NCBI RefSeq assembly: GCF_900163755.1
Contig: NZ_FUKI01000002.1
Coordinates: forward strand, 1 to 64,000
Direction of reading: 5' to 3'
Length of the DNA: 64,000 bases
Origin: Crenothrix polyspora
GTDB taxonomy: Bacteria; Pseudomonadota; Gammaproteobacteria; Methylococcales; Methylomonadaceae
The notes under the pieces are model-generated. The model ran no database searches, was not told the DNA's origin, and saw only the letters and a program-made list of their open reading frames with translations. Made by a program: the position numbers and the translations under genes. Of this stretch, positions 1 through 64,000 are shown in pieces (position 1 is the first letter of the stretch; every line of letters starts with the position of its first letter).

Positions 1-58
1 TTCGACAAGCTCAGTGCGAACGGTTACGCTGTAACTATTGAACTGTGAAAACGCTGTA
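1..58 (+). repeat. Truncated copy of 129-bp MITE-like repeat (family R1, copy A)
   Basis: This is the right-hand part of a repeat found complete at 3707-3835 and 13275-13403. It runs from the TTCGACAAGCTCAGTGCGAA core to the terminal AAAACGCTGTA and is cut by the window edge. It is in the same orientation as the 13275 copy. Confidence 0.85.
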
Positions 59-271
59 TTTAAGGCTACGCAGTTAACGTGGGACAAAAATAATAATGCT
101 CAAGAGGTTGGGCTACCTGCTGTTTGGCAACCCAACATGCATAACGTCTTGGTTATGTTAGGTTGAGAAAAGCCTTCAACCCAGCCTACACTTTGTTCCA
201 GTTTAAGTTGATAGCCCATTTTAAGTAGGTAGCTGAAACTTATGAATCCCTGTTTATGATTAAGGATCACC
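59..271. other. Intergenic region with a small imperfect hairpin
   Basis: No convincing gene. An imperfect inverted repeat at about 108-135 (arms TTGGGCTACC and GGCAACCCAA) has the look of a short REP-type palindrome. AGGAT at about 264-268 is the probable ribosome binding site of the acetyltransferase that follows. Confidence 0.5.
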
Positions 272-811
272 TTGAAAATCCGTAGCGCTACACTGGCAGA
301 TGCTCACGCCATAGCTGAAATCCATGTTCACTCTTGGCAGCAGACTTATCGCGGCATTGTGCCTGATGTTTATCTTGATTCTATGACGGTGGCAACGCGT
401 GAGGTTGTTTGGCGGGAAACACTTTTACAAAGTCACCCTAAGGTAATTGTTGCGGTAGATGATGCCAAGGTTGTTGGTTTTTGTTCATTTGGGCGTTGTC
501 GAGATGAGGGTGCCGGTTCAAATGACGGTGAAATTTGGGCGCTGTATCTTTCGCCAGCGCAGTTGGGTAAGGGCTTTGGGCGAGAGCTGTTATCTGTGGC
601 ATGCGCTCAATTATCTGCACAGCGCAAAACCCACATCAGTTTTTGGGTGATTGTGGGTAATAATCGGGCTACACGGTTTTATAAGGCAGCCGGATTTGAG
701 CCAGAACCAGCATCAGTAAAAGTGTTTGAGTTAGCAGGCGCTGATATTGAAGAAATTCGTTATGTTCAAGCCTGTAGTAGCTTGATTGCGCCTCTTGATT
801 GTCGTACATAA
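272..811 (+). CDS. GNAT family N-acetyltransferase
   Basis: A single GNAT acetyltransferase domain fills the 179 residues. The N-terminus (KIRSATLADAHAIAEIHVHSW) is the usual first strand and helix. The acetyl-CoA binding segment is around residues 95-105 (AQLGKGFGRELL, a Q-x-x-G-x-G/A-type loop). It is followed by NNRATRFYKAAGFEP, the typical C-terminal helix and strand. Such proteins move an acetyl group from acetyl-CoA to an amine; the substrate cannot be read from the sequence. The start codon is TTG with AGGAT just upstream. It converges on the GGDEF-EAL gene, and the two 3' ends overlap by 46 bp. Confidence 0.85.
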   Translation: MKIRSATLADAHAIAEIHVHSWQQTYRGIVPDVYLDSMTVATREVVWRETLLQSHPKVIVAVDDAKVVGFCSFGRCRDEGAGSNDGEIWALYLSPAQLGKGFGRELLSVACAQLSAQRKTHISFWVIVGNNRATRFYKAAGFEPEPASVKVFELAGADIEEIRYVQACSSLIAPLDCRT

Positions 812-3258
812 TCTGTCGGTATTGCCACAGGGTGATAATCATATAATGGTTTAGGCATGCCTAAAAAATAACCTTGACCAAAATCCACCCCTAACTGACA
901 CAAGGTTTCTAGCGTTGCAGCGTCTTCAACCCACTCAGCAATGACTTTTTTACCTAAGTTGTGCGCAATATCGGTGATAGCGCTTACCATCGTTTTATTA
1001 TTGATGTCCTGGTTAATATTGCGGATAAATTGCCCGTCGATTTTAATAATATCTACCGGCAAGCGTCTGACATGATCGAAGGAGGCAAAGCCACTGCCAA
1101 AGTCATCTAAAGCAAAGCTAAAGCCCAAATCACGCAGTGTGTAAATATGATGTAATACGCGAGTAAAATTATTTAGAGCGCTGTACTCGGTAATCTCAAA
1201 GCAAATTTTTTGTGCGGGTATACGGTAGCTTGCCAAATTCTGGTTAATAAACGTCATGAAGGTGGGGTCACTGAGTGTTTGTGGGCTTAAATTAACGTTT
1301 ACCATGCCCGTGTTGTGCAGATTGTCACCTTCTGATAACCATTGACAGGTTTTGTTAAATACCCAGCGATCAATTTGGCTTAGCATATTATAACGTTGTG
1401 CCGCTGGTAAAAAAGCACCGGGATTGAGCAAGCCATGCTCTGTTTGTAAACGTATCAGCACTTCAGAATAAGGCGGTTCTGTCGATGAAGTATTTAAGGG
1501 CGTAATGAGTTGCTGGAATAAAATAAGGTGTTGATCTCGAAGTGCTTGAGTTAGCGTGGCGACCATGTCCATTTGGTTGTGGCGATAGAGCGTGGTGTGT
1601 TTGTTTGGATCATTAATCACGATGCGATTACGCCCAGCATCTTTGGCTTCGTAACATGCGGCATCTGCTAGACTGAGTGCTTGTGCGCCGCAATCTATCG
1701 TTTTATTGATGGCGATAAGACCAATGCTAATCGTGGTTTTAAAGAGCCGTAATAGCCATTGAAAATGGTTGGCTTCCAGTGCTTGACGCAAACGTTCGGC
1801 GCTTTCCATGCCTTGCTCTGGCGATTGATTCCACAAAATAATGCCAAATTCATCGCCGCCCAAACGGGCGAGCATATCGTGAGAGCTAATATGCAGCTTA
1901 AAAACAGCGGTAATTTGTCGTAAGCATTCATCACCTGCCGCATGTCCACAGGTATCATTAATCACTTTAAATTGATCTAAATCAATAAATAACAAAATAT
2001 GAGCGCTTTGGCTGCTGATAGCATCTTGCAGGTAATTTTCAAATTCGGTGCGATTGTATAAATTAGTTAACGGATCATGGCTGGCTAAATAGGCCAATTG
2101 CAGTTCTTGTTGTTTGCGCTGGGTAATGTCGGTCAGTGAGCCTTCGAGTATCATGCGGGTATCGGTACTTACTTTACGCAACGACAAGCTATACCACGTA
2201 TTACCTTGGCCTTGTACATCGGTTGTTTGGATAATTTTTTTTTGTTCAAGTTGCTGCATCACTGTGCTCCACACGCTTTGCGGCTGAGCAAAATAATTGT
2301 GTAAAAACGGCGCGGGGTTATCTAAAGTATGTAAATCGGATGGTAAATTAAGTAAATTTTTTAGCGCGGGGTTGGTTGCCAATATGCGGCCATCATAGCG
2401 CACAGTAAACAGGCCTTCTAAGGCGTTTTCGTAAAGCGTTTGATATTTTTGCAGATTATAAATGGCGGTATTTTGTGCGCTATCACGCTGTTTGCGGTCG
2501 TTATTTAGTCGGTTGGTGATGAGTAAAGAAAATGACATAAACAACAATGCGCCACTGAAGAAAACGACGTTTTGTGCGCTTAATGAGTCAACGCGGCTAT
2601 CGGTAATAAATGTGTGTAAATGAAAATAAACTTGCGTTAGACAAAACAGCATTATAGTATAGACGAAGCTACGTAAGTGCTTGATTGTGTTATACCAATT
2701 AGGGGCTGTGATAATACAGGTGAGGGCAGCGCTGGTAATGAGTATATCTTTGATTACCTGCAAAGCAGAGGATGAAAATAACAGAGTGCTGATAATTAAT
2801 ATAACACCCAAGATTGTATAAATATCCATTATGCGGGTGATAAGCGGGTGGCTGCGTTTAAAATCAACGAACAATACTAAAAAATGCTTGCTAAAGGCAA
2901 TAAACAAAATCATATTGAGCGTATCTAACAACGTAATAACAAAGGCTTGTGGCCAGACGGTAATGTGCCACAGCATGTTGTGTTGCCCGATACCAATTAT
3001 AAAACCGAATAATGCCGCAGAAAAACGTAAGTAAATGGTTTCGTGGGTGCAGCAAAATATAACGCAGTTATACACAATAATGCCTAAACTAAAGCCTGCG
3101 ATAAGATAAGCGATTATGTGATCGATAGGCGTTAGTTGCAGTATAGATAGCGCGGGTGAAGCGATGTCATTTGCCTGAATAGACGTGCTTTTGAGAGAAA
3201 ATAACAGCATTAAAATGATGTTAGTGCTAGTACGGTTATAATATTTGTGTAGCATCAT
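766..3258 (-). CDS. Membrane-bound GGDEF-EAL cyclic-di-GMP protein with PAS domain
   Basis: A probable signal/anchor is followed by about seven hydrophobic segments (roughly residues 15-260), resembling a 7TMR-type sensor region. A PAS-like domain follows, then GGDEF with an intact RLGGDEFG motif, then EAL. The EAL motif reads EVL (SEVLIRL). Other EAL catalytic signatures are present: NVNLSP, EITE, DDFGSG, IKIDG and AEWVE. Both cyclase and phosphodiesterase activity are therefore possible. The frame stays open upstream into the 8-bp repeat using a TTG codon. The ATG at 3256-3258 is preferred because the conserved protein begins there and GGGAA from the repeat sits at ribosome-binding distance. 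Confidence 0.85.
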   Translation of the reverse strand: MMLHKYYNRTSTNIILMLLFSLKSTSIQANDIASPALSILQLTPIDHIIAYLIAGFSLGIIVYNCVIFCCTHETIYLRFSAALFGFIIGIGQHNMLWHITVWPQAFVITLLDTLNMILFIAFSKHFLVLFVDFKRSHPLITRIMDIYTILGVILIISTLLFSSSALQVIKDILITSAALTCIITAPNWYNTIKHLRSFVYTIMLFCLTQVYFHLHTFITDSRVDSLSAQNVVFFSGALLFMSFSLLITNRLNNDRKQRDSAQNTAIYNLQKYQTLYENALEGLFTVRYDGRILATNPALKNLLNLPSDLHTLDNPAPFLHNYFAQPQSVWSTVMQQLEQKKIIQTTDVQGQGNTWYSLSLRKVSTDTRMILEGSLTDITQRKQQELQLAYLASHDPLTNLYNRTEFENYLQDAISSQSAHILLFIDLDQFKVINDTCGHAAGDECLRQITAVFKLHISSHDMLARLGGDEFGIILWNQSPEQGMESAERLRQALEANHFQWLLRLFKTTISIGLIAINKTIDCGAQALSLADAACYEAKDAGRNRIVINDPNKHTTLYRHNQMDMVATLTQALRDQHLILFQQLITPLNTSSTEPPYSEVLIRLQTEHGLLNPGAFLPAAQRYNMLSQIDRWVFNKTCQWLSEGDNLHNTGMVNVNLSPQTLSDPTFMTFINQNLASYRIPAQKICFEITEYSALNNFTRVLHHIYTLRDLGFSFALDDFGSGFASFDHVRRLPVDIIKIDGQFIRNINQDINNKTMVSAITDIAHNLGKKVIAEWVEDAATLETLCQLGVDFGQGYFLGMPKPLYDYHPVAIPTDYVRQSRGAIKLLQA

Positions 3259-3261
3259 TAT

Positions 3262-3340
3262 AATTTCCCAATTTCCCAATTTCCCAATTTCCCAATTTCC
3301 CAATTTCCCAATTTCCCAATTTCCCAATTTCCCAATTTCC
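3262..3340 (-). repeat. 8-bp tandem repeat (about 9.9 units) at the 5' end of the GGDEF-EAL gene
   Basis: Perfect tandem array of AATTTCCC on the + strand (GGGAAATT on the coding strand), 79 bp with no interruption. It starts 3 bp before the ATG of the cyclic-di-GMP gene and provides its GGGAA ribosome-binding-like sequence. Read in frame it would encode a GNWEIGKL repeat. Confidence 0.95.
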
Positions 3341-3706
3341 TGGTTGTCGATTTGTATAGTTAAGTTGTACTAAATAGGTTTTTATTGCGTGGTGATTAAA
3401 AAGCGATAGTAAAAAAACGTGGGTTGTTGTATCAAGTTGCGTGATCAGTGTTTTGGCAAAAACACAGCACATTGTCGCAATTGTAAGCAATGGACTACAT
3501 TCTGTCTATGTAATGTTATTTATTCCGTATTTTATAATACATGGATTGTAATGTCGTAAATTTTTGTCGATTTATATGATATAAATATAATAATATGTAA
3601 AATTTTAAACTATATTGTATTTATAATTCGACTATCAACGTAAGTTAGGACAAAATGTAATGTGAGTTGAATGTTTTTCTCAATCCAACAGAGTTAACTT
3701 GTTAAA
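3341..3706. other. AT-rich intergenic region
   Basis: Lies between the 8-bp array and repeat R1 copy B. It is strongly AT-rich (about 3520-3620) and may hold the promoter of the GGDEF-EAL gene, but no clear -35/-10 pair stands out. No supported coding frame. Confidence 0.4.
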
Positions 3707-3835
3707 TACAGCGTTTTCACAGTTCAATAGTTACAGCGTAACCGTTCGCACTGAGCTTGTCGAAGTGTGCCGTTCATGCTTCGACAAGCTCAGCACGAAC
3801 GGTGGCTGTAACTGTCCTAAGTTGAAAACGCTGTA
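3707..3835 (-). mobile_element. 129-bp MITE-like repeat R1, copy B
   Basis: Ends in TACAGCGTTTTCA and TGAAAACGCTGTA, which are inverted repeats. Inside are two oppositely oriented copies of the TTCGACAAGCTCAG core. The sequence is almost exactly the reverse complement of 13275-13403. All ends are bounded by TA, which fits a TA target duplication. No coding capacity, so it would need a transposase in trans. Confidence 0.85.
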
Positions 3836-3980
3836 TGTTAAGTTGTCAAGCAGCGATGTAGCCAACTGACGTGAGAATTATTATTTTTTACGCTTTAGAT
3901 GGGTAGCCTAACATGGCTGGAACACGGTCAGAGGTGAAAGAATCAGCGGAGGGGATTTAAGTTGCTATGCTTGGTAAGGC

Positions 3981-4000
3981 CACTCTCCAGCAGGAGAGTG
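3981..4000. terminator. Hairpin downstream of the LprI-like gene
   Basis: Perfect 8-bp stem CACTCTCC/GGAGAGTG with a 4-nt loop, just after the stop of the minus-strand gene at 4030. No U-run follows on either strand, so it may be a rho-independent-like or mRNA-stabilising structure rather than a classical terminator. Confidence 0.35.
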
Positions 4001-4029
4001 CCTGATCTGGTGCGGGAGACATTCAAGAT

Positions 4030-4395
4030 TTAGCGTTTTTTGGCTATTTTTTCAATTTCATTAGCTCTTGTTTCTGTCATACGAGCAAGACAATGCTGCC
4101 AATAAGTAAAAGAGGAGTCGGTCTCTGAGTTTTTTGAGCAGACTTCGTTACGGTATTTAAGCCATTTATTGTGTTGTTTTTGGGTTTCATTTTTATTGAC
4201 ATAGCTGATATTTGACAGTGAGTTTAAGGCATTTTTTAAGCGTTTACTGTGGTGTTCGTATTCAGATTTTGCACATTCATAAGTAAACTTAACCCCCCAT
4301 TCTATACATCTTTTGTATTCAGGGCTGGCGGCATTGCCGCAAGTGGAATAAACACACAGTGCCATTAATGTAAAATTTTTCATAGTTAATCGCAT
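4030..4395 (-). CDS. Small secreted cysteine-containing protein, LprI/DUF1311-like
   Basis: 121 residues with a probable signal peptide (the hydrophobic stretch FTLMALCVYSTCG ends before NAAS). The mature part has spaced cysteines, a KRLKNALN helix, a QKQHNKWLKYRNEVC segment and a final C-L-A-R-M-T-E-T-R segment. That pattern resembles the lysozyme-inhibitor LprI N-terminal domain (DUF1311). A periplasmic protein is likely; inhibition of lysozyme is only an analogy. A second ATG at 4383 gives a more normal signal peptide start; neither ATG has a strong ribosome binding site. Divergent and isolated from its neighbours. Confidence 0.6.
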   Translation of the reverse strand: MRLTMKNFTLMALCVYSTCGNAASPEYKRCIEWGVKFTYECAKSEYEHHSKRLKNALNSLSNISYVNKNETQKQHNKWLKYRNEVCSKNSETDSSFTYWQHCLARMTETRANEIEKIAKKR

Positions 4396-4558
4396 TTAGT
4401 TAGGTAACAAGTAGTCAAAATGCAGCGAAAACACATAAGATAGCTATTATCTCCATAGTCTTAATGTATGCCGTTGTTTATAGTTACGATACTATAGCGA
4501 AATGACTATTTGTTCAACCTGAAAAATATCAGCGAGCTATCTGTTAATGGCGGTATTT

Positions 4559-4588
4559 AGCAATACACACGGCAACGTGAGTATTGCT
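4559..4588 (-). terminator. Hairpin after the asparagine-synthase-like gene
   Basis: Stem AGCAATAC/GTATTGCT plus CAC/GTG around a 6-nt loop, about 30 bp past the stop of the minus-strand gene ending at 4620. No long U-run follows, so termination efficiency is uncertain. Confidence 0.45.
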
Positions 4589-4619
4589 CTAATGCTTTCC
4601 AGAAGCAAAAAGAAAATGT

Positions 4620-6440
4620 TCAACTTGTTTCAGCCAGATTCTTTAGTTGATACACTTTAGCCATCGTCATTTCTAATGTGAACAAACGTCGCCATTGTTC
4701 TGAATTTTGCCTGTTTGCTGCGTGCATAAAATGTTGTAAGCGTTCTGCGTTAAACAAACCACAGGCACACAAATACGGCACGGGCAATATTGCTAATAAC
4801 TGCGGATCTTCTGTAATATTTTGTGTTTTATCGCCAGTAACAGCAGTCGAGGGTTTATGCCAGCGTCGCAAAAGCTTATCTGTAATGCGCTGATGATAGT
4901 GAGCAATAATGGGTGTAAATTGATGGATATTACGCCACGTAGCCGGCATAGCGGGATAACCATGCTCTAAAGGCAGTTGACCGAGTGTGGGTAAATGATT
5001 GGCTAGCATGGTTCGTACTACTAAGCTTCTTAGTCGTGCATTAGCCTTGGTTTCTAAGACCACTTGCAAAATAGGCCGAAAGGCAAACGGTGATACCGCA
5101 GGCCAAATGCGATTGGTGCTGCTGGCAATACGTCCTTGCCAGCGTTGCATACGCATCGCAAAATAGGCATGATCCATTTGTGTCGTATTGGGGAGCGATG
5201 TGAGCGTGTTATTATGCTGATTGGTTTGCTCAGCTAATAAAGCCACCAAATCTATTGCCGCCACGGCATCGGTAAAAATACTGCGATTATAGGCAAGCGC
5301 GGCAAAACGTTTATGCGCTAACATCTGTGTATTTAAGGGTGTTTTTTTGCCTATACGGGGAAATAATAACTCCCACCAATAGCCTCTGGCCAGTTCACCA
5401 AAAGAGCCGTTAATACTGATGTCATGACCTGCGTCAACATGGCCATGATGCGTGCTGGCAATACCGGCATATTCAAAGACATCAAATTCACCATCGGTTA
5501 ACAGTAACGCGTTTTGTAAATCTTCATAGCTGCATGTGGTTTTACGTGTTACCCGTCTATGCGGCAAAGAAAACTGTTCGGCAATGCGTTTGGCAACAGT
5601 TGCATCGGCACTGTCTGCGCTGCCCGATACCGTCGTCGATACCTTAACACCGGCCAAAATAAAACCGCTAATTGTCGCACGCGAATCATAACCGCCGGTT
5701 AGATCGCATAAGGCATTAGGAAAATGCTGATGAATATTTTTTGCTGCCGCAATTAATGCCTCGATAATTTTTGCAGCGCCTTCAGCAGCGGTGTATTTTT
5801 CTGCTTGAATAGCGCTAAAATGCCAATAACGTCGACGTGTTATTTGGCGATTATAAGCGTGTATTGTTAAATGCTCGGCGGGTGCAAGCTTGGTAAAGTG
5901 TTGCCAAAGCGATTGTTGACCGTAAATACTACCGGTAGCGATAAATTGTAATACGCTTTCTGCACTGAGTTTTGCGCCTGTTATAGCGGCCAATGTCAGC
6001 GCTGAATCTGAAATTAACATAACATCACCGTATTGCACTTGGTAAACATGGAAACTGCCCGCCGGGTCAATGGCGATGTCAATGCGCTGGGTTTGCTTAT
6101 CCAATAAAGCAATACTAAAAACACCTTCCATAGCCTCCAGAATGGTATCGAAGCGGGTATTTTGCGTGTGTGCCAATAATGCCTGTTCTTGGCCGCAAGC
6201 AAGTTCAGTGCCGTAAAACCACGTGCCACCCGACACTAAAGCCTGTGTGCCGTCTTCATTTAGTGCCCACGCTGAGCGCTTGTCATTAACGTGTTGCGTG
6301 GTTATTACGCTGCACCAATCCCAATCCTGATGTAAAACTGTTTGGGTTGGGTATAGGTTTTTTAAGATAGCCTGTGTTTTTAGAGCCAACGACACCAGAG
6401 GGGCAGCGTGAGCTGTGGCAATGATTAAGCAAAATGACAT
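4620..6440 (-). CDS. Asparagine-synthase-like protein lacking the glutaminase cysteine
   Basis: 606 residues. The N-terminal half has the fold markers of an Ntn-type glutamine amidotransferase domain (EGVFSIALLD near residue 107) but lacks the catalytic Cys at position 2; the start is MSFCL. The C-terminal half is an ATP-pyrophosphatase synthase domain with the P-loop DLTGGYDSR (SGGxDS type) near residue 245. It may therefore activate a carboxylate with ATP and take ammonia or another amine, rather than make asparagine from glutamine. Related enzymes act in surface polysaccharide and lasso peptide pathways, but no partner gene is adjacent. The substrate is unknown. No other long gene lies within 300 bp on either side. 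Confidence 0.75.
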   Translation of the reverse strand: MSFCLIIATAHAAPLVSLALKTQAILKNLYPTQTVLHQDWDWCSVITTQHVNDKRSAWALNEDGTQALVSGGTWFYGTELACGQEQALLAHTQNTRFDTILEAMEGVFSIALLDKQTQRIDIAIDPAGSFHVYQVQYGDVMLISDSALTLAAITGAKLSAESVLQFIATGSIYGQQSLWQHFTKLAPAEHLTIHAYNRQITRRRYWHFSAIQAEKYTAAEGAAKIIEALIAAAKNIHQHFPNALCDLTGGYDSRATISGFILAGVKVSTTVSGSADSADATVAKRIAEQFSLPHRRVTRKTTCSYEDLQNALLLTDGEFDVFEYAGIASTHHGHVDAGHDISINGSFGELARGYWWELLFPRIGKKTPLNTQMLAHKRFAALAYNRSIFTDAVAAIDLVALLAEQTNQHNNTLTSLPNTTQMDHAYFAMRMQRWQGRIASSTNRIWPAVSPFAFRPILQVVLETKANARLRSLVVRTMLANHLPTLGQLPLEHGYPAMPATWRNIHQFTPIIAHYHQRITDKLLRRWHKPSTAVTGDKTQNITEDPQLLAILPVPYLCACGLFNAERLQHFMHAANRQNSEQWRRLFTLEMTMAKVYQLKNLAETS

Positions 6441-6782
6441 GTGTAAACCTGATTAAATAAAGCACGAACATGAAAAATTATTTGTGGATGTAAAAAAAGT
6501 ATAGCAGTAATGTATAAGGTAATTGTGTGGTGGCGTGTAGGCTCAGTATTAAGGCTGTGCTTGAACGCGATGGCTTATACTCTGTCAATGCCATGTTATT
6601 ATGTTGCTAAAATAACAATGCTCAATCACTTTAAACCTAGTACATCAAATCGTATAAAAACAGGATAATAAAAATCTTCAAATCATGAATGAAATGCTGA
6701 TTGTGTACAGCATAAAGCTAAATTAAAATCCTGTTGACTTCCAATTTGGTGTACTAGACCTTTTAAAACAGCGAGATTAACC
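6441..6782. other. Intergenic region, divergent promoters expected
   Basis: Separates the minus-strand synthase-like gene from the plus-strand cupin-RND operon, so promoters for both should lie here. TTGACT at about 6733 is a -35-like hexamer, but no good -10 follows at 17 bp. No supported gene. Confidence 0.4.
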
Positions 6783-7175
6783 ATGTTGCAAACATTCCGT
6801 AGTCTATTGACAAGCGTTAGCGTATTAACGGCTAGTCTGTTGGTTTTAGCCACCAGCCCTGTTGTTGCAGACGACAATATCGTCTTGCAAAGAACCACGT
6901 TGCTGGAAAAAGCCGTCGAGCTCCCAAGCAATCCTGTTAATACCAAAGTCATACGGGTCAGTTTTCCACCGGCCTTCAAAACCCCGTTGCACACCCACGA
7001 AGGCCCAGGCCCGCGTTATATTATTAGTGGCACGTTGAAAGTAGTCGATGCAAGCGGCGAAAAAACTTACGGTAGCGGCCAGGTATTTTGGGAAACCGGC
7101 GAACAAATGACCATAGAAAATGTCGGCCACGGTGCTGCTGAAATTGTAATTTTTGAACTAGACCCCATCAAGTAA
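6783..7175 (+). CDS. Secreted small cupin-domain protein
   Basis: 130 residues with a clear Sec signal peptide (hydrophobic to about residue 27, ending VVADD). A single cupin barrel follows. HTHEGPGPRYIISG supplies two histidines and a glutamate of metal-binding motif 1, and a weaker motif 2 lies near GQVFWETGEQ. It is likely a periplasmic metal-binding cupin. It lies 27 bp before the NodT-like gene and is probably co-transcribed with the efflux genes, but its role there is unknown. Confidence 0.75.
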   Translation: MLQTFRSLLTSVSVLTASLLVLATSPVVADDNIVLQRTTLLEKAVELPSNPVNTKVIRVSFPPAFKTPLHTHEGPGPRYIISGTLKVVDASGEKTYGSGQVFWETGEQMTIENVGHGAAEIVIFELDPIK

Positions 7176-7202
7176 TCAGCCTATTAGCTTGGAGGCGTAT
7201 TA

Positions 7203-8594
7203 ATGGCGGGTGTAGGCTTGGTTGTAACAAGATGTCGGTGTGTAGCCTTGCTATTACTGATGACGGCTTGCGCCACGCCAGTTAATAAAGTACCAACACC
7301 GGTTGCATTGCCGCACAGTTTTTCCGTATCGGGCACACTTAAAGCGCCAGATAAGTGGTGGCAGGTGTTTCAGGATGAGGCCTTGAATGAGCTGCTTAGC
7401 ACGGCACTGGGGCATAATTTCAGCTTACATGCGGCGTTTGATCGCCTGGCGCAGGCGCGAGCTATCGCCAAAAAAACCGGCGCAGACTTTATACCCCAGC
7501 TTAATGGCAGCTCTGGCATATCACATACTGCCAGCGACAAGCCCAGCCAAGACAGCTTTAGCTTTGGCGTAGCCGCCAGTTATGAATTGGATGTGTGGGG
7601 GCGCATCCGCACCGGCATTAATGCTGCCAGACTGGATGTGAACGCGGCGCAAGAAGAGGTCGATAGTGCGGCTATTTCGCTGTCAGCAGAGCTTGCCAGC
7701 AACTGGTACAAATTGATAGAACAACGCCAGCAATTGGCTTTGCTGGAGCGGCAAATAGCGGTTAATCGAAAGAACGTGGCCTTGCTGCAAGTACGTTTCA
7801 GTGGCGCACAAGCCGCCGCCGCCGATGTGTTGCAGCAGCAGCAATTGTTGGAATCGGTTATCGGCAATCAACTGACGGTTATTGCAACAATCAGTGTGCT
7901 AGAAAACCAGCTGGCGATACTGACCGGCAATTCACCAGGCTTAATAGCACTACCTGAACACAGCGAATTTCCGTTGTTACCGCCGTTACCGCATACTGGG
8001 CTCAGTGCCGATGTTATACAGCGCAGACCCGATGTACGTCGCGCTTATTTACGGGTGCAAGCCGCCGATCAACGTATCGCTTCTGCTATTGCCGACCGTT
8101 ACCCAAAGTTAAGTCTCTCTGCCAGCCTTGGTGCAAATTCACCCAGTTTAGAGGCGTTATTTACTAATTGGCTGGGTACGATAGCCGGTAATTTATTGGT
8201 GCCGATGATTGATGGCGGGCGGCGTGTTGCCGAAGTGGAGCGTAACCAGGCGCTGGCCGCAGAAGCTATGAATACCTATGCAACAACTTTGTTAACGGCG
8301 GTTAAAGAAGTGGAAAATGCCTTGATTCAAGAGCGCCAGCAACAGCAACTGGTTATCAATTTGCAAAAACAGGTCGAGTTGGCCACCCAGTCCAGCGAGC
8401 GGTTGCGTGTGCGTTATTTATACGGTGCAATGGACTTTTTACGCGTGCTGTCGGCACAACTCAGCCAGCAAAGTCTTGAACGCACCTTGATACAAGCCCG
8501 CCAGCAGCTGATTGATTACCGCATTAATTTATACCGTGCCCTGGCCGGTGGTTTTTCGCTGACTGATTCTATTGCTACCGCCAAAAAAATATGA
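7203..8594 (+). CDS. Outer-membrane efflux lipoprotein (NodT/OprM family)
   Basis: 463 residues. The N-terminal hydrophobic segment ends in a lipobox-like LMTAC, so the protein is probably lipidated. Two related helical repeat halves contain typical TolC-family motifs: WWQVFQDEALNELL, YELDVWGRI and RRPDVRRAYLRVQAADQRI. It forms the outer-membrane channel of a tripartite RND pump. The ribosome binding site GGAGG lies 7 bp before ATG. Its stop overlaps the start of the adaptor gene (ATGA), so translation is coupled. Confidence 0.9.
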   Translation: MAGVGLVVTRCRCVALLLLMTACATPVNKVPTPVALPHSFSVSGTLKAPDKWWQVFQDEALNELLSTALGHNFSLHAAFDRLAQARAIAKKTGADFIPQLNGSSGISHTASDKPSQDSFSFGVAASYELDVWGRIRTGINAARLDVNAAQEEVDSAAISLSAELASNWYKLIEQRQQLALLERQIAVNRKNVALLQVRFSGAQAAAADVLQQQQLLESVIGNQLTVIATISVLENQLAILTGNSPGLIALPEHSEFPLLPPLPHTGLSADVIQRRPDVRRAYLRVQAADQRIASAIADRYPKLSLSASLGANSPSLEALFTNWLGTIAGNLLVPMIDGGRRVAEVERNQALAAEAMNTYATTLLTAVKEVENALIQERQQQQLVINLQKQVELATQSSERLRVRYLYGAMDFLRVLSAQLSQQSLERTLIQARQQLIDYRINLYRALAGGFSLTDSIATAKKI

Positions 8595-9805
8595 CCAAAC
8601 GCATCGTGCAACTCATGGTGGTGCTGATTATTATCGGCAGCACGTTTGCTGTCTCCCAGTATTGGCTAACTCACAAACCGCATGCGGATCGTGTTGCCGT
8701 CAAGCCGTCTGCACCTTTAGTAGAGATTATTAAACCCAGCCCTATCGATCACCAAACCACAGTGTATGCAATGGGTTCGGTAATGCCATCGCAAAGTGTC
8801 AATTTAACCCCGCGTATTAGTGGTCTGGTGACACACATCAGCCCGCATTTTATTGAAGGTGGCCTGTTAAAAAAAGGCGAGGCGCTGGTTGAGTTAGACC
8901 CGACCGATTACCGCTTAGCCATTAAACAAAGCGAAAATGATCTGGCCAAGGCGCAATTTAATTTAAAGCTGGAAATGGGGCAGCAAGCCATTGCACGGCG
9001 TGAGTTTCAGCTACTGGGCGCGGAATTAACCGAGAAAGAACGTGAGCTGGTGTTACGGCAACCACATTTAAAAGCCGCGCAAGCTGCATTGGCAGCAGCC
9101 GAAGCCAGCTTGCAACAAGCTCAGCTTAATTTGTCCCGTACTAAGCCGATTGCGCCGTTTAATGCCATTATTACCCAGCGTAACGCCAATTTGGGCGCGT
9201 GGATGTCGGCGTTCTCTACTGGTACACCGTTAGCACGCTTGGTGGGTACGGATGCGTTCTGGATTAATACCTCGTTACCGGTGGATAAGCTGAGCTGGAT
9301 TGCTATTCCAGACATTAATAGCCAGCACGGTGCAGCGGTAAAGATCAGCAATGAAGCCAGCTGGGGTAAAGGCGTAACCCGAACCGGTAAGGTCAAACGC
9401 TTGCAAGCTGAGCTGGAGCCTGAAGGCCGGATGGCTAAATTGATTGTTGAGGTGGATGATCCGCTCAACCAAAAGGCTGCGAATAAAGGCTTGCCTTCGT
9501 TAATGCTGGGTGCGTATGTGCGGGTTGAAATTGCCGGTAAGCTGTTGACCGATGTTATCAAACTACCGGAAACGCTGTTACACGAGGGTGAATCACTCTG
9601 GCTAATGACCGATAAGCACACCTTGGACATACATAAAGTGGCTTATATATGGCGCGAGCAAGGCTATGTGTATCTGGACAGCCAGCAAGTGCCGGTAGAC
9701 GCGAGTGTTATCAGCAGCGATGTTGCTGTGCCGGTGCAAGGTATGGTGCTGCGCTTGGCTGCGAGCAATGATAAGTCGGTGGATAATACCATCGCTACAC
9801 CTTGA
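8591..9805 (+). CDS. RND efflux periplasmic adaptor (membrane fusion protein)
   Basis: 404 residues with an N-terminal membrane anchor (residues 6-26). A split lipoyl/barrel-sandwich domain surrounds a coiled-coil hairpin (roughly residues 110-185, rich in alanine, glutamine and leucine), followed by beta-barrel and membrane-proximal domains. This is the HlyD/AcrA layout. It links the RND permease to the outer-membrane channel. It overlaps the upstream channel gene by 4 bp and is separated from the permease by a repeat-bearing gap. The transported substrate is not evident. Confidence 0.9.
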   Translation: MTKRIVQLMVVLIIIGSTFAVSQYWLTHKPHADRVAVKPSAPLVEIIKPSPIDHQTTVYAMGSVMPSQSVNLTPRISGLVTHISPHFIEGGLLKKGEALVELDPTDYRLAIKQSENDLAKAQFNLKLEMGQQAIARREFQLLGAELTEKERELVLRQPHLKAAQAALAAAEASLQQAQLNLSRTKPIAPFNAIITQRNANLGAWMSAFSTGTPLARLVGTDAFWINTSLPVDKLSWIAIPDINSQHGAAVKISNEASWGKGVTRTGKVKRLQAELEPEGRMAKLIVEVDDPLNQKAANKGLPSLMLGAYVRVEIAGKLLTDVIKLPETLLHEGESLWLMTDKHTLDIHKVAYIWREQGYVYLDSQQVPVDASVISSDVAVPVQGMVLRLAASNDKSVDNTIATP

Positions 9806-9893
9806 TGATTCTGTCGATTGTTCACGGAAGGCACAAACCATAGGAATCCTAAAACCTTTTTCCGTGCTTTCTGTGTTTTCCGTGGACAATAAA

Positions 9894-9999
9894 TAAGGAA
9901 CGCGCACGAAATAACTTGAGCAAGTTCATGCTTCGACAGGCTCAGCACGAACGGTGGTGGCGTTTAAGTTGTTCAAGTTATTTCATGCACGTTCCTAAG
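9894..9999 (+). mobile_element. 105-bp palindromic repeat R2, copy 1
   Basis: Both ends are near-identical inverted repeats of about 30 bp (GGAACG-GCA-GAAATAACTTGA). The centre holds one copy of TTCGACAGGCTCAGCACGAA. An inverted second copy lies at 55874-55980. It sits between the adaptor and permease genes of the efflux operon. The neighbouring stretch 9830-9890 is non-coding. Confidence 0.85.
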
Positions 10000-10072
10000 C
10001 ATTAAATTCACCCCTGTCCACGCGCCACTCACCCATGTTCATCATTATGTACCGCAGGCTAACGACTTAACC

Positions 10073-13000
10073 ATGCACAATACCGATTCTACAGAAACCG
10101 GCGCAATTAGCTGGATGGCCAGGCATGGCGTAGCAGCCAATGTCTTAATGTTGATTTGCTTGCTGGGCGGCCTGCTGTCCATGCTGCATATTAAGCAAGA
10201 AGTCTTCCCCGATTTTCAGCTGGACACCATTAGTATCAGTGTATTGTACCCTGGCGCTAGCCCTGAAGAAATCGAAAGCGGCATTCTGTTAGCCATTGAA
10301 GATGCTATCAGTGGTCTGGAGGGCATAGACGAAGTGCGCTCTACCGCCAAAGAAGGCTTAGGCACAATTTTAGTGGATGTGATGAGCAATGCTGACATCC
10401 AGAAACTGGCCGAAGATATGCGCCAAGAAGTCAGTCGCATCAGCTCTTTACCTGAGGATGCCGAAGAGCCGAAAATCAAAGTCATGACCCGCAAACGCCA
10501 GGTGTTATCACTGGTATTGTATGGCAATGCCAAAGAACTGCTGCTGCACACGCTGGCCGAGCAATTTCGCGATCAATTGTTACAAGATCCTGGTATTACC
10601 CAGGTAGAGCTGGAAGGCATTAGGCCGCTGGAAATCAGCATTGAAGTCTCGCAGGATAATCTGCGCCGTTACCGGTTATCGTTGGCCGATATTGCTTTGC
10701 GTATTCAAAATGCCAGTATCGATTTGCCCGCCGGTAGTATCAAGACTGATAGCGGCGAAATTTTAATCCGCATGAAAGAGCGCAAGGATGTCGGTGCAGA
10801 ATTTGCCCGTATCCCTTTGGTGAGTAGCGCCAGCGGTAGCGAAGTTCTGTTAGGCGATATTGCTACCATTAACGACGGGTACAAGGATACTGACCACTCG
10901 GCGAGTTATAACGGCCAACCGGCAGTCATGGTACAAGTGTATAGCGTGGGTGAGCAAACGCCGATACAGGTATCGGCAGCGGTTAAAAAACAACTGGCTC
11001 CGTTTAAACAAACATTGCCTGGCGGCATCAATGCGGCTATCCGTATTGATGAGTCTGACACCTATACGCAACGCATTGATTTGTTGGTTAATGACGGCAT
11101 ACAAGGTTTGGTGCTGGTTTTTATTGCGCTGGCGATATTTTTAGAGTTACGTTTGGCCTTTTGGGCAATGATGGGCGTGCCTATTGCATTTTTGGGCGCA
11201 TTTTTATTGTTGCCGTTTTTTAATGTGTCTTTAAACATGGTGTCGTTGTTCGCGTTTCTCATTGCGTCTGGCATAGCGGTAGATGATGCTATCGTCATTG
11301 GTGAAAGCGTCTACCATTACCGACAATTGGGTTACTCTGGCATGGAAGCGGCTGTTAAAGCGGCACGCAAAATGGCGGTACCCGTAACATTTGGTATTTT
11401 GATCAACAGTGTCGCGCTGGTGCCGCTGTTATTTATGCCGGGCGAAATAGGCAAAATATACTATATGTTGCCGGTCGTGGTTATTAGCGTATTCGCCATG
11501 TCGCTAGTGGAATGCCTGTTTATTTTGCCTAACCATTTAGGCCATCTGAAAACCAAAAGCGAAGCCCAGCAAGGTGGCTTGTATAAATTGCAGCAGCGGT
11601 TTAGTAGTGCATTTTTGTCTTGGGTGCATCGGCGTTATGGTGGGTTGTTAGACTGGCTGTTGCCGTGTCGTTACTTGGTTATCGTGGCGTGTTTGGCGTT
11701 ATTGGCGGTGACATTGGCGTATGTGGCCAGCGGTCGTATGGGCTTCTCCTTATTTCCTAAGACGGAATCAGATTATGCCAGAGTGAGTCTTACCATGCCT
11801 TACGGTACGCCACAGGAGAAAACCCAGGTGATTACTCAGAAGATTGTGGCGGATGCCTGGACAGCCGCCAAGCATTTTAAAGGCGGCGAAGGCTTAATAA
11901 AAGGTGTGTTTGCTGAAATTGGTAAAACCGACAGCAATAAGGCGGAAGTCAGGGTTTATCTAGCGCCACCTGAGGTGCGTGCCCGCATTGCCAGTACCGA
12001 ACAATTTAATGAACAATGGCGTAAGCGGGTTGGTGAAATCGTCAGTCTTAAATCCATACGTTTTGAGTCGGATGCAGGCGGGCCGGGTGGCGGTTCTGCT
12101 ATTACTATTGAATTAAACCATATCGATATGCAGATGCTGGAACAAGCCAGCAAAGAATTGGCCAGCGTGTTGAAAAGTTACACGCTCGTAAAAGACGTAG
12201 ACGATGGTTTTAGCCCAGGTAAAGAGCAATTTGATTTTACCCTGTTGCCGGAAGGCAAAAGTTTGGGCTTGACCGCTAAAAATGTGGCCAGACAAGTGCG
12301 TAATGCGTTTTTTGGTGCGGAAGTGCTGCGCCAGCAACGCGGCCGCAATGAAATTAAGGTGATGGTCAGATTGCCTGAGCAAGAGCGAGTATCGGAAGCC
12401 AATATAGACGATTTAATGATTTGGACAAATTCAGGACAACCGGCAGTGGCATCGGCAAATACGCCCACTAAGGAAGTGCCGTTACGTACTCTGGTAAGTA
12501 CCCAGCGTGGCCATGCTTATACGGAAATCAACCGCCATAACGGCAGGCGTAATGTGGAAGTGACCGCCAATGTTAGCCCTAAATACAAAACCAATGAAGT
12601 GTTAACGGATTTGAAAATTAACGGGCTTCCAGCGCTCATGGCTAAATACCCTGGCCTTCAGTACAGCTTTGAAGGCCAGCAGGCGCAAACCGAGGAAAGC
12701 TTAGGCAGCTTGAAAATAAGTTTTTTGTTGTCGATATTGGCGGTTTACGTTTTGCTGGCCATCCCGTTCCAAAGCTATTTGTTGCCGTTGATTGTCATCG
12801 CCAGCATTCCGTTTGGCATTATAGGCGCTATTTTTGGCCATATTGTCATGGATTACAGTTTAAGTATTGTCAGCTTACTGGGGATTATTGCCTTATCTGG
12901 CGTGGCGGTTAACGATGCTTTGGTTTTGGTAGACCATGCTGTGTATTTGAAATCAACTACGGTCGGTACACCGGCAGAAATTATTAAAGCCGCTGCTACA

Positions 13001-13231
13001 CAACGTTTTCGGCCTATTTTATTGACCACACTGACTTCATTTTTCGGATTAATGCCTATTATTCTGGAAACTTCCCGTCAGGCTCGCGTTTTGATCCCTA
13101 TGGCCATTTCAATGGGTTTTGGCATTGTATTCTCAACCTTAATTACTTTGGTTTTAATACCGTGCTTGTATATGGTGATAATAGATGTGCGGCGTTGGTT
13201 GGGAGTTAAGCAAGTGGACGAGCCATTGTAA
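10073..13231 (+). CDS. RND efflux permease (HAE1/AcrB-like)
   Basis: 1052 residues, the usual RND length. An N-terminal transmembrane helix is followed by periplasmic loop 1 (GASPEEIESGILLAIEDAISGLEGI), a bundle of helices containing GIAVDDAIVIGE (the proton-relay aspartates of TM4), loop 2, and a second bundle with SGVAVNDALVLVDH. It exports substrates using the proton gradient, together with the two upstream partners. It begins about 270 bp after the adaptor gene; that gap carries repeat R2. The start ATG has no strong ribosome binding site. Confidence 0.93.
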   Translation: MHNTDSTETGAISWMARHGVAANVLMLICLLGGLLSMLHIKQEVFPDFQLDTISISVLYPGASPEEIESGILLAIEDAISGLEGIDEVRSTAKEGLGTILVDVMSNADIQKLAEDMRQEVSRISSLPEDAEEPKIKVMTRKRQVLSLVLYGNAKELLLHTLAEQFRDQLLQDPGITQVELEGIRPLEISIEVSQDNLRRYRLSLADIALRIQNASIDLPAGSIKTDSGEILIRMKERKDVGAEFARIPLVSSASGSEVLLGDIATINDGYKDTDHSASYNGQPAVMVQVYSVGEQTPIQVSAAVKKQLAPFKQTLPGGINAAIRIDESDTYTQRIDLLVNDGIQGLVLVFIALAIFLELRLAFWAMMGVPIAFLGAFLLLPFFNVSLNMVSLFAFLIASGIAVDDAIVIGESVYHYRQLGYSGMEAAVKAARKMAVPVTFGILINSVALVPLLFMPGEIGKIYYMLPVVVISVFAMSLVECLFILPNHLGHLKTKSEAQQGGLYKLQQRFSSAFLSWVHRRYGGLLDWLLPCRYLVIVACLALLAVTLAYVASGRMGFSLFPKTESDYARVSLTMPYGTPQEKTQVITQKIVADAWTAAKHFKGGEGLIKGVFAEIGKTDSNKAEVRVYLAPPEVRARIASTEQFNEQWRKRVGEIVSLKSIRFESDAGGPGGGSAITIELNHIDMQMLEQASKELASVLKSYTLVKDVDDGFSPGKEQFDFTLLPEGKSLGLTAKNVARQVRNAFFGAEVLRQQRGRNEIKVMVRLPEQERVSEANIDDLMIWTNSGQPAVASANTPTKEVPLRTLVSTQRGHAYTEINRHNGRRNVEVTANVSPKYKTNEVLTDLKINGLPALMAKYPGLQYSFEGQQAQTEESLGSLKISFLLSILAVYVLLAIPFQSYLLPLIVIASIPFGIIGAIFGHIVMDYSLSIVSLLGIIALSGVAVNDALVLVDHAVYLKSTTVGTPAEIIKAAATQRFRPILLTTLTSFFGLMPIILETSRQARVLIPMAISMGFGIVFSTLITLVLIPCLYMVIIDVRRWLGVKQVDEPL

Positions 13232-13274
13232 AAATAGGCTACATCGATAAACCTATCAGGTTTTAAAAACCTTA

Positions 13275-13403
13275 TACAGCGTTTTCAACTTAGGACAATT
13301 ACAGCCACCGTTCGTGCTGAGCTTGTCGAAGCATTAACGGCACACTTCGACAAGCTCAGTGCGAACGGTTACGCTGTAACTATTGAACTGTGAAAACGCT
13401 GTA
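13275..13403 (+). mobile_element. 129-bp MITE-like repeat R1, copy C
   Basis: Complete copy with inverted ends TACAGCGTTTTCA/TGAAAACGCTGTA and two opposed TTCGACAAGCTCAG cores. It is nearly identical to the reverse complement of 3707-3835. It lies between the convergent RND permease and DUF5765-like genes and could also act as a bidirectional terminator hairpin. Confidence 0.88.
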
Positions 13404-13427
13404 GGTTTAGGTTCGCGTCATGTCGCT

Positions 13428-14153
13428 TTATTGAACCGATAAATCACGTTGCGCCGTGTAGTTTTCTGCCATAAAAAACTTTTTAAAATAAGGCATAAAG
13501 CTAGCGGTAATCGGTATGGAATAAAAGCAATACATGGCGGCGGCTTCACCTGTACTCACGCCAAAAATCCACTGCGGCATAAATAAGGTCATCATGGCCA
13601 TAACAAAATGGTAACTGCCGATGCGCCAGTTGTTTTTCCAGACAAAGCCGCTGACTGCCAAGCCAAATAAAGAACCCCAGGTTACCAACAAACCAAATGC
13701 GCTCGATATGGCATAACCAATATGGTATTTGCCCATAAACAAGCACGACACCATGCGGCCAATAAAGTTGGGTTCAACATCTAAAAGCTGCCAGGTGTTA
13801 GGTAAAAACGAAAACACGATAAATGACCCACTGAGCGCAACGCCCACTTTAAAGGCTTTTAGCAAGGCGGTTTTGTCGGTGGAATAAGTCGCCAGGGCGG
13901 GCATAATCGCCAGGGCCTGCAAGCTGATGTGGTAGGTGGATAGTTCACTTAAGAAATAATTTGTTCCAAAACCACACTGGTCGGCCACCGGATAGGCAAA
14001 ATACTGGATAAATTCCATTAACGAAAAATGGAAAATAGCATACGCTCTGGCGAAGCGTACCCAAAAAGTTTCTGTCGTATCGGCAAACGTAATAGCAGAA
14101 GCCACCAGGCCAGTCAGTCCTAGACCCAGCGACATAGTTGCACTAAAACACAT
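13428..14153 (-). CDS. Multi-pass membrane protein starting MCFSA (DUF5765-like)
   Basis: 241 residues with about seven hydrophobic segments. It begins MCFSATMSLGLG, which resembles the DUF5765 family of membrane proteins. No catalytic motif is apparent, and the function is unknown. The frame extends 12 bp upstream to a TTG, but the ATG at 14151-14153 is preceded by GGGA at a normal distance and gives the family-like N-terminus. Probably monocistronic. Confidence 0.7.
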   Translation of the reverse strand: MCFSATMSLGLGLTGLVASAITFADTTETFWVRFARAYAIFHFSLMEFIQYFAYPVADQCGFGTNYFLSELSTYHISLQALAIMPALATYSTDKTALLKAFKVGVALSGSFIVFSFLPNTWQLLDVEPNFIGRMVSCLFMGKYHIGYAISSAFGLLVTWGSLFGLAVSGFVWKNNWRIGSYHFVMAMMTLFMPQWIFGVSTGEAAAMYCFYSIPITASFMPYFKKFFMAENYTAQRDLSVQ

Positions 14154-14293
14154 AAATTTTCCCAAAAATCGACTAGTATAATAAAAATGGCTGTGAATAC
14201 AATCGCTATTGTATTGGGTTCAATGTGACAATACTGATGGGTTTAGATTAATTTGCTGTTGAAGTTTAGTTGCTCGATTGTTGGGTATGGATT

Positions 14294-15004
14294 TTAATGT
14301 TGCGATGTTAGCGCAAAGTCTCCTGCATCTTGATGAGCTTGATCTTGTGTTACAGTAAACAGAATTGATTTATCCATGTAACCACTGGCGCTGAACTCTA
14401 ATGCGTGTTGTCCTTTTTCAATGTCAGTAAAAGTAAATTTTCCTTCCGCATCTGTTGTTTGTCGATGAGCGGTACCACCATGAGGATCGCATAAGCCGGA
14501 GCCATCGCAGTAACGTAACATGAGTGCTGCGGATGCCAGTGGTTGTTGCGTTAGCGCATCGACAAGCCGGCCACTGAATTTACGAATGGTAGGAATATGT
14601 TCAGCCTTAAGTATATAGGAGTCATTGCCACCGCCTGTAAAAGCTAAGTCGTTCGTATGGGTAATCGCCAAAATGACAATACCTTTTAGTGGCAGTCTGA
14701 GTCTCGATGCGTCGTCAATTATTTTTTTGCACTGGCTATCGAATATACCTATGCGCGGCCCAGTAATCTGGTTTTGCTTACCAGTTGCCACAAAAAACTC
14801 GATAAGACCTTCCGGTTGTATAGAAAATTTGAAAAAATCTATATCTGGATTTTGGCTTGAATCCAGTTTGTCAGTTACTGAGAAGGGGAGTTTTTGGTTG
14901 GTTAAATCTTTAGCCAAAGCGCAGGTATTATTATTAGCTTTTATGGAATTGCAGTATCCAAACAGGAATAACACTAAAAATAAAGAAAACAACTGTTTTA
15001 ACAT
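14294..15004 (-). CDS. Secreted protein with C-terminal carboxypeptidase-regulatory-like domain
   Basis: 236 residues with a signal peptide (hydrophobic residues 4-19). The middle part (DIDFFKFSIQPEGLIEFFV) resembles a bacterial pre-peptidase C-terminal type beta domain. The last 90 residues (GRLVDALTQQPLASAALM to AEGKFTFTDIEKGQHALEFSASGYM) match the beta-sandwich CarboxypepD_reg/Cna-B type. It is likely a periplasmic or surface carbohydrate- or protein-binding module. No enzyme domain is seen. Function unknown. Confidence 0.65.
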   Translation of the reverse strand: MLKQLFSLFLVLFLFGYCNSIKANNNTCALAKDLTNQKLPFSVTDKLDSSQNPDIDFFKFSIQPEGLIEFFVATGKQNQITGPRIGIFDSQCKKIIDDASRLRLPLKGIVILAITHTNDLAFTGGGNDSYILKAEHIPTIRKFSGRLVDALTQQPLASAALMLRYCDGSGLCDPHGGTAHRQTTDAEGKFTFTDIEKGQHALEFSASGYMDKSILFTVTQDQAHQDAGDFALTSQH

Positions 15005-15357
15005 AACGGAGTCCTGATTTTTTGTAGAGCGGCGATTTATGCAAAATAAATCGCTGGCTGTAATATTACAATGTGACTTTAAAAATTAAGACAATCAGCT
15101 AGGCTATAAACGGTGCGTTTAATTTACGTTGTTGATTGTCTTTAAAATTCTAATCTATGGGTTCATTGTGTCACAATTAGCAAACATCATAAAATTAAAT
15201 ACGTCGTACAGTCTCTATTTTTTGTTAGGTTTGGCGTGTGCATAATGTATTAAAATTGTGGAAATTTATTACCAATTGTTTTTAATAGTAAAATTTTATA
15301 TATGTGTTTTATTATGACGTGACAGTCAATTTTTCATTACATTTTTTTAAAAATTAA
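15005..15357. other. AT-rich intergenic region before the tRNA cluster
   Basis: No gene found. Inverted arms AAGACAATCA (15088-15097) and TGATTGTCTT (15133-15142) could pair around a 35-nt loop. The promoter of the secreted-protein gene on the minus strand should lie just after 15005. Confidence 0.4.
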
Positions 15358-15387
15358 TTGACTAGAACGGCTGTAGTGCTATATCAT
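15358..15387 (+). promoter_or_regulatory. Probable sigma-70 promoter of the tRNA cluster
   Basis: TTGACT at 15358-15363 and TATCAT at 15382-15387 are separated by 18 bp, about 57 bp before the first tRNA. Confidence 0.55.
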
Positions 15388-15444
15388 GTGCAGCTATTCA
15401 AGAGCAACTTGAATTAGATTGTCAAGTTAGTAGCAGATGATAAT

Positions 15445-15521
15445 CGGGGTGTAGCGCAGTTTGGTAGCGCGCCTGCTTTGGGAGCAGGATGTCGGGGGTT
15501 CGAATCCCTCCACCCCGACCA
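15445..15521 (+). tRNA. tRNA-Pro (anticodon TGG)
   Basis: 77-nt cloverleaf with acceptor stem CGGGGTG/CACCCCG, anticodon stem CCTGC/GCAGG around TTTGGGA, T-arm GGTTCGAAT and an encoded CCA end. First of three clustered tRNA genes. Confidence 0.97.
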
Positions 15522-15527
15522 CATTTT

Positions 15528-15604
15528 GCGCTTGTAGCTCAACCGGATAGAGCACCAGCCTTCTAAGCTGGGGGTCGCAGGTTCGAGTCCTGCCAAGCGC
15601 GCCA
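15528..15604 (+). tRNA. tRNA-Arg (anticodon TCT)
   Basis: 77-nt cloverleaf with acceptor stem GCGCTTG/CAAGCGC, anticodon stem CCAGC/GCTGG around CTTCTAA, and an encoded CCA end. It begins 6 bp after tRNA-Pro, so the two share a transcript. Confidence 0.97.
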
Positions 15605-15625
15605 TTTCTTGAAATAGCGTTTTAT

Positions 15626-15702
15626 GGTGAGCGTAGCTCAGTTGGTAGAGTCCAGGATTGTGATTCCTGTTGTCGCGGGTTCGAGCCCCGTCGTTCACCC
15701 CA
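15626..15702 (+). tRNA. tRNA-His (anticodon GTG)
   Basis: Cloverleaf with the extra 5' G characteristic of tRNA-His (G at 15626 opposite the discriminator C), acceptor GTGAGCG/CGTTCAC, anticodon stem CAGGA/TCCTG around TTGTGAT, and an encoded CCA end. Confidence 0.97.
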
Positions 15703-15796
15703 TCAAATACAGCTGTTAAAACCACATCAACGGCTTTTTATTGTTTGCCTGTTTTACAAATTCCCCCGTTACACTGTAGTGGCTATTTTTCCGTTG

Positions 15797-16298
15797 TTAA
15801 AAAAACGCTTTTAGCACCAGAGACAGAATACCAGCCAACATTAAGCCCATCATCCATTTTAGAACGGCTAGATCTGTGTAAATTGGAGACAATTTGTTAT
15901 CGAATTTATTATCCAAGTATTCTTTGGTGACTAACGTGTCCTGCGCTTCCGCAATCACACGAACCGACATTCCGCACCCCTAAATAAAAATTCAGCATTT
16001 AAGCAAAATATTGATATTTAATGAATTTTAGTATTTTAGACTTTCGAGTTAAAACAAGAAAAATTCATCTCTCGTTTGTTTTTTGTTAAATATAAGCTGA
16101 TATAAATGACTTTGAAAATACGCCAAAAATTCGACAAGCTTATAACATACTGAAATTATTAAATTAAATTTAATCATAAAATTATGAATAGGGGTGCGGA
16201 ATGTCGGCACGAATAACGGCTTCAGCCTGTTCTTGCTGAAATCCGGCGGCTTTTAGTTTATCAACAAGTTGCAGCGTATCAAAAGTTACAGTAGCCAT
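15797..16298 (-). pseudogene. DUF1640 coiled-coil protein interrupted by a MITE
   Basis: The first 30 codons (ATG at 16296-16298; MATVTFDTLQLVDKLKAAGF...) and the last 53 codons (VIAEAQDTLVTKEYLDNKF..., ending in a C-terminal membrane helix LMLAGILSLVLKAFF and stop at 15797-15799) are separated by a 244-bp insertion. Removing the insertion and one copy of the 6-bp duplication restores one continuous 83-residue frame. The restored protein resembles short DUF1640 (CCDC90-like) membrane-anchored coiled-coil proteins of unknown function. As it stands the 5' part reads into the element and stops after 38 residues. Confidence 0.85.
15964..16207. mobile_element. 244-bp MITE (family R3) with 18-bp terminal inverted repeats
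   Basis: The ends are perfect inverted repeats, CCGACATTCCGCACCCCT and its complement. They are bounded on both sides by CACGAA (15958-15963 and 16208-16213), a 6-bp target duplication. The interior is AT-rich and non-coding, so it is non-autonomous. It interrupts a DUF1640 gene. No second copy was seen in this window. Confidence 0.9.
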
Positions 16299-16382
16299 AA
16301 AGAGTTTTCCTATGCAGATGTCTGCGTGAGTCTAGCACAGTATTAGCTTTGAAATAAGCCGCTAAAGACCACTGTATGTGCA

Positions 16383-18380
16383 TTACTGGCCTGCCAAAAC
16401 AATAATCTTATCGGTCACATCAAACTCAATTGTGATAGACTTAACAGGGTTAATGTTAATCCCGTAACACGTATCTGCATTATTGATTTGATTGAACAAT
16501 CGATAGCCTATAGCGGTTTCATTTTTGCGCCGCGCCGCTTCCACCACCGTGTAAAAATTAACAGCCTGGCCAAGACACACATAATCTTCCACCGGTTTTA
16601 AATAAATTTCCGCACCGTCAGCATCAAATAAATCGTTAAAAACAGTGCTAAGTTGCTTGTTTTCCGAAATTTGCGTTAACAGCAAGCCCACCAATTCATC
16701 ACTGACGATAAAATCATCTGCCTTGGCGATTTCTGCCAGCGCCTGATTTCTGCTGTCCATCATTTCCGACACTATGCTGTAGGATTCGCCTTTGTTAACT
16801 TCGATATCACGTAAATGCAGCAAGGTTAACAAGGTTTTGGCATCGGCTTCTTGTACGGCAAGGCTATCGCTATAGCACAGTAAAATGATGTGTGCATAAC
16901 AGGTTAAATCCAGCGTATCAAGGAAGTCACGATCCGTAGTGTCGCCCAGAATAAAATTTATTTTCAGATTTTTAATTTGTTTTATTAATGTGTTAACAAT
17001 AGCTTCAGTGCCGTTTAATTCCGACACAATAGTTAATTCCGAATCCGGCGCAGCGTAGCAATCCATTTCGCGCACGATGGTTTCCGCTCTTTGATTCCAG
17101 CCTAAAATAATATCCCGTTCTTTGTCAATTTTACGTGGCTCAGTGTTACTGATGGCTGAGACAGCGACATTCGGTGTGCCGATTACGCGGATTTTATCGT
17201 CATCGGCGGCAATGCAAATTAACGTATCGTTGGCTTGTAGGGTCGTGGCCATGTTGGGATTAAGTTGTGTTACGCCATCACTGTGCAAACCAATTAATGC
17301 CGAATGTTCGAAGCTGGCTAAGGCATCACCGTAGGTTTTACCTGCCAATACAGGTTCGTGTTTAAAATAAATTTCATCGCCGGAAAAATTAAGCAGTTCT
17401 TTGTACACGCTGCTTAAGCCGACTTGCCTGGACGTTTGTACCGTTATTTTGGCGATTAAGTCATTCGGTATTATCAGTTCGATCTCATCTTTGCCAATCA
17501 TTTTAGCGATGGCACTGTTTTTGGCATGGCGCAGTTCCGCGACGATATGGTATTTGTCCACGCGGCGATCTGGGTGATTGGTAATGGCCAAAATCATCTT
17601 GATGACTTGAGCATCTGGGTCGGCATAGCCTTCTGGAGACAGAATAATGATTGATTTGCTGGTCTGTGGGTTGACCACGTCCAGTGCCGCTAAATCAATT
17701 GGGCTGCCGGAGCGGCAAATGACTTGGGTGCGGCCGGTATTGCCGACATGGCTACGGATTTGGTCTTCCATGTCGATTTTGTCTTGGTCAGCCAGGATGA
17801 CGATGCGCGGTTTTTTGACATTGGCATTGGCGATGGCAAGTTCTGAAATAATCAAAAACAAGCGTGATGACCAACCTAAAATCAGGGTGTGGTTTTCCTC
17901 GCACACCAGGGAATGGCCTTTACGTAGCGCTTCCAGCTTGCTTTCAAGACCGCTGGATAAAATACTGATTAAGCTACCAACGATAAATAATCCGGTCAGG
18001 GTAATCACCAGACCCCAGACACGAAAGGCCCAGCCGTTACCGTCATCCGTGGCAGCGTCGCCGCCGACAGTACCGGCATCCAGTGAGCGCATCAGGGCTT
18101 GCCAGGCGGCTTCGGGAAAGGAGTAGCCGGTGTTCGTGTCGGTTGCCAGGCTAGCATCATCAATAGGAAGAGAGTCGCCGGTGGGTGAAATTATATTACT
18201 GATAGGTGGCGGTGCGGCATCACTGGCCGGTTGCCAGTTATTGATGACCAGTATCGACGATGCTATCAATATAATACATAAGGTAATCAGTGCCAGCCAG
18301 CCAATGAGTGAGGCTGTACCACCTGATAGGCTGTTATCGAAGTGATAACGCAGTTTTTGGCTGAGGGTTATTTTGCGCAT
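16383..18380 (-). CDS. CASTOR/POLLUX-like ion channel family protein with RCK-type domains
   Basis: About 665 residues. TM1 is at residues 25-45, then comes a pore-loop-like stretch (AWQALMRSLDAGTVGG) and TM2 (VWGLVITLTGLFIVGSLISILSSGLESKLEALRKG). Two RCK/TrkA-N-like halves follow; HTLILGWSSRLFLIISEL and RDIILGWNQRAETIVREM are the repeated nucleotide-fold starts. This is the layout of the CASTOR/POLLUX channel family, bacterial forms of which are poorly characterised. Ion selectivity is unknown. A TTG 18 bp upstream is in frame, but the ATG at 18378-18380 has AGGAC at good spacing. Confidence 0.8.
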   Translation of the reverse strand: MRKITLSQKLRYHFDNSLSGGTASLIGWLALITLCIILIASSILVINNWQPASDAAPPPISNIISPTGDSLPIDDASLATDTNTGYSFPEAAWQALMRSLDAGTVGGDAATDDGNGWAFRVWGLVITLTGLFIVGSLISILSSGLESKLEALRKGHSLVCEENHTLILGWSSRLFLIISELAIANANVKKPRIVILADQDKIDMEDQIRSHVGNTGRTQVICRSGSPIDLAALDVVNPQTSKSIIILSPEGYADPDAQVIKMILAITNHPDRRVDKYHIVAELRHAKNSAIAKMIGKDEIELIIPNDLIAKITVQTSRQVGLSSVYKELLNFSGDEIYFKHEPVLAGKTYGDALASFEHSALIGLHSDGVTQLNPNMATTLQANDTLICIAADDDKIRVIGTPNVAVSAISNTEPRKIDKERDIILGWNQRAETIVREMDCYAAPDSELTIVSELNGTEAIVNTLIKQIKNLKINFILGDTTDRDFLDTLDLTCYAHIILLCYSDSLAVQEADAKTLLTLLHLRDIEVNKGESYSIVSEMMDSRNQALAEIAKADDFIVSDELVGLLLTQISENKQLSTVFNDLFDADGAEIYLKPVEDYVCLGQAVNFYTVVEAARRKNETAIGYRLFNQINNADTCYGININPVKSITIEFDVTDKIIVLAGQ

Positions 18381-18573
18381 AAACGTCCTGATGGTCAAAC
18401 GACCTCGATATCAATGTCGCTGGTATATGAAGATAAGATAATGATTTTATTATAAATATAAAATTTGAGTGATGGTGTTTTTAATTTGGATGCATAGCGG
18501 CAACCCACCAAGTTTTTAAAGCTTGATGAGTCTGTGTATCAGTGATTAGACAATATTGTAATAGCTGAAACCA

Positions 18574-19392
18574 TCAATCCCGCAACAACTCATTAATACC
18601 GGTTTTGCTACGGGTTTTTTCATCGACTTGCTTGATGATGACCGCACAGTACAAACTGTATTTGCCATCCGCTGACGGTAAGTTACCAGACACGACCACA
18701 GAACCTGCCGGAATGCGGCCAAAGCTGACTTCGCCCGTCATGCGGTTGTATATTTTAGTGCTTTGGCCGATGTATACGCCCATAGAAATCACACAGCCAT
18801 CTTCAACAATAACGCCTTCCACCACTTCTGAACGCGCACCGATAAAGCAGTTGTCACCAATAATGGTAGGGTTGGCCTGTAAAGGTTCCAATACGCCGCC
18901 GATACCGACACCGCCTGACAAATGCACGTTTTTGCCGATTTGTGCGCATGATCCCACGGTTACCCAGGTATCCACCATCGTGCCGCTATCAACATAAGCA
19001 CCAATGTTGATATAAGACGGCATTAAAATAGCGCCTGATGCAATGTAAGAGCCACGACGCGCCACCGCATTAGGCACAACGCGCACGCCAGCTTTAGCGA
19101 AATCGTCTTCTGAATAGTTGGAGAACTTGCATTCCACTTTATCGTAATAACGGGTATTGCCGCCATCCATCATCCGATTTTCGTTGATACGAAATGACAA
19201 TAACACGGCTTTTTTCAGCCATTGGTTTGTGATCCATTCGCCGTCGATTTTTTCGGCAACGCGGGCAGCACCGCTGTCCAATAGGTTGATAGCTTCTGCA
19301 ACCGCAGCACGGATTTCGGCAGAGACGTTGGCTGGAGTGATGTCGGTGCGTTGTTCAAAGGCAGCGTTAATGGTGTTTTCTAAGTGCGTCAT
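18574..19392 (-). CDS. dapD: 2,3,4,5-tetrahydropyridine-2,6-dicarboxylate N-succinyltransferase
   Basis: 272 residues, the usual DapD length. An N-terminal helical domain is followed by a left-handed beta-helix of hexapeptide repeats ([53 protein letters not shown], split here for reference only by its motifs [13 protein letters not shown] and [13 protein letters not shown]). It succinylates tetrahydrodipicolinate in the lysine and meso-diaminopimelate pathway. It is encoded 5 bp after dapC, which performs the next step, and probably shares its transcript. Confidence 0.95.
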
Positions 19393-19397
19393 GTTTT

Positions 19398-20597
19398 TTA
19401 TTGTAAGGTGGTAAGGAAGTTGTGAATTCGGTTAGCGGCTTTGATGCACTCAGCTAAGGGTGCAACCAGGGCAATCCTGACATGGTTCGCGCCGGGATTG
19501 ATACCATCAAACGGACGGGATAAATAACTGCCCGGCAGCACGGTAATGTTTTCTTGCGCGTATAGCTGTTGGGCAAAATCAGTATCGCTAATGGGGGTTT
19601 TTAGCCAGACATAGAAACTTGCGGGCGGCTTGTGTATGTCGCAGACATTTTCAAGGAGACTGATGAAGGCGGTAAATTTTTCACGGTACAGGTCTCTGTT
19701 TTCCAAGACATGGCTTTCATCCTGCCACGCCTTGATACTGGCATATTGGGTAGGCAACGGCATGGCACAACCTTGATAGGTGCGGTACTGAAAATACGCT
19801 TGCAGTAGCTTGGCATCGCCAGCGACAAACCCCGACCGCAATCCAGGCACATTGGAACGTTTGGACAGGCTATGGAACACCACGCAACGCTTAAAGTCTG
19901 TATTGCCCATAGCGTAAGCCGTTTGCAGCAGGCCAATGGGGGGCTTGGCTTCGTCATCGTACAACTCGCTGTAACATTCGTCCGAGGCGATGATGAAATC
20001 ATATTTTTCTGACAGACGTATCAACTTTTCCTGCTCGCTTTGGCTGATAACCGCGCCACTGGGGTTACCCGGCGAACAAATATAAATCAGTTGGCAGCGT
20101 TGCCAGATAGGTTCGGGTACGCTATCAAAATCTGGTAAATAACCGGAAGCTTCCAGGGTATTTAAAAAATATGGCTCAGCGCCGGCCAGCAATGCCGCAC
20201 CTTCATAAATCTGGTAGAAGGGGTTGGGCATGATGACCACCGGTTTTTCGGTGGGATCAACAATACACTGGGCGAAAGAAAACAGCGCTTCGCGCGTCCC
20301 ACTCACCGGCAAAATATGACGGTCACTGTTAATAAATTCAGCCGGTATATTGAAGCGACTGCCTAACCAGTCGGCAATGGCAGCACGTAGTTCCGGTATG
20401 CCTTTGGTGGTAGGATAAATACCGAGCCCATCGCTGTGCCGCGACAGTGCTTCTTTAATAAAATCCGGAGTAGGATGGGTCGGTTCGCCTATGGATAAGG
20501 CGATATGCGGTTTATCAGCTGGTGGCGTTATACCATGCTTAAGCTGCGCCAGCTTTTCAAATGGATACGGGTGTAAATGGACTAGGTTAGGTGTCAT
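19398..20597 (-). CDS. dapC: Succinyldiaminopimelate transaminase
   Basis: 399-residue fold-type I PLP aminotransferase. The PLP lysine is in [16 protein letters not shown], and SPGNPSG and the DECY segment are also present. It makes N-succinyl-LL-diaminopimelate from the keto precursor using glutamate. Adjacency to dapD supports the DapC assignment over other class I aminotransferases. It starts 3 bp after the M48 protease gene. Confidence 0.92.
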
Positions 20598-20600
20598 GCG

Positions 20601-21389
20601 TTAGGAACATCTCGGTTGTTTGCCCATATTGTGTGCCTGCTGGTACAAGCCCATTGCTTGCGGCATGTGCTGTTCCAGATCCTGAATGCGGGTGGCGTGC
20701 GAAGGATGGGTGGACATGAATTCTGAGGGTTGATTGCCTTGCGAGGCTTGTTCCATGCGCTGCCACAGGCCGATACTTTCACGCGGATCAAAGCCCGCTT
20801 TGGCCATTAAATCTACACCAATCACATCAGCTTCGCTTTCCTGGGTGCGGCCATAGGGCATCAGTACACCGTATTGTGCGCCCACGCCCAACAGTCCAAA
20901 GCCCAGTTGACCTAATGCACTGGTGGGTGCGCCAGCGATGGCTTGTACCACAGACATGCCCTGGCTCATCGCGGCTTCTTGCGAGGCGCGTTCGTTGCTG
21001 TGCTTGGCCAGTACGTGGCCGACTTCGTGGCCAATGACGGCGGCCAGTTGATCTTGGTTGGCAACCAGAGTGATTAGTCCTGTGTGTACGCCAATTTTAT
21101 TACCAGGCAGGGCGAAAGCATTGGGTGATTTATCATTAAAAACCACCACTTCCCATTGGCCGCCACCGACTTCGCGGGTAATGGCTTGGGCGATGCAGTT
21201 GGTTAGTTTGTTGTATTTAGCATTCCGACTGATCGGCTTGTCTTTTTTCAAGGTTTCAAAAGCTTGCAGCCCCATGTTGTCAATTTGGGCTTCCGGCATC
21301 ATGATAAACTGGCTTCTGCCCGTTGGACTGGTAACGCAGGCACTCAGCAATAAAGCCGATAACAGAACAGACATTTGTTGTTTGAACAT
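20601..21389 (-). CDS. M48 family metalloprotease, lipoprotein
   Basis: 262 residues. The N-terminus ends in LLLSACV, a lipobox, so the protein is probably anchored in the periplasm. The zinc site is HEVGHVLAKHSNE (HExxH), and the third ligand lies in ESEADVIGVDLMAKAGFDP. This matches the LoiP/YcaL-type M48 proteases that act on outer-membrane proteins. It is first in a run of three genes with dapC and dapD, but a functional link is not evident. Confidence 0.88.
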   Translation of the reverse strand: MFKQQMSVLLSALLLSACVTSPTGRSQFIMMPEAQIDNMGLQAFETLKKDKPISRNAKYNKLTNCIAQAITREVGGGQWEVVVFNDKSPNAFALPGNKIGVHTGLITLVANQDQLAAVIGHEVGHVLAKHSNERASQEAAMSQGMSVVQAIAGAPTSALGQLGFGLLGVGAQYGVLMPYGRTQESEADVIGVDLMAKAGFDPRESIGLWQRMEQASQGNQPSEFMSTHPSHATRIQDLEQHMPQAMGLYQQAHNMGKQPRCS

Positions 21390-21426
21390 AATCGTGGCCG
21401 CTAGTGGTTATAAATGAGGCCATTTT

Positions 21427-21459
21427 AGCGTAACTTTATTAGCTTGGGATTAAAATTGT
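21427..21459 (+). repeat. 33-bp direct repeat, left copy flanking the Doc toxin-antitoxin pair
   Basis: Begins AGCGTAACTTTATTAGCTTG; repeated at 22217-22249 with one mismatch in 33. Confidence 0.92.
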
Positions 21460-21592
21460 GCGGGTATGTAGTTTTTAAGCAGAATTAGCACTTACAAAAA
21501 CACAATTGTCACGCGTATATTATAATTGCTTGCACGCCTATATTTTCAGCAATATCATAAACCCTGTTATTGCTTTTACTTAAGGGGGTACT

Positions 21593-21817
21593 ATGCACGC
21601 GCTTAAACTTATTCAAATTGGTAATTCAATCGGATTGTGTTTGCCTGAAGAGGTGTTGGCACGGTTAAAGCTTGAAGAAGGCGATACCGTATTTTTAACA
21701 GATACGCCAAGAGCGATTACGCTTACGCCAGATGATCCGGGGAATAAAGATCAATTGGAAATTGGGCGGGCATTTATGCGTGAATATGCTAATACATTTA
21801 ATGAATTGGCAAAATAG
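21593..21817 (+). CDS. AbrB/MazE-like antitoxin
   Basis: 74 residues. The N-terminus LKLIQIGNSIGLCLPEEVLARLKLEEGD is a SpoVT-AbrB swapped-hairpin DNA-binding domain. The C-terminal tail (IGRAFMREYANTFNELAK) is likely to bind the toxin. AAGGGGG is its ribosome binding site. It lies 2 bp before the Doc-like toxin, so the pair is one operon that probably autoregulates itself. Confidence 0.85.
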   Translation: MHALKLIQIGNSIGLCLPEEVLARLKLEEGDTVFLTDTPRAITLTPDDPGNKDQLEIGRAFMREYANTFNELAK

Positions 21818-21819
21818 CC

Positions 21820-22203
21820 ATGCTCTCATGGCATTGGATTGATAAACAAATTTTAGTTCTGTTACATGATGAAAGCTTAGTGTTACATGGTGGGGCATCA
21901 GGTATTAGGGATGAGGGATTGTTGGATTCGGCTATGAATCGTGCTGTGAATTTAGCATTGTATGGTGAGCCTGATTTCGCTGACTTGGCAGCGGCTTATG
22001 GTATTGCCTTGGCTAAAAATCATGCGTTTGTAGATGGTAATAAACGCGTTGCTTTTTTGGCAGTGGGTTTGTTTTTTGGGATAAATGGCTATAAACTGAC
22101 CGCGACCCAGGAGAATGCTACGTCCAGTGTGATGGCGGTTGCCAGTGGTGAAATGTCAGAAGCAGAGTTTGCGGCTTGGATACGAGCAAATTCTCAGAGC
22201 TGA
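21820..22203 (+). CDS. doc: Doc-family (death-on-curing) toxin
   Basis: 127 residues with the Fic/Doc motif KNHAFVDGNKRVAFLA (HxFxxGNKR), including the catalytic His and the phosphate-binding Asn-Lys-Arg. Doc toxins phosphorylate elongation factor Tu and halt translation. The motif is intact, so the toxin may be active. The cassette is bounded by 33-bp direct repeats, suggesting recent acquisition. Confidence 0.88.
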   Translation: MLSWHWIDKQILVLLHDESLVLHGGASGIRDEGLLDSAMNRAVNLALYGEPDFADLAAAYGIALAKNHAFVDGNKRVAFLAVGLFFGINGYKLTATQENATSSVMAVASGEMSEAEFAAWIRANSQS

Positions 22204-22216
22204 TAAGCAGGCTCTG

Positions 22217-22249
22217 AGCGTAACTTTATTAGCTTGAGATTAAAATTGT
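22217..22249 (+). repeat. 33-bp direct repeat, right copy flanking the Doc toxin-antitoxin pair
   Basis: Matches 21427-21459 at 32 of 33 positions, in direct orientation, starting 14 bp after the toxin stop. Confidence 0.92.
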
Positions 22250-22255
22250 TACTTG

Positions 22256-22323
22256 CCAGCCATTTTCAGTTTCAGTTTGAGATTGTTATTGCCGATGGCC
22301 AGTGGCTCGTCTGAAATGGCTGG
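22256..22323. terminator. Hairpin after the J-domain gene
   Basis: Arms CCAGCCATTTTCAG and CTGAAATGGCTGG pair around a 41-nt loop, just past the stop of the minus-strand gene at 22339. Not a classical U-rich terminator. Confidence 0.35.
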
Positions 22324-22338
22324 TAAAAATTGACCCAA

Positions 22339-23502
22339 TCAAAAATCCTTATCAGAAAAACCGAATGGAAAACCAAAAGGATTGTCGTGACCATCAAACG
22401 GTGACTTCTGAGGTATCTTGAAGCTTTTCAGCCATATTTTAACTTCGCGGACATCCTTGAATAATTCCAGTTCTTCTTTAATTTCCGCTATGTCATCTTT
22501 TACGTCCACAATTTTATCAGCCAACTGCAACATAAGCTGGGCGGGTGTTTGACGGCCAAAAAATAGCGAGTCAAAATCAAAGCTGAAAAATTCCTCAATT
22601 TTGTAAATTTCCTGTTCCAGTTCCGCCAATTGCTCTTTCAAGATTTTGTTAAAATGCTTTAGACGGCTGTCCGCCATTTGGCCAAGTTGTGTGGCATCAA
22701 TTTGTTCAATTTCCAGTTGCAACTCCAGTAATTGCAACAAATCTTTTTTGCCGTAGGCGATATTGACGCGCTGCATCAATTCGGTTTTGCGTTCGCGCTC
22801 CTTTTCATCGGGTTCGCGGTCTGGATGCAATACGGCAACTAATTTACGGTAAACTTCTTGCACAGACTTGCTGGCCAAAGCCTCTTCCTCTTTTTGGCGG
22901 GCTTCTTTGGCCAGCTGTGCCTTGGTTTTTTTCGGTGCAATTTTGGCTTGGGCAGGTTCTTTTTCGTCCTCCTCTTCCAGGGCACGCATTTTTTCCTCTA
23001 ACTGCGCCTTAAACTTTTCCGGTGAGCTGACATCAAAATCGTCGCCTATATCAATGTTAAACATATTCTTGGCAATGTTACGCATCATTTCGCCAACGGC
23101 TTCGTTGGTTTCTCCCTTGATGGTGTCAAAGTCCGCATCGTTGTATTTGTTGAACAAAGCCTTTACTTCATCGGTATCCACTTCACTAATCAAGTCCTCA
23201 CTCTGCTCCGCAATCAGCAGTTTTATCTTGTTTTTCTCAGCGGGTTTAAAGGATGGATCATCGTACAACTTGTCCAGCTGTTGCATCCATTCTATTTGGT
23301 GCTTGTGCAATGTTTCCACTAACGGATTATATTCTTGCTCATTTTTTTGGTGATAGACCGGTATATTTTCTTTCCAGGCCAGCAAAGTTTTCTTTTGCTG
23401 TGCAATTTTTTTGCTCAGGCTGTTAAATTGCTTTTGGGCGGGTGTTAATGTTTTGGCTTGCGCTTTGGCATCAACAAGGACGATCTTACTTGTTTTGGTC
23501 AT
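22339..23502 (-). CDS. J-domain-containing protein
   Basis: 387 residues, highly charged and coiled-coil rich. A divergent J domain lies near residues 210-260 (VYRKLVAVLHPDRE), with the HPD tripeptide that stimulates DnaK ATPase. Long helical regions lie on both sides (EEDEKEPAQAKIAPKKTKAQLAKEARQ and KLKEQLAELEQ-type stretches). It is probably a specialised Hsp70 co-chaperone. It follows the IscA-like gene, but it is not HscB by length or layout. Partner unknown. Confidence 0.75.
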   Translation of the reverse strand: MTKTSKIVLVDAKAQAKTLTPAQKQFNSLSKKIAQQKKTLLAWKENIPVYHQKNEQEYNPLVETLHKHQIEWMQQLDKLYDDPSFKPAEKNKIKLLIAEQSEDLISEVDTDEVKALFNKYNDADFDTIKGETNEAVGEMMRNIAKNMFNIDIGDDFDVSSPEKFKAQLEEKMRALEEEDEKEPAQAKIAPKKTKAQLAKEARQKEEEALASKSVQEVYRKLVAVLHPDREPDEKERERKTELMQRVNIAYGKKDLLQLLELQLEIEQIDATQLGQMADSRLKHFNKILKEQLAELEQEIYKIEEFFSFDFDSLFFGRQTPAQLMLQLADKIVDVKDDIAEIKEELELFKDVREVKIWLKSFKIPQKSPFDGHDNPFGFPFGFSDKDF

Positions 23503-23554
23503 AGAATCGGGCAGACGTTGGTGGGCTATAATGCCCGTTAAATAAGGGTTGTTT

Positions 23555-23881
23555 TCAGCTGACAGAAAAACTCACCCCACAGCCACACGTCCCTGTCACA
23601 TTGGGGTTATCAAACTGAAAGGCTTCATTCAAGCCTTCTTTGCGGTAATCAAGTTGAATACCGTTAATCAAGTCCAGGTCGGTCTGGCTGATGATAACTT
23701 TGACACCAAAATCTTCAAACACCACGTCGTTTTCGACCAGATCATCCGAGTAATCCAAAGTATAGGCATAGCCGGAGCAGCCGTATTTTTTGGTGCCCAG
23801 CTTAAGGCCGATGCCTTTGCCGCGTTTATCCAGTTGTTTTTTAATTTGGCGGGCGGCGTTTTCAGTTAATGAGACAGACAT
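23555..23881 (-). CDS. iscA: IscA/HesB-family iron-sulfur cluster assembly protein
   Basis: 108 residues with the three conserved A-type carrier cysteines (YGCSGYAY and the final GTCGCGVSF). It carries Fe-S clusters from the scaffold to target proteins. It lies 16 bp downstream of the cysteine desulfurase gene, in the order trmJ-cysE-desulfurase-iscA. The IscA versus SufA choice rests on this context only. Confidence 0.85.
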   Translation of the reverse strand: MSVSLTENAARQIKKQLDKRGKGIGLKLGTKKYGCSGYAYTLDYSDDLVENDVVFEDFGVKVIISQTDLDLINGIQLDYRKEGLNEAFQFDNPNVTGTCGCGVSFSVS

Positions 23882-23897
23882 GGTGACCTCTTTGTCA

Positions 23898-25007
23898 TTA
23901 GGCTGGATTGACCAGCGATTTTAATACGGTAATAAATTCTACTAGTTCGGCTTCGGTATTGTTTAGCCCTAAGCTAATGCGGATGGCACTTTTGGCCAGG
24001 TTCGGTTCGATACCCATAGCCAGCAACACAGGGCTAGGTGCATTGCCGCCACTGGCGCAAGCTGATCCACTGGAGACGGCAATGCCTTTTTGATCCAGCT
24101 TCATTAGTAACATTTCGCCATCCATGCCCTCAATGCCAAACTGTACGGTGTTGGGCAAACGCTGTGTGTGTTGGGCAAAAATGCTTAAACCTGGGATACT
24201 GAGTAGTGCGCTTTCCAGCAAGTCCCTCAATTGGCTTAGATGTTCGCTACGGGCAACAAGTTCCGTGTGGGCAAGTTCTGCCGCTTTGCCGAAACCGACA
24301 ATCGCTGCGACATTTTCAGTGCCAGCACGGTAATTTTGTTCCTGGCCACCACCGAGCAGCATCGGTGTTATCGACGCGCTCTTAGCAAATACTAGCGCAC
24401 CACAACCTTTAGGCCCGTAGATTTTATGGCTGGAAAGCGACATTAACTGTACCCCCAGTTGTTCAAAATCGACCGGTATTTTACCCAAAGCCTGCACGGC
24501 ATCGCTATGCACGGTTACACCCGTAGCAGCGAATTGCTGCGCGTAACAGGCGACATCTTGGATTGCGCCGGTTTCGTTATTGGCCAGCATGAGCGAAACA
24601 AAGTCCGATTTTTCGGCTATTGCCTTATCGATAGCCGCTTGCGTAACCAGACCACTACTATCCACATCCATTATAGTGAGCGCATGGCCTTGGTGTTGCA
24701 AGTGTGCAGCAGGTTGACTAACAGACGGATGTTCGATAGCTGAGATAGCTAACTTGCCCAAAGGTGATACAGACTGCAAGGCTAAATTATTGGCTTCTGT
24801 GCCGCCACTGGTAAAAATAATTTGCTGAGGCTGCGCGTTGATTAAGTTAGCCACCTGGCTACGTGCCGTGTCCATCACACTGCGTACCAAACGCCCATGC
24901 CGGTACAGGCTGGATGGGTTGCCATAAAATGTACCTAAAAATGGCAACATGGCTTCCAGCACTTTAGGATGTATCGGCGTGGTGGCGTTATAGTCGAGAT
25001 AGATCAT
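23898..25007 (-). CDS. Cysteine desulfurase, NifS/IscS group
   Basis: 369-residue PLP enzyme. [12 protein letters not shown] is the cofactor pocket, [10 protein letters not shown] carries the PLP lysine, and [10 protein letters not shown] carries the catalytic Cys. It removes sulfur from cysteine for Fe-S clusters and tRNA thiolation. Its ATG overlaps the cysE stop (ATGA), so cysteine synthesis and use are translationally coupled. It is shorter than canonical IscS (about 404 residues), so no symbol is given. Confidence 0.88.
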
Positions 25008-25870
25008 GGCGGCGTTGTACCTGCCGTGGCCGGATTATCTGGCACGTAGCTATCCGTCAGCTCACAGCCTTCCAATTTACACATCGGTGTTTTCGTGCAC
25101 TTGATGCCAGCGGCGTTGATAGCTAGTTGCATAGATTCCAGTTGCTCATCTAAAGTGTGGATATGATCCAGCATACGATTAATGGCAAAGGCCACAGGGT
25201 CGGGCATGTCAGCGGTTGCACCGTAAGCATCAAAGCCCATCTTAGCGGCCATTTTGGCACGTTCCGGTTTGACAGCGGCTTGCGTAGCGGGTTCTGCATA
25301 CTCATGCTCGGTGTTATCGCCGTTTAACCAGCCGTATTGCGGTTTTTGAGTTTTGGTTTTGGAGTCGATAACATGGCCAGGAATACCCACCACGGTAGCA
25401 CCAGGCGGTACCGGTTTTAAGATGACCGAATTTGAGCCTACCCGTGCCCCTGCGCCAATGTCAATCGGCCCCAAAATTTTAGCGCCCGCGCCCACCACCA
25501 CACCATTGTGCAGGGTAGGGTGACGCTTACCTTTATTCCAGGTGGTGCCGCCCAAGGTGACACCGTGATACAAAGTGCAATCATCGCCGATAACAGCGGT
25601 TTCGCCAATCACCACGCCCATGCCGTGATCAATAAAAAACCGGCGGCCGATGTGTGCGCCAGGGTGGATTTCGATGCCGGTTAGCCAGCGGCCAATGTGG
25701 GAAATAAATCGCCCCAGCCACCTGAAACCCGCTTGCCAGCACAGATGGCTAACACGGTGGATGAGCACGGCATGGAAACCTGGGTAAGTAGTGACGACTT
25801 CCAGTACCGATTGCGCGGCAGGGTCACGGTCAAATACACAGGCGATGTCTTCTTGGATGCGCTTAAACAT
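25004..25870 (-). CDS. cysE: Serine O-acetyltransferase
   Basis: 288 residues. An N-terminal helical part is followed by a left-handed beta-helix ([35 protein letters not shown]) typical of SAT. It makes O-acetylserine from serine and acetyl-CoA, the cysteine precursor. A C-terminal extension of about 100 residues after GIPGHVI contains cysteines and is longer than in E. coli CysE. Its ATG abuts the trmJ stop. The order trmJ-cysE-desulfurase is seen in many gammaproteobacteria. Confidence 0.92.
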
Positions 25871-26680
25871 TTACGGTTTTCTCTTGTTGCCTTGAGACAT
25901 TCTTAAGATGCCCCGGAGGATGTCCAGTTCTTTGGTGTCCAGTTGCACGCGGTTATAAATCCGGCGCAAGCGGCGCATAATGGAGCTTGAGCTATTGCCT
26001 TGCATAAAATCAATGTCATACAGGGTTTGTAGCAAATGTGTATAAAACGATTCCATCTGTTCGGCGGTGGCCAGCGGTATTTCACCGCGATCACCGATAT
26101 CGATGGGTTGTTGCAGGCCAGCAGTAACAAATAATTCATAACACACAACCTGCACGGCAGCGGCAATATTCAATGAGCTGTATTCGCTATTGCACGGAAT
26201 GCGTAATAGGTATTGACATAAGTCCAATTCGTGGTTTTTCAAGCCGGAGTTTTCGCGGCCAAACAAAATGGCGATTTTTTGCGCTGAATTTGGGCTGACG
26301 AATTTTTCAGCACATGTTCTGGGGGTGAGTTCTGGCCAGCTAATGGTACGGCAGCGTGCGCTGGCACCCATCACAATCTGGCAATCGCTGATGGCTTCTT
26401 GCACACTGCTACACACTACTGCGCCCGATAACACATCATCCGCACCAGAGGCTCTGGAGGTCGCATCGGCGCTGGGGAATATTTTAGGAGCCACTAACCA
26501 CAGATTGCTCATCTGCATATTTTTCATGGCTCTAGCAACAGCACCAATGTTGCCAGGATGGCTGGTTTCGATCAGAACAATTTTAATATGCGATAGCAAA
26601 GCAGTAACCGAAGGCGAGAAAAGTCCTAAGTTTACCAAAAGATTTGGTATGCTATGTGGTTTTCTGCGCTCATTACCCAT
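25871..26680 (-). CDS. trmJ: tRNA (cytidine/uridine-2'-O-)-methyltransferase TrmJ
   Basis: SPOUT methyltransferase. IKIVLIETSHPGNIGAVARAMKNM near the start and LFGREN, then YSSLNIAAAVQVVCYELF, form the trefoil-knot SAM site. It methylates the 2'-OH of tRNA position 32. The family usually starts just before the IKIVLIETS strand. The ATG at 26678-26680 adds about 28 residues, and an in-frame TTG near 26599 would give the family-like N-terminus, so the true start is uncertain. It is divergent from suhB; the ATG choice leaves 8 bp between them. Confidence 0.9.
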   Translation of the reverse strand: MGNERRKPHSIPNLLVNLGLFSPSVTALLSHIKIVLIETSHPGNIGAVARAMKNMQMSNLWLVAPKIFPSADATSRASGADDVLSGAVVCSSVQEAISDCQIVMGASARCRTISWPELTPRTCAEKFVSPNSAQKIAILFGRENSGLKNHELDLCQYLLRIPCNSEYSSLNIAAAVQVVCYELFVTAGLQQPIDIGDRGEIPLATAEQMESFYTHLLQTLYDIDFMQGNSSSSIMRRLRRIYNRVQLDTKELDILRGILRMSQGNKRKP

Positions 26681-26688
26681 CTAAACCT

Positions 26689-27483
26689 ATGCAACCAATG
26701 CTCAATATTGCCGTTCGTGCCGCCAGAAGTGCGGGCGATCTGCTACTCCGTTCTGCTGACAGCGTCGGTAACCTTCGTATCGACCAAAAAGGCAGGAATG
26801 ATTATGCCAGCGAAGTCGATCGTATGGCGGAACGGGAAATTATCAACATTATTAGAGCCGCGTACCCTGATCACGCTATTTTGGCGGAAGAAAGTGGTCA
26901 GCATGAAGGCAATGATTTTGTGTGGGTGATCGACCCATTAGATGGCACGACCAATTTTTTACACGGCTTTCCGCAGTACGCAGTATCCATCGCTTTAAAA
27001 TACAAAAATCGCTTGGAAGTGGCGGTGATTTATGATCCCGCGCGTGATGAGTTGTTTACTGCTAAACGTGGCGGTGGTGCCAGCTTAAATAATCGTCGTA
27101 TTCGGGTGACCAATCAATCGACTTTAAAAGGTGCGTTGATTGGTACCGGCTTTCCTTTTAAATCTACCACGCACCTGGATGCCTATTTGGGCATGTTCCG
27201 TGCTGTTACCAGTGATGCAGCCGGTATACGCAGGGCAGGGGCGGCAGCGCTGGATTTGGCGTATGTCGCCTGCGGCCGTTTGGACGGTTTTTGGGAAATC
27301 GGTACGATGGAATGGGATGTGGCGGCTGGCATACTATTAATACAAGAAGCCGGCGGTGTAGTGACCGATTTCTCATTTGGTGAAAATTATTTGGCATCGG
27401 GTAATATTATTGTTGGCAATCCTAAAATGCACCATGTGCTGTATCGCTTAATTGAGCCGCATGTGACCGATAATTTGAAATAA
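26689..27483 (+). CDS. suhB: Inositol-1-monophosphatase SuhB
   Basis: 264 residues. The start MQPMLNIAVRAARSAGDLL matches the family. Metal-binding motifs are EESGQ, WVIDPLDGTTNF (DPxDGT) and EWDVAAGILLIQEAGG. It dephosphorylates inositol monophosphate in vitro, and in E. coli it also joins rRNA antitermination complexes. Divergent from trmJ, a common gammaproteobacterial arrangement. Confidence 0.95.
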   Translation: MQPMLNIAVRAARSAGDLLLRSADSVGNLRIDQKGRNDYASEVDRMAEREIINIIRAAYPDHAILAEESGQHEGNDFVWVIDPLDGTTNFLHGFPQYAVSIALKYKNRLEVAVIYDPARDELFTAKRGGGASLNNRRIRVTNQSTLKGALIGTGFPFKSTTHLDAYLGMFRAVTSDAAGIRRAGAAALDLAYVACGRLDGFWEIGTMEWDVAAGILLIQEAGGVVTDFSFGENYLASGNIIVGNPKMHHVLYRLIEPHVTDNLK

Positions 27484-27551
27484 TCTTACAAATAATTTGA
27501 AAATATTTCATTTGGTGTAGTTGTTTTAAGCAGGGCTTAATTATCCGGCCT

Positions 27552-27778
27552 TATACTAGCCTCACTGCCATTATTTAAGTGAATGAGAAGTGGAAAGAGT
27601 CTTCAGCCGTCCTGTCATGGACGACTAGGGCTTGGTGGGCGGCTGAATCGTTTTTCCGCATTATCATTCACTTAACTTAATGGCAGTGTTTGTGAGTTAG
27701 GTTCTTTAAGGCAAGTGTAGTTTTTTGCCCCCGTCAATTTCCTTGAAATAAAGAGAAATTTACGGGGGCTTTTTTTTG
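27552..27778 (+). ncRNA. Candidate structured small RNA with intrinsic terminator
   Basis: TATACT at 27552-27557 could be a -10 box; no good -35 is seen. From 27563 to 27688 the sequence folds into one long imperfect helix. CACTGCCATTA (27563-27573) pairs with TAATGGCAGTG (27678-27688). TTAAGTGAATGA (27575-27586) pairs with TCATTCACTTAA (27664-27675). TTCAGCCG (27602-27609) pairs with CGGCTGAA (27640-27647). A terminal hairpin CGTCC/GGACG closes it. A strong terminator follows at 27727-27778. A 6S-like or other regulatory RNA is possible; the family was not recognised. No protein frame fits. Confidence 0.6.
27727..27778 (+). terminator. Rho-independent terminator
   Basis: Stem GCCCCCGT-AATTTC paired with GAAATT-ACGGGGGC, followed by eight T. 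It ends the candidate RNA and any suhB read-through, and insulates the SUF operon. Confidence 0.92.
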
Positions 27779-27926
27779 TGTAGAGTTTAGTATTTTAGCA
27801 GTGTAAGTGATTGATTTATTTCATAGATAGGCACTATAAGTAAATTCAGTAAATTGCGGGCAATTTTTTGTGCTTTGCGCCTTTCTTTAGCTAAAGTTGC
27901 AAAATGCTTTACCATGAATTTAAATA

Positions 27927-27941
27927 GGACTAAAATAGTCC
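27927..27941 (+). promoter_or_regulatory. IscR type-1-like (Rrf2) operator before the SUF regulator
   Basis: GGACTAAAATAGTCC is a palindrome matching the core GACT-AAAA-AGTC pattern of type-1 IscR sites. It ends 19 bp before the regulator ATG and would overlap its promoter, which suggests autoregulation by the Fe-S-binding Rrf2 protein. Confidence 0.75.
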
Positions 27942-27960
27942 ACATTAATCAGGAGTAGGC

Positions 27961-28422
27961 ATGTTACGCATCAGCAAGTTAACGGACTATGCCATTGTTA
28001 TGTTAAGTGCTATGGCAAAAGACAAGGCGGAAATACACGCGGCAATGGAGATTGCTGGTACAACCGGTATCGCGTTACCTACGGTCAGCAAAATTTTGAA
28101 GCTATTGCTTAATGGCGGCGTATTAGTCTCCACACGCGGTGCTAAAGGCGGTTATGTGTTGGCCAGAGAGCCGGATAGCATCACTGTTGCCGACGTGATT
28201 GCCGCGATGGAAGGACCGATTGCCTTAACAGAATGCAGTATTTCCCACGAAGGCTGCGAACAGTCCTCCGGTTGTGAAATACGCGGTAACTGGAGCGTCA
28301 TTAACCAGACTATTCAGAAAGCCTTGGAGTCGGTGTCATTAGCCGATATGACCCGAACTGCTGCACTGCCTGAAGAATTTCATATCCCCGTTGCCAGTTT
28401 ATACCGAGAGCTGGGTCGATAA
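27961..28422 (+). CDS. Rrf2-family SUF Fe-S assembly regulator
   Basis: 153 residues. The N-terminal winged helix (MLRISKLTDYAIVML to TRGAKGGYVLAREP) is followed by three cysteines (TECSISHEGCEQSSGCEIRG, Cys at about 92, 98 and 104) spaced like the [2Fe-2S] ligands of IscR. It senses cluster status and controls the suf genes that follow. AGGAG is the ribosome binding site. It is separated from sufB by 48 bp and likely co-transcribed. Confidence 0.9.
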   Translation: MLRISKLTDYAIVMLSAMAKDKAEIHAAMEIAGTTGIALPTVSKILKLLLNGGVLVSTRGAKGGYVLAREPDSITVADVIAAMEGPIALTECSISHEGCEQSSGCEIRGNWSVINQTIQKALESVSLADMTRTAALPEEFHIPVASLYRELGR

Positions 28423-28470
28423 TCTTGCCCGCAAGCTTGATTATCCCCGCCACACTAGAGAGAATTTTGT

Positions 28471-29919
28471 ATGTCAGCCAGTACGCAAGAAATTAATAAT
28501 TTGATTAATCAGGGTTACAAACAGGGTTTTGTGACTGAACTGGAAACTGATACTTTTCCCGTGGGCTTAGATGAAGCGGTGATTCATAAGCTGTCCAAAG
28601 TTAAGAATGAGCCGGAGTTTATGCTGGAATATCGGTTAAAAGCGTTTCGACACTGGCAAACCATGACCCCGCCCAAGTGGCAGTTCCTCAAGATTGAGCC
28701 GATTGATTATCAGGCGATCAGCTATTATTCCGCCCCCAAACGCAAAGAAGATGGCCCGAAAAGTCTGGATGAAATCGACCCGCAAGTGTTGGAAGCGTAC
28801 AAAAAACTCGGAATTCCTTTAGATGAACAGGAGCGTTTGGCGGGTGTGGCGGTGGATGCGGTGTTTGATAGCGTATCGGTAGCGACAACGTTTAAGGGCA
28901 AGCTGAAAGATGCCGGGGTTATTTTCTGCCCGATTTCAGAAGCCTTGCGCGACCATCCCGATTTAATTAAACAATATTTGGGTTCCGTTGTACCGCATAC
29001 TGATAATTACTTTGCCGCCTTGAATGCGGCGGTGTTTACCGATGGTTCGTTTGTGTATATTCCCAAAGGGGTGCGTTGTCCGATGGAATTGTCGACGTAC
29101 TTTAGAATTAATGCCGCCAATACCGGACAGTTTGAACGTACCTTGATTATTGCCGATGAAGGCAGCCATGTGTCATATCTTGAAGGTTGTACCGCGCCAA
29201 TGCGTGATGAAAACCAGCTGCATGCGGCAGTGGTGGAATTGATCGCCTTGAAAGATGCCACGATTAAATATTCCACCGTGCAAAATTGGTATCCGGGCGA
29301 CAAGAACGGTTTAGGCGGAATTTACAATTTTGTCACCAAACGTGCCGATTGCCGTGGCGATAATTCCAAGGTATCGTGGACGCAGGTGGAAACCGGTTCG
29401 GCGATTACCTGGAAATACCCTAGCTGTATTTTGACCGGCGATAATGCCATCGGTGAATTTTATTCGGTGGCGCTGACCAATAATTATCAGCAAGCCGATA
29501 CCGGCACCAAGATGATTCACATCGGTAAAAATACCCGCAGCACCATCATATCAAAAGGGATTTCAGCGGGTAAGGCACAAAACACCTATCGTGGTTTGGT
29601 TAAGGTATTAAAAAGTGCGGAAAATGCCCGTAACTATACCCAGTGTGATTCCCTGTTGGTGGGCGATAAATGCGGGGCACATACGTTTCCGTATATTGAA
29701 GTCAAACAGCCATCGGCACAGGTTGAGCATGAGGCGACCACGTCTAAAATCAGTGAAGACCAGTTGTTCTTTTGTCAGCAAAGAGGGCTTTCCGCAGAAG
29801 ATGCGGTGTCGATGATTGTGAATGGTTTCTGTAAGGAAGTGTTTAAGGAATTGCCGATGGAGTTTGCTGTGGAAGCACAGGCGTTGTTGGGGTTGAGTTT
29901 GGAAGGGTCGGTGGGGTGA
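28471..29919 (+). CDS. sufB: Fe-S cluster assembly protein SufB
   Basis: 482 residues, normal length. The C-terminal beta-helix core is well conserved ([42 protein letters not shown]). Late [19 protein letters not shown] carries the sulfur-accepting Cys. It forms the SufBC2D scaffold. In the usual operon sufC would follow directly; here five accessory genes intervene (29925-31558). Confidence 0.97.
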
Positions 29920-29924
29920 CAACT

Positions 29925-30149
29925 ATGCACTATAAACAACTCACAGCAATTATTCATAAAGAAGACGATGCTTTTGTTTCATTTTGTCCAGAATTAGATA
30001 TTGCCAGTCAAGGTTCGGATATTGAAGAAGCTAAAAGTAATTTAAAAGAGGCGGTGGAACTTTTCTTTGAATGCGCTTCAGAAGAAGAGGTAAAGCAGCG
30101 ATATTTCGGCGAAACGTATATTTCCTCGATGGAGGTTGCTTTTGGGTAA
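29925..30149 (+). CDS. hicB: HicB-like antitoxin (module 1)
   Basis: About 74 residues. YKQLTAIIHKEDDAFVSFCPELDIASQGSDIEEAKSNLKEAVELFF is the partial RNase-H-like HicB fold. The ATG at 29925 is preferred over an upstream GTG at 29916, as GGGGTGA precedes it. It starts 5 bp after the sufB stop and is probably translated from the suf transcript. It ends within the HicA start region. Confidence 0.8.
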   Translation: MHYKQLTAIIHKEDDAFVSFCPELDIASQGSDIEEAKSNLKEAVELFFECASEEEVKQRYFGETYISSMEVAFG

Positions 30150-30363
30150 ACTGCGGGTTTTATCGGGTAAAGAAGTTTGCTTGATTTTAATGGCGCATGG
30201 TTTTGAGCAAGTACGGCAAAAAGGCAGTCATATTGTCATGCAAAAACAGGTTGATTCGATAACGATTACCGTTCCTGTTCCGCAGCATAAAGAAATTAAA
30301 GCAGGTACGCTGGCCTCAATCATTAGGCAAGCCCAGTTGTCTCGATCAGTTTTTGAGAATTAA
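30142..30363 (+). CDS. hicA: HicA-like mRNA interferase toxin (module 1)
   Basis: About 73 residues. LSGKEVCLILMAHGFEQVRQKGSHIVMQ is the double-stranded RNA-binding-like HicA fold with the catalytic His in GSH. TTG at 30142 lies 6 bp after GGAGG (30131-30135) and overlaps the end of hicB; another TTG at 30136 is possible. HicA cleaves mRNA when not bound by HicB. Intact as read. Confidence 0.78.
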   Translation: MGKLRVLSGKEVCLILMAHGFEQVRQKGSHIVMQKQVDSITITVPVPQHKEIKAGTLASIIRQAQLSRSVFEN

Positions 30364-30376
30364 GTGTATTTGAAGT

Positions 30377-30619
30377 ATGGAAATGGCTAAATATGAAATG
30401 ATTATTTACTGGAGCGAAGAAGATCACATGTATATCGCTGAAGTACCCGAATTAGCCGGTTGTATGGCAGATGGAAACAGCTATCAAGATGCAGTAAATA
30501 ATGTTGAACAAGTTATTGATGAATGGATAGAAACGGCTAAGGAAGTTGGGCGGAGTATTCCAATATCTAAAGTTAAGTGGAAGATAAATAATGGCGGAAA
30601 CAACAGAAAAACTTGGTGA
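30377..30619 (+). CDS. Orphan HicB-like antitoxin
   Basis: 80 residues. YEMIIYWSEEDHMYIAEVPELAGCMADGNSYQDAVNNVEQVIDEWIETAKEVG is a second HicB-type fold, of a different subgroup from the one at 29925. No hicA lies next to it. The following gene overlaps it by 29 bp and may be its partner, or the toxin may have been lost. Confidence 0.72.
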   Translation: MEMAKYEMIIYWSEEDHMYIAEVPELAGCMADGNSYQDAVNNVEQVIDEWIETAKEVGRSIPISKVKWKINNGGNNRKTW

Positions 30620-31241
30620 TTGGGCGAGTGGGTTGATTAGCAGCTTTATTCCCCCTGTTAATTATTTAACTACAGTGTTATTTGAACGAGTTTTACCTGC
30701 ATTTGCCAATCTTGAAACAGAAGCTGATGAGTTGGTCAATGACAATTATACATGGGATGAAAGTGTTACTTGGTACGTAAGTACTTTTGCTGTTCGCCAA
30801 GTAGAAATCAATCTGCATGCTGTTGCATTACGTCATTTATTTGAGCAATATTTATCTGTTTTGATTGCAAGATGGCTCCGTGAAAGAAGGCATATAGCTG
30901 ATTACAGTAAGGATAAAGCTATCCTCAAAAGTGAAGGTGGAATAGATTTTGAGAGCTTTCTTTCTTGGGGAAAACTCGAAGAACTTAGGTATGTTTGTAA
31001 TGCGATAAAACATGCAGAAGGTTCGGGAGTCAAAAATCTCTATGAGATTCGACCTGATTTGTTCAAGCACCCGCAAATTGAGTCATCAATACATGAAACA
31101 CTTGATAAAGCTTTTGGGAGATCACTAGTAGAAAATCCAATGGCAGGAGATGGTATTTATCTACAAGAAGAAGATATTAGAAATTATGCCTCTGCTATCG
31201 AGAGTTTTTGGAATGAATTCATAGAAAAATTAAAAAATTAA
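30591..31241 (+). CDS. Hypothetical protein in the SUF-operon accessory island
   Basis: 216 residues, mostly helical by composition; not recognised. A conserved-looking segment LEELRYVCNAIKHAEGSG (about residues 129-146), with R, N and KH, recalls helical HEPN-type folds, but the R-to-H spacing (seven residues) does not fit the R-x4-6-H nuclease motif. A GGAAG ribosome binding site lies about 8 bp before ATG. Its overlap with the orphan HicB gene suggests co-expression and a possible toxin role; this is inference. Confidence 0.5.
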   Translation: MAETTEKLGDWASGLISSFIPPVNYLTTVLFERVLPAFANLETEADELVNDNYTWDESVTWYVSTFAVRQVEINLHAVALRHLFEQYLSVLIARWLRERRHIADYSKDKAILKSEGGIDFESFLSWGKLEELRYVCNAIKHAEGSGVKNLYEIRPDLFKHPQIESSIHETLDKAFGRSLVENPMAGDGIYLQEEDIRNYASAIESFWNEFIEKLKN

Positions 31242-31309
31242 CGAAAAGATCATTAGTATCGTAGGTTAGGCTGACGCAAGGAAGCCCAACGAATTAAGAG
31301 GAAATGTTA

Positions 31310-31558
31310 ATGAATCCGCAACTTGTCAATGAAATAACCCAATTACCGCCAGAAGCCCAACAAGAAATAGCCGATTTTGCGGCATTCCTAACGGCTCGTT
31401 ATAAAGCCGCGAATCAGCCATTACCACCTATAACAACGGGCGATAAAACGGTTGATCCGAATGAGTTGTTCGGCCTTTGGAAAGGCGAACCAAGAACTTT
31501 AGAAAATATTAGAAAAGCGGCTTGGCAGCGTTCTGAATCAGATAATTATCTTATGTGA
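31310..31558 (+). CDS. DUF2281-like orphan antitoxin
   Basis: 82 residues. NEITQLPPEAQQEIADFAAFLTARY followed by ELFGLWKGE matches the short DUF2281/VapB-type proteins normally encoded before a PIN toxin. AAGAGG supports the ATG at 31310 over the one at 31304. No intact PIN gene follows; a short remnant may overlap its end (31548-31589). Confidence 0.65.
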   Translation: MNPQLVNEITQLPPEAQQEIADFAAFLTARYKAANQPLPPITTGDKTVDPNELFGLWKGEPRTLENIRKAAWQRSESDNYLM

Positions 31559-31589
31559 TACCACAGTTTTTAAGTATGCCAAATATTAA
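31548..31589 (+). pseudogene. Possible remnant of a PIN-toxin start
   Basis: In the frame overlapping the DUF2281 stop the DNA reads ILCDTTVFKYAKY then a stop. This resembles the first strand of PIN toxins (L-x-D-T-x-V). Too short for certainty. Confidence 0.3.
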
Positions 31590-31631
31590 TATTTAAACCG
31601 TTTAAGCGATTACAAAACAATTGGAACATTC

Positions 31632-32384
31632 ATGCTCAGTATTAAAGATTTAACCGTCAACGTTGGCGATAAACAAATTCTTAAAGGTATTAACCTTGAG
31701 ATTAAGGCTGGCGAAATCCACGCCATCATGGGACCTAATGGTTCCGGTAAAAGCACGTTGTCGCACGTCTTGTCTGGCAAAGCCGGTTATGAAGTGACCG
31801 GCGGTTCGGTGATGTATCAAGGCAAAGATTTACTGGATATGGCACCCGAAATTCGCGCCCGTGAAGGTGTATTTTTGGCCTTTCAATACCCGGTGGAAAT
31901 TCCCGGTGTCAGCAATATTTATTTATTGAAAGCCGCGCTGAATGCTATCCGCAAGCATCACGGTTTGTCAGAAGTGGATGCGATGGATTTTCTAACTTTG
32001 GTTAAACACAAGGTTAAGTTGCTGGAGATGGATGAGAAATTCCTGTACCGCGCCGTTAACGAAGGTTTTTCCGGTGGCGAAAAAAAGCGCAACGAAATTC
32101 TACAAATGGCTATTTTAGAACCGAAGCTGTGCATCCTCGATGAAACTGATTCCGGCCTCGATATTGATGCCTTAAAAGTGGTTGCCGAAGGCGTTAACTC
32201 GCTGCGCTCTGAAAACCGTGGTTTCTTGATGATTACCCATTATCAACGCCTGCTTGATTACATCAAACCGGATTATGTGCATGTGCTAGCAAACGGCAAG
32301 ATTGTGAAATCCGGTGGTGCTGAATTGGCCTTGGAGCTGGAAGAGAAAGGTTACGGTTGGCTGGAAGGTCAGGTGGCAGCTTAA
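31632..32384 (+). CDS. sufC: Fe-S cluster assembly ATPase SufC
   Basis: 250-residue ABC-type ATPase with Walker A GPNGSGKST, signature FSGGEKKRNEI and Walker B LCILDETDSGLDI. It powers conformational change in the SufBC2D scaffold. Its stop overlaps the sufD start by one base (TAATG). Confidence 0.97.
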   Translation: MLSIKDLTVNVGDKQILKGINLEIKAGEIHAIMGPNGSGKSTLSHVLSGKAGYEVTGGSVMYQGKDLLDMAPEIRAREGVFLAFQYPVEIPGVSNIYLLKAALNAIRKHHGLSEVDAMDFLTLVKHKVKLLEMDEKFLYRAVNEGFSGGEKKRNEILQMAILEPKLCILDETDSGLDIDALKVVAEGVNSLRSENRGFLMITHYQRLLDYIKPDYVHVLANGKIVKSGGAELALELEEKGYGWLEGQVAA

Positions 32385-33706
32385 TGAATACAGCAATTAC
32401 CAGCCGTTATGTGGCCGAATATGATGCGTTAGCGCCAACCTTGCCAGGACAATCTTTGCTGTGGTTACAGCAGTTAAGACGCAATGCATTAGCTAAATTT
32501 TCTGCGAATGGCTTCCCCTCTCCACGCGAAGAAGAGTGGCGCTATACCAATGTGTCGGCTATCGAAAAAAAATTATTTACGCCTTCGTTAAACCAATTAT
32601 CTAATCAAGTTGATGCTAATTGGCTAAAAACACAGCAACTCGCAGATGCGTGGTCTGTGGTATTGATTAATGGTTATTTTTCTATTGAGTATTCTCAGTT
32701 AGAGGGTTTACCCGAAAGCATTGTTATCATGAGTATAGCGGATGCGTTGGTTAAGAAATCTCCACTTGTGGAAAGCTATGCAGGGCAAGCAGTCAATCAT
32801 CAAGAACATGGTTTTGTGGCTTTTAATACGGCGTATTTTACCGATGGCGTATTGGTGCATGTACCCGCTAAGCAGGTTCTAACCAAGCCGATACAACTGT
32901 TGCATATCGTAACTCAAGCCGATGCGATGGCCACAACACGCACTGTCATTCTGGTTGATGAGCTGGCCGAAGCGCAAGTGATAGAGACGTTTGTAGGATT
33001 AGATAATTCTTATCTGACAGATGCAGTCACTGAAGTGTTTGTAGGTAAAGCGGCGTATTTAACACTGACTAAAATGCAGATTGAATCGGAAAAGGCCTAC
33101 CATTTTGGCGGTACTTATGTGAGACAGGCGAAAGATGCACGCTTTACTCATCATAATTTTGCCTTTGGCGGCTTGTTGGCACGTTGTGATATTCACACCG
33201 ATTTGGATCAAGCCTCTGAGTGTGAATTGAACGGTTTGTATCTGGGTGTAAAACGCCAGCATATCGATAACCATACCCGTATCAATCACCTAAAACCTCA
33301 TGCGATTAGTCGAGAAATGTATAAAGGCGTGCTGGATGATCGGGCGAAAGGTGTGTTTCAGGGTCGGGTGATTGTGGCGGAAGATGCGCAAAAAACCGAT
33401 TCGCAAATGAATAACCGCAACCTGTTATTGTCCGATGATGCTGAGGCCGACACCAAGCCGCAATTGGAAATTTATGCCGATGATGTCAAATGCGGGCACG
33501 GTGTGACGGTTGGCCAGTTGGATGAAAAGTCGATTTTCTATCTGCAATCACGTTGTGTGGATGAAGAAACCGCCCGCAATATGCTGACCTTCGCTTTTGC
33601 TAACGAGATGGTTGATAAGATCAAGATTAAAAGTCTGCACGACAAAGTGCTGGAGCAGGTGCTGGTACGGTTTCCGCAGGAAGGTGTGGAGAAAGATTGG
33701 CTATAG
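32384..33706 (+). CDS. sufD: Fe-S cluster assembly protein SufD
   Basis: 440 residues. An N-terminal helical part (PREEEWRYTNVS) is followed by a beta-helix with HNFAFGGLLARCDIHTDLD, YKGVLDDRAKGVFQGRV and CGHGVTVGQLDEKSIFYLQSRC near the C-terminus. It pairs with SufB in the scaffold and helps iron entry. The true start is the ATG overlapping the sufC stop; the frame continues upstream without support. Its last 6 bp overlap the opposite-strand Uma2 gene. Confidence 0.95.
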   Translation: MNTAITSRYVAEYDALAPTLPGQSLLWLQQLRRNALAKFSANGFPSPREEEWRYTNVSAIEKKLFTPSLNQLSNQVDANWLKTQQLADAWSVVLINGYFSIEYSQLEGLPESIVIMSIADALVKKSPLVESYAGQAVNHQEHGFVAFNTAYFTDGVLVHVPAKQVLTKPIQLLHIVTQADAMATTRTVILVDELAEAQVIETFVGLDNSYLTDAVTEVFVGKAAYLTLTKMQIESEKAYHFGGTYVRQAKDARFTHHNFAFGGLLARCDIHTDLDQASECELNGLYLGVKRQHIDNHTRINHLKPHAISREMYKGVLDDRAKGVFQGRVIVAEDAQKTDSQMNNRNLLLSDDAEADTKPQLEIYADDVKCGHGVTVGQLDEKSIFYLQSRCVDEETARNMLTFAFANEMVDKIKIKSLHDKVLEQVLVRFPQEGVEKDWL

Positions 33707-34261
33707 AATATCGGCGATTTGGATGCTGATATCTGGCAGTTGTGACAAGGTAATGCTGTCGCCGCTGTAGAGCGTGGTTTTTTCGGCATACACTTCGCCG
33801 TGTGGCTTGCGGTAAACTTCCAAACAACTATTGTTTAGGTTTAATAGCCAGTATTCGGGGACATTATGCAATGCGTACAAGCGCAGCTTGTGGGTTTGGT
33901 CAAATTTGAACGAGCTGTCTGCAACTTCGATTAATAACAGGACATCATTGGCAATCGGATGACGTGAAGAATAATCATCTTCATTGGGTTTTAATATCAT
34001 GAAATCGGGTTCAGGTTCAGATAAGTCACCTAACTGGAGTGGATCTTGAACACAGGTAATTAGGTTCTCAGGTACTAGCCTTGTAAACAGTTTATTGATG
34101 CGTTTTAAGTGGCCTGCGTGATTAAAGCCTATCGGTGCCATTTCTAAAATTTCTCCATCAATAAGTTCAATGTGGCTATTGGGAGGGAAAATATTAGCTT
34201 CGCCCATTCTTTGCCATTCATCAAGGTTGGTTAGGTGTTTGGTAGGATTAACAGTGGCCAT
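33701..34261 (-). CDS. Uma2-family (DUF820) predicted endonuclease
   Basis: 186 residues. IELIDGEILEMAPIG, then PEPDFMILKP and VLLLIEVADSSFKFD form the restriction-endonuclease-like fold with PD...ExE-type acidic residues seen in Uma2 proteins, which are common in mobile gene pools. Role unknown. It lies antisense between sufD and sufS, so sufS may need its own promoter (34262-34349). Confidence 0.8.
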   Translation of the reverse strand: MATVNPTKHLTNLDEWQRMGEANIFPPNSHIELIDGEILEMAPIGFNHAGHLKRINKLFTRLVPENLITCVQDPLQLGDLSEPEPDFMILKPNEDDYSSRHPIANDVLLLIEVADSSFKFDQTHKLRLYALHNVPEYWLLNLNNSCLEVYRKPHGEVYAEKTTLYSGDSITLSQLPDISIQIADIL

Positions 34262-34349
34262 AAGTGCAAGTAAATCTAAATTGAATTACCCGTAAATATA
34301 ATGCGTTGCTCACCAATAAGCAACCCATCAAAAACAGAATACACAAACT

Positions 34350-35573
34350 ATGACAACATTTCCTGTAGCAAAAATTCGTGTCGATTTTCCTATATTGGCG
34401 GAAAAAATCCGTGGTAAAGATCTGGTGTATCTTGACAATGCCGCCAGTTGCCAAAAACCCAATGCGGTTATCGATGCCATCAGCAACGTGTACCGGCACG
34501 AGTATGCCAATATCCATCGTGGTGTGCATACCTTGAGTGTGCGGGCTACCGACAAGTTTGAGGCGGCACGGGAAAAGGTGCAGCGCTTCATTAACGCGGC
34601 CAGCAGCAAAGAAATTATTTTTGTGCGCGGTGCGACCGAAGCCGTCAACCTGATTGCCCAAACTTATGGCAGAGCCAATATTAAAGCCGGAGATGAGATT
34701 GTCATTACCGCAATGGAACACCATTCCAATATTGTGCCCTGGCAAATGTTGTGCGAGCAGACCGGCGCGGTATTGAAAGTTGCGCCGATGAACACACAAG
34801 GCGAGTTAATCTATGATGCCTTCGAAGCGCTGTTGAATGACAAAACCAAGCTGGTGGCTGTCGTTCACATGTCCAATGCCCTGGGCACGATTAATCCGGT
34901 TAAAAAGATGATTGATGCCGCCCACGCCAAAGGCATTCCGGTGATGCTGGATGGCGCACAGGCGATTCCGCACATGGCTGTGGATGTGCAGGCATTGGAT
35001 TGCGATTTTTATGTGTTCTCCGGCCATAAGTTGTACGGGCCGTCTGGCATCGGTGTCCTATACGGCAAGCAGGCGCTGCTGGAGGCTATGCCGCCGTATC
35101 AGGGTGGTGGTGATATGATTAAAACCGTCACCTTTGAAAAAAGCCAGTATGCCGGATTGCCGCATAAGTTTGAAGCCGGTACGCCCAGTATTGCCGATGT
35201 GATCGGCTTGGGTGCGGCTATCGATTATTTGCATGATATTGGAATGGAGGCGATTGCTGCCTATGAAGCCGAGTTGCTGGATTACGCGACTGAAAAGGCC
35301 AGTCAGATTAAAGGTTTGAGAATTATTGGTGAAGCGGCAGAAAAAGGTGCAATCCTGTCTTTTGTGCTGGACAGGATTCATCCGCATGATATAGGTACAA
35401 TGCTGGACAGTTTGGGGATTGCTATCAGGGCAGGGCATCATTGTGCCATGCCGGTAATGGATTTTTATGGCGTACCGGCTACGGCCAGGGCTTCATTTGC
35501 CATGTATAATACTAAAGAAGAGATTGATGTGTTGATGGCGGGTATTACCAATTTGATTGAGGTATTTGGCTGA
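34350..35573 (+). CDS. sufS: Cysteine desulfurase SufS
   Basis: 407 residues, class II desulfurase. FVRGATEAVNLIAQ and ITAMEHHSNIVPWQ form the PLP pocket, FSGHKLYGPSGIGVLYG has the lysine, and RAGHHCAMPVM has the catalytic Cys. It supplies sulfur to SufU or SufBCD. The stop overlaps the following hicB ATG (TGATG). Confidence 0.96.
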   Translation: MTTFPVAKIRVDFPILAEKIRGKDLVYLDNAASCQKPNAVIDAISNVYRHEYANIHRGVHTLSVRATDKFEAAREKVQRFINAASSKEIIFVRGATEAVNLIAQTYGRANIKAGDEIVITAMEHHSNIVPWQMLCEQTGAVLKVAPMNTQGELIYDAFEALLNDKTKLVAVVHMSNALGTINPVKKMIDAAHAKGIPVMLDGAQAIPHMAVDVQALDCDFYVFSGHKLYGPSGIGVLYGKQALLEAMPPYQGGGDMIKTVTFEKSQYAGLPHKFEAGTPSIADVIGLGAAIDYLHDIGMEAIAAYEAELLDYATEKASQIKGLRIIGEAAEKGAILSFVLDRIHPHDIGTMLDSLGIAIRAGHHCAMPVMDFYGVPATARASFAMYNTKEEIDVLMAGITNLIEVFG

Positions 35574-35803
35574 TGATTTACACGATTAAAGCTTATATAC
35601 ACAACGGGGAAGAATCTGGGTATGTCGCGGAATGTGTTGAACTGCCTATTGTGACGCAAGGACAGACTTTAGACGAAGTGACGTTCAACTTACGAGAAGC
35701 AATCAGCCTGCATTTGGAAGGTGAAGATTTAGCGGCTTTGGGTTTCGCACCGAATCCGCCTATTGTCGTAAATTACGAAATGGCTGCCGTGTGCCAAAGT
35801 TAA
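35573..35803 (+). CDS. hicB: HicB-like antitoxin (module 2)
   Basis: 76 residues. MIYTIKAYIHNGEESGYVAECVELPIVTQGQTLDEVTFNLREAI is a HicB fold. It overlaps the sufS stop by one base, so it is translationally coupled to sufS. It is followed by an overlapping HicA gene. Confidence 0.8.
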   Translation: MIYTIKAYIHNGEESGYVAECVELPIVTQGQTLDEVTFNLREAISLHLEGEDLAALGFAPNPPIVVNYEMAAVCQS

Positions 35804-36033
35804 GGCGTTTATCTGCTAAGGAAGTTTTAGCGATTTTTGCTGGATTCGGTTTCGCTATTGTTTCTCAGCGGGGTAGTCATATAAAGTTAATGCGTATGGT
35901 GCATGACCAAAAGCAAATATTGACCGTACCTAATCATGCAGAATTGGATAGCGGCACTTGCAAAGCGATTATGCGCCAAGCCAGTCGCTATATCAGTTCA
36001 CATGAACTGTATTCCCATTTCTATTCTGAATAA
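35791..36033 (+). CDS. hicA: HicA-like toxin (module 2)
   Basis: 80 residues. RLSAKEVLAIFAGFGFAIVSQRGSHIKLMR is the HicA fold, with the GSH histidine. GTG start, overlapping hicB by 13 bp. The C-terminal tail is slightly longer than in module 1. Intact as read. Confidence 0.78.
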   Translation: MPKLRRLSAKEVLAIFAGFGFAIVSQRGSHIKLMRMVHDQKQILTVPNHAELDSGTCKAIMRQASRYISSHELYSHFYSE

Positions 36034-36052
36034 AAATAGACAGAGAATAACC

Positions 36053-36106
36053 TTGTTTGAAGGTCTACGCGACCTCTATCAAGAAGTCTTTTTATTTTTG
36101 TATTAG
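36053..36106 (+). pseudogene. Duplicated, decayed 5' end of sufU
   Basis: TTG-start frame reading FEGLRDLYQEVFLFLY then stop. The DNA from 36054 matches the true sufU start (from 36968) over about 40 bp with a handful of differences, including both synonymous and missense changes. It lies directly before the VapBC cassette. Confidence 0.85.
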
Positions 36107-36138
36107 CGTCTAGTATATCGACATTAACAGGATTATTC

Positions 36139-36336
36139 ATGCCAACTGCCATAGCCAAAGTCAAAACTCTGTTAGATCGTCTACCGGAAAACAGCCATTT
36201 GGAAGATATTCAATATCATTTGTATGTGATGGAAAAAATTCAGCGTGGTTTGCAACGGGCAAAAGAGGAAGGCACAGTTTCGCAACCTGATGTTGAGCAA
36301 AAGTTTGGTAATTTTTTGATAAAGGTATTTGTCTGA
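36139..36336 (+). CDS. Small antitoxin-like protein, partner missing
   Basis: 65 residues. AIAKVKTLLDRLPENSHLEDIQYHLYVMEKIQRGLQRAKEEGTVSQPDVEQKF resembles short helical antitoxins usually paired with ParE/RelE toxins. No such toxin follows; the stop overlaps the next antitoxin ATG (TGATG). Probably a leftover half of another module. Confidence 0.6.
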   Translation: MPTAIAKVKTLLDRLPENSHLEDIQYHLYVMEKIQRGLQRAKEEGTVSQPDVEQKFGNFLIKVFV

Positions 36337-36581
36337 TGTATCACACAGAAATAGATTTACCCGATGAATTATTCAGTAAGATAGATGCAAATTTAAAAGC
36401 GACAGGTGCAACGTTTAAGCAGTTTGTACAGCAAGCTTTGGGGCATGAGCTGCAAAGAAAGCAGGGCAGCGATCTGAAGGCTTTTTTTTCAGAGTTGCAA
36501 CCTTTGGAAAGTTTCACCTCTATTGATGCGCTGGCGTATGTTGATGAGTTACGTTCAAAAAGTCGTATTATTGACCAATGA
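36336..36581 (+). CDS. VapB-like antitoxin
   Basis: 81 residues. MYHTEIDLPDELFSKIDANLKATGATFKQFVQQAL suggests a ribbon-helix-helix or similar small DNA-binding fold. It overlaps the PIN gene by ATGA. Antitoxin role inferred from position. Confidence 0.7.
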   Translation: MYHTEIDLPDELFSKIDANLKATGATFKQFVQQALGHELQRKQGSDLKAFFSELQPLESFTSIDALAYVDELRSKSRIIDQ

Positions 36582-36974
36582 ATAAATCGGTTATCTTAGA
36601 TACGGATATTGTCATTGAATTATTGCGGAAACAAAATGAAACCGTTCAAATATTATTGAGATTACAGGATAAAGGTTGTGAGTTTTATCTTTGCCCGATT
36701 GTTGTTGCTGAGGTTTACGCAGGGGCATTTATTCGAGAATATACTTTGATAGAGCGATTTTTTTCGCATTGCAGACAACTGACAATCAACGAAGAAACAG
36801 GAAAAATCGCAGGGCTTTTATGCCAATCAATATCGCAAGGCTTTTTATAAAATTTCTCTGGAAGATTACTTGATTGCCGCTTGCGCCAAACAATATCAAT
36901 TGTGTTTATGGACTCGTAACAAAAAGCATTATCCTATGCAGGATATTCAATTATTTGAGGACAACAATGTTTGA
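36578..36974 (+). pseudogene. vapC: PIN-domain VapC toxin, frameshifted
   Basis: Frame 1 reads SVILDTDIVIELLRKQNETV (catalytic Asp of the PIN fold) to GKIAGLLCQSISQGFL and stops at 36850. From about 36815 the other frame continues the family sequence: FYANQYRKAFYKISLEDYLIAACAK, then WTRNKKHYPMQDIQLFE. It ends at 36972-36974, overlapping the sufU ATG. Deleting one base near 36813-36817 would rebuild a 131-residue PIN toxin, so the C-terminal acidic residues are separated from the N-terminal ones. It is an inactivated toxin, a frameshifting site or a sequencing error. Confidence 0.8.
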
Positions 36975-37419
36975 AGACCTACGCGACCTCTACCAAGAAG
37001 TCATTTTCGACCACAATCGTAACCCGCGCAATTTTCGCGTTATGGACAATGCCGACCGTAAAGTGGATGGCTTTAATCCCTTATGCGGCGACCGCCTAAC
37101 GCTGTTTCTAAAAATGGACGGTGATAAGATTGTCGATGCCTGTTTCCAAGGTTCTGGCTGCGCCATATCAACGGCATCGGTGTCCTTGATGACAGAAATC
37201 ATCAAAGACAAAACCGAAGCTGAAGCCGATGCCTTGTTTAAGCTGTTTCATGAAATGACTACCGGAAAAGAGGAACATATCAACCTGGAAGCTGTTGGCA
37301 AATTGGCGGTTTTGGCTGGTGTGCGTGAATATCCGGCGCGGGTGAAATGTGCGACCTTGGCTTGGCATACGTTGGATGCGGCGTTAAAAAATGAAACGCA
37401 AGCCATCTCCACTGAATAA
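36967..37419 (+). CDS. sufU: SUF-system scaffold/sulfurtransferase SufU (NifU-like)
   Basis: 150 residues starting MFEDLRDLYQEVIFDHNRNPRNF. The conserved cysteines are in FNPLCGDR, GSGCAISTAS and RVKCATLAW. It receives sulfur from SufS and passes it to SufBCD, or acts as a scaffold. An in-frame extension upstream comes from the vapC 3' part and is not real. A degenerate copy of its 5' end lies 914 bp upstream. Confidence 0.92.
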   Translation: MFEDLRDLYQEVIFDHNRNPRNFRVMDNADRKVDGFNPLCGDRLTLFLKMDGDKIVDACFQGSGCAISTASVSLMTEIIKDKTEAEADALFKLFHEMTTGKEEHINLEAVGKLAVLAGVREYPARVKCATLAWHTLDAALKNETQAISTE

Positions 37420-38196
37420 ATGCTTATAGAGTCACCTTATGTAGGAAAGTTGGCAGTTCTGTACGAAGGCAATGGTGATCTGACTGTTTTTCAGCAATTG
37501 GCAGACCGTCTTGCTGTGCCACTGAAACAAGTTGATGATCCCGTCAAACAGGAAGCTTTTTTTCTAAGCTGGCGCGACGGCTGCCTAAAACTGCTCGATA
37601 AAGAACTGCTGAAAAAAGGGGGGTTAACGGTTGAAATTGAACCGCGTCCCGGTGAACAACGTTCCTGGCCTGCACCTAAAGACGGTGCGTTGGCACAAGC
37701 TTTGGGACGAAAAACCAAAACCATTGTTGATGCCACTACCGGCTGGGGACAGGATAGTCTGCATATTTTCCGTATGGGTTATGATGTAACGTGTATGGAA
37801 CGTTCGCCAATAATGACCGAGTTATTGGCTGATGGCTTTACTCGTTTGGCGCAACTGGACTGGATGCAGCGTCTACAATTAATCCCCCCACAATTACTTA
37901 CTGGCAATGCTATCGATTTATTGGCAAGCCTGGACAATGCGCCAGATTGCATCTATCTTGACCCTATGTTCCCCCCTAAACGTAAGAAATCCGCCTTGGC
38001 CAAAAAGTCCATGACGGTATTACGTGATCTCTTGGGTGATGACCAGGATAAAGACCAATTATTTGCTGCCGCGTTACAGGCAACAGGCAGGCGAGTGGTG
38101 GTGAAAAGTCCTGATGATGCCGAATCGTTAGGTGGTAAACCAAACGAAAGTTATCATGGTAAATTATTACGTTACGATGTGTATTTTAAAGGGTGA
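37420..38196 (+). CDS. rsmJ: 16S rRNA (guanine1516-N2)-methyltransferase
   Basis: 258 residues. IVDATTGWGQDSLHIFRMGYDV is the SAM-binding motif I, and IYLDPMFPPKRKKSALAKKSM is the catalytic D-P-M-F-P-x-R/K motif. It methylates G1516 of 16S rRNA. The ATG follows the sufU stop with no gap, so it belongs to the SUF transcript here, although its function is unrelated. Confidence 0.92.
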   Translation: MLIESPYVGKLAVLYEGNGDLTVFQQLADRLAVPLKQVDDPVKQEAFFLSWRDGCLKLLDKELLKKGGLTVEIEPRPGEQRSWPAPKDGALAQALGRKTKTIVDATTGWGQDSLHIFRMGYDVTCMERSPIMTELLADGFTRLAQLDWMQRLQLIPPQLLTGNAIDLLASLDNAPDCIYLDPMFPPKRKKSALAKKSMTVLRDLLGDDQDKDQLFAAALQATGRRVVVKSPDDAESLGGKPNESYHGKLLRYDVYFKG

Positions 38197-38199
38197 TGG

Positions 38200-38520
38200 A
38201 TGTCTGATTGGGTAGATGTTGTGGCTGAAAATGCCTTGGCTAATGGCGAACATGCTGTTGTGGATGTTGATGGCACAGAAGTAGCCATCTTTAAAATAGA
38301 CGGCCAGTTTTACGCCATAGAAGATGTCTGTAGCCACGACAGAGCAGAAATTGCCAGTGGCGAGCTGGAAGGTGATGAGATCGTTTGCCCACGGCACGGC
38401 GCACGCTTTTGCGTGAAAACCGGCAAGGTGTTGTGTGCTCCCGCTTATGAAGATATTGCTTGTTTTCCAGTGCGTATTGACAAGGGTACGGTTCAGGTTA
38501 GGGATGATCGCTGGGATTAA
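38200..38520 (+). CDS. Rieske-type [2Fe-2S] ferredoxin (NirD/SufX-like)
   Basis: 106 residues. Cluster-binding motifs are CSHDRAEI (CxH) and CPRHGARF (CxxH). It is a soluble small Rieske ferredoxin, often encoded at the end of suf operons and possibly an electron donor in cluster assembly. It starts 3 bp after rsmJ. Confidence 0.88.
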   Translation: MSDWVDVVAENALANGEHAVVDVDGTEVAIFKIDGQFYAIEDVCSHDRAEIASGELEGDEIVCPRHGARFCVKTGKVLCAPAYEDIACFPVRIDKGTVQVRDDRWD

Positions 38521-38555
38521 ATGCAGCTGAAAATGAAAGATAACAGAGCAGGGCT

Positions 38556-39533
38556 ATGAAATTACACGATGACAAGCTTCGCGCCTTAGGCTTGGCGGTA
38601 ATCCAGGTGGAAGCACAAGCTATTGCTGCGTTGGCAGAGCGTATCAATGCTGAATTCGTCACTGCCTGTAAGTTGATGTTTGCTTGCTCAGGACGGGTGG
38701 TGGTGACCGGGATGGGCAAATCTGGCCATATTGCCGGAAAAATTGCCGCTACCTTGGCCAGTACCGGAACACCGGCTTTTTTTGTCCATCCAGGTGAAGC
38801 CAGCCACGGCGATTTGGGCATGATTACCCAGCAGGATGTGGTGTTGGCGCTGTCCAATTCTGGTGAAACAGAAGAGATTGTTAAAATCCTGCCCATTATC
38901 AAACGACTGGGCGTAGCCTTGATTGCCATGACGGGTAATCCGGCATCCACACTCGCGCAAGAAGCTACCGTGCATATCAACGTCAGCGTCGCCCAGGAGG
39001 CTTGTCCACTGGGGCTTGCGCCTACCTCAAGCACTACCGCTGCTTTGGTTATGGGCGATGCCTTGGCGGTGTCCTTGCTGGAAGCACGCGGTTTTACCCG
39101 CGATGATTTTGCACTGTCGCACCCTGGCGGCAGTTTGGGTAAGCGACTATTGCTGCGGGTTAGTGATATTATGCACGTAGGTGATAGCATCCCAATTGTG
39201 CCTGTATCGGCATTGATCGCTACGGTGTTGCTGGAAATGACCGAGAAAAAACTAGGCATGACGGCAATTGTTGATGCTGAGCGTCGGATGCTGGGTATTT
39301 TTACCGATGGTGATTTGCGGCGTATGTTGGCAAAAACGTTAGATATTCATCAAACAACTATTGCACAAGTAATGACCACTGACTGTACGGTCATTGGTGC
39401 CGATATCTTGGCGGCGGAAGCCATGCAAATTATGGAACGTAAAAAAATTAATGCGTTAATCGTTGTGGATGAAGAGCGACGCGCGGTAGGGGCATTAAAC
39501 ATGCACGATTTAATTCGAGCGGGTATTATCTGA
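38556..39533 (+). CDS. kdsD: D-arabinose-5-phosphate isomerase
   Basis: 325 residues. A SIS domain (GMGKSGHIAGKIAATLASTG; HPGEASHGDLGM) is followed by two CBS domains (about residues 205-325). It converts ribulose-5-phosphate to arabinose-5-phosphate, the first step of KDO synthesis for LPS. It overlaps kdsC by one base. Confidence 0.95.
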   Translation: MKLHDDKLRALGLAVIQVEAQAIAALAERINAEFVTACKLMFACSGRVVVTGMGKSGHIAGKIAATLASTGTPAFFVHPGEASHGDLGMITQQDVVLALSNSGETEEIVKILPIIKRLGVALIAMTGNPASTLAQEATVHINVSVAQEACPLGLAPTSSTTAALVMGDALAVSLLEARGFTRDDFALSHPGGSLGKRLLLRVSDIMHVGDSIPIVPVSALIATVLLEMTEKKLGMTAIVDAERRMLGIFTDGDLRRMLAKTLDIHQTTIAQVMTTDCTVIGADILAAEAMQIMERKKINALIVVDEERRAVGALNMHDLIRAGII

Positions 39534-40087
39534 TGACGACAATGGATTCTTCGATAAATGTGTCAGACGCGGTGCTTGAAAAAGCCAAGCAGCTAAAATT
39601 ACTGATTTTAGATGTTGACGGTGTATTAACCGATGGCCGTTTATTTTTTGATGATCAAGGTAAAGAATATAAGTGCTTTCATGCGCGGGATGGCCACGGT
39701 ATTAAGCTGTTAAGGCAAACCGGCGTAGAAGTGGCGGTTATTTCAGGGCGTAAATCTAATTCTGTTGCTTTACGTATGCAAAGTTTGGGTATTGAACATG
39801 TCTACCAAGGCTTTGAAAATAAAATTGCCGCATTAGATGAAATTATTTTAAAAACAGGCATAATGCCGGAGCAAATGGCGCACGTAGGTGATGATTTGTT
39901 GGATTTGCCTATTATGATTCGGGTGGGTTTGGCTATTGCGGTGAGTGATGCCAACTTTGTCGTTAAACAATGGGCGGATTGGTGTACTGGCTTACCGGGT
40001 GGGCTGGGTGCAGTACGCGAAGTATGTGATTTTATTATGCAAGCACAGGACAGTTTTGATAAGGTGTTGAGTCAGTATTTAAAATGA
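39533..40087 (+). CDS. kdsC: KDO-8-phosphate phosphatase
   Basis: 184-residue HAD phosphatase of the tetrameric C0 class. LLILDVDGVLTDGRLFF is motif I, SGRKSNSV motif II, and HVGDDLLDLPIM motif IV. It releases KDO from KDO-8-phosphate. Overlaps lptC by ATGA. Confidence 0.95.
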   Translation: MTTMDSSINVSDAVLEKAKQLKLLILDVDGVLTDGRLFFDDQGKEYKCFHARDGHGIKLLRQTGVEVAVISGRKSNSVALRMQSLGIEHVYQGFENKIAALDEIILKTGIMPEQMAHVGDDLLDLPIMIRVGLAIAVSDANFVVKQWADWCTGLPGGLGAVREVCDFIMQAQDSFDKVLSQYLK

Positions 40088-40656
40088 GTTATTTACAAGG
40101 TAAATACAGCTATCTGTTGGTTGCGGTTATTGCGCTGCTGAGTTGGTGGTTAGTGAAGCTGACGGTAGTTGAAATGCTTGCAGGTCGTGAAGACGTTGCC
40201 CACAGTGCTGATTATTTCAGCAGTGGTTATACCAAATGGGAAATGTCTAAAACCGGCGCGTTAAAAACGCTGCTGCGAGCAGATAAAATGCTGCATTACA
40301 AAGATGACGGCACTGTGCATTTAGATAAACCAGTCATGTCTTTTTATAACGCTAAAACACCACCTTGGGTGATTAGGTCAGCAACAGGGATCGTTTCGGC
40401 GGACGGTAAAACAATTTTTTTAAATGGCAACGCCATTATTGACAGAGCGAAGGCGGAAGGTGTTCGTCCTGTGACTATTAATACCAGTAATTTAAAAGTA
40501 AATCCGGAAACCAGCTATGCAGAAACTGCTGATGGCGCGGAGTTAATCAGTTTGCCGCAACGCACCACAGGCATTGGTATGAAGCTGGTTTATGTTGAAC
40601 CGATACGGGTGGAATTGCTCGCCAAAGTGCGAGGACATTATGAGACAAAAAAATAA
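40084..40656 (+). CDS. lptC: LPS export protein LptC
   Basis: 190 residues. An N-terminal transmembrane helix (YLLVAVIALLSWWLVKL) anchors a periplasmic beta-jellyroll (YTKWEMSKTGALKTLLRADKMLHYKDDGTVHLDKP). It hands LPS from LptBFG to LptA. Order kdsC-lptC-lptA-lptB is conserved. Confidence 0.93.
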   Translation: MSYLQGKYSYLLVAVIALLSWWLVKLTVVEMLAGREDVAHSADYFSSGYTKWEMSKTGALKTLLRADKMLHYKDDGTVHLDKPVMSFYNAKTPPWVIRSATGIVSADGKTIFLNGNAIIDRAKAEGVRPVTINTSNLKVNPETSYAETADGAELISLPQRTTGIGMKLVYVEPIRVELLAKVRGHYETKK

Positions 40657-41170
40657 TAAATTAGCTGTTTTTTGTAATATTGCCTTATGCGTTGCACTGA
40701 GTATAACGGATGCTAAGGCTTTAGAAACTGATTCCGAACAACCGATAACTATTGATTCCAATACGGCAACTTACGATGATAAAACCGCAACCAGTATTTA
40801 CACTGGTAATGTGGTATCTATACAGGGCAGTATTCATGTTACTTCAGATCAACTGGTGGTTTATTTTAAAGACGGTGATGCTGAAAAGCTGGTTTTTACC
40901 GGTAAAAAAGCAAAATTCAGCCAAACACCCAGTGTGGGAGCAAAAGATATTACTGGCGAAGCGTTAACCGGTGAATATTATCCGAAAAAAAATCTGCTGG
41001 TATTAATTGACGAAGCCACGGTTTGGCAGGGAGCAGGTTCTTATGCCAGTCAAATTATTAAATATGACAGCAAAAATTCTGTCGTTAAAGCCGGAGAAAA
41101 AACCTCCGATTCCAAGGTACATGTCGTATTGCAACCTAAAAATAAAGCGCCAGCAAAACCGACACCTTAA
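40640..41170 (+). CDS. lptA: LPS transport periplasmic protein LptA
   Basis: 176 residues. Signal peptide to about residue 26 (ALCVALSITDAKA). An OstA-like beta-jellyroll follows (ATYDDKTATSIYTGNVVSIQGSIHVTSDQLVVY). It forms the periplasmic LPS bridge. The ATG at 40640 has GAGGA upstream and overlaps the lptC end by 17 bp; a longer frame upstream is not supported. Confidence 0.93.
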   Translation: MRQKNNKLAVFCNIALCVALSITDAKALETDSEQPITIDSNTATYDDKTATSIYTGNVVSIQGSIHVTSDQLVVYFKDGDAEKLVFTGKKAKFSQTPSVGAKDITGEALTGEYYPKKNLLVLIDEATVWQGAGSYASQIIKYDSKNSVVKAGEKTSDSKVHVVLQPKNKAPAKPTP

Positions 41171-41173
41171 ATT

Positions 41174-41899
41174 ATGACGCGACTTGCAGCAACTGATCTG
41201 ATTAAAACCTACAATAAACGCAATGTGGTTGATGGCGTGTCTTTACATGTTGATACCGGTGAGGTGGTGGGATTATTAGGGCCTAATGGTGCAGGTAAAA
41301 CCACCGGTTTTTATATGTTGGTTGGGCTGGTTAAAGCCGATGCCGGTGAAATTCTATTAAATGAGACTATAATTACGCATTACCCGATGCACGTTAGAGC
41401 AATTAAAGGTATTGGTTATTTGCCGCAAGAGCCTTCGGTGTTTCGTAAATTAACAGTAGCCGATAATTTACGGGCGGTTATGCAAATTCAATCGACTGCC
41501 AGTGAAGGACAAATTGAGTTAGCGATTGAGGAATTATTAGAAGAGTTTCATATTCCGCATTTACGCAATCAATTAGCCTTGAGTTTGTCGGGCGGAGAGC
41601 GACGACGGGTTGAGATAGCACGCGCCTTGGCTACTCATCCGCAGTTTATATTACTGGATGAGCCTTTTGCCGGCGTTGATCCTATTTCTGTAGAAGATAT
41701 TAAAAAAATTATACAGCATTTAAAAGAGCGTGGTATTGGTGTCTTAATTACTGAACATAACGTCAGGGAAACTTTAGCTATTTGTGACCGAGCGTATATA
41801 ATCAATAATGGTCGGGTGATTGCCGAAGGCGGCGCGAATGCTATTGTTGCTAACGAAGAAGTACGTAAGGTGTATCTGGGTAATAATTTTAGTCTTTAA
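41174..41899 (+). CDS. lptB: LPS export ABC ATPase LptB
   Basis: 241 residues. Walker [10 protein letters not shown], signature [16 protein letters not shown] and Walker [13 protein letters not shown]. It drives LPS extraction with LptFG, which are not in this window. Starts 3 bp after lptA. Confidence 0.96.
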
Positions 41900-41928
41900 G
41901 TTCAAAACCGTAACATATTGATGACACA

Positions 41929-43374
41929 ATGAAACAGTCTATACAAATCCGTTTAAGTCAGCAGTTGACCATGACGCCGCAACTACAGCAGGCGATTAAG
42001 TTGTTGCAGATGTCAACCTTGGATTTGCAACAGGAAATTCAACAGGCGTTAGATTCTAATATGATGTTGGAAATAGACGATGATGATAATACTTTCCAAT
42101 TAGGGATGGGAGATGCGCTAAAAACTGACAGCATTGATACTGTGTTATCCGATGATAATTTACAGATCAGTATGCCCGATGAGTTACCGATAGATTCTTC
42201 ATGGGAGGATACCTATGAGCAGACTTTTGAAGGCGGTACACATACAGCAGAACTTACTGAGTTTGAATCACAGCGTAGCCAAGCTGCAACGTTGCAAGAG
42301 CATTTGTTGTGGCAGTTGGAATTAACCCGATTTTCAGAATCCGATCATGCCATTGCGATGGCAATTATTGATTCCATTAATGAAGATGGTTATTTAATGG
42401 CCAGTACTGAGGACATTTGCCAAGGTTTGCAAAGTCAGATGGACGACCTTGAGTTGGATGAAGTCAATGCGGTGCTGCACAGAATTCAGCAATTTGATCC
42501 TACCGGTGTGGCGGCAGTTAATTTGAGTGATTGCTTGCGTTTACAGTTATTACAATTGCCTGATACGACAGCGTATAAAACCGAAGCGTTGTTAGTGGTA
42601 TCTAAGTATTTAAATTTACTGGCCAGTCACGATCAAGTTAAATTGATGCATGTAACTCAATTGGGTGAACGTCAGTTAAATTTGGTTGTCGCACTGATTA
42701 GAACGCTAGATCCAAAACCAGGTGCTAAAATACAGGAATCTGATTCCGAATATGTAATTCCCGATGTGTATGTCACTAAGCACAGTGGTGTATGGCAAGT
42801 AAGCCTAAATCCAGAGATTGCACCTAAGTTACGTATTAATCCGTTTTATTCTACTTTAATTAAACGTGCGGATAGCGGCAAAGATAATACCAGTATGAAG
42901 GATCATTTACAGGAAGCACGTTGGTTTATTAAAAGTTTACACAGCCGTAATGATACCTTATTGCGCGTCGCACGCAGTATTGTGTCCAAGCAAGAGGCTT
43001 TTCTTGAAAATGGTTCTATTGCTATGAAACCAATGATATTGAAAGCGATTGCCGAGGAATTGTCTTTACATGAATCAACAATTTCCAGAGTAACAACACA
43101 AAAATTCATGCATACTCCAAATGGTATAGTAGAATTTAAATACTTCTTTTCCAGTCATGTTTCGACTGAAGAAGGAGGTGAGTGTTCATCTACGGCTATC
43201 AGGGCTTTTATTAAAGAATTGGTCAGTAGTGAAAATCCAATAAAACCGCTAAGCGATAGCAAGATGTCTGATCTATTAAAAGACAGAGGTATTAATGTGG
43301 CGAGAAGGACGATCGCAAAATACCGCGAAGCTATGTTTATCGCACCATCAAACGAGAGAAAGCGTATTTTATAG
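41929..43374 (+). CDS. rpoN: RNA polymerase sigma-54 factor
   Basis: 481 residues. The glutamine-rich region I (QQLTMTPQLQQAIKLLQMSTLDLQQEI) contacts activators, then comes an acidic region II, a core-binding region, and the C-terminal RpoN box ARRTIAKYREAM. It directs transcription from -24/-12 promoters. Lies 29 bp after lptB, as in many gammaproteobacteria. Confidence 0.97.
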   Translation: MKQSIQIRLSQQLTMTPQLQQAIKLLQMSTLDLQQEIQQALDSNMMLEIDDDDNTFQLGMGDALKTDSIDTVLSDDNLQISMPDELPIDSSWEDTYEQTFEGGTHTAELTEFESQRSQAATLQEHLLWQLELTRFSESDHAIAMAIIDSINEDGYLMASTEDICQGLQSQMDDLELDEVNAVLHRIQQFDPTGVAAVNLSDCLRLQLLQLPDTTAYKTEALLVVSKYLNLLASHDQVKLMHVTQLGERQLNLVVALIRTLDPKPGAKIQESDSEYVIPDVYVTKHSGVWQVSLNPEIAPKLRINPFYSTLIKRADSGKDNTSMKDHLQEARWFIKSLHSRNDTLLRVARSIVSKQEAFLENGSIAMKPMILKAIAEELSLHESTISRVTTQKFMHTPNGIVEFKYFFSSHVSTEEGGECSSTAIRAFIKELVSSENPIKPLSDSKMSDLLKDRGINVARRTIAKYREAMFIAPSNERKRIL

Positions 43375-43421
43375 TTATAAAAACCTACTCTATTCATTCA
43401 TTAACATCAGGAGTTTATTCC

Positions 43422-43712
43422 ATGCAAGTTAGCATTACAGGTCATCATTTAGAAGTAACCGAGTCTTTAAAAACGTATGTCGATGCCAAATTTGAAAAAT
43501 TGGCACGGCATTTTGATAATGTTACCGATGTGCATGTTATCTTGAGTGTCGAAAAGTTAGTGCAAAAAGCAGAAGCAACGCTACAACTCAGTGGTGCTAA
43601 ATTATTTGCTGAAGATCATCAGGAAGATATGTACGCCGCTATTGATGAAATGGTTGATAAATTGGATCGTCAGATTACCAAGCATAAAGAAAAAACGGGC
43701 AGTCATCGATAG
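43422..43712 (+). CDS. hpf: Short ribosome hibernation-promoting factor
   Basis: 96 residues. MQVSITGHHLEVTESLKTYVDAKFEKLARHFDNVTDVHVIL is the S30AE fold. It binds the ribosome A/P region in stationary phase and promotes dimerisation. AGGAG is the ribosome binding site. Followed by an intrinsic terminator. Confidence 0.95.
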   Translation: MQVSITGHHLEVTESLKTYVDAKFEKLARHFDNVTDVHVILSVEKLVQKAEATLQLSGAKLFAEDHQEDMYAAIDEMVDKLDRQITKHKEKTGSHR

Positions 43713-43729
43713 TATTTTTAAGTAGCGTA

Positions 43730-43760
43730 AGGCTCAAGGGATGTGTACTTGGGCCTTTTT
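43730..43760 (+). terminator. Rho-independent terminator after hpf
   Basis: Stem GGCTCAAG/CTTGGGCC with a 9-nt loop and a run of five T, 17 bp past the hpf stop. rapZ starts 12 bp beyond, so its expression may depend on read-through. Confidence 0.8.
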
Positions 43761-43771
43761 AAACACAGATT

Positions 43772-44629
43772 ATGAAACTCTTAATTGTTAGTGGTCTTTC
43801 GGGGTCAGGTAAAAGTATTGTCTTAGATACTTTAGAGGATTGTGGTTACTATTGTATTGATAATTTGCCGGTATTATTACTGGAAGATTTTATTAATGAC
43901 GTGATGTTGGTTGATAGCAAAACTTACGCAAAAACCGCGATTGGCATTGATGCTAGAAATCAGAGTGCTAGTTTAGTAAATTTTTCTGATAGTTTGGACT
44001 TGATACGTAGCAAAGGTATACACTGCGAAATTGTTTTTATGCAGGCGGATGAGTACGCGCTGTTAAAGCGCTACAGTGAAACGCGGCGCAAGCACCCGCT
44101 CACTGATACCAAGATACCGCTTACCGAAGCGATAAAAATTGAGAAAGAGATGCTGAGCCCAGTGTCCAGACATGCCAGCGTGGTGATTGATACTAGTCGT
44201 ACGAACTATCATCAATTACGTGAGTTGATACGAGAGCAAGTGGGTGAACGTAATATTCAGCATATTTCTTTGCAGTTCCAGTCATTTGGTTTTAAGAACG
44301 GTGTGCCGTTAGATGCGGATTTTATCTTTGATGCCCGTAGCTTACCTAATCCGTATTGGATTCCGGAATTGCGGGCATTTTCTGGTAAGGATCAGCCAGT
44401 GATTGATTTTCTTAAAAATCAAGTTTTGGTTGCAGAGTTGTTTTATGACATTAACTCTTTTCTTGCACGCTGGATACCGCGATTTGAGGCGGAGGGACGC
44501 AGTTATTTAACTGTGGCAATTGGCTGTACAGGCGGTCAGCACCGCTCGGTGTATTTGGTTGAGAGTTTAGTTGAGTGTTTTAATAGCAGTTCGTTGAATG
44601 TTATTGTGCGACACCGTGATATGCATTAG
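43772..44629 (+). CDS. rapZ: RNase adapter protein RapZ
   Basis: 285 residues. P-loop GLSGSGKS near the N-terminus and the C-terminal GCTGGQHRSVYLVE region typical of RapZ. In E. coli it binds GlmZ/GlmY small RNAs to control glucosamine-6-phosphate synthase. The ptsN gene normally between hpf and rapZ is absent. Confidence 0.95.
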   Translation: MKLLIVSGLSGSGKSIVLDTLEDCGYYCIDNLPVLLLEDFINDVMLVDSKTYAKTAIGIDARNQSASLVNFSDSLDLIRSKGIHCEIVFMQADEYALLKRYSETRRKHPLTDTKIPLTEAIKIEKEMLSPVSRHASVVIDTSRTNYHQLRELIREQVGERNIQHISLQFQSFGFKNGVPLDADFIFDARSLPNPYWIPELRAFSGKDQPVIDFLKNQVLVAELFYDINSFLARWIPRFEAEGRSYLTVAIGCTGGQHRSVYLVESLVECFNSSSLNVIVRHRDMH

Positions 44630-44749
44630 CGACTGCGGCTATCAACTTAAAATGGAACAAAAAATCTGCATTTTGTACCCGCTTAAGTTGGCAGTTAGTT
44701 TTAGAAGCCTTGGCTTTTTGGGCGGCCAACATAAGGCGGAACGCCCATT

Positions 44750-44800
44750 GCCCTGAGCTTGTCGAAGCACTTATGGCTCATGGTTCGACAAGCTCAGGGC
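44750..44800. terminator. Perfect 17-bp hairpin between convergent rapZ and minE
   Basis: GCCCTGAGCTTGTCGAA (44750-44766) and its exact complement (44784-44800) flank a 17-nt loop. It has the same TTCGACAAGCTCAG core as the dispersed repeats, so it may be both a REP element and a bidirectional terminator. The rest of 44630-44851 holds no gene. Confidence 0.75.
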
Positions 44801-44851
44801 GCTTTTAAAATTGTCCCGTTTTAGGTAGTCTAAATACGTCGCTGGAAATGA

Positions 44852-45139
44852 TTATTTACCCAAGATTGATTTAGTTTTCTTTTTGTCATTATCATCAGGT
44901 AACATGATATTGAGTTCTAATGTTTCTTGGTGTTCATCCTGCTCAAAGTTAATAAAAATGGCATCTTGGGTGACATTGGTATATTTCCGAACAACATTCA
45001 GCAGTTCGTCTTGCAGCTCTGGCAAATAGGAAGGTTGGTTTTTGGATGTGCGCTCGTGAGCGACCAAAATTTGTAGCCTCTCCTTGGCTAGAGATGCTGA
45101 ACTGGTCTTAGACGTTTTAAAATAATCCAGCAAACTCAT
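44852..45139 (-). CDS. minE: Cell division topological specificity factor MinE
   Basis: 95 residues. SLLDYFKTSKTSSASLAKERLQILVAHER is the MinD-binding and membrane-targeting start; the rest forms the beta-sheet dimer. It drives MinD oscillation. Start overlaps the minD stop (TAATG). Confidence 0.96.
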   Translation of the reverse strand: MSLLDYFKTSKTSSASLAKERLQILVAHERTSKNQPSYLPELQDELLNVVRKYTNVTQDAIFINFEQDEHQETLELNIMLPDDNDKKKTKSILGK

Positions 45140-45963
45140 TATTTACCCCCAAAAAGTTTTCCAAAGAATCCTCTTTTAGTTTCAATGAAGCGATGTGGCT
45201 TTTCTTCACCCAGGTAACGAGCAACTATATCTGCGTAGGCTTGTCCTGCATCACTTTTTTCGTCAAGAATAATGGGTATGCCGGCGTTTGACGCATTTAA
45301 AACTGATTTTGATTCGGGCACTACGCCCAATAGATGTAGCGACAAAATTTCTTGTACATCTTCCACGCTGAGCATTTCGCCAAGCTTTACTCTTTCGGGT
45401 GAATAACGCGATAATACTAAATATTCTTTGATGGGTTCTTGATTTTTTTCAGCTCTGCGTGATTTACTCGACATTAAGCCTAACATGCGGTCTGAATCGC
45501 GCACTGAAGAGACTTCTGGATTAGTGACTACAAAGGCATCATCGGCAAAATACATGGCCAAATGTGCGCCTTTTTCAATTCCCGCCGGAGAATCACACAC
45601 GATGTATTTGAATGTTTTAGATAATTCATTCAAAACCTTTTCAACACCTTCTTTACTCAGTGCATCTTTGTCGCGTGTTTGTGAGGCCGGTAAAATATAA
45701 AGTTGGCCGCAGTTTTTATCTTTAATTAATGCTTGGTGTAGCGTGGCTTCGCCATTAACAACATTGATAAAGTCATAGACAACACGGCGCTCACAGCCCA
45801 TGATTAAATCTAAATTACGTAAGCCTACGTCAAAATCTATAACAGCGGTTTTATGGCCTTTTTTTGCTAAGCCCATGGCTATTGCCGCACTGGTCGTCGT
45901 TTTGCCTACGCCACCTTTGCCTGATGTTACCACTATAATTCTAGCCAACTGATGTTCCCCCAA
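45139..45963 (-). CDS. minD: Septum-site determining ATPase MinD
   Basis: 274 residues. Deviant Walker A SGKGGVGKTTTSAAIA at the N-terminus and a C-terminal amphipathic membrane helix (KRGFFGKLFG). It recruits MinC to the poles. Between minC and minE. Confidence 0.97.
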   Translation of the reverse strand: MGEHQLARIIVVTSGKGGVGKTTTSAAIAMGLAKKGHKTAVIDFDVGLRNLDLIMGCERRVVYDFINVVNGEATLHQALIKDKNCGQLYILPASQTRDKDALSKEGVEKVLNELSKTFKYIVCDSPAGIEKGAHLAMYFADDAFVVTNPEVSSVRDSDRMLGLMSSKSRRAEKNQEPIKEYLVLSRYSPERVKLGEMLSVEDVQEILSLHLLGVVPESKSVLNASNAGIPIILDEKSDAGQAYADIVARYLGEEKPHRFIETKRGFFGKLFGGK

Positions 45964-45978
45964 TAATACAGAATGAGT

Positions 45979-46728
45979 TTAAAGTTCCTTAATGACTAAA
46001 GTATAGTCTTTTAAGTAAATATGTACGGGTTTGTTGTAAATATTTTTTGTTAAATCTTCGCTAATCTTGTAATTTCCGGCAATTGAAATTAACTCGGCTT
46101 GTAAATGTGTACAAAAAATACGGGCATCGGTATTGCCTTGTACACCAGCTAGTGCGCGTCCACGTAATGCGCCATAAATATGAATATTGCCTTCAGCAAG
46201 AATTTCTGCACCTGCACTGACTTGTGCCAGAATAATCAAGTCACCTTGTGCATAAATACGTTGACCAGAACGGATAGGTTGCGTAATGATCATTGCTTTG
46301 CTAGATGCCGCCTCTTTGGAAGGGTTAACATCCTCGGTTATCTGTGTTGCTGGTATTGTTTTTTGCGTCTCTACTGGGTTGGTGCGATTACTGCTATTAG
46401 AATAAACGGGAATACGTAACGCTAACGCATTTTTATTTTGCTGCAAAGAGCCGCCACGTATACCAATGGGTAACAAGCCAAGCTTGCGTGTTATTTCGGT
46501 AATTAAGGCAATATCAATGTCAAGATGTTGCTTGGTAAGTTCCTTTAAGTCAATGATTACCGGAGAATTTTTAAAAAACTCAGGGGCTAGTTTTATTTTT
46601 TCCTGGAGTTGTTGTTCTATGGCCTTTAATTCATTACCCGATAAAATCAAAGCTGGCACAGAAAAAGAACTACTTTTAAATTCTAAAACAGGGGGGTTGT
46701 AAGCTGTTGTTTGATTGTCTGTCGACAT
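45979..46728 (-). CDS. minC: Septum inhibitor MinC
   Basis: 249 residues. An N-terminal FtsZ-inhibiting domain (LELKSSSFSVPALIL-like region to KLGLLPIGIRGG) and a C-terminal beta-helix (IRSGQRIYAQGDLIILAQVSAGAEILAEGNIHIYGALRGRALAG), which binds MinD. First gene of the min operon. Confidence 0.95.
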   Translation of the reverse strand: MSTDNQTTAYNPPVLEFKSSSFSVPALILSGNELKAIEQQLQEKIKLAPEFFKNSPVIIDLKELTKQHLDIDIALITEITRKLGLLPIGIRGGSLQQNKNALALRIPVYSNSSNRTNPVETQKTIPATQITEDVNPSKEAASSKAMIITQPIRSGQRIYAQGDLIILAQVSAGAEILAEGNIHIYGALRGRALAGVQGNTDARIFCTHLQAELISIAGNYKISEDLTKNIYNKPVHIYLKDYTLVIKEL

Positions 46729-47073
46729 CCGCTTAATGTTCTCAGTTTGTTAATGGTAGGATTCTAGCATTGCTCATTAAAAAAAGCATTGTTAGCGATG
46801 CTAAATTTTGTTTTTGCTACTGACTAGAGTGATGTTTTTAAAATAAAAATTGAAATCATAAATAAAAATAACAGTTTTTTCTAGTTTTTAAATTAAAGAC
46901 GTTGGGTTTTTGGTAAGTTTAGTAAAAATTGAGGGTAGGGCAAGTTTATATTGCTTACAGGCTGTTATGTTTGTTTTTTTGTGGTTGCGCTGTTACATAG
47001 TGCGTGGGAAACTGTGGATGTGTCTTGCAATTGCTGTTGTTTTACTTTAATTTAGCGACATATCCGTAAAGGC
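46729..47073. other. Intergenic region between divergent minC and thiC
   Basis: AT-rich and without genes. It should contain the minC promoter on the minus strand and the thiC leader promoter on the plus strand; neither is clear by eye. Confidence 0.4.
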
Positions 47074-49067
<1,994 letters not shown>

Positions 49068-49124
49068 TAACAAGTAATATTTGTAGGCACTGAGCGCACT
49101 GGATTTTAGCGGCGTTAATAAAAA

Positions 49125-49158
49125 AGCCTCTGTTCCTAAGTTTTCAGGAGCAGAGGCT
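49125..49158 (-). terminator. Bidirectional hairpin terminator
   Basis: AAGCCTCTGTTCCT pairs with AGGAGCAGAGGCTT around a short loop. On the minus strand six T follow, fitting termination of the HigBA-like operon; it also closes thiC. Confidence 0.8.
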
Positions 49159-49251
49159 TGAGTTATTGTGTAGTGCGGCTAAAATTTGCCCGTACTGGCA
49201 TTTTATGGGCTTGAGTATGCCAGGGGGTTACACATCTAAAATTTTTGTAAT

Positions 49252-49578
49252 TTATACACGTTGTAGCCCATTCTGGTTTTGCTGACGAGAATGAAAAGTC
49301 ACATTAACTTCCACATCGGCATCCAATTTACCAATAATAGAAATCATCCGGTCGAGTGTAAACCGGCTAAGCTTGGCGTTGCGGATACGTGAAAACTCCG
49401 CGTGTGAAATCCCCGTCAATTTTTCGGCATTACGTGTCGATAGCTTGCGATCATCAAGAAGTTGGATGATTTTTGCCGCAATAATAGCGCGAGCTTGTTC
49501 TAACACTGCATTGGGTCGGCCAAAATCACGGTAGATATTACCGCTGCCGCGTACCAGCTCCAATTCGTTATCGTTCAT
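49252..49578 (-). CDS. HigA-like XRE-family antitoxin
   Basis: 108 residues. A helix-turn-helix (IIQLLDDRKLSTRNAEKLTGISHAEFSRIRNAKLSRFTLDRMISIIGKLD) with XRE/HigA layout. AGAGG before the ATG at 49576-49578; a longer upstream frame is not used. Its ATG overlaps the toxin stop. It probably represses the operon at the palindrome 49927-49948. Confidence 0.85.
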   Translation of the reverse strand: MNDNELELVRGSGNIYRDFGRPNAVLEQARAIIAAKIIQLLDDRKLSTRNAEKLTGISHAEFSRIRNAKLSRFTLDRMISIIGKLDADVEVNVTFHSRQQNQNGLQRV

Positions 49579-49919
49579 TTTAAAGCCTCTTTTAATCGTT
49601 TGATTCGTGCATAAATTAGATCGACATCCATTTGTGGTGTTTTGATCCCAGATTTCGATTTTTTTTGGAAGGCGTGGATTACCCAAATATCCGCGCCGAT
49701 TTTAACCGCGTAAAGAGTACGAAAGGCATTACCGTCGTGGCGTAATGCTATCTCGAATACACCACCATCAATACCCAAGAAAGGTTTTGCCTTGTCGGAT
49801 TTGCCGCCTTCGGCAGCAATGGTCAGTGCATCAAACATATCGCATTGCACGTCCTCCGGAAATTCTTCGAAATCTTTACGCGCTGCCTTTATCCATGAAA
49901 TAGCTTTTGTTTTTTTCAT
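49575..49919 (-). CDS. HigB/RelE-like toxin (phage-derived Gp49-like)
   Basis: 114 residues from MKKTKAISWIKAARKDFEEFP. LRHDGNAFRTLYAVKIGADIWVIHAFQKKSKSGIKTPQMDV is the core typical of Gp49-like/HigB toxins, which cleave mRNA at the ribosome. The toxin-first order fits HigBA. Intact as read. Confidence 0.85.
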   Translation of the reverse strand: MKKTKAISWIKAARKDFEEFPEDVQCDMFDALTIAAEGGKSDKAKPFLGIDGGVFEIALRHDGNAFRTLYAVKIGADIWVIHAFQKKSKSGIKTPQMDVDLIYARIKRLKEALK

Positions 49920-49926
49920 GTCAGTT

Positions 49927-49948
49927 ATGTTGCCAAATTGGGCAACAT
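49927..49948 (-). promoter_or_regulatory. Probable operator of the HigBA-like pair
   Basis: Inverted repeat ATGTTGCC-AAATTG-GGCAACAT, 8 bp before the toxin ATG region and overlapping its expected promoter; a likely binding site for the XRE antitoxin. Confidence 0.6.
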
Positions 49949-50003
49949 TTTGCAAGCTAAAAATTGTACAGGAAAGCAGTAAAAATATTATCCTGTATTG
50001 GTT

Positions 50004-50037
50004 CAATTCAACCACGCAGATGGGGCAATTCAACCAC
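50004..50037 (+). promoter_or_regulatory. Pair of direct repeats upstream of dabA
   Basis: CAATTCAACCAC occurs at 50004-50015 and 50026-50037, 22 bp apart, about two helical turns, and 157 bp before the dabA ATG. It looks like a tandem activator site. The regulator is unknown. Confidence 0.45.
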
Positions 50038-50193
50038 TATGCATTTTTTTTAAAAAAATACCTTATCTATCAATTCTATAAATTATGGCATGCAAAGTGC
50101 TGTCTGTTTAAGTATCCCCTACAAGGATTTGGCGATTGCTGGTAAATCCGCCCGATACTTACTTTAGACATCATTAAAGGTTGCAATAATAGT

Positions 50194-52782
50194 ATGAAAA
50201 TAGACATGGATAACGTTTATAAGACCGCTGACGACCTTGAAAAACACGGTCAAACGGTTTCATTTAACGTGGACAATGCCATAGCGCACATAGCCCACTG
50301 GTTGCCCACGCAAGGCCCAATTAAGGATTTTATCCACCATAACACCTTGCATTCAGTACAGCATTTCCCGTTTCATCACGGTGTGGCGGTGGCTGCCAAA
50401 ATTTTTGGTGCCAGAAGCTATCTGCCCTTAAACGATTACCAGGATCTTTATAGCAAAGGCAGAATCACCCCTGCGGCACTGGATTGGGCCGTCAAACGCT
50501 CAGGTTTAATCGGAAAGCCACAAGATGAACTGGTTGGGCGCTTGTTTGTCAGGGATGCCCATAGCCACTATCCACCGATTTCCATCGCTACTAACGGTAT
50601 TCGTACTGCCTTGTTAACCTATCTGGAAGTAGACTTAAACGGGCGTGTGCATCCGGTACTGTTTCGCTTGTTGAGTAATTTTCTCGACCAGGGCATCAGT
50701 CGCTGGACCATGCCTAAAAGTGGTGAAGGCTTTTGGGATTGCGTATTGCGGCTGGTACATAACAGCTTTTTACCGTTATACCCTTTCCATGACCACCGGT
50801 TGCGTGAGTTGTTTCTGGAAACACCCGACACCGTGATCCGCATCTGCTTGGAAAAAATCGTTGGTGATAAAACGCTTTACGAACAATATATATTGGAGAT
50901 GCTGTTGGCGCATCCCGGTTGGTCGGGTATGGTGAATATGATCGAGCAAGCGCCCAATATTCTGTTAGTGCCACGTTCCATTTCACTCAAAGAACTAATC
51001 GCCGTTGAGCTGGCCTGTGAATTGGCGTTTTTGTACAAGAAAAAAGGTGAAGCTTTTGAAGGTATTTCACAACTGCCGCAGCTTGCCAACATTCCACGCT
51101 TAAGCGAGGTGGCGAGCAGCGCCAAGGTAGCGGTGCGCCTGAAAGTATGGCATGAGGCGATGGAATGGGCGTTGCACACCGAGCTGCTTCGCGCACTAAA
51201 AACCCAAGCGCCAGCCCCCAAACCGGATGCCGCAATACCGTTAAGAATACAGTCGGTGTTTTGTATTGATGACCGTGAATGCTCCATCCGTCGCCATTTG
51301 GAAAGCCTAAACCCAGCTATAGAAACCTTTGGCGCAGCCGGATTTTTCGGTATCGATTTTCTGTACCAAGGTTTGGATGACGCTTACCCTGTCGCCCAGT
51401 GTCCGGTGGTGATTACCCCTAACCATTTAGTGATGGAATCGGGCAATCCACCCAAACCCAAAGACAGCGATTTTTCCAATATGCACTTTAGAGCGCATTC
51501 GCTGCTGCGTGGCTGGCTGTTCACCCAAACCTTGGGGCTGGGTTATGCCATCCGCTTGGCCTGGAACGTGTTTAGCCCGACCGCATCAATGGCGAAAATT
51601 CAAAAGCTTAGCGAGATTAAACCACATTCCAAGCTGCATTTGCTCAGGGAATCCGATGTGCCTACCAAAGACGGTTATTTGCTGGGCTTTTCCTTTAAGG
51701 AAATGGCTGATCGCGTCGGTGGTTTGCTCACCAATATTGGTTTGACCGACAATTTTGCCGCCCTGGTGGTCATTGTCGCGCACGGCTCCAGCAGCGTGAA
51801 CAACCCACATTTTGCCGCTTACGATTGCGGCGCGTGTTCCGGCAAGCCTGGCTCGCCCAACGCCCGTGCCTTTGCCTGGATGGCCAACCACGAATCAGTG
51901 CGGAAAATATTACGCGAACGTGGTATCGACATCCCCACTAACACCCGCTTTATCGCTGCCTTGCACAACACCAGCCGCGATGAGGCCACTTATTTTGATG
52001 CCGAGCTGCACGAAACTTTTGCCTTTAAAGAATTGGAAGCATTCAAGGCCACCATGACACAAGCACTGGAACGCAATGCCAAAGAGCGTTGCCGCTGGTT
52101 TGAGCTGTCCCCCAAAGCCCATAACAAAGCCCATCAGCATGTCCGCGCCCGTGCCTCGTCCATTTTTGAGCCACGGCCTGAATACAACCATTCCAACAAT
52201 CTGTATTGCGTGGTTGGCAAGCGCGAGTTGACCAAAAACCTGTTCCTAGACCGCCGCGCCTTTTTGCATTCTTACGCCGCCGAAACCGACCCCACCGGCA
52301 GCATCTTGGTCAAGATTTTGGGTGCGATTATTCCGGTGTGTGGTGGCATTAACCTGGAATATCTGTTCTCGCGCATTGATAACTCGGTGTATGGCGCGGG
52401 CACTAAATTGCCGCATAATGTCATCGGCTTGCTGGGGGTTGCCAACGGTGTTGAAGGCGATTTGCGTACCGGCTTGCCGCAGCAAATGATTGAAGTTCAC
52501 GAACCTGCGCGTTTGTTGATCGTCATTGAACAAAGCCCAGAAGTTATCGACCAGTCTTTGGCTAACATCGGTGACCTTAAGGAATGGCTGGATAACGAAT
52601 GGGTGCGTTTGGTGGCGTGCAGGCCTACAGATCGGCAACAATTTTTATTTACCGCGACCGGTTGGGAAACCATCGATTTACCCGTCGATGCCAGCAGCCC
52701 GTTGTTCACTCGCCCAGAACAGGTGTTCGATGTCCAAAACCAAACCATACCGGCGCATCAACTGACACGGAGCCTGTCATGA
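50194..52782 (+). CDS. dabA: Inorganic carbon transporter subunit DabA (DUF2309)
   Basis: 862 residues. The beta-carbonic-anhydrase-like site is intact: CIDDRE gives Cys357 and Asp359, AHGSSS gives His530, and DCGACSG gives Cys545. These fall at a constant offset of six from the zinc site residues described for the Halothiobacillus protein (C351, D353, H524, C539). With DabB it is thought to hydrate CO2 to bicarbonate in the cytoplasm, driven by a cation gradient. The stop overlaps the dabB start (ATGA). Confidence 0.93.
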   Translation: MKIDMDNVYKTADDLEKHGQTVSFNVDNAIAHIAHWLPTQGPIKDFIHHNTLHSVQHFPFHHGVAVAAKIFGARSYLPLNDYQDLYSKGRITPAALDWAVKRSGLIGKPQDELVGRLFVRDAHSHYPPISIATNGIRTALLTYLEVDLNGRVHPVLFRLLSNFLDQGISRWTMPKSGEGFWDCVLRLVHNSFLPLYPFHDHRLRELFLETPDTVIRICLEKIVGDKTLYEQYILEMLLAHPGWSGMVNMIEQAPNILLVPRSISLKELIAVELACELAFLYKKKGEAFEGISQLPQLANIPRLSEVASSAKVAVRLKVWHEAMEWALHTELLRALKTQAPAPKPDAAIPLRIQSVFCIDDRECSIRRHLESLNPAIETFGAAGFFGIDFLYQGLDDAYPVAQCPVVITPNHLVMESGNPPKPKDSDFSNMHFRAHSLLRGWLFTQTLGLGYAIRLAWNVFSPTASMAKIQKLSEIKPHSKLHLLRESDVPTKDGYLLGFSFKEMADRVGGLLTNIGLTDNFAALVVIVAHGSSSVNNPHFAAYDCGACSGKPGSPNARAFAWMANHESVRKILRERGIDIPTNTRFIAALHNTSRDEATYFDAELHETFAFKELEAFKATMTQALERNAKERCRWFELSPKAHNKAHQHVRARASSIFEPRPEYNHSNNLYCVVGKRELTKNLFLDRRAFLHSYAAETDPTGSILVKILGAIIPVCGGINLEYLFSRIDNSVYGAGTKLPHNVIGLLGVANGVEGDLRTGLPQQMIEVHEPARLLIVIEQSPEVIDQSLANIGDLKEWLDNEWVRLVACRPTDRQQFLFTATGWETIDLPVDASSPLFTRPEQVFDVQNQTIPAHQLTRSLS

Positions 52783-54650
52783 ACGGACTTATTTTAGCCT
52801 GCCAATTGATACCCCTGCTGGGCTTTGTCTTGGTATTTTTATCGCCTAATAACGAAAAAGTCATTTCCACCATCAGCAACTGGATTACCCATTTAACGGG
52901 CGTAAGTATTATTGCTTTACTGGCATTGTGGGTCAGTCACGGTTTTCAAAGTTATGAATACGTATGGTTTAGCCTGTACGAAACTGCCGATTACCACTTT
53001 CCTATCCTGTTTTATCTGGATCGGGTCGGGGCGGTTTATTTGGTATGCGTGTGGATTATATTCTCCATCATCACCAAATACTGCCGTTACTATTTGCACC
53101 GTGAAACCGGCTACAAGCGTTTTTTCCTGAATATTTTTGGCTTTTTGTTTGGGCTAAACTTAATCATCCTGTCCGGCTCTATTGACATGCTGTTTGCCGG
53201 TTGGGAGATTGTCGGCATATCGTCTTTTATGCTGATTGCCTTTTATCGCCACCGCGTGCAGCCAGTCCGAAATGCTTTGCGTGCCTACACTATTTATCGG
53301 TTCTGCGACATTGGCCTGTTGCTGGGGACGTGGATGAGCCACATGCTGTTCCACGAAAGCCCACATTTTAGCCAAATGGCCAGCTTGGCTGAGAACAATG
53401 TGTTGTCGTCGTTGGGCTATGGCGAGCTGTCATTGCTGACGTTTTTGATTATTATCGCGGCTTCCGGTAAGTCGGCGCAGTTTCCGTTTTGTTTTTGGCT
53501 GCCGCGTGCAATGGAAGGCCCTACGCCGTCCAGTGCGATTTTCTATGGCGCATTGTCGGTGCATTTGGGGGTGTTCTTGTTGCTGCGTACCGATCCCATC
53601 TGGAGCTACCATGTCGTCACCCGCGCCATTATTTTCTTTATCGGTTTGTTGACGGTCATCATTGCCAGTTTAGCGGAAAAAACCCAATCCAATATCAAGG
53701 GCCAGATTGCTTACGCCTCTATCACCCAAGTCGGCTTAATGTTTATCGAACTGTCGCTTGGGCTGGATACTCTGGTGTTATTGCATTTTATGGGCAATGC
53801 GTTTTTGCGCTGTTACCAGCTATTGGTGTCGCCGTCCATCATCACCCATTTGTTACGTGTCGAAGGTGCGGCGAATACTGATTTCTACATTGAAAAAAAT
53901 CCGATGCGCCAGTTTTTGCCCCTTTCTATTCGCAACCAATTGCCGGAAGTGTTGCAAAACACTTTGTATGTCTTCGCCTTGCAGGAAGGTGGTTTGGAAT
54001 TTTTAGTACGCAGCCTGTTGTGGACACCGTTTAAGCGCATAGGTGGCTGGGTCAACGCACTCAATGTGTGGTGGTTAGGCCTGATGACCTTAACTGCATT
54101 GGGCGGCGGTGTCCTGATAGCAACCAACACTGCTATTGACCACAAATATCTGGCCATACCCGTGTCGATAGCGATGATTATTGCCTCCTCCAGCGCCTTT
54201 AGTCAAAAGCACAGCCCGTTTAAGGTCTGGAACAGCATCCTGTTAAGTTACATACTGTCCGGTGTTGCTGTTTTGTTGATTAATCCGCACATAGGCTCGG
54301 ATGTGCTGATGTTTTTCTCTGGCATCTTACCGTCCTGGCTGCTGGGGATCATCGTGTTAAGCAAGCTGCTTAAAAACCAGCACTTTGAGGCCGCACCGTT
54401 TGCATTTCGGGCAATGGCAGAGACACAGCCTAAGCTATCATTGTTATTGTTTATTAGCTTTTTGGGGCTGGTTGGCTTTCCAATTACCCCTGCGTTTCTT
54501 AGCGAAGATATTTTATTGGCACACGCCAGCAGTGAGCATCCGTGGTTTGCGCTACCTATTACCATTGCGTTTGTGGTGAACGGCATTGCGGCAGCCAGGG
54601 TTTATATGGGCTTGTGTATGGGCAGGCCTAATGAAACCTACACCGTATAA
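52779..54650 (+). CDS. dabB: Inorganic carbon transporter membrane subunit DabB
   Basis: About 623 residues, starting MNGLILACQLIPLLGFVLVF at the ATG overlapping the dabA stop; the longer upstream frame is dabA in another frame. Multi-pass protein of the NuoL/MrpA proton-conducting family (GWEIVGISSFMLIAFY, ASGKSAQFPFCFWLPRAMEGPTPSSA). It supplies the energy coupling for DabA. Confidence 0.92.
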   Translation: MNGLILACQLIPLLGFVLVFLSPNNEKVISTISNWITHLTGVSIIALLALWVSHGFQSYEYVWFSLYETADYHFPILFYLDRVGAVYLVCVWIIFSIITKYCRYYLHRETGYKRFFLNIFGFLFGLNLIILSGSIDMLFAGWEIVGISSFMLIAFYRHRVQPVRNALRAYTIYRFCDIGLLLGTWMSHMLFHESPHFSQMASLAENNVLSSLGYGELSLLTFLIIIAASGKSAQFPFCFWLPRAMEGPTPSSAIFYGALSVHLGVFLLLRTDPIWSYHVVTRAIIFFIGLLTVIIASLAEKTQSNIKGQIAYASITQVGLMFIELSLGLDTLVLLHFMGNAFLRCYQLLVSPSIITHLLRVEGAANTDFYIEKNPMRQFLPLSIRNQLPEVLQNTLYVFALQEGGLEFLVRSLLWTPFKRIGGWVNALNVWWLGLMTLTALGGGVLIATNTAIDHKYLAIPVSIAMIIASSSAFSQKHSPFKVWNSILLSYILSGVAVLLINPHIGSDVLMFFSGILPSWLLGIIVLSKLLKNQHFEAAPFAFRAMAETQPKLSLLLFISFLGLVGFPITPAFLSEDILLAHASSEHPWFALPITIAFVVNGIAAARVYMGLCMGRPNETYTV

Positions 54651-54675
54651 TTATTCGAAAAGAGATAACAAAACC

Positions 54676-55389
54676 ATGTCCCCTAAAAAAATGAAACCAC
54701 TGAAAATAGCCGCGTTGATAAGTGCTGTAGGCATCAGCTGCCCTGCTTTTGCTGTAGACGATGTATTACAGGATTCCGGCAGTTGGTCGCAGATGGTCGG
54801 TGAAGGCAGCTTGGGCATTATTGACCCTAAACTGAGTAAAGCACGGCTATGGCTAGAAGGTCAGGCGCGTGTCAATGATGATTTTGGCCATTTTTATCAG
54901 GGCATGGTACGTGCTGCCGTGGGTTATTCTATCAGCGACCGTGCCACCTTGTGGGCGGGGTATACCTGGTTGCCTACGCAAAATATCGGCAAGTCGTATG
55001 TTAACCAACAGGATATCTGGCCTGCGTTCCGCTATGTGTTACCGACTGATTATGGTACGGTCATGTTCAGAACAATGCTGGAAGCCAATTTCATCCCTGG
55101 CAGCGATGTACGGTTTCGGCCACGCCAGATGATAAAGTTTACACACCCGTTTGAATTTGAACCCAAACTCAGCTTTATTACCTGGGATGAGTTTTTCATC
55201 CGTGTTAATACCACCGCTTCGGGGCAAGCAGGATTTGATCAAAACCGTGCTTTTGTTGGACTGGGTTGGACATTTAACAAAAACTTTCGTCTTGAGGGCG
55301 GCTATATGAACCAATACCTGGATGATGCGACCCATACCAATAACACCATGCGTCATTTAGCAATGGTGTCATTGTTTATGAATTTTTAA
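54676..55389 (+). CDS. DUF2490-like outer-membrane-type protein
   Basis: 237 residues. Signal peptide (IAALISAVGISCPAFA). The mature part is rich in amphipathic beta strands (RLWLEGQARVNDD, LWAGYTWLPTQN, RLEGGYMNQYLDD, final MNF) and resembles DUF2490 beta-barrel proteins. It lies 25 bp after dabB, so it is probably in the same transcript; a role in carbon uptake is not shown. Confidence 0.7.
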   Translation: MSPKKMKPLKIAALISAVGISCPAFAVDDVLQDSGSWSQMVGEGSLGIIDPKLSKARLWLEGQARVNDDFGHFYQGMVRAAVGYSISDRATLWAGYTWLPTQNIGKSYVNQQDIWPAFRYVLPTDYGTVMFRTMLEANFIPGSDVRFRPRQMIKFTHPFEFEPKLSFITWDEFFIRVNTTASGQAGFDQNRAFVGLGWTFNKNFRLEGGYMNQYLDDATHTNNTMRHLAMVSLFMNF

Positions 55390-55481
55390 TCTTTGTTCGT
55401 GCTGGGTGGGGTATCGTAGCTTCAAGTGCTCCTCATCTATTACCAGGTGATGAGCAGACAGTCACCAACAAGGAAATAGTC

Positions 55482-55634
55482 ATGCGCATACTCTGGTTTT
55501 TTATTCTGTTGTTTATTGCAATTCTTGAAATTAGCCCAATTCCCATCACCCCGTTAATATTAATTTGGATCGTACTGTTTCGTCCGCCCTGGTTTTATAA
55601 CCTGGTCATCAAAATTTATGACAAGCAACCGTGA
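55482..55634 (+). CDS. Small 50-residue membrane protein downstream of dabAB
   Basis: ATG at 55482 with AAGGAA 7 bp upstream. The sequence starts MRILWFFILLFIAILEISPI and continues with a second hydrophobic stretch (LILIWIVLF), then RPPWFYNLVIKIYD. Two short membrane segments with a proline turn are likely. Not recognised. Overlaps the next gene by 17 bp. Confidence 0.6.
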   Translation: MRILWFFILLFIAILEISPIPITPLILIWIVLFRPPWFYNLVIKIYDKQP

Positions 55635-55890
55635 CGGGAATCTCGATAGGGTTTCAATATTCGTATGTTGTCCAAGTTGCGGTAACCATTATGTAACCTA
55701 TGTAAAACAGCAAGTCTTTAATAGAACAATAAACAGTGGTGGGATTAGTGTCGTGGTGCGAGAACTGGGCATTAACCCAAATACAGACCTGAGTGAAATT
55801 AAAAAAAACGCTGCATTGATGCAACAGGTAATGCTCGCACACATTACTTTGGGTGGCGTGAGGCTATTCGTTGCTAAGGAACGTGCATGA
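55618..55890 (+). CDS. Hypothetical protein with CPSC motif, C-terminus in a repeat
   Basis: 90 residues. CCPSCGNHYVTY near residue 18 offers one CxxC pair, as in half a zinc ribbon. The rest is not recognised. The last residues and stop codon come from repeat R2 (55874-55980), so the original C-terminus may have been replaced. It overlaps the small membrane protein gene and is probably co-expressed. Confidence 0.45.
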   Translation: MTSNRDGNLDRVSIFVCCPSCGNHYVTYVKQQVFNRTINSGGISVVVRELGINPNTDLSEIKKNAALMQQVMLAHITLGGVRLFVAKERA

Positions 55891-55980
55891 AATAAGTTGA
55901 ACAACTTAAACGCCATTTCCGTTCGTGCTGAGCCTGTCGAAGCATGAACTTGCTCACGTTATTTCATACACATTCCTAAG
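55874..55980 (-). mobile_element. 105-bp palindromic repeat R2, copy 2
   Basis: Inverted copy of 9894-9999: ends CTAAGGAACGTGCATGAAAT and a near-matching complement, with a central TTCGTGCTGAGCCTGTCGAA. It supplies the stop codon of the 90-residue gene upstream. Confidence 0.85.
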
Positions 55981-56014
55981 AGAAGTAGCGGGCTCTAGTG
56001 TTTAGTCGCTTAAA

Positions 56015-56419
56015 TCAAAAATGCCAGTCGCTTCTGTTTTGCTTTAACGCACAGGTTGCCAGAGCATTTTTTCGTGCATCGATGGCATATTTAGGGTGGG
56101 GTATAGGCTGATTTAAACACCACGCATAATGTTTATGGTAATCATCATGCCACTGGTTGCCGGATAGTTTACATTGCACTTTAAGATTCGTTTTATTTTG
56201 CTCTATGGCAACACGGGCATAGTGATTACATTTTAATTGTTTCAAGGCATTAGGATTTACCACAGGGCTTATAAGTATTAAGCCCAGTAACACCAACAAA
56301 ATTTGCCGCTTAACTGAGTTTATTACCGGAACACTCGCACTAAAAACGCTAAACCCCCTACCAATAATAGCCAGTACAATACAAAAAATCCCTAGCACTA
56401 AAAGCTTATTTTCTACCAA
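56015..56419 (-). CDS. Hypothetical membrane protein
   Basis: 134 residues. Two N-terminal hydrophobic segments (LLVLGIFCIVLAIIGRGFSVF; ILLVLLGLILISPVV) precede a cysteine-containing C-terminal domain (HYARVAIEQNKTNLKVQCKLSGNQW, CLNQP, CALKQ). Not recognised. Downstream of the peptidoglycan-binding gene by 33 bp, so likely in one operon. Confidence 0.5.
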   Translation of the reverse strand: MVENKLLVLGIFCIVLAIIGRGFSVFSASVPVINSVKRQILLVLLGLILISPVVNPNALKQLKCNHYARVAIEQNKTNLKVQCKLSGNQWHDDYHKHYAWCLNQPIPHPKYAIDARKNALATCALKQNRSDWHF

Positions 56420-56452
56420 CTACGTCTCCTTGTAATGTCATTTAACAAACAT

Positions 56453-57367
56453 TTAAATGCCTATTCCCACCAGTTGCTCTAGCATTACCTTATTTGTTAG
56501 GCAATGGCTACCATCTAGCGGATCATTGGCTCGACGCGGACGTTTTAACCGGCATTCTACCGGATCATTTGGATGTTCCACACCGTAAAACGTATTGATA
56601 ATAGCCTGCTCTTGCATATGATTAAAGGCATGGGTCTGAGCAAACATGACATACTGAAATACCAAAGCCTGGTTTTTTATAACCCACGCAAATTTTGCAG
56701 ATTTTGCTAGTTCTCCATTAGCGCAACCTACATAAGCATTGGTTCTTGACAGCTTTACTCCCCCTGATAATTCCCCTAGCAAAGCTGAGGTGTAGCAATC
56801 ACGCGGTAATGACATCTGGCAATAATAGTGCAAGGTAAGATCAGACCAATGTATGTTGGCGTAGGGATTTTTAAGGCAATTGGACATCATTTTGTAGCCG
56901 TGTATGGTGTGCATGGGTTGGCCTAAACGACGACTACCAAAGGCATCGGCGCTTTGATTCATGGCGGTTAAAATTGCTTGTCCCGGTATATTTAAATTAA
57001 CACCTGGTGCATAAGCAACATAATCTGCGTAAGCGTCTTTTATTAATAGGTCAATGTCTGCTTGTGTCGATAAAGATTGCCAATTTTCTACGGCTGGCGT
57101 GGTCTCTTCTGACAGCGTAATAGCCAGCTTTTGCAAAGTAGCAACATCCAGTTTCCCTGACTTTGGCAGCCCTGATTTTTCCTGAAAAGCATATATGGCA
57201 GCAAAAGTATCGCTATTCACTAGTCCATTAAGAACACCTGGATTAAAACCTTGCGCAGTGAGGTTGGTTTGCGCTTGCTGCGTGACAGGATTGTAACCAG
57301 AAGCAAAACCTACCCCGTAAAATTCCAGCAGCACAAAAAAAATACAATACCGTAGATTAACAATCAT
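56453..57367 (-). CDS. Secreted protein with N-terminal peptidoglycan-binding-like domain
   Basis: 304 residues with a signal peptide. QTNLTAQGFNPGVLNGLVNSDTFAAIYAFQEKSGLPKSGKLDVATLQKL (residues about 32-80) is a PG_binding_1 domain. The remaining 220 residues have several cysteines and are not recognised. Probably a cell-wall-associated periplasmic protein. Divergent from arsM across a long regulatory region. Confidence 0.65.
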   Translation of the reverse strand: MIVNLRYCIFFVLLEFYGVGFASGYNPVTQQAQTNLTAQGFNPGVLNGLVNSDTFAAIYAFQEKSGLPKSGKLDVATLQKLAITLSEETTPAVENWQSLSTQADIDLLIKDAYADYVAYAPGVNLNIPGQAILTAMNQSADAFGSRRLGQPMHTIHGYKMMSNCLKNPYANIHWSDLTLHYYCQMSLPRDCYTSALLGELSGGVKLSRTNAYVGCANGELAKSAKFAWVIKNQALVFQYVMFAQTHAFNHMQEQAIINTFYGVEHPNDPVECRLKRPRRANDPLDGSHCLTNKVMLEQLVGIGI

Positions 57368-57466
57368 AATATTCTACCCTCACTACAGCCAGTAGTTAGT
57401 TTTTACTAAAATATCTAATGTATGGTAAAAAACTAATCTCGCTATTACCTAACAGCGCTAATACCT

Positions 57467-57490
57467 TATCGTTATTTTAAAATAACGATA
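57467..57490. promoter_or_regulatory. Perfect 24-bp palindrome
   Basis: Half-site TATCGTTATTTT followed by its exact complement with no spacer. It lies about 100 bp before the minus-strand peptidoglycan-binding gene. Could be an operator for a dimeric repressor; no candidate regulator is nearby. Confidence 0.5.
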
Positions 57491-57573
57491 CTTAAATTTA
57501 TGGAGACGCATCACCACGCAAATATTTTTTCGATGAAAATGGGGATATAGTAAGGCAAAATAGCGTTAAAATC

Positions 57574-57589
57574 TGTGATTTTTTTCACA
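57574..57589. promoter_or_regulatory. CRP-type binding site
   Basis: TGTGATTTTTTTCACA fits TGTGA-N6-TCACA exactly. It lies between the divergent genes, about 225 bp before the arsM start and 207 bp before the minus-strand gene. Confidence 0.6.
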
Positions 57590-57812
57590 TTTAATTGCAG
57601 TATTATTGGTTTGTATATTAAAAAAACATCTTCGGTTAAGCAAAATATATGATGCAACTTTCAGACGTTATTGTTTTCCAATGCTTGATTGGCTATGCCA
57701 ACCTAAGGTGAAATAGTGTAATAAAATGACAGTTTACCGAGTGCTGTGAAATTTTTCATGGCGGGTCTGGCTTGCGTGAGCAATACATCAATTCTAAAAC
57801 ATGAGAATCAAT

Positions 57813-58859
57813 ATGACCGATACATCGCTCAGCGAATCAGTACAAAATTATTACGGACAAGTGTTGCAATCCAGTCAAGATTTAAAAACCAGCGCCTGCT
57901 GTACGCTGGATGCTATGCCACGGCATTTGCGTCCATTGCTGGCTGATTTACACCCCGAAGTGCTGGCGCGTTTTTATGGCTGCGGCTCGCCGTTACCGCC
58001 AGCATTAGAAGACTGCACCGTATTGGATTTAGGTTGTGGTTCAGGACGTGATTGCTATTTGCTGTCGCGACTAGTGGGTGAAAACGGCTGGGTGATAGGG
58101 GTTGATATGACCGAAGAGCAGTTAACAGTGGCTAAGTCTCACAGCGATTGGCACAGTGAACGTTACGGCTACGCTCGTTCCAATGTTGAGTTTTTACACG
58201 GCCATATTGAAGATTTAAGCGCGGTAGGCATTAGAGACAACTCTGTTGATGTGGTGGTGTCCAACTGCGTTATTAATCTGTCATCAAACAAACATAAGGT
58301 ATTAGCAGAAATTTTCCGTGTGCTTAAACCGGGGGGGGAGCTGTATTTTTCTGACGTGTATGCCGACAGGCGTATTCCGCCCGCACTCAAACTCGATCCG
58401 GTATTATTAGGCGAGTGTTTAAGCGGTGCTTTGTATTGGGAAGATTTTCGGCGCATTATGCAAGATTTGGGCTGCCCTGATATGCGTGTCGTCAAAGAAA
58501 ATCCTATCACTTTAGATGACACGGAAGTGGCGGCTAAAATCGGCATGGTGGGTTTTCGATCGGTTACCGTGCGGGCGTTTAAAATGCCTTTGGAAGATCG
58601 CTGCGAAGATTTTGGCCAGCTGGCGGTTTATAAAGGTACGTTGACACAACACCCGCATGCCTTTGACCTTGATGACCACCACCATTTAGAAACCGGCAAA
58701 CCGTTGCGTATTTGTGGCAATAGCGCCGATATGCTCAGTAAAAGCCGCTATGCAGAACACTTTCAATTTTGGGGTGACAAGACCACCCATTTTGGTCTGT
58801 TTGATTGTGCGCCACCCAATAAAGGTCAGCTCACAGCATCGGGCGCGGCTTGCTGCTAA
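57813..58859 (+). CDS. arsM: Arsenite S-adenosylmethionine methyltransferase
   Basis: About 348 residues. VLDLGCGSGRDCYLLSRLVG is the SAM motif. Cysteines in KTSACC near the N-terminus, VVSNCVINL, and GECLSG fit the As(III)-binding set of ArsM. It makes methylated arsenicals. The ATG at 57813 has GAGAA just upstream; one at 57801 adds four residues. Its stop overlaps the next gene (TAATG). Confidence 0.9.
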   Translation: MTDTSLSESVQNYYGQVLQSSQDLKTSACCTLDAMPRHLRPLLADLHPEVLARFYGCGSPLPPALEDCTVLDLGCGSGRDCYLLSRLVGENGWVIGVDMTEEQLTVAKSHSDWHSERYGYARSNVEFLHGHIEDLSAVGIRDNSVDVVVSNCVINLSSNKHKVLAEIFRVLKPGGELYFSDVYADRRIPPALKLDPVLLGECLSGALYWEDFRRIMQDLGCPDMRVVKENPITLDDTEVAAKIGMVGFRSVTVRAFKMPLEDRCEDFGQLAVYKGTLTQHPHAFDLDDHHHLETGKPLRICGNSADMLSKSRYAEHFQFWGDKTTHFGLFDCAPPNKGQLTASGAACC

Positions 58860-59536
58860 TGGTTAAGTACGGTGCGATTGCGGTTTTTGTTAAAACGCCA
58901 GGCCTGTCACCGGTTAAGACCCGCTTGGTCAAAACTTTAGGCACAGCAAACGCTGAGGCCTTTCATCTGGCAGCAGCCAAAGTGGTTTCAGCCGTTGTTC
59001 AAAACACCGCACTGCACGGTTATTATGCGGTTGCTGAATCTAGCGCATTAAGCTATGGCAACTGGCAAAACATGCCCTGTCTGTGGCAAGGTGAAGGCGG
59101 TTTGGGTGAGCGTATGGCGCATATCTATAATAACTTATTGCAACAATACGCTTTTGTTATTTTGGTAGGCGCTGATAGTCCGCAAATGACCGCTAGCCAT
59201 TTACTGATGGCGAGCAACTGGCTAGCCGATAAGGAGCAGGCACGCTTTGCCTTCGGGCCTAGTTTTGATGGCGGTTTTTGGCTATTTGGCGGCAATCGCA
59301 TTATACCGCTCGCTTGCTGGACACAGGTTAGCTATAGCACGGCAGATACCGGCGCTCAATTTCTAGGTAACCTACAGCCCCTGGGTGAGGTGCAAACAAT
59401 TACCACCTTGCACGATGTCGATGAGTCGGCTGATTTGGTGCTGTTACACACCGCGTTGCATGATTTAACTGCACCTATTCCTGAACAAGTTGAATTTAGG
59501 CAGTTTTTAGAAGTCCTGCTACGGCCTGATTTTTAA
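58859..59536 (+). CDS. Arsenosugar-pathway glycosyltransferase-like protein (TIGR04282 type)
   Basis: 225 residues. AVFVKTPGLSPVKTRLVKTLG at the N-terminus and LVGADSPQMTASHL mark the DUF2064/TIGR04282 nucleotidyl/glycosyl-transferase-like family found beside arsM and arsS. The exact step is not established. It starts on the arsM stop codon and lies 21 bp before arsS. Confidence 0.85.
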   Translation: MVKYGAIAVFVKTPGLSPVKTRLVKTLGTANAEAFHLAAAKVVSAVVQNTALHGYYAVAESSALSYGNWQNMPCLWQGEGGLGERMAHIYNNLLQQYAFVILVGADSPQMTASHLLMASNWLADKEQARFAFGPSFDGGFWLFGGNRIIPLACWTQVSYSTADTGAQFLGNLQPLGEVQTITTLHDVDESADLVLLHTALHDLTAPIPEQVEFRQFLEVLLRPDF

Positions 59537-59557
59537 CCTAATTAAAGTGGTTTTGCC

Positions 59558-60538
59558 ATGTATAACGTCAAGCCTTTATTACTCGACAGCCAATTTCCAC
59601 AAATTTATCGTGGGCGATTGACTACCTTGCAGATGAACCTGGGCTATTTGTGCAATTTAAGCTGTACGCATTGCCACGTTAACGCAGGGCCTAAGCGCAC
59701 GGAATTAATGAGCCGCGCCACTATGGAGATCGCACTGCAATTTGCCAAACAACAGCACATTTCCCAATTGGATGTGACCGGCGGTTCACCGGAAATGAAT
59801 CCTGAGTTTCGCTGGCTGATTAAAGCCGCTAAAGCACAGGGCTTGCAGGTTATCGACCGCTGCAACCCGACTATTTTGGTAGAGTCAGGTTACGAGTGGG
59901 CAGCCGAGTTTTTAGCCGAACATCAGGTGGCGGTGATTGCATCGCTACCGTGTTATCTGGAAAGTAATGTCGATGCACAACGCGGCAAAGGCGTGTTCGC
60001 GGCCTCTATTAAGGCACTGCAAAAACTTAATGATCTGGGCTACGGCAAAACTGACAGTGGCTTGGTGCTGAATCTGGTGTTTAATCCGCAAGGCGCTAGC
60101 CTGCCACCGCCACAACAACAGCTGGAAGTCGATTACCGCCAGTATTTGCACGACCAGTTCGATATACAGTTTAACCAATTGTTTGCCTTGGTGAATATGC
60201 CGATACAGCGCTTTGGTGCGGTGCTGTTTGCCAACGGCAAGCAGCAGGACAACCCGCGTGCGGTGTTTGATGGCTATTTACAGTTGTTAAAGGATACTTA
60301 TCAAGCGCAGAACTTAGATAAGGTGATGTGCAAAAGCTTAGTGAGTGTGGACTGGCAAGGCTTTGTGTATGACTGCGATTTTAACCAGATGCTGGCACTG
60401 CCCTTGGCAGGTGGAACGCCAAAACACTTGCGGGATTTACTGGATGTCAATTTTGCAGCGACAAAAATCAGTGTGGCTGAGCATTGTTTTGGCTGTACGG
60501 CGGGGCAAGGTTCAAGTTGTGCGGGGGCGCTGACTTAG
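59558..60538 (+). CDS. arsS: Arsenosugar biosynthesis radical SAM protein ArsS
   Basis: 326 residues. CNLSCTHC (Cys32, 36, 39) is the radical SAM cluster site; a C-terminal CFGCTAGQGSSC adds cysteines typical of the TIGR04167 family. ArsS is linked to adding the adenosyl-derived ribosyl unit to methylated arsenic. Third gene of the arsenosugar operon. Confidence 0.9.
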   Translation: MYNVKPLLLDSQFPQIYRGRLTTLQMNLGYLCNLSCTHCHVNAGPKRTELMSRATMEIALQFAKQQHISQLDVTGGSPEMNPEFRWLIKAAKAQGLQVIDRCNPTILVESGYEWAAEFLAEHQVAVIASLPCYLESNVDAQRGKGVFAASIKALQKLNDLGYGKTDSGLVLNLVFNPQGASLPPPQQQLEVDYRQYLHDQFDIQFNQLFALVNMPIQRFGAVLFANGKQQDNPRAVFDGYLQLLKDTYQAQNLDKVMCKSLVSVDWQGFVYDCDFNQMLALPLAGGTPKHLRDLLDVNFAATKISVAEHCFGCTAGQGSSCAGALT

Positions 60539-60553
60539 AAAATTACCTGGTTG

Positions 60554-60901
60554 TCATAACCCCGTACAAGCTGCTTCAGGATTATTAGAGCTAACCCGCC
60601 AGGTATTTTCATCTATATCTAGGACAATATGTTGACCACAGACGTACAGAAAACCTGGCCGAGATCTTGCGCAGAAAAGGAAAAGACCTTTAGGTTCTGG
60701 GGTTATATGAAAGTTGACTTTGGTAGAGCATTTATAGCCTTTTTTATCAAGTAGAGTTATCGCCGGAAATAACTCAGTGCCAATGGGAATCAATTTAAGT
60801 GCAAAAGCATCATAATCGCGCCCTGATAACGGAAAACATCCCGTTAATAACATGCTAAAAATACTACAAATAAATAAGCGGATTAATAATTCCACTGCCA
60901 T
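60554..60901 (-). CDS. Small lipoprotein of unknown function
   Basis: 115 residues. SMLLTGC is a lipobox. The mature part has three further cysteines (KCSTKV, FCARSR, YVCGQ) and is not recognised. It overlaps the nnrS stop by one base (TAATG), so it is the last gene of the DUF455-nnrS operon. Confidence 0.65.
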   Translation of the reverse strand: MAVELLIRLFICSIFSMLLTGCFPLSGRDYDAFALKLIPIGTELFPAITLLDKKGYKCSTKVNFHITPEPKGLFLFCARSRPGFLYVCGQHIVLDIDENTWRVSSNNPEAACTGL

Positions 60902-62079
60902 TAACCTTTTTCACCGTCCACTCTGGCACTGGTCAGCATAGGCAAATACACCACCACAAATAACGCAAACGCCACGAGCCACAACAACATGGCGATATAA
61001 ACAAAACTGCCATACCACGCAGGTACAGCAATCGGTAGCAATACCCTAAACACCGCCGCTAAATTAATCAACACAAACGCGATAACGATGGTGTTGGATG
61101 CCCGCATCGCTCTGCCGGTATGGCCTAATGACACTCTGGCCATCATACCTACGGTTAACACACCAATGCCGCCAATGGTAAATGCATGCACGGCCGCAGA
61201 AGGTAACACCAGCCCGAAAGCCGCTAAGGCAGTGAGCAAAAATCCCAGAATAAGCCAACCGTAACCGGTGTACAGCACCCATAATAACGGCACATACCAA
61301 ATTTTTTGTATATGCCACTGATAAACCCTGGCGAGATTGGCCAGCGCGGCAACCATAGCCACCAGCGCCAACAAAATGCCGGTAGTGCCCATTATTTGCA
61401 AATCAAATACCAATACCGCCGAGCCAATGGCGACGGCATCCAACAGCGGATTTCTGACCACTAAAGCGGCGGCGATGCCGCGATGGGTAAAGAAAGGCAA
61501 CACTCTGCCGGCAATAATCAATATCAGCACGATGATAGTCGCCATGATGATGTGAATGCCAATAGCGGCGCTATGTTTTTGCAAGCCCAAAATTTCACTG
61601 TGCATCAAGCCATTGCCTAAGGCCAGCACCAGTAAGACCACGACAAAAATAAGATTGCTGTACTGCTTGGCCTGCACAATAGGTTTGCTGACCTGATACG
61701 CTAACAACGGCAAAAACGCAAAATCAATCAAGGCAATGAGTGCATCCGGTAGCACGCCTTCGTAAAAAGGCACGACACGGCCATACAGCCACACTAAGGC
61801 TAAACCGGCTAAGGGCTTGCCAGTGACGGTCGGTTTCCCTGTCCAGTTTTTGACAGCGGTTAACAAGAATCCGGCAATCACTGCCACCGAATATCCCATG
61901 AGCATTTCATGCGCATGCCAATAGCTGTTAGAAAAATAATTGGCCTGGGTGAGTGTACCTTTAAAAATAGCACTCCACAGCACCAGCAATACCAGTGCAG
62001 ACAAGCCTGCCAGTGCGAAAAAAACCCTGAAGCCCAAAGCAAACAACGGGTGGTCAAAAATAGCGTGTGTTTTTGTCAT
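60901..62079 (-). CDS. NnrS family membrane protein
   Basis: 392 residues with about 12 transmembrane helices; conserved histidines in SNSYWHAHEMLMGYSVAVIAGF and AFTIGGIGVLTVGMMARVSLGHTGR fit the NnrS family. NnrS is a heme- and copper-containing protein linked to nitric oxide tolerance in other proteobacteria. Starts 2 bp after the DUF455 gene. Confidence 0.88.
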   Translation of the reverse strand: MTKTHAIFDHPLFALGFRVFFALAGLSALVLLVLWSAIFKGTLTQANYFSNSYWHAHEMLMGYSVAVIAGFLLTAVKNWTGKPTVTGKPLAGLALVWLYGRVVPFYEGVLPDALIALIDFAFLPLLAYQVSKPIVQAKQYSNLIFVVVLLVLALGNGLMHSEILGLQKHSAAIGIHIIMATIIVLILIIAGRVLPFFTHRGIAAALVVRNPLLDAVAIGSAVLVFDLQIMGTTGILLALVAMVAALANLARVYQWHIQKIWYVPLLWVLYTGYGWLILGFLLTALAAFGLVLPSAAVHAFTIGGIGVLTVGMMARVSLGHTGRAMRASNTIVIAFVLINLAAVFRVLLPIAVPAWYGSFVYIAMLLWLVAFALFVVVYLPMLTSARVDGEKG

Positions 62080-62081
62080 GA

Positions 62082-62876
62082 TTAACGTTCCAACCAGTCT
62101 AATTCGGTGTGCGAGAAGCCTGCGATTATACGCATTTCTCGATTAAAAGGGCCTTTCGGTCTGCCGCCGCGATAATAGTGATTAATTAATGCTTTGTATT
62201 TATCTTCTGAAACATAACCTTGTTGGTGGCAGACAAATTTAAACCAGTGTGAGCCACGTTCTACATGCCCCACTTCATCGGTTAAGATGCGCGTTAATAA
62301 GGCCACGCTGGTTTGATCGCCCATTGCCTCAAATTTAGTGATGAGGGCGGGGGTTACGTCAAGGCCTCGCGCTTCCATGCAGCGCGGCACCATCGCCAGT
62401 CGCCCTAGTAAGTCATCGGCGGTATCGACCGCGTGATCCCACAGGCCGTTGTGTGCGGGCAAGTCACCGTATTGTATGTTCATGGTGTGCAGATGCGCTT
62501 GTAGTAACTCAAAATGCTGGGCTTCTTCATCGGCTACCTGTAGCCAGTCTTGGTAAAATTGTTCGGGTAAGCCGCGAAACCGATACAATAAATCCCACGC
62601 CAGGCTAATTGCCATAAATTCAACATGGGCGATGGCATGAAAAAAAGCTGCAATACCTGCAGCCGTGGTTAATTTACGGTTTGGCATAGCGCGTGGTGCT
62701 AATAACATCGGCTTATTCGGAAACTTTACTTCCGAGATGGCTAGAACGGGTTGACTGGTGTTAACGTTTAATTTTCCTAGCTGCCAGTTGTGCCATGCCT
62801 GATGGGTCAATGTTAGTTTTTCTTCTATACTGGTGGTGTGCAAAAACGCTTCTGCACATTCAAATACCGTTTTCAT
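62082..62876 (-). CDS. DUF455 ferritin-like protein
   Basis: 265 residues. AIAHVEFMAISLAWDLLYR and WLQVADEEAQHFELLQAHL give the E...ExxH pattern of a ferritin-like diiron protein; DEVGHVERGSHWF adds the second ExxH-like site. Function unknown. ATG at 62874-62876 has GGAGAG; a longer frame reaches 62912 without support. First gene of the nnrS operon. Confidence 0.85.
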   Translation of the reverse strand: MKTVFECAEAFLHTTSIEEKLTLTHQAWHNWQLGKLNVNTSQPVLAISEVKFPNKPMLLAPRAMPNRKLTTAAGIAAFFHAIAHVEFMAISLAWDLLYRFRGLPEQFYQDWLQVADEEAQHFELLQAHLHTMNIQYGDLPAHNGLWDHAVDTADDLLGRLAMVPRCMEARGLDVTPALITKFEAMGDQTSVALLTRILTDEVGHVERGSHWFKFVCHQQGYVSEDKYKALINHYYRGGRPKGPFNREMRIIAGFSHTELDWLER

Positions 62877-62891
62877 GGCTCTCCTTACTAT

Positions 62892-63299
62892 ATGATTGCA
62901 CCAAACGCTCACCGCGCGAAATTTTTAAATACCCTGTTTTTAACAGGCTATTGTGCATGGATTTACTGGTTATCGGCGCATTCGTCGCTTAAACCACCGA
63001 TTGATTTTGGTATTTTATACCAAGATAAACTTTACCATGCCGGTGCGTATTTCATTATGAGCGTACTCGCGTATCGTAGTTTTAAACATTTTATAGCGTG
63101 CTCTGATGTTTTAATTATAGTCAGTATTGTATTTTGCAGTATTTACGGCATAACCGATGAATGGCATCAATCTTTTGTTATAGGGCGGTCTTCGGATGTG
63201 ATAGATTGGTTTGCAGATAGCGTAGGTGCGAGTTTAGCAATGGTTTTTTTGCATTCCCCTATACGCTTTAAAAAGGCTGAAAAAATTGCGCAATCGTGA
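62892..63299 (+). CDS. VanZ-like membrane protein
   Basis: 135 residues with about four hydrophobic segments. DKLYHAGAYFIMSVLAYRSF and ITDEWHQSFVIGRSSDVIDWFADSVGA carry the VanZ family charged residues (Y-D-E-xHQ-F-x-GR-x2-D). Role unknown. The ATG at 62892 is 15 bp from the divergent DUF455 start; upstream frame to 62838 would overlap that gene and lacks support. Confidence 0.8.
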   Translation: MIAPNAHRAKFLNTLFLTGYCAWIYWLSAHSSLKPPIDFGILYQDKLYHAGAYFIMSVLAYRSFKHFIACSDVLIIVSIVFCSIYGITDEWHQSFVIGRSSDVIDWFADSVGASLAMVFLHSPIRFKKAEKIAQS

Positions 63300-63389
63300 A
63301 ATGATGTAGCACCGCTCATAAACAGACAAGGTCGTTTATTTTAAATTTTTTACACGGAGTCAATTCATCAATACGCAAGCAAGTATTCA

Positions 63390-64000
63390 TTAATTGCTAG
63401 GCATTAATTTAAGCAACCACGCTGCAAAGGTATCTTTATTACGCGAACAAATAATCACCTTACCTTTACCAGAGAATTTTAACACCATGCCTTCACCGCT
63501 GGTGACGCTGTTAACCAATTGTCCTAGCAAGCCGCCTCCGCCTTGGGTTGCGACTGAAATTTCATGGTGTAATGCGCTGTCCCAAGCAATAACGTGTGCG
63601 TTATCAATAATAATATCTTTGCCAGGCTCAACGTCCAGTACAAAACTAGAGCCAAAACCAGATACCGCAAGTTTGCCAACTCCACTGGCTTCGCAAATAA
63701 AAAAGCCACCGGTTTGGCCAAAGAGCGCACTGCCTAAGCGTTGGGTTTTTACATTTAAACTCACGCTGCTGTCGGCGGCAACAAAAGCGCCGTCAGTGAT
63801 CATATAGTTGGTATTGCCAACGTCTAAAATTTCTATCGCGCCGGGTAATGTTGGCGATAATAAACAATCGCCGTCGCCACGCACGGCTTCAATATGTTGT
63901 TGAAAAAACGATTCGCCATTGGCCAAACGGCGCATTATGGCACTGCCAAGGCCACCGGTCATTTTACCTTTCAGTTCTAAAGCGCTTTCCATCATAACCA
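63390..64000 (-). CDS. AIM24/TIGR00266-family protein, cut by the window edge
   Basis: The frame is open to the window end; the first full codons read VMMESALELKGKMTGGLGSAIMRRLANGESFFQQ, which in this family lies about 30 residues after the true start. The family forms a beta-sandwich related to tryptophan RNA-binding attenuator-like folds; function unknown. 203 residues are visible. Confidence 0.82.
   Translation of the reverse strand, partial: VMMESALELKGKMTGGLGSAIMRRLANGESFFQQHIEAVRGDGDCLLSPTLPGAIEILDVGNTNYMITDGAFVAADSSVSLNVKTQRLGSALFGQTGGFFICEASGVGKLAVSGFGSSFVLDVEPGKDIIIDNAHVIAWDSALHHEISVATQGGGGLLGQLVNSVTSGEGMVLKFSGKGKVIICSRNKDTFAAWLLKLMPSN

Follow-up and report, generated by a model that had tools for sequence, protein, structure and literature searches.

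The inserted element and the gene that it interrupts

What interrupted a small minus-strand gene beside a tRNA cluster in Crenothrix polyspora, and which transposase moved it there? In the window, by which we mean the whole stretch of 64,000 nucleotides analysed, a 244-bp insert occupies positions 15964–16207 and is flanked on each side by CACGAA on the plus strand (left copy 15958–15963, right copy 16208–16213), as an earlier sequence-only reading of this DNA had claimed. That reading also described perfect terminal inverted repeats of 18 bp; the repeats are indeed perfect but measure 19 bp, at 15964–15982 on the plus strand and 16189–16207 on the minus strand. Perfect 18-bp inverted repeats at a spacing of 100–600 bp were absent from all 20 Markov-resampled windows; in the real window there are two such 18-mer matches, as one 19-bp repeat read at two offsets would yield, and one of these carries the 6-bp duplication at 15964–16207. 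The insert, to which no strand is assigned, is one of 19 copies in the genome. They are short (244–264 bp) and lack a transposase gene, and all six reading frames of the window copy contain stops. Together with terminal inverted repeats, a target duplication, repeated occurrence in the genome and an autonomous partner that has matching ends (judged from IS ends in the same genome and a full IS in a genome of the same genus), these are the features of a MITE. The first 17 bp of the left repeat are identical to all 11 IS ends found at contig ends of the same genome, and the 22 bp at 16186–16207 agree without mismatch with the right end of the complete IS in the same-genus genome (G002).

When the element and one CACGAA are taken out, an 83-codon frame reads through on the minus strand, again as claimed; uncorrected, this frame meets a stop after 38 codons, about 25 bases inside the element. 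The insertion truncates a small gene whose 5′ part lies at 16208–16298 and whose 3′ part, with the stop codon, lies at 15797–15963 (both minus strand; protein match at 15800–15967, E 9e-31), next to a tRNA-Pro, tRNA-Arg and tRNA-His cluster at 15445–15702 on the plus strand. The gene had been labelled DUF1640, of which the likeness stands but not the formal membership: its best Pfam match, PF07798 (CCDC90-like), scores 32.6 bits where the cut-off is 33.5, and its orthologue, at 32.7 bits, also falls under this value. The gene thus resembles the DUF1640/CCDC90 family and is formally no member of it.

The restored 83-aa frame has some match in 21 of the 41 genomes searched. The best orthologue, on contig C97 of G002, is 89% identical over all 83 codons without a stop, and that of a second same-genus genome (G001, contig C343) is 76% identical over 79 codons, being four codons shorter, also without a stop and followed by a tandem second copy of the gene. 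Both adjoin the same tRNA-Pro/Arg/His cluster as in the window. The DNA alignment with G002 is gapless at the insertion site, where G002 has a single, slightly diverged copy of the target, and that with G001 is gapless at the junction, with 12 bases missing further on. The 244 bp are therefore absent from the same place in two genomes of the genus, the comparison that the sequence-only reading had called for. Since paralogues of the interrupted gene are present in its own genome (for example at C67:13746-14015, 61%), its loss is probably tolerated.

Nineteen copies and their empty sites

The genome that holds the window (G000) is a draft assembly of 3.92 Mb in 180 contigs. Its 19 MITE copies comprise ten of 244 bp, seven of 254 bp, one of 253 bp and one of 264 bp. 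Exact 6-bp duplications flank 17 of them; the copy at L021 has 5 of 6 bases, and that at L010 an exact repeat of 49 bp, considered below. Divergence was scored against a consensus for the 244-bp and for the 253/254-bp group (the single 264-bp copy was left out), and amounts to 1–3 positions in the ten copies of the former and 0–3 positions in the eight of the latter; amplification therefore looks recent. With element orientation normalised and L010 left out (n=18), the 6-bp targets show a tendency towards Y-T-N-N-A-R (Y 14/18, T 11/18, A 13/18, R 16/18).

Eight of the 19 copies lie inside a frame that is restored by taking out the element and 6 bp; these are the frame of the window gene and seven others of at least 149 codons (L009, L012, L017, L020, L023, L024, L025). 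The site of a ninth copy, L010, is gapless to two relatives after removal of 49 bp. The junctions at L014, L018 and L019 are crossed by no frame of at least 50 codons. Two of the frames were scanned, and both have Pfam matches above cut-off, a PIN domain at L024 and an NTase_sub_bind domain at L009, and the MITEs there (2003-2255 and 401-644, respectively) sit in genes resembling parts of toxin-antitoxin systems. Other interrupted genes presumably encode a polyphosphate kinase 2, a TonB-dependent receptor, a conjugation coupling protein and a type III modification methylase. At L011 (contig C99, 64-679) two MITE copies lie 128 bp apart, both inside one seeming IS-type transposase gene.

We searched for empty sites with 17 of the 19 sites, combined into a single query, against G000, G001, G002 and G006, scoring 40 first-look candidates per genome; the two sites on C99 were left out. 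Seven of the 17 (the window, L009, L010, L015, L017, L019 and L024) have a junction-spanning match of equal or near-equal length in a relative. The sequence around L017 and L019 has several copies in their own genome, so positional orthology is unproven for these two. L012, L016, L018 and L020 gave junction-spanning matches solely in paralogous or repeat-rich sequence, and L013, L014, L021, L022, L023 and L025 gave none among the 40 candidates scored per genome, a number that makes a missing match weak evidence.

An IS1634-family insertion sequence with the same ends

At up to 3 mismatches the terminus matches 49 sites in the genome, compared with 2 for a reversed control pattern, so that the related ends sought elsewhere in the genome are plentiful. 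The ends of the 19 MITEs account for 38 of the 49, and the remaining 11, which carry the 17-bp terminus of the MITE, are all no more than 160 bp from a contig end, the assembly having broken off inside a longer repeat. These IS ends are of two types. Seven resemble the right end of the full G002 IS (81% over 156 bp), and one of these right-type contig ends (C2:34444-34569) carries coding sequence for the C-terminal 42 aa of an IS1634 transposase, with 79% identity to the G002 protein; the other four resemble, by eye, the left end of the G002 IS. The assembly of the MITE's own genome contains no complete IS, its best transposase match being these 42 aa, and we infer that the IS copies there are intact with their interiors missing from the assembly.

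The complete element of the same genus, at G002:C400:169-1884, is 1716 bp long, has the same ends and is flanked on both sides by ATATAC. Its 542-aa transposase contains DUF4277 and DDE_Tnp_1 in Pfam and scores 328 bits to NF033559 (IS1634), for which the cut-off is 100. A second full IS, in G063, measures 1745 bp, has a CAACAT duplication and a 549-aa frame that, by reading and with no library scan, is like the G002 transposase. G014 contains another IS of this type, the third, which encodes a 544-aa IS1634 transposase (NF033559, 342 bits); two bases of one end are mismatched, and its 6-bp flanks do not match. The search for a transposase flanked by such ends thus led to an IS1634-family IS, which gives a name to the parent family that the sequence-only reading had left unrecognised, on the evidence of the ends and the NF033559 match. 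Within the MITE's own genome this holds for the ends and the 42-aa transposase fragment but not for an assembled complete copy.

The IS4-family review (PMC2266710) gives for the IS1634 family a length of 1500–2000 bp, ends of the form C-----YT, duplications of 5–6 bp and a YREK motif that mostly lacks the R. Like that description, the G002 IS (1716 bp) and the G063 IS (1745 bp) both end in CCGACATT and have duplications of 6 bp each, and the G002 protein has the E-(6)-K without the arginine: it contains no Y..R...E.{6}K and reads YTPGQQKVERGFRFLK at 417. The MITE differs from the IS of this family in having no transposase gene itself.

The IS seems to have moved in the MITE's genome as well. 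Among 28 pairings of right with left IS ends there, two (contig ends C26/C103 and C115/C66) show an exact 6-bp match and one shows a match of 5 bp, and about 0.007 six-base matches would be expected by chance. The two shared hexamers point to movement of the IS with 6-bp duplications. Joining the TGTGAT pair gives back a frame of 241 codons in which a DNA_alkylation domain (Pfam, 2.5e-28, residues 10–201) spans the junction at residue 100; the GCAGAA pair, whose junction falls at residue 200 in a frame of 203 codons, restores nothing.

Probable mobilization in trans

We read the insert as a non-autonomous IS1634-family MITE that was probably mobilized in trans by the IS1634-family transposase of the ~1.7-kb IS in the same genome, a reading that is drawn from sequence comparison and to which we give a probability of roughly 0.93. 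In the proposed sequence of events, the IS would encode an IS1634-family DDE transposase of about 540 aa (DUF4277 plus DDE_Tnp_1), which would recognise the terminal sequence CCGACATTCCGCACCCC common to IS and MITE and mobilize the MITE in trans; the MITE would be joined to staggered target cuts, the repair of which would produce the 6-bp duplications. We infer the mobilization itself as the best reading of the shared ends, the duplication size, the co-residence of the two elements and the empty sites. Against it count the absence of an assembled complete IS from this genome, the MITE interior that is unlike the IS, the GCAGAA pair, the imperfect ends and unmatched flanks of the G014 IS, and the missing exact duplications at four of six MITE-like elements elsewhere. 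The more general claim, that a non-autonomous element has transposed in this lineage, draws support from the uninterrupted orthologues and the plentiful related ends.

MITEs can be cross-mobilized, and a different transposase might have moved this one, either from a second IS1634-family IS or from an IS outside this family whose ends look alike. A second IS1634-family IS does occur in the genome, at contig ends of C12, C36, C67 and C45 (L100–L103), where the N-terminal part of its transposase is 39–41% identical over 57–71 query residues. The last 700 bp of these four contig ends, in which the DNA preceding the frame is included, contain no match to the 17-bp terminus within 6 mismatches, whereas the first IS has all 17 end bases and the 6-bp duplication in common with the MITE. 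Judged on its left end alone, which is different, the second IS is ruled out as parent, and we consider it improbable that any transposase other than that of the first IS was responsible.

Interior of the MITE and its predicted fold

The MITE interior shows nothing beyond chance-like short words in common with the two full IS outside the 17–22 terminal bases, and since these alone match, the MITE as a simple internal deletion of the IS is unsupported. The 60 bases beside the ends weakly resemble the right IS end of the same genome (equalled in 1/300 shuffles for the left arm and 0/300 for the right), as scored in a set of 12 IS-arm comparisons against plain mononucleotide shuffles. The two MITE arms also resemble each other (0/300 and 3/300 shuffles equal); we rest no conclusion on either likeness.

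A regulatory or RNA role, for instance as a hairpin or terminator, might exist besides mobility, as the predicted RNA fold of the element is far stabler than that of shuffled sequences (z -8.6, 0/200 as stable). Once the 19-bp repeats are removed, however, z falls to -1.0 and 34/200 shuffles fold as well, so that the excess comes from the terminal repeats and a functional RNA hairpin in the interior is unsupported. Moreover, the copies lie both within frames and, in 3 of 19 cases, where no 50-codon frame spans the site. We believe such a role to be unlikely. That the insert is no transposon, being instead a conserved functional part of the gene or an assembly artefact, is suggested by nothing that we found besides the 180-contig draft state of the genome, and in the face of 19 copies with differing flanks and duplications, uninterrupted orthologues and the same ends on elements in four named MAGs it has a negligible chance of being right.

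Comparison with known elements and a 49-bp direct repeat

A table in a published description (PMC3852290) lists a MITE of Methanosarcina barkeri that is linked to ISMba11, also of the IS1634 family, with a length of 247 bp, 23 copies, a 20-bp inverted repeat and a 6-bp duplication. The present element (244–264 bp, 19 copies, 19-bp repeats, 6-bp duplications, an IS1634 partner) is similar to it in these described features, and the ISMba11-linked MITE has an archaeal host. With similar IS1634-linked MITEs in print, the present element constitutes a new family of a kind already known; a title-level literature search returned no paper that names an element of this sort from these bacteria. We regard it as a well-documented but ordinary case of MITE insertion, one that offers a clean set of recent insertions with 19 copies, a partner family and empty sites in relatives, in a lineage with a probable relationship to Methylobacter and to methanotrophs.

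One copy departs from this pattern. At L010 (C17:1994-2237) the MITE, in a gene that we take to be that of polyphosphate kinase 2, has 49 identical bases on both sides, the element and its direct repeats together spanning C17:1945-2286. In G002 and G006 the 49 bp occur once, and the alignments across the site (285 and 287 bp, respectively) contain no gap. No long direct repeats were found at the other 18 copies or at the IS end pairs, up to 1500 bp or to the limit of available sequence. According to the 2008 review (PMC2266710), IS1634 of Mycoplasma mycoides and IS1549 of Mycobacterium smegmatis generate direct repeats of 8–514 bp, and no mechanistic model for such long variable repeats had then been proposed. 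The L010 copy is like these two IS in its long direct repeat; unlike them, the element is non-autonomous and the other 18 of 19 copies have ordinary 6-bp duplications (one with 5/6).

Whether the 49 bp are a genuine target duplication made in a single event is a close question on which we lean slightly towards doubt, as the repeat, seen at one copy in a draft assembly, could come from a later rearrangement or an assembly error. If it is genuine, the long variable duplications of IS1634 and IS1549 would be an occasional product of the transposition chemistry of the IS1634 family, arising through target nicks set far apart or through insertion at replication forks. They would then occur beside normal 6-bp events and need the element ends but no special IS. 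Given the 49-bp duplication alongside seventeen exact 6-bp ones, a 244-bp substrate could bring this unexplained behaviour within reach of testing.

Related elements in other genomes

We scanned a collection with one genome per species (84,980 species, from which the MITE's own genome may be absent) for pairs of exact 16-bp ends 205–235 bp apart. Four contigs were returned, all from Methylobacter or Methylococcaceae MAGs, and the interiors of their elements align with the MITEs described here, L098 better than L095–L097. It is these neighbours in the distribution that suggest a relationship of the window's organism to Methylobacter. Among six MITE-like elements of other genomes, these four and two more (L105 and L106), an exact 6-bp duplication is present at L096 and L105 and absent at L095, L097, L098 and L106, L097 lying six bases from its contig end. 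The IS end occurs in 5 of 61 genomes of the same genus, family and order, with the MITE's own genome included. In a Methylobacter MAG (G064:C99, 898-1020; L109) we also observed a 123-bp element with near-identical ends, for which no target duplication was found and which is possibly a shorter type of MITE.
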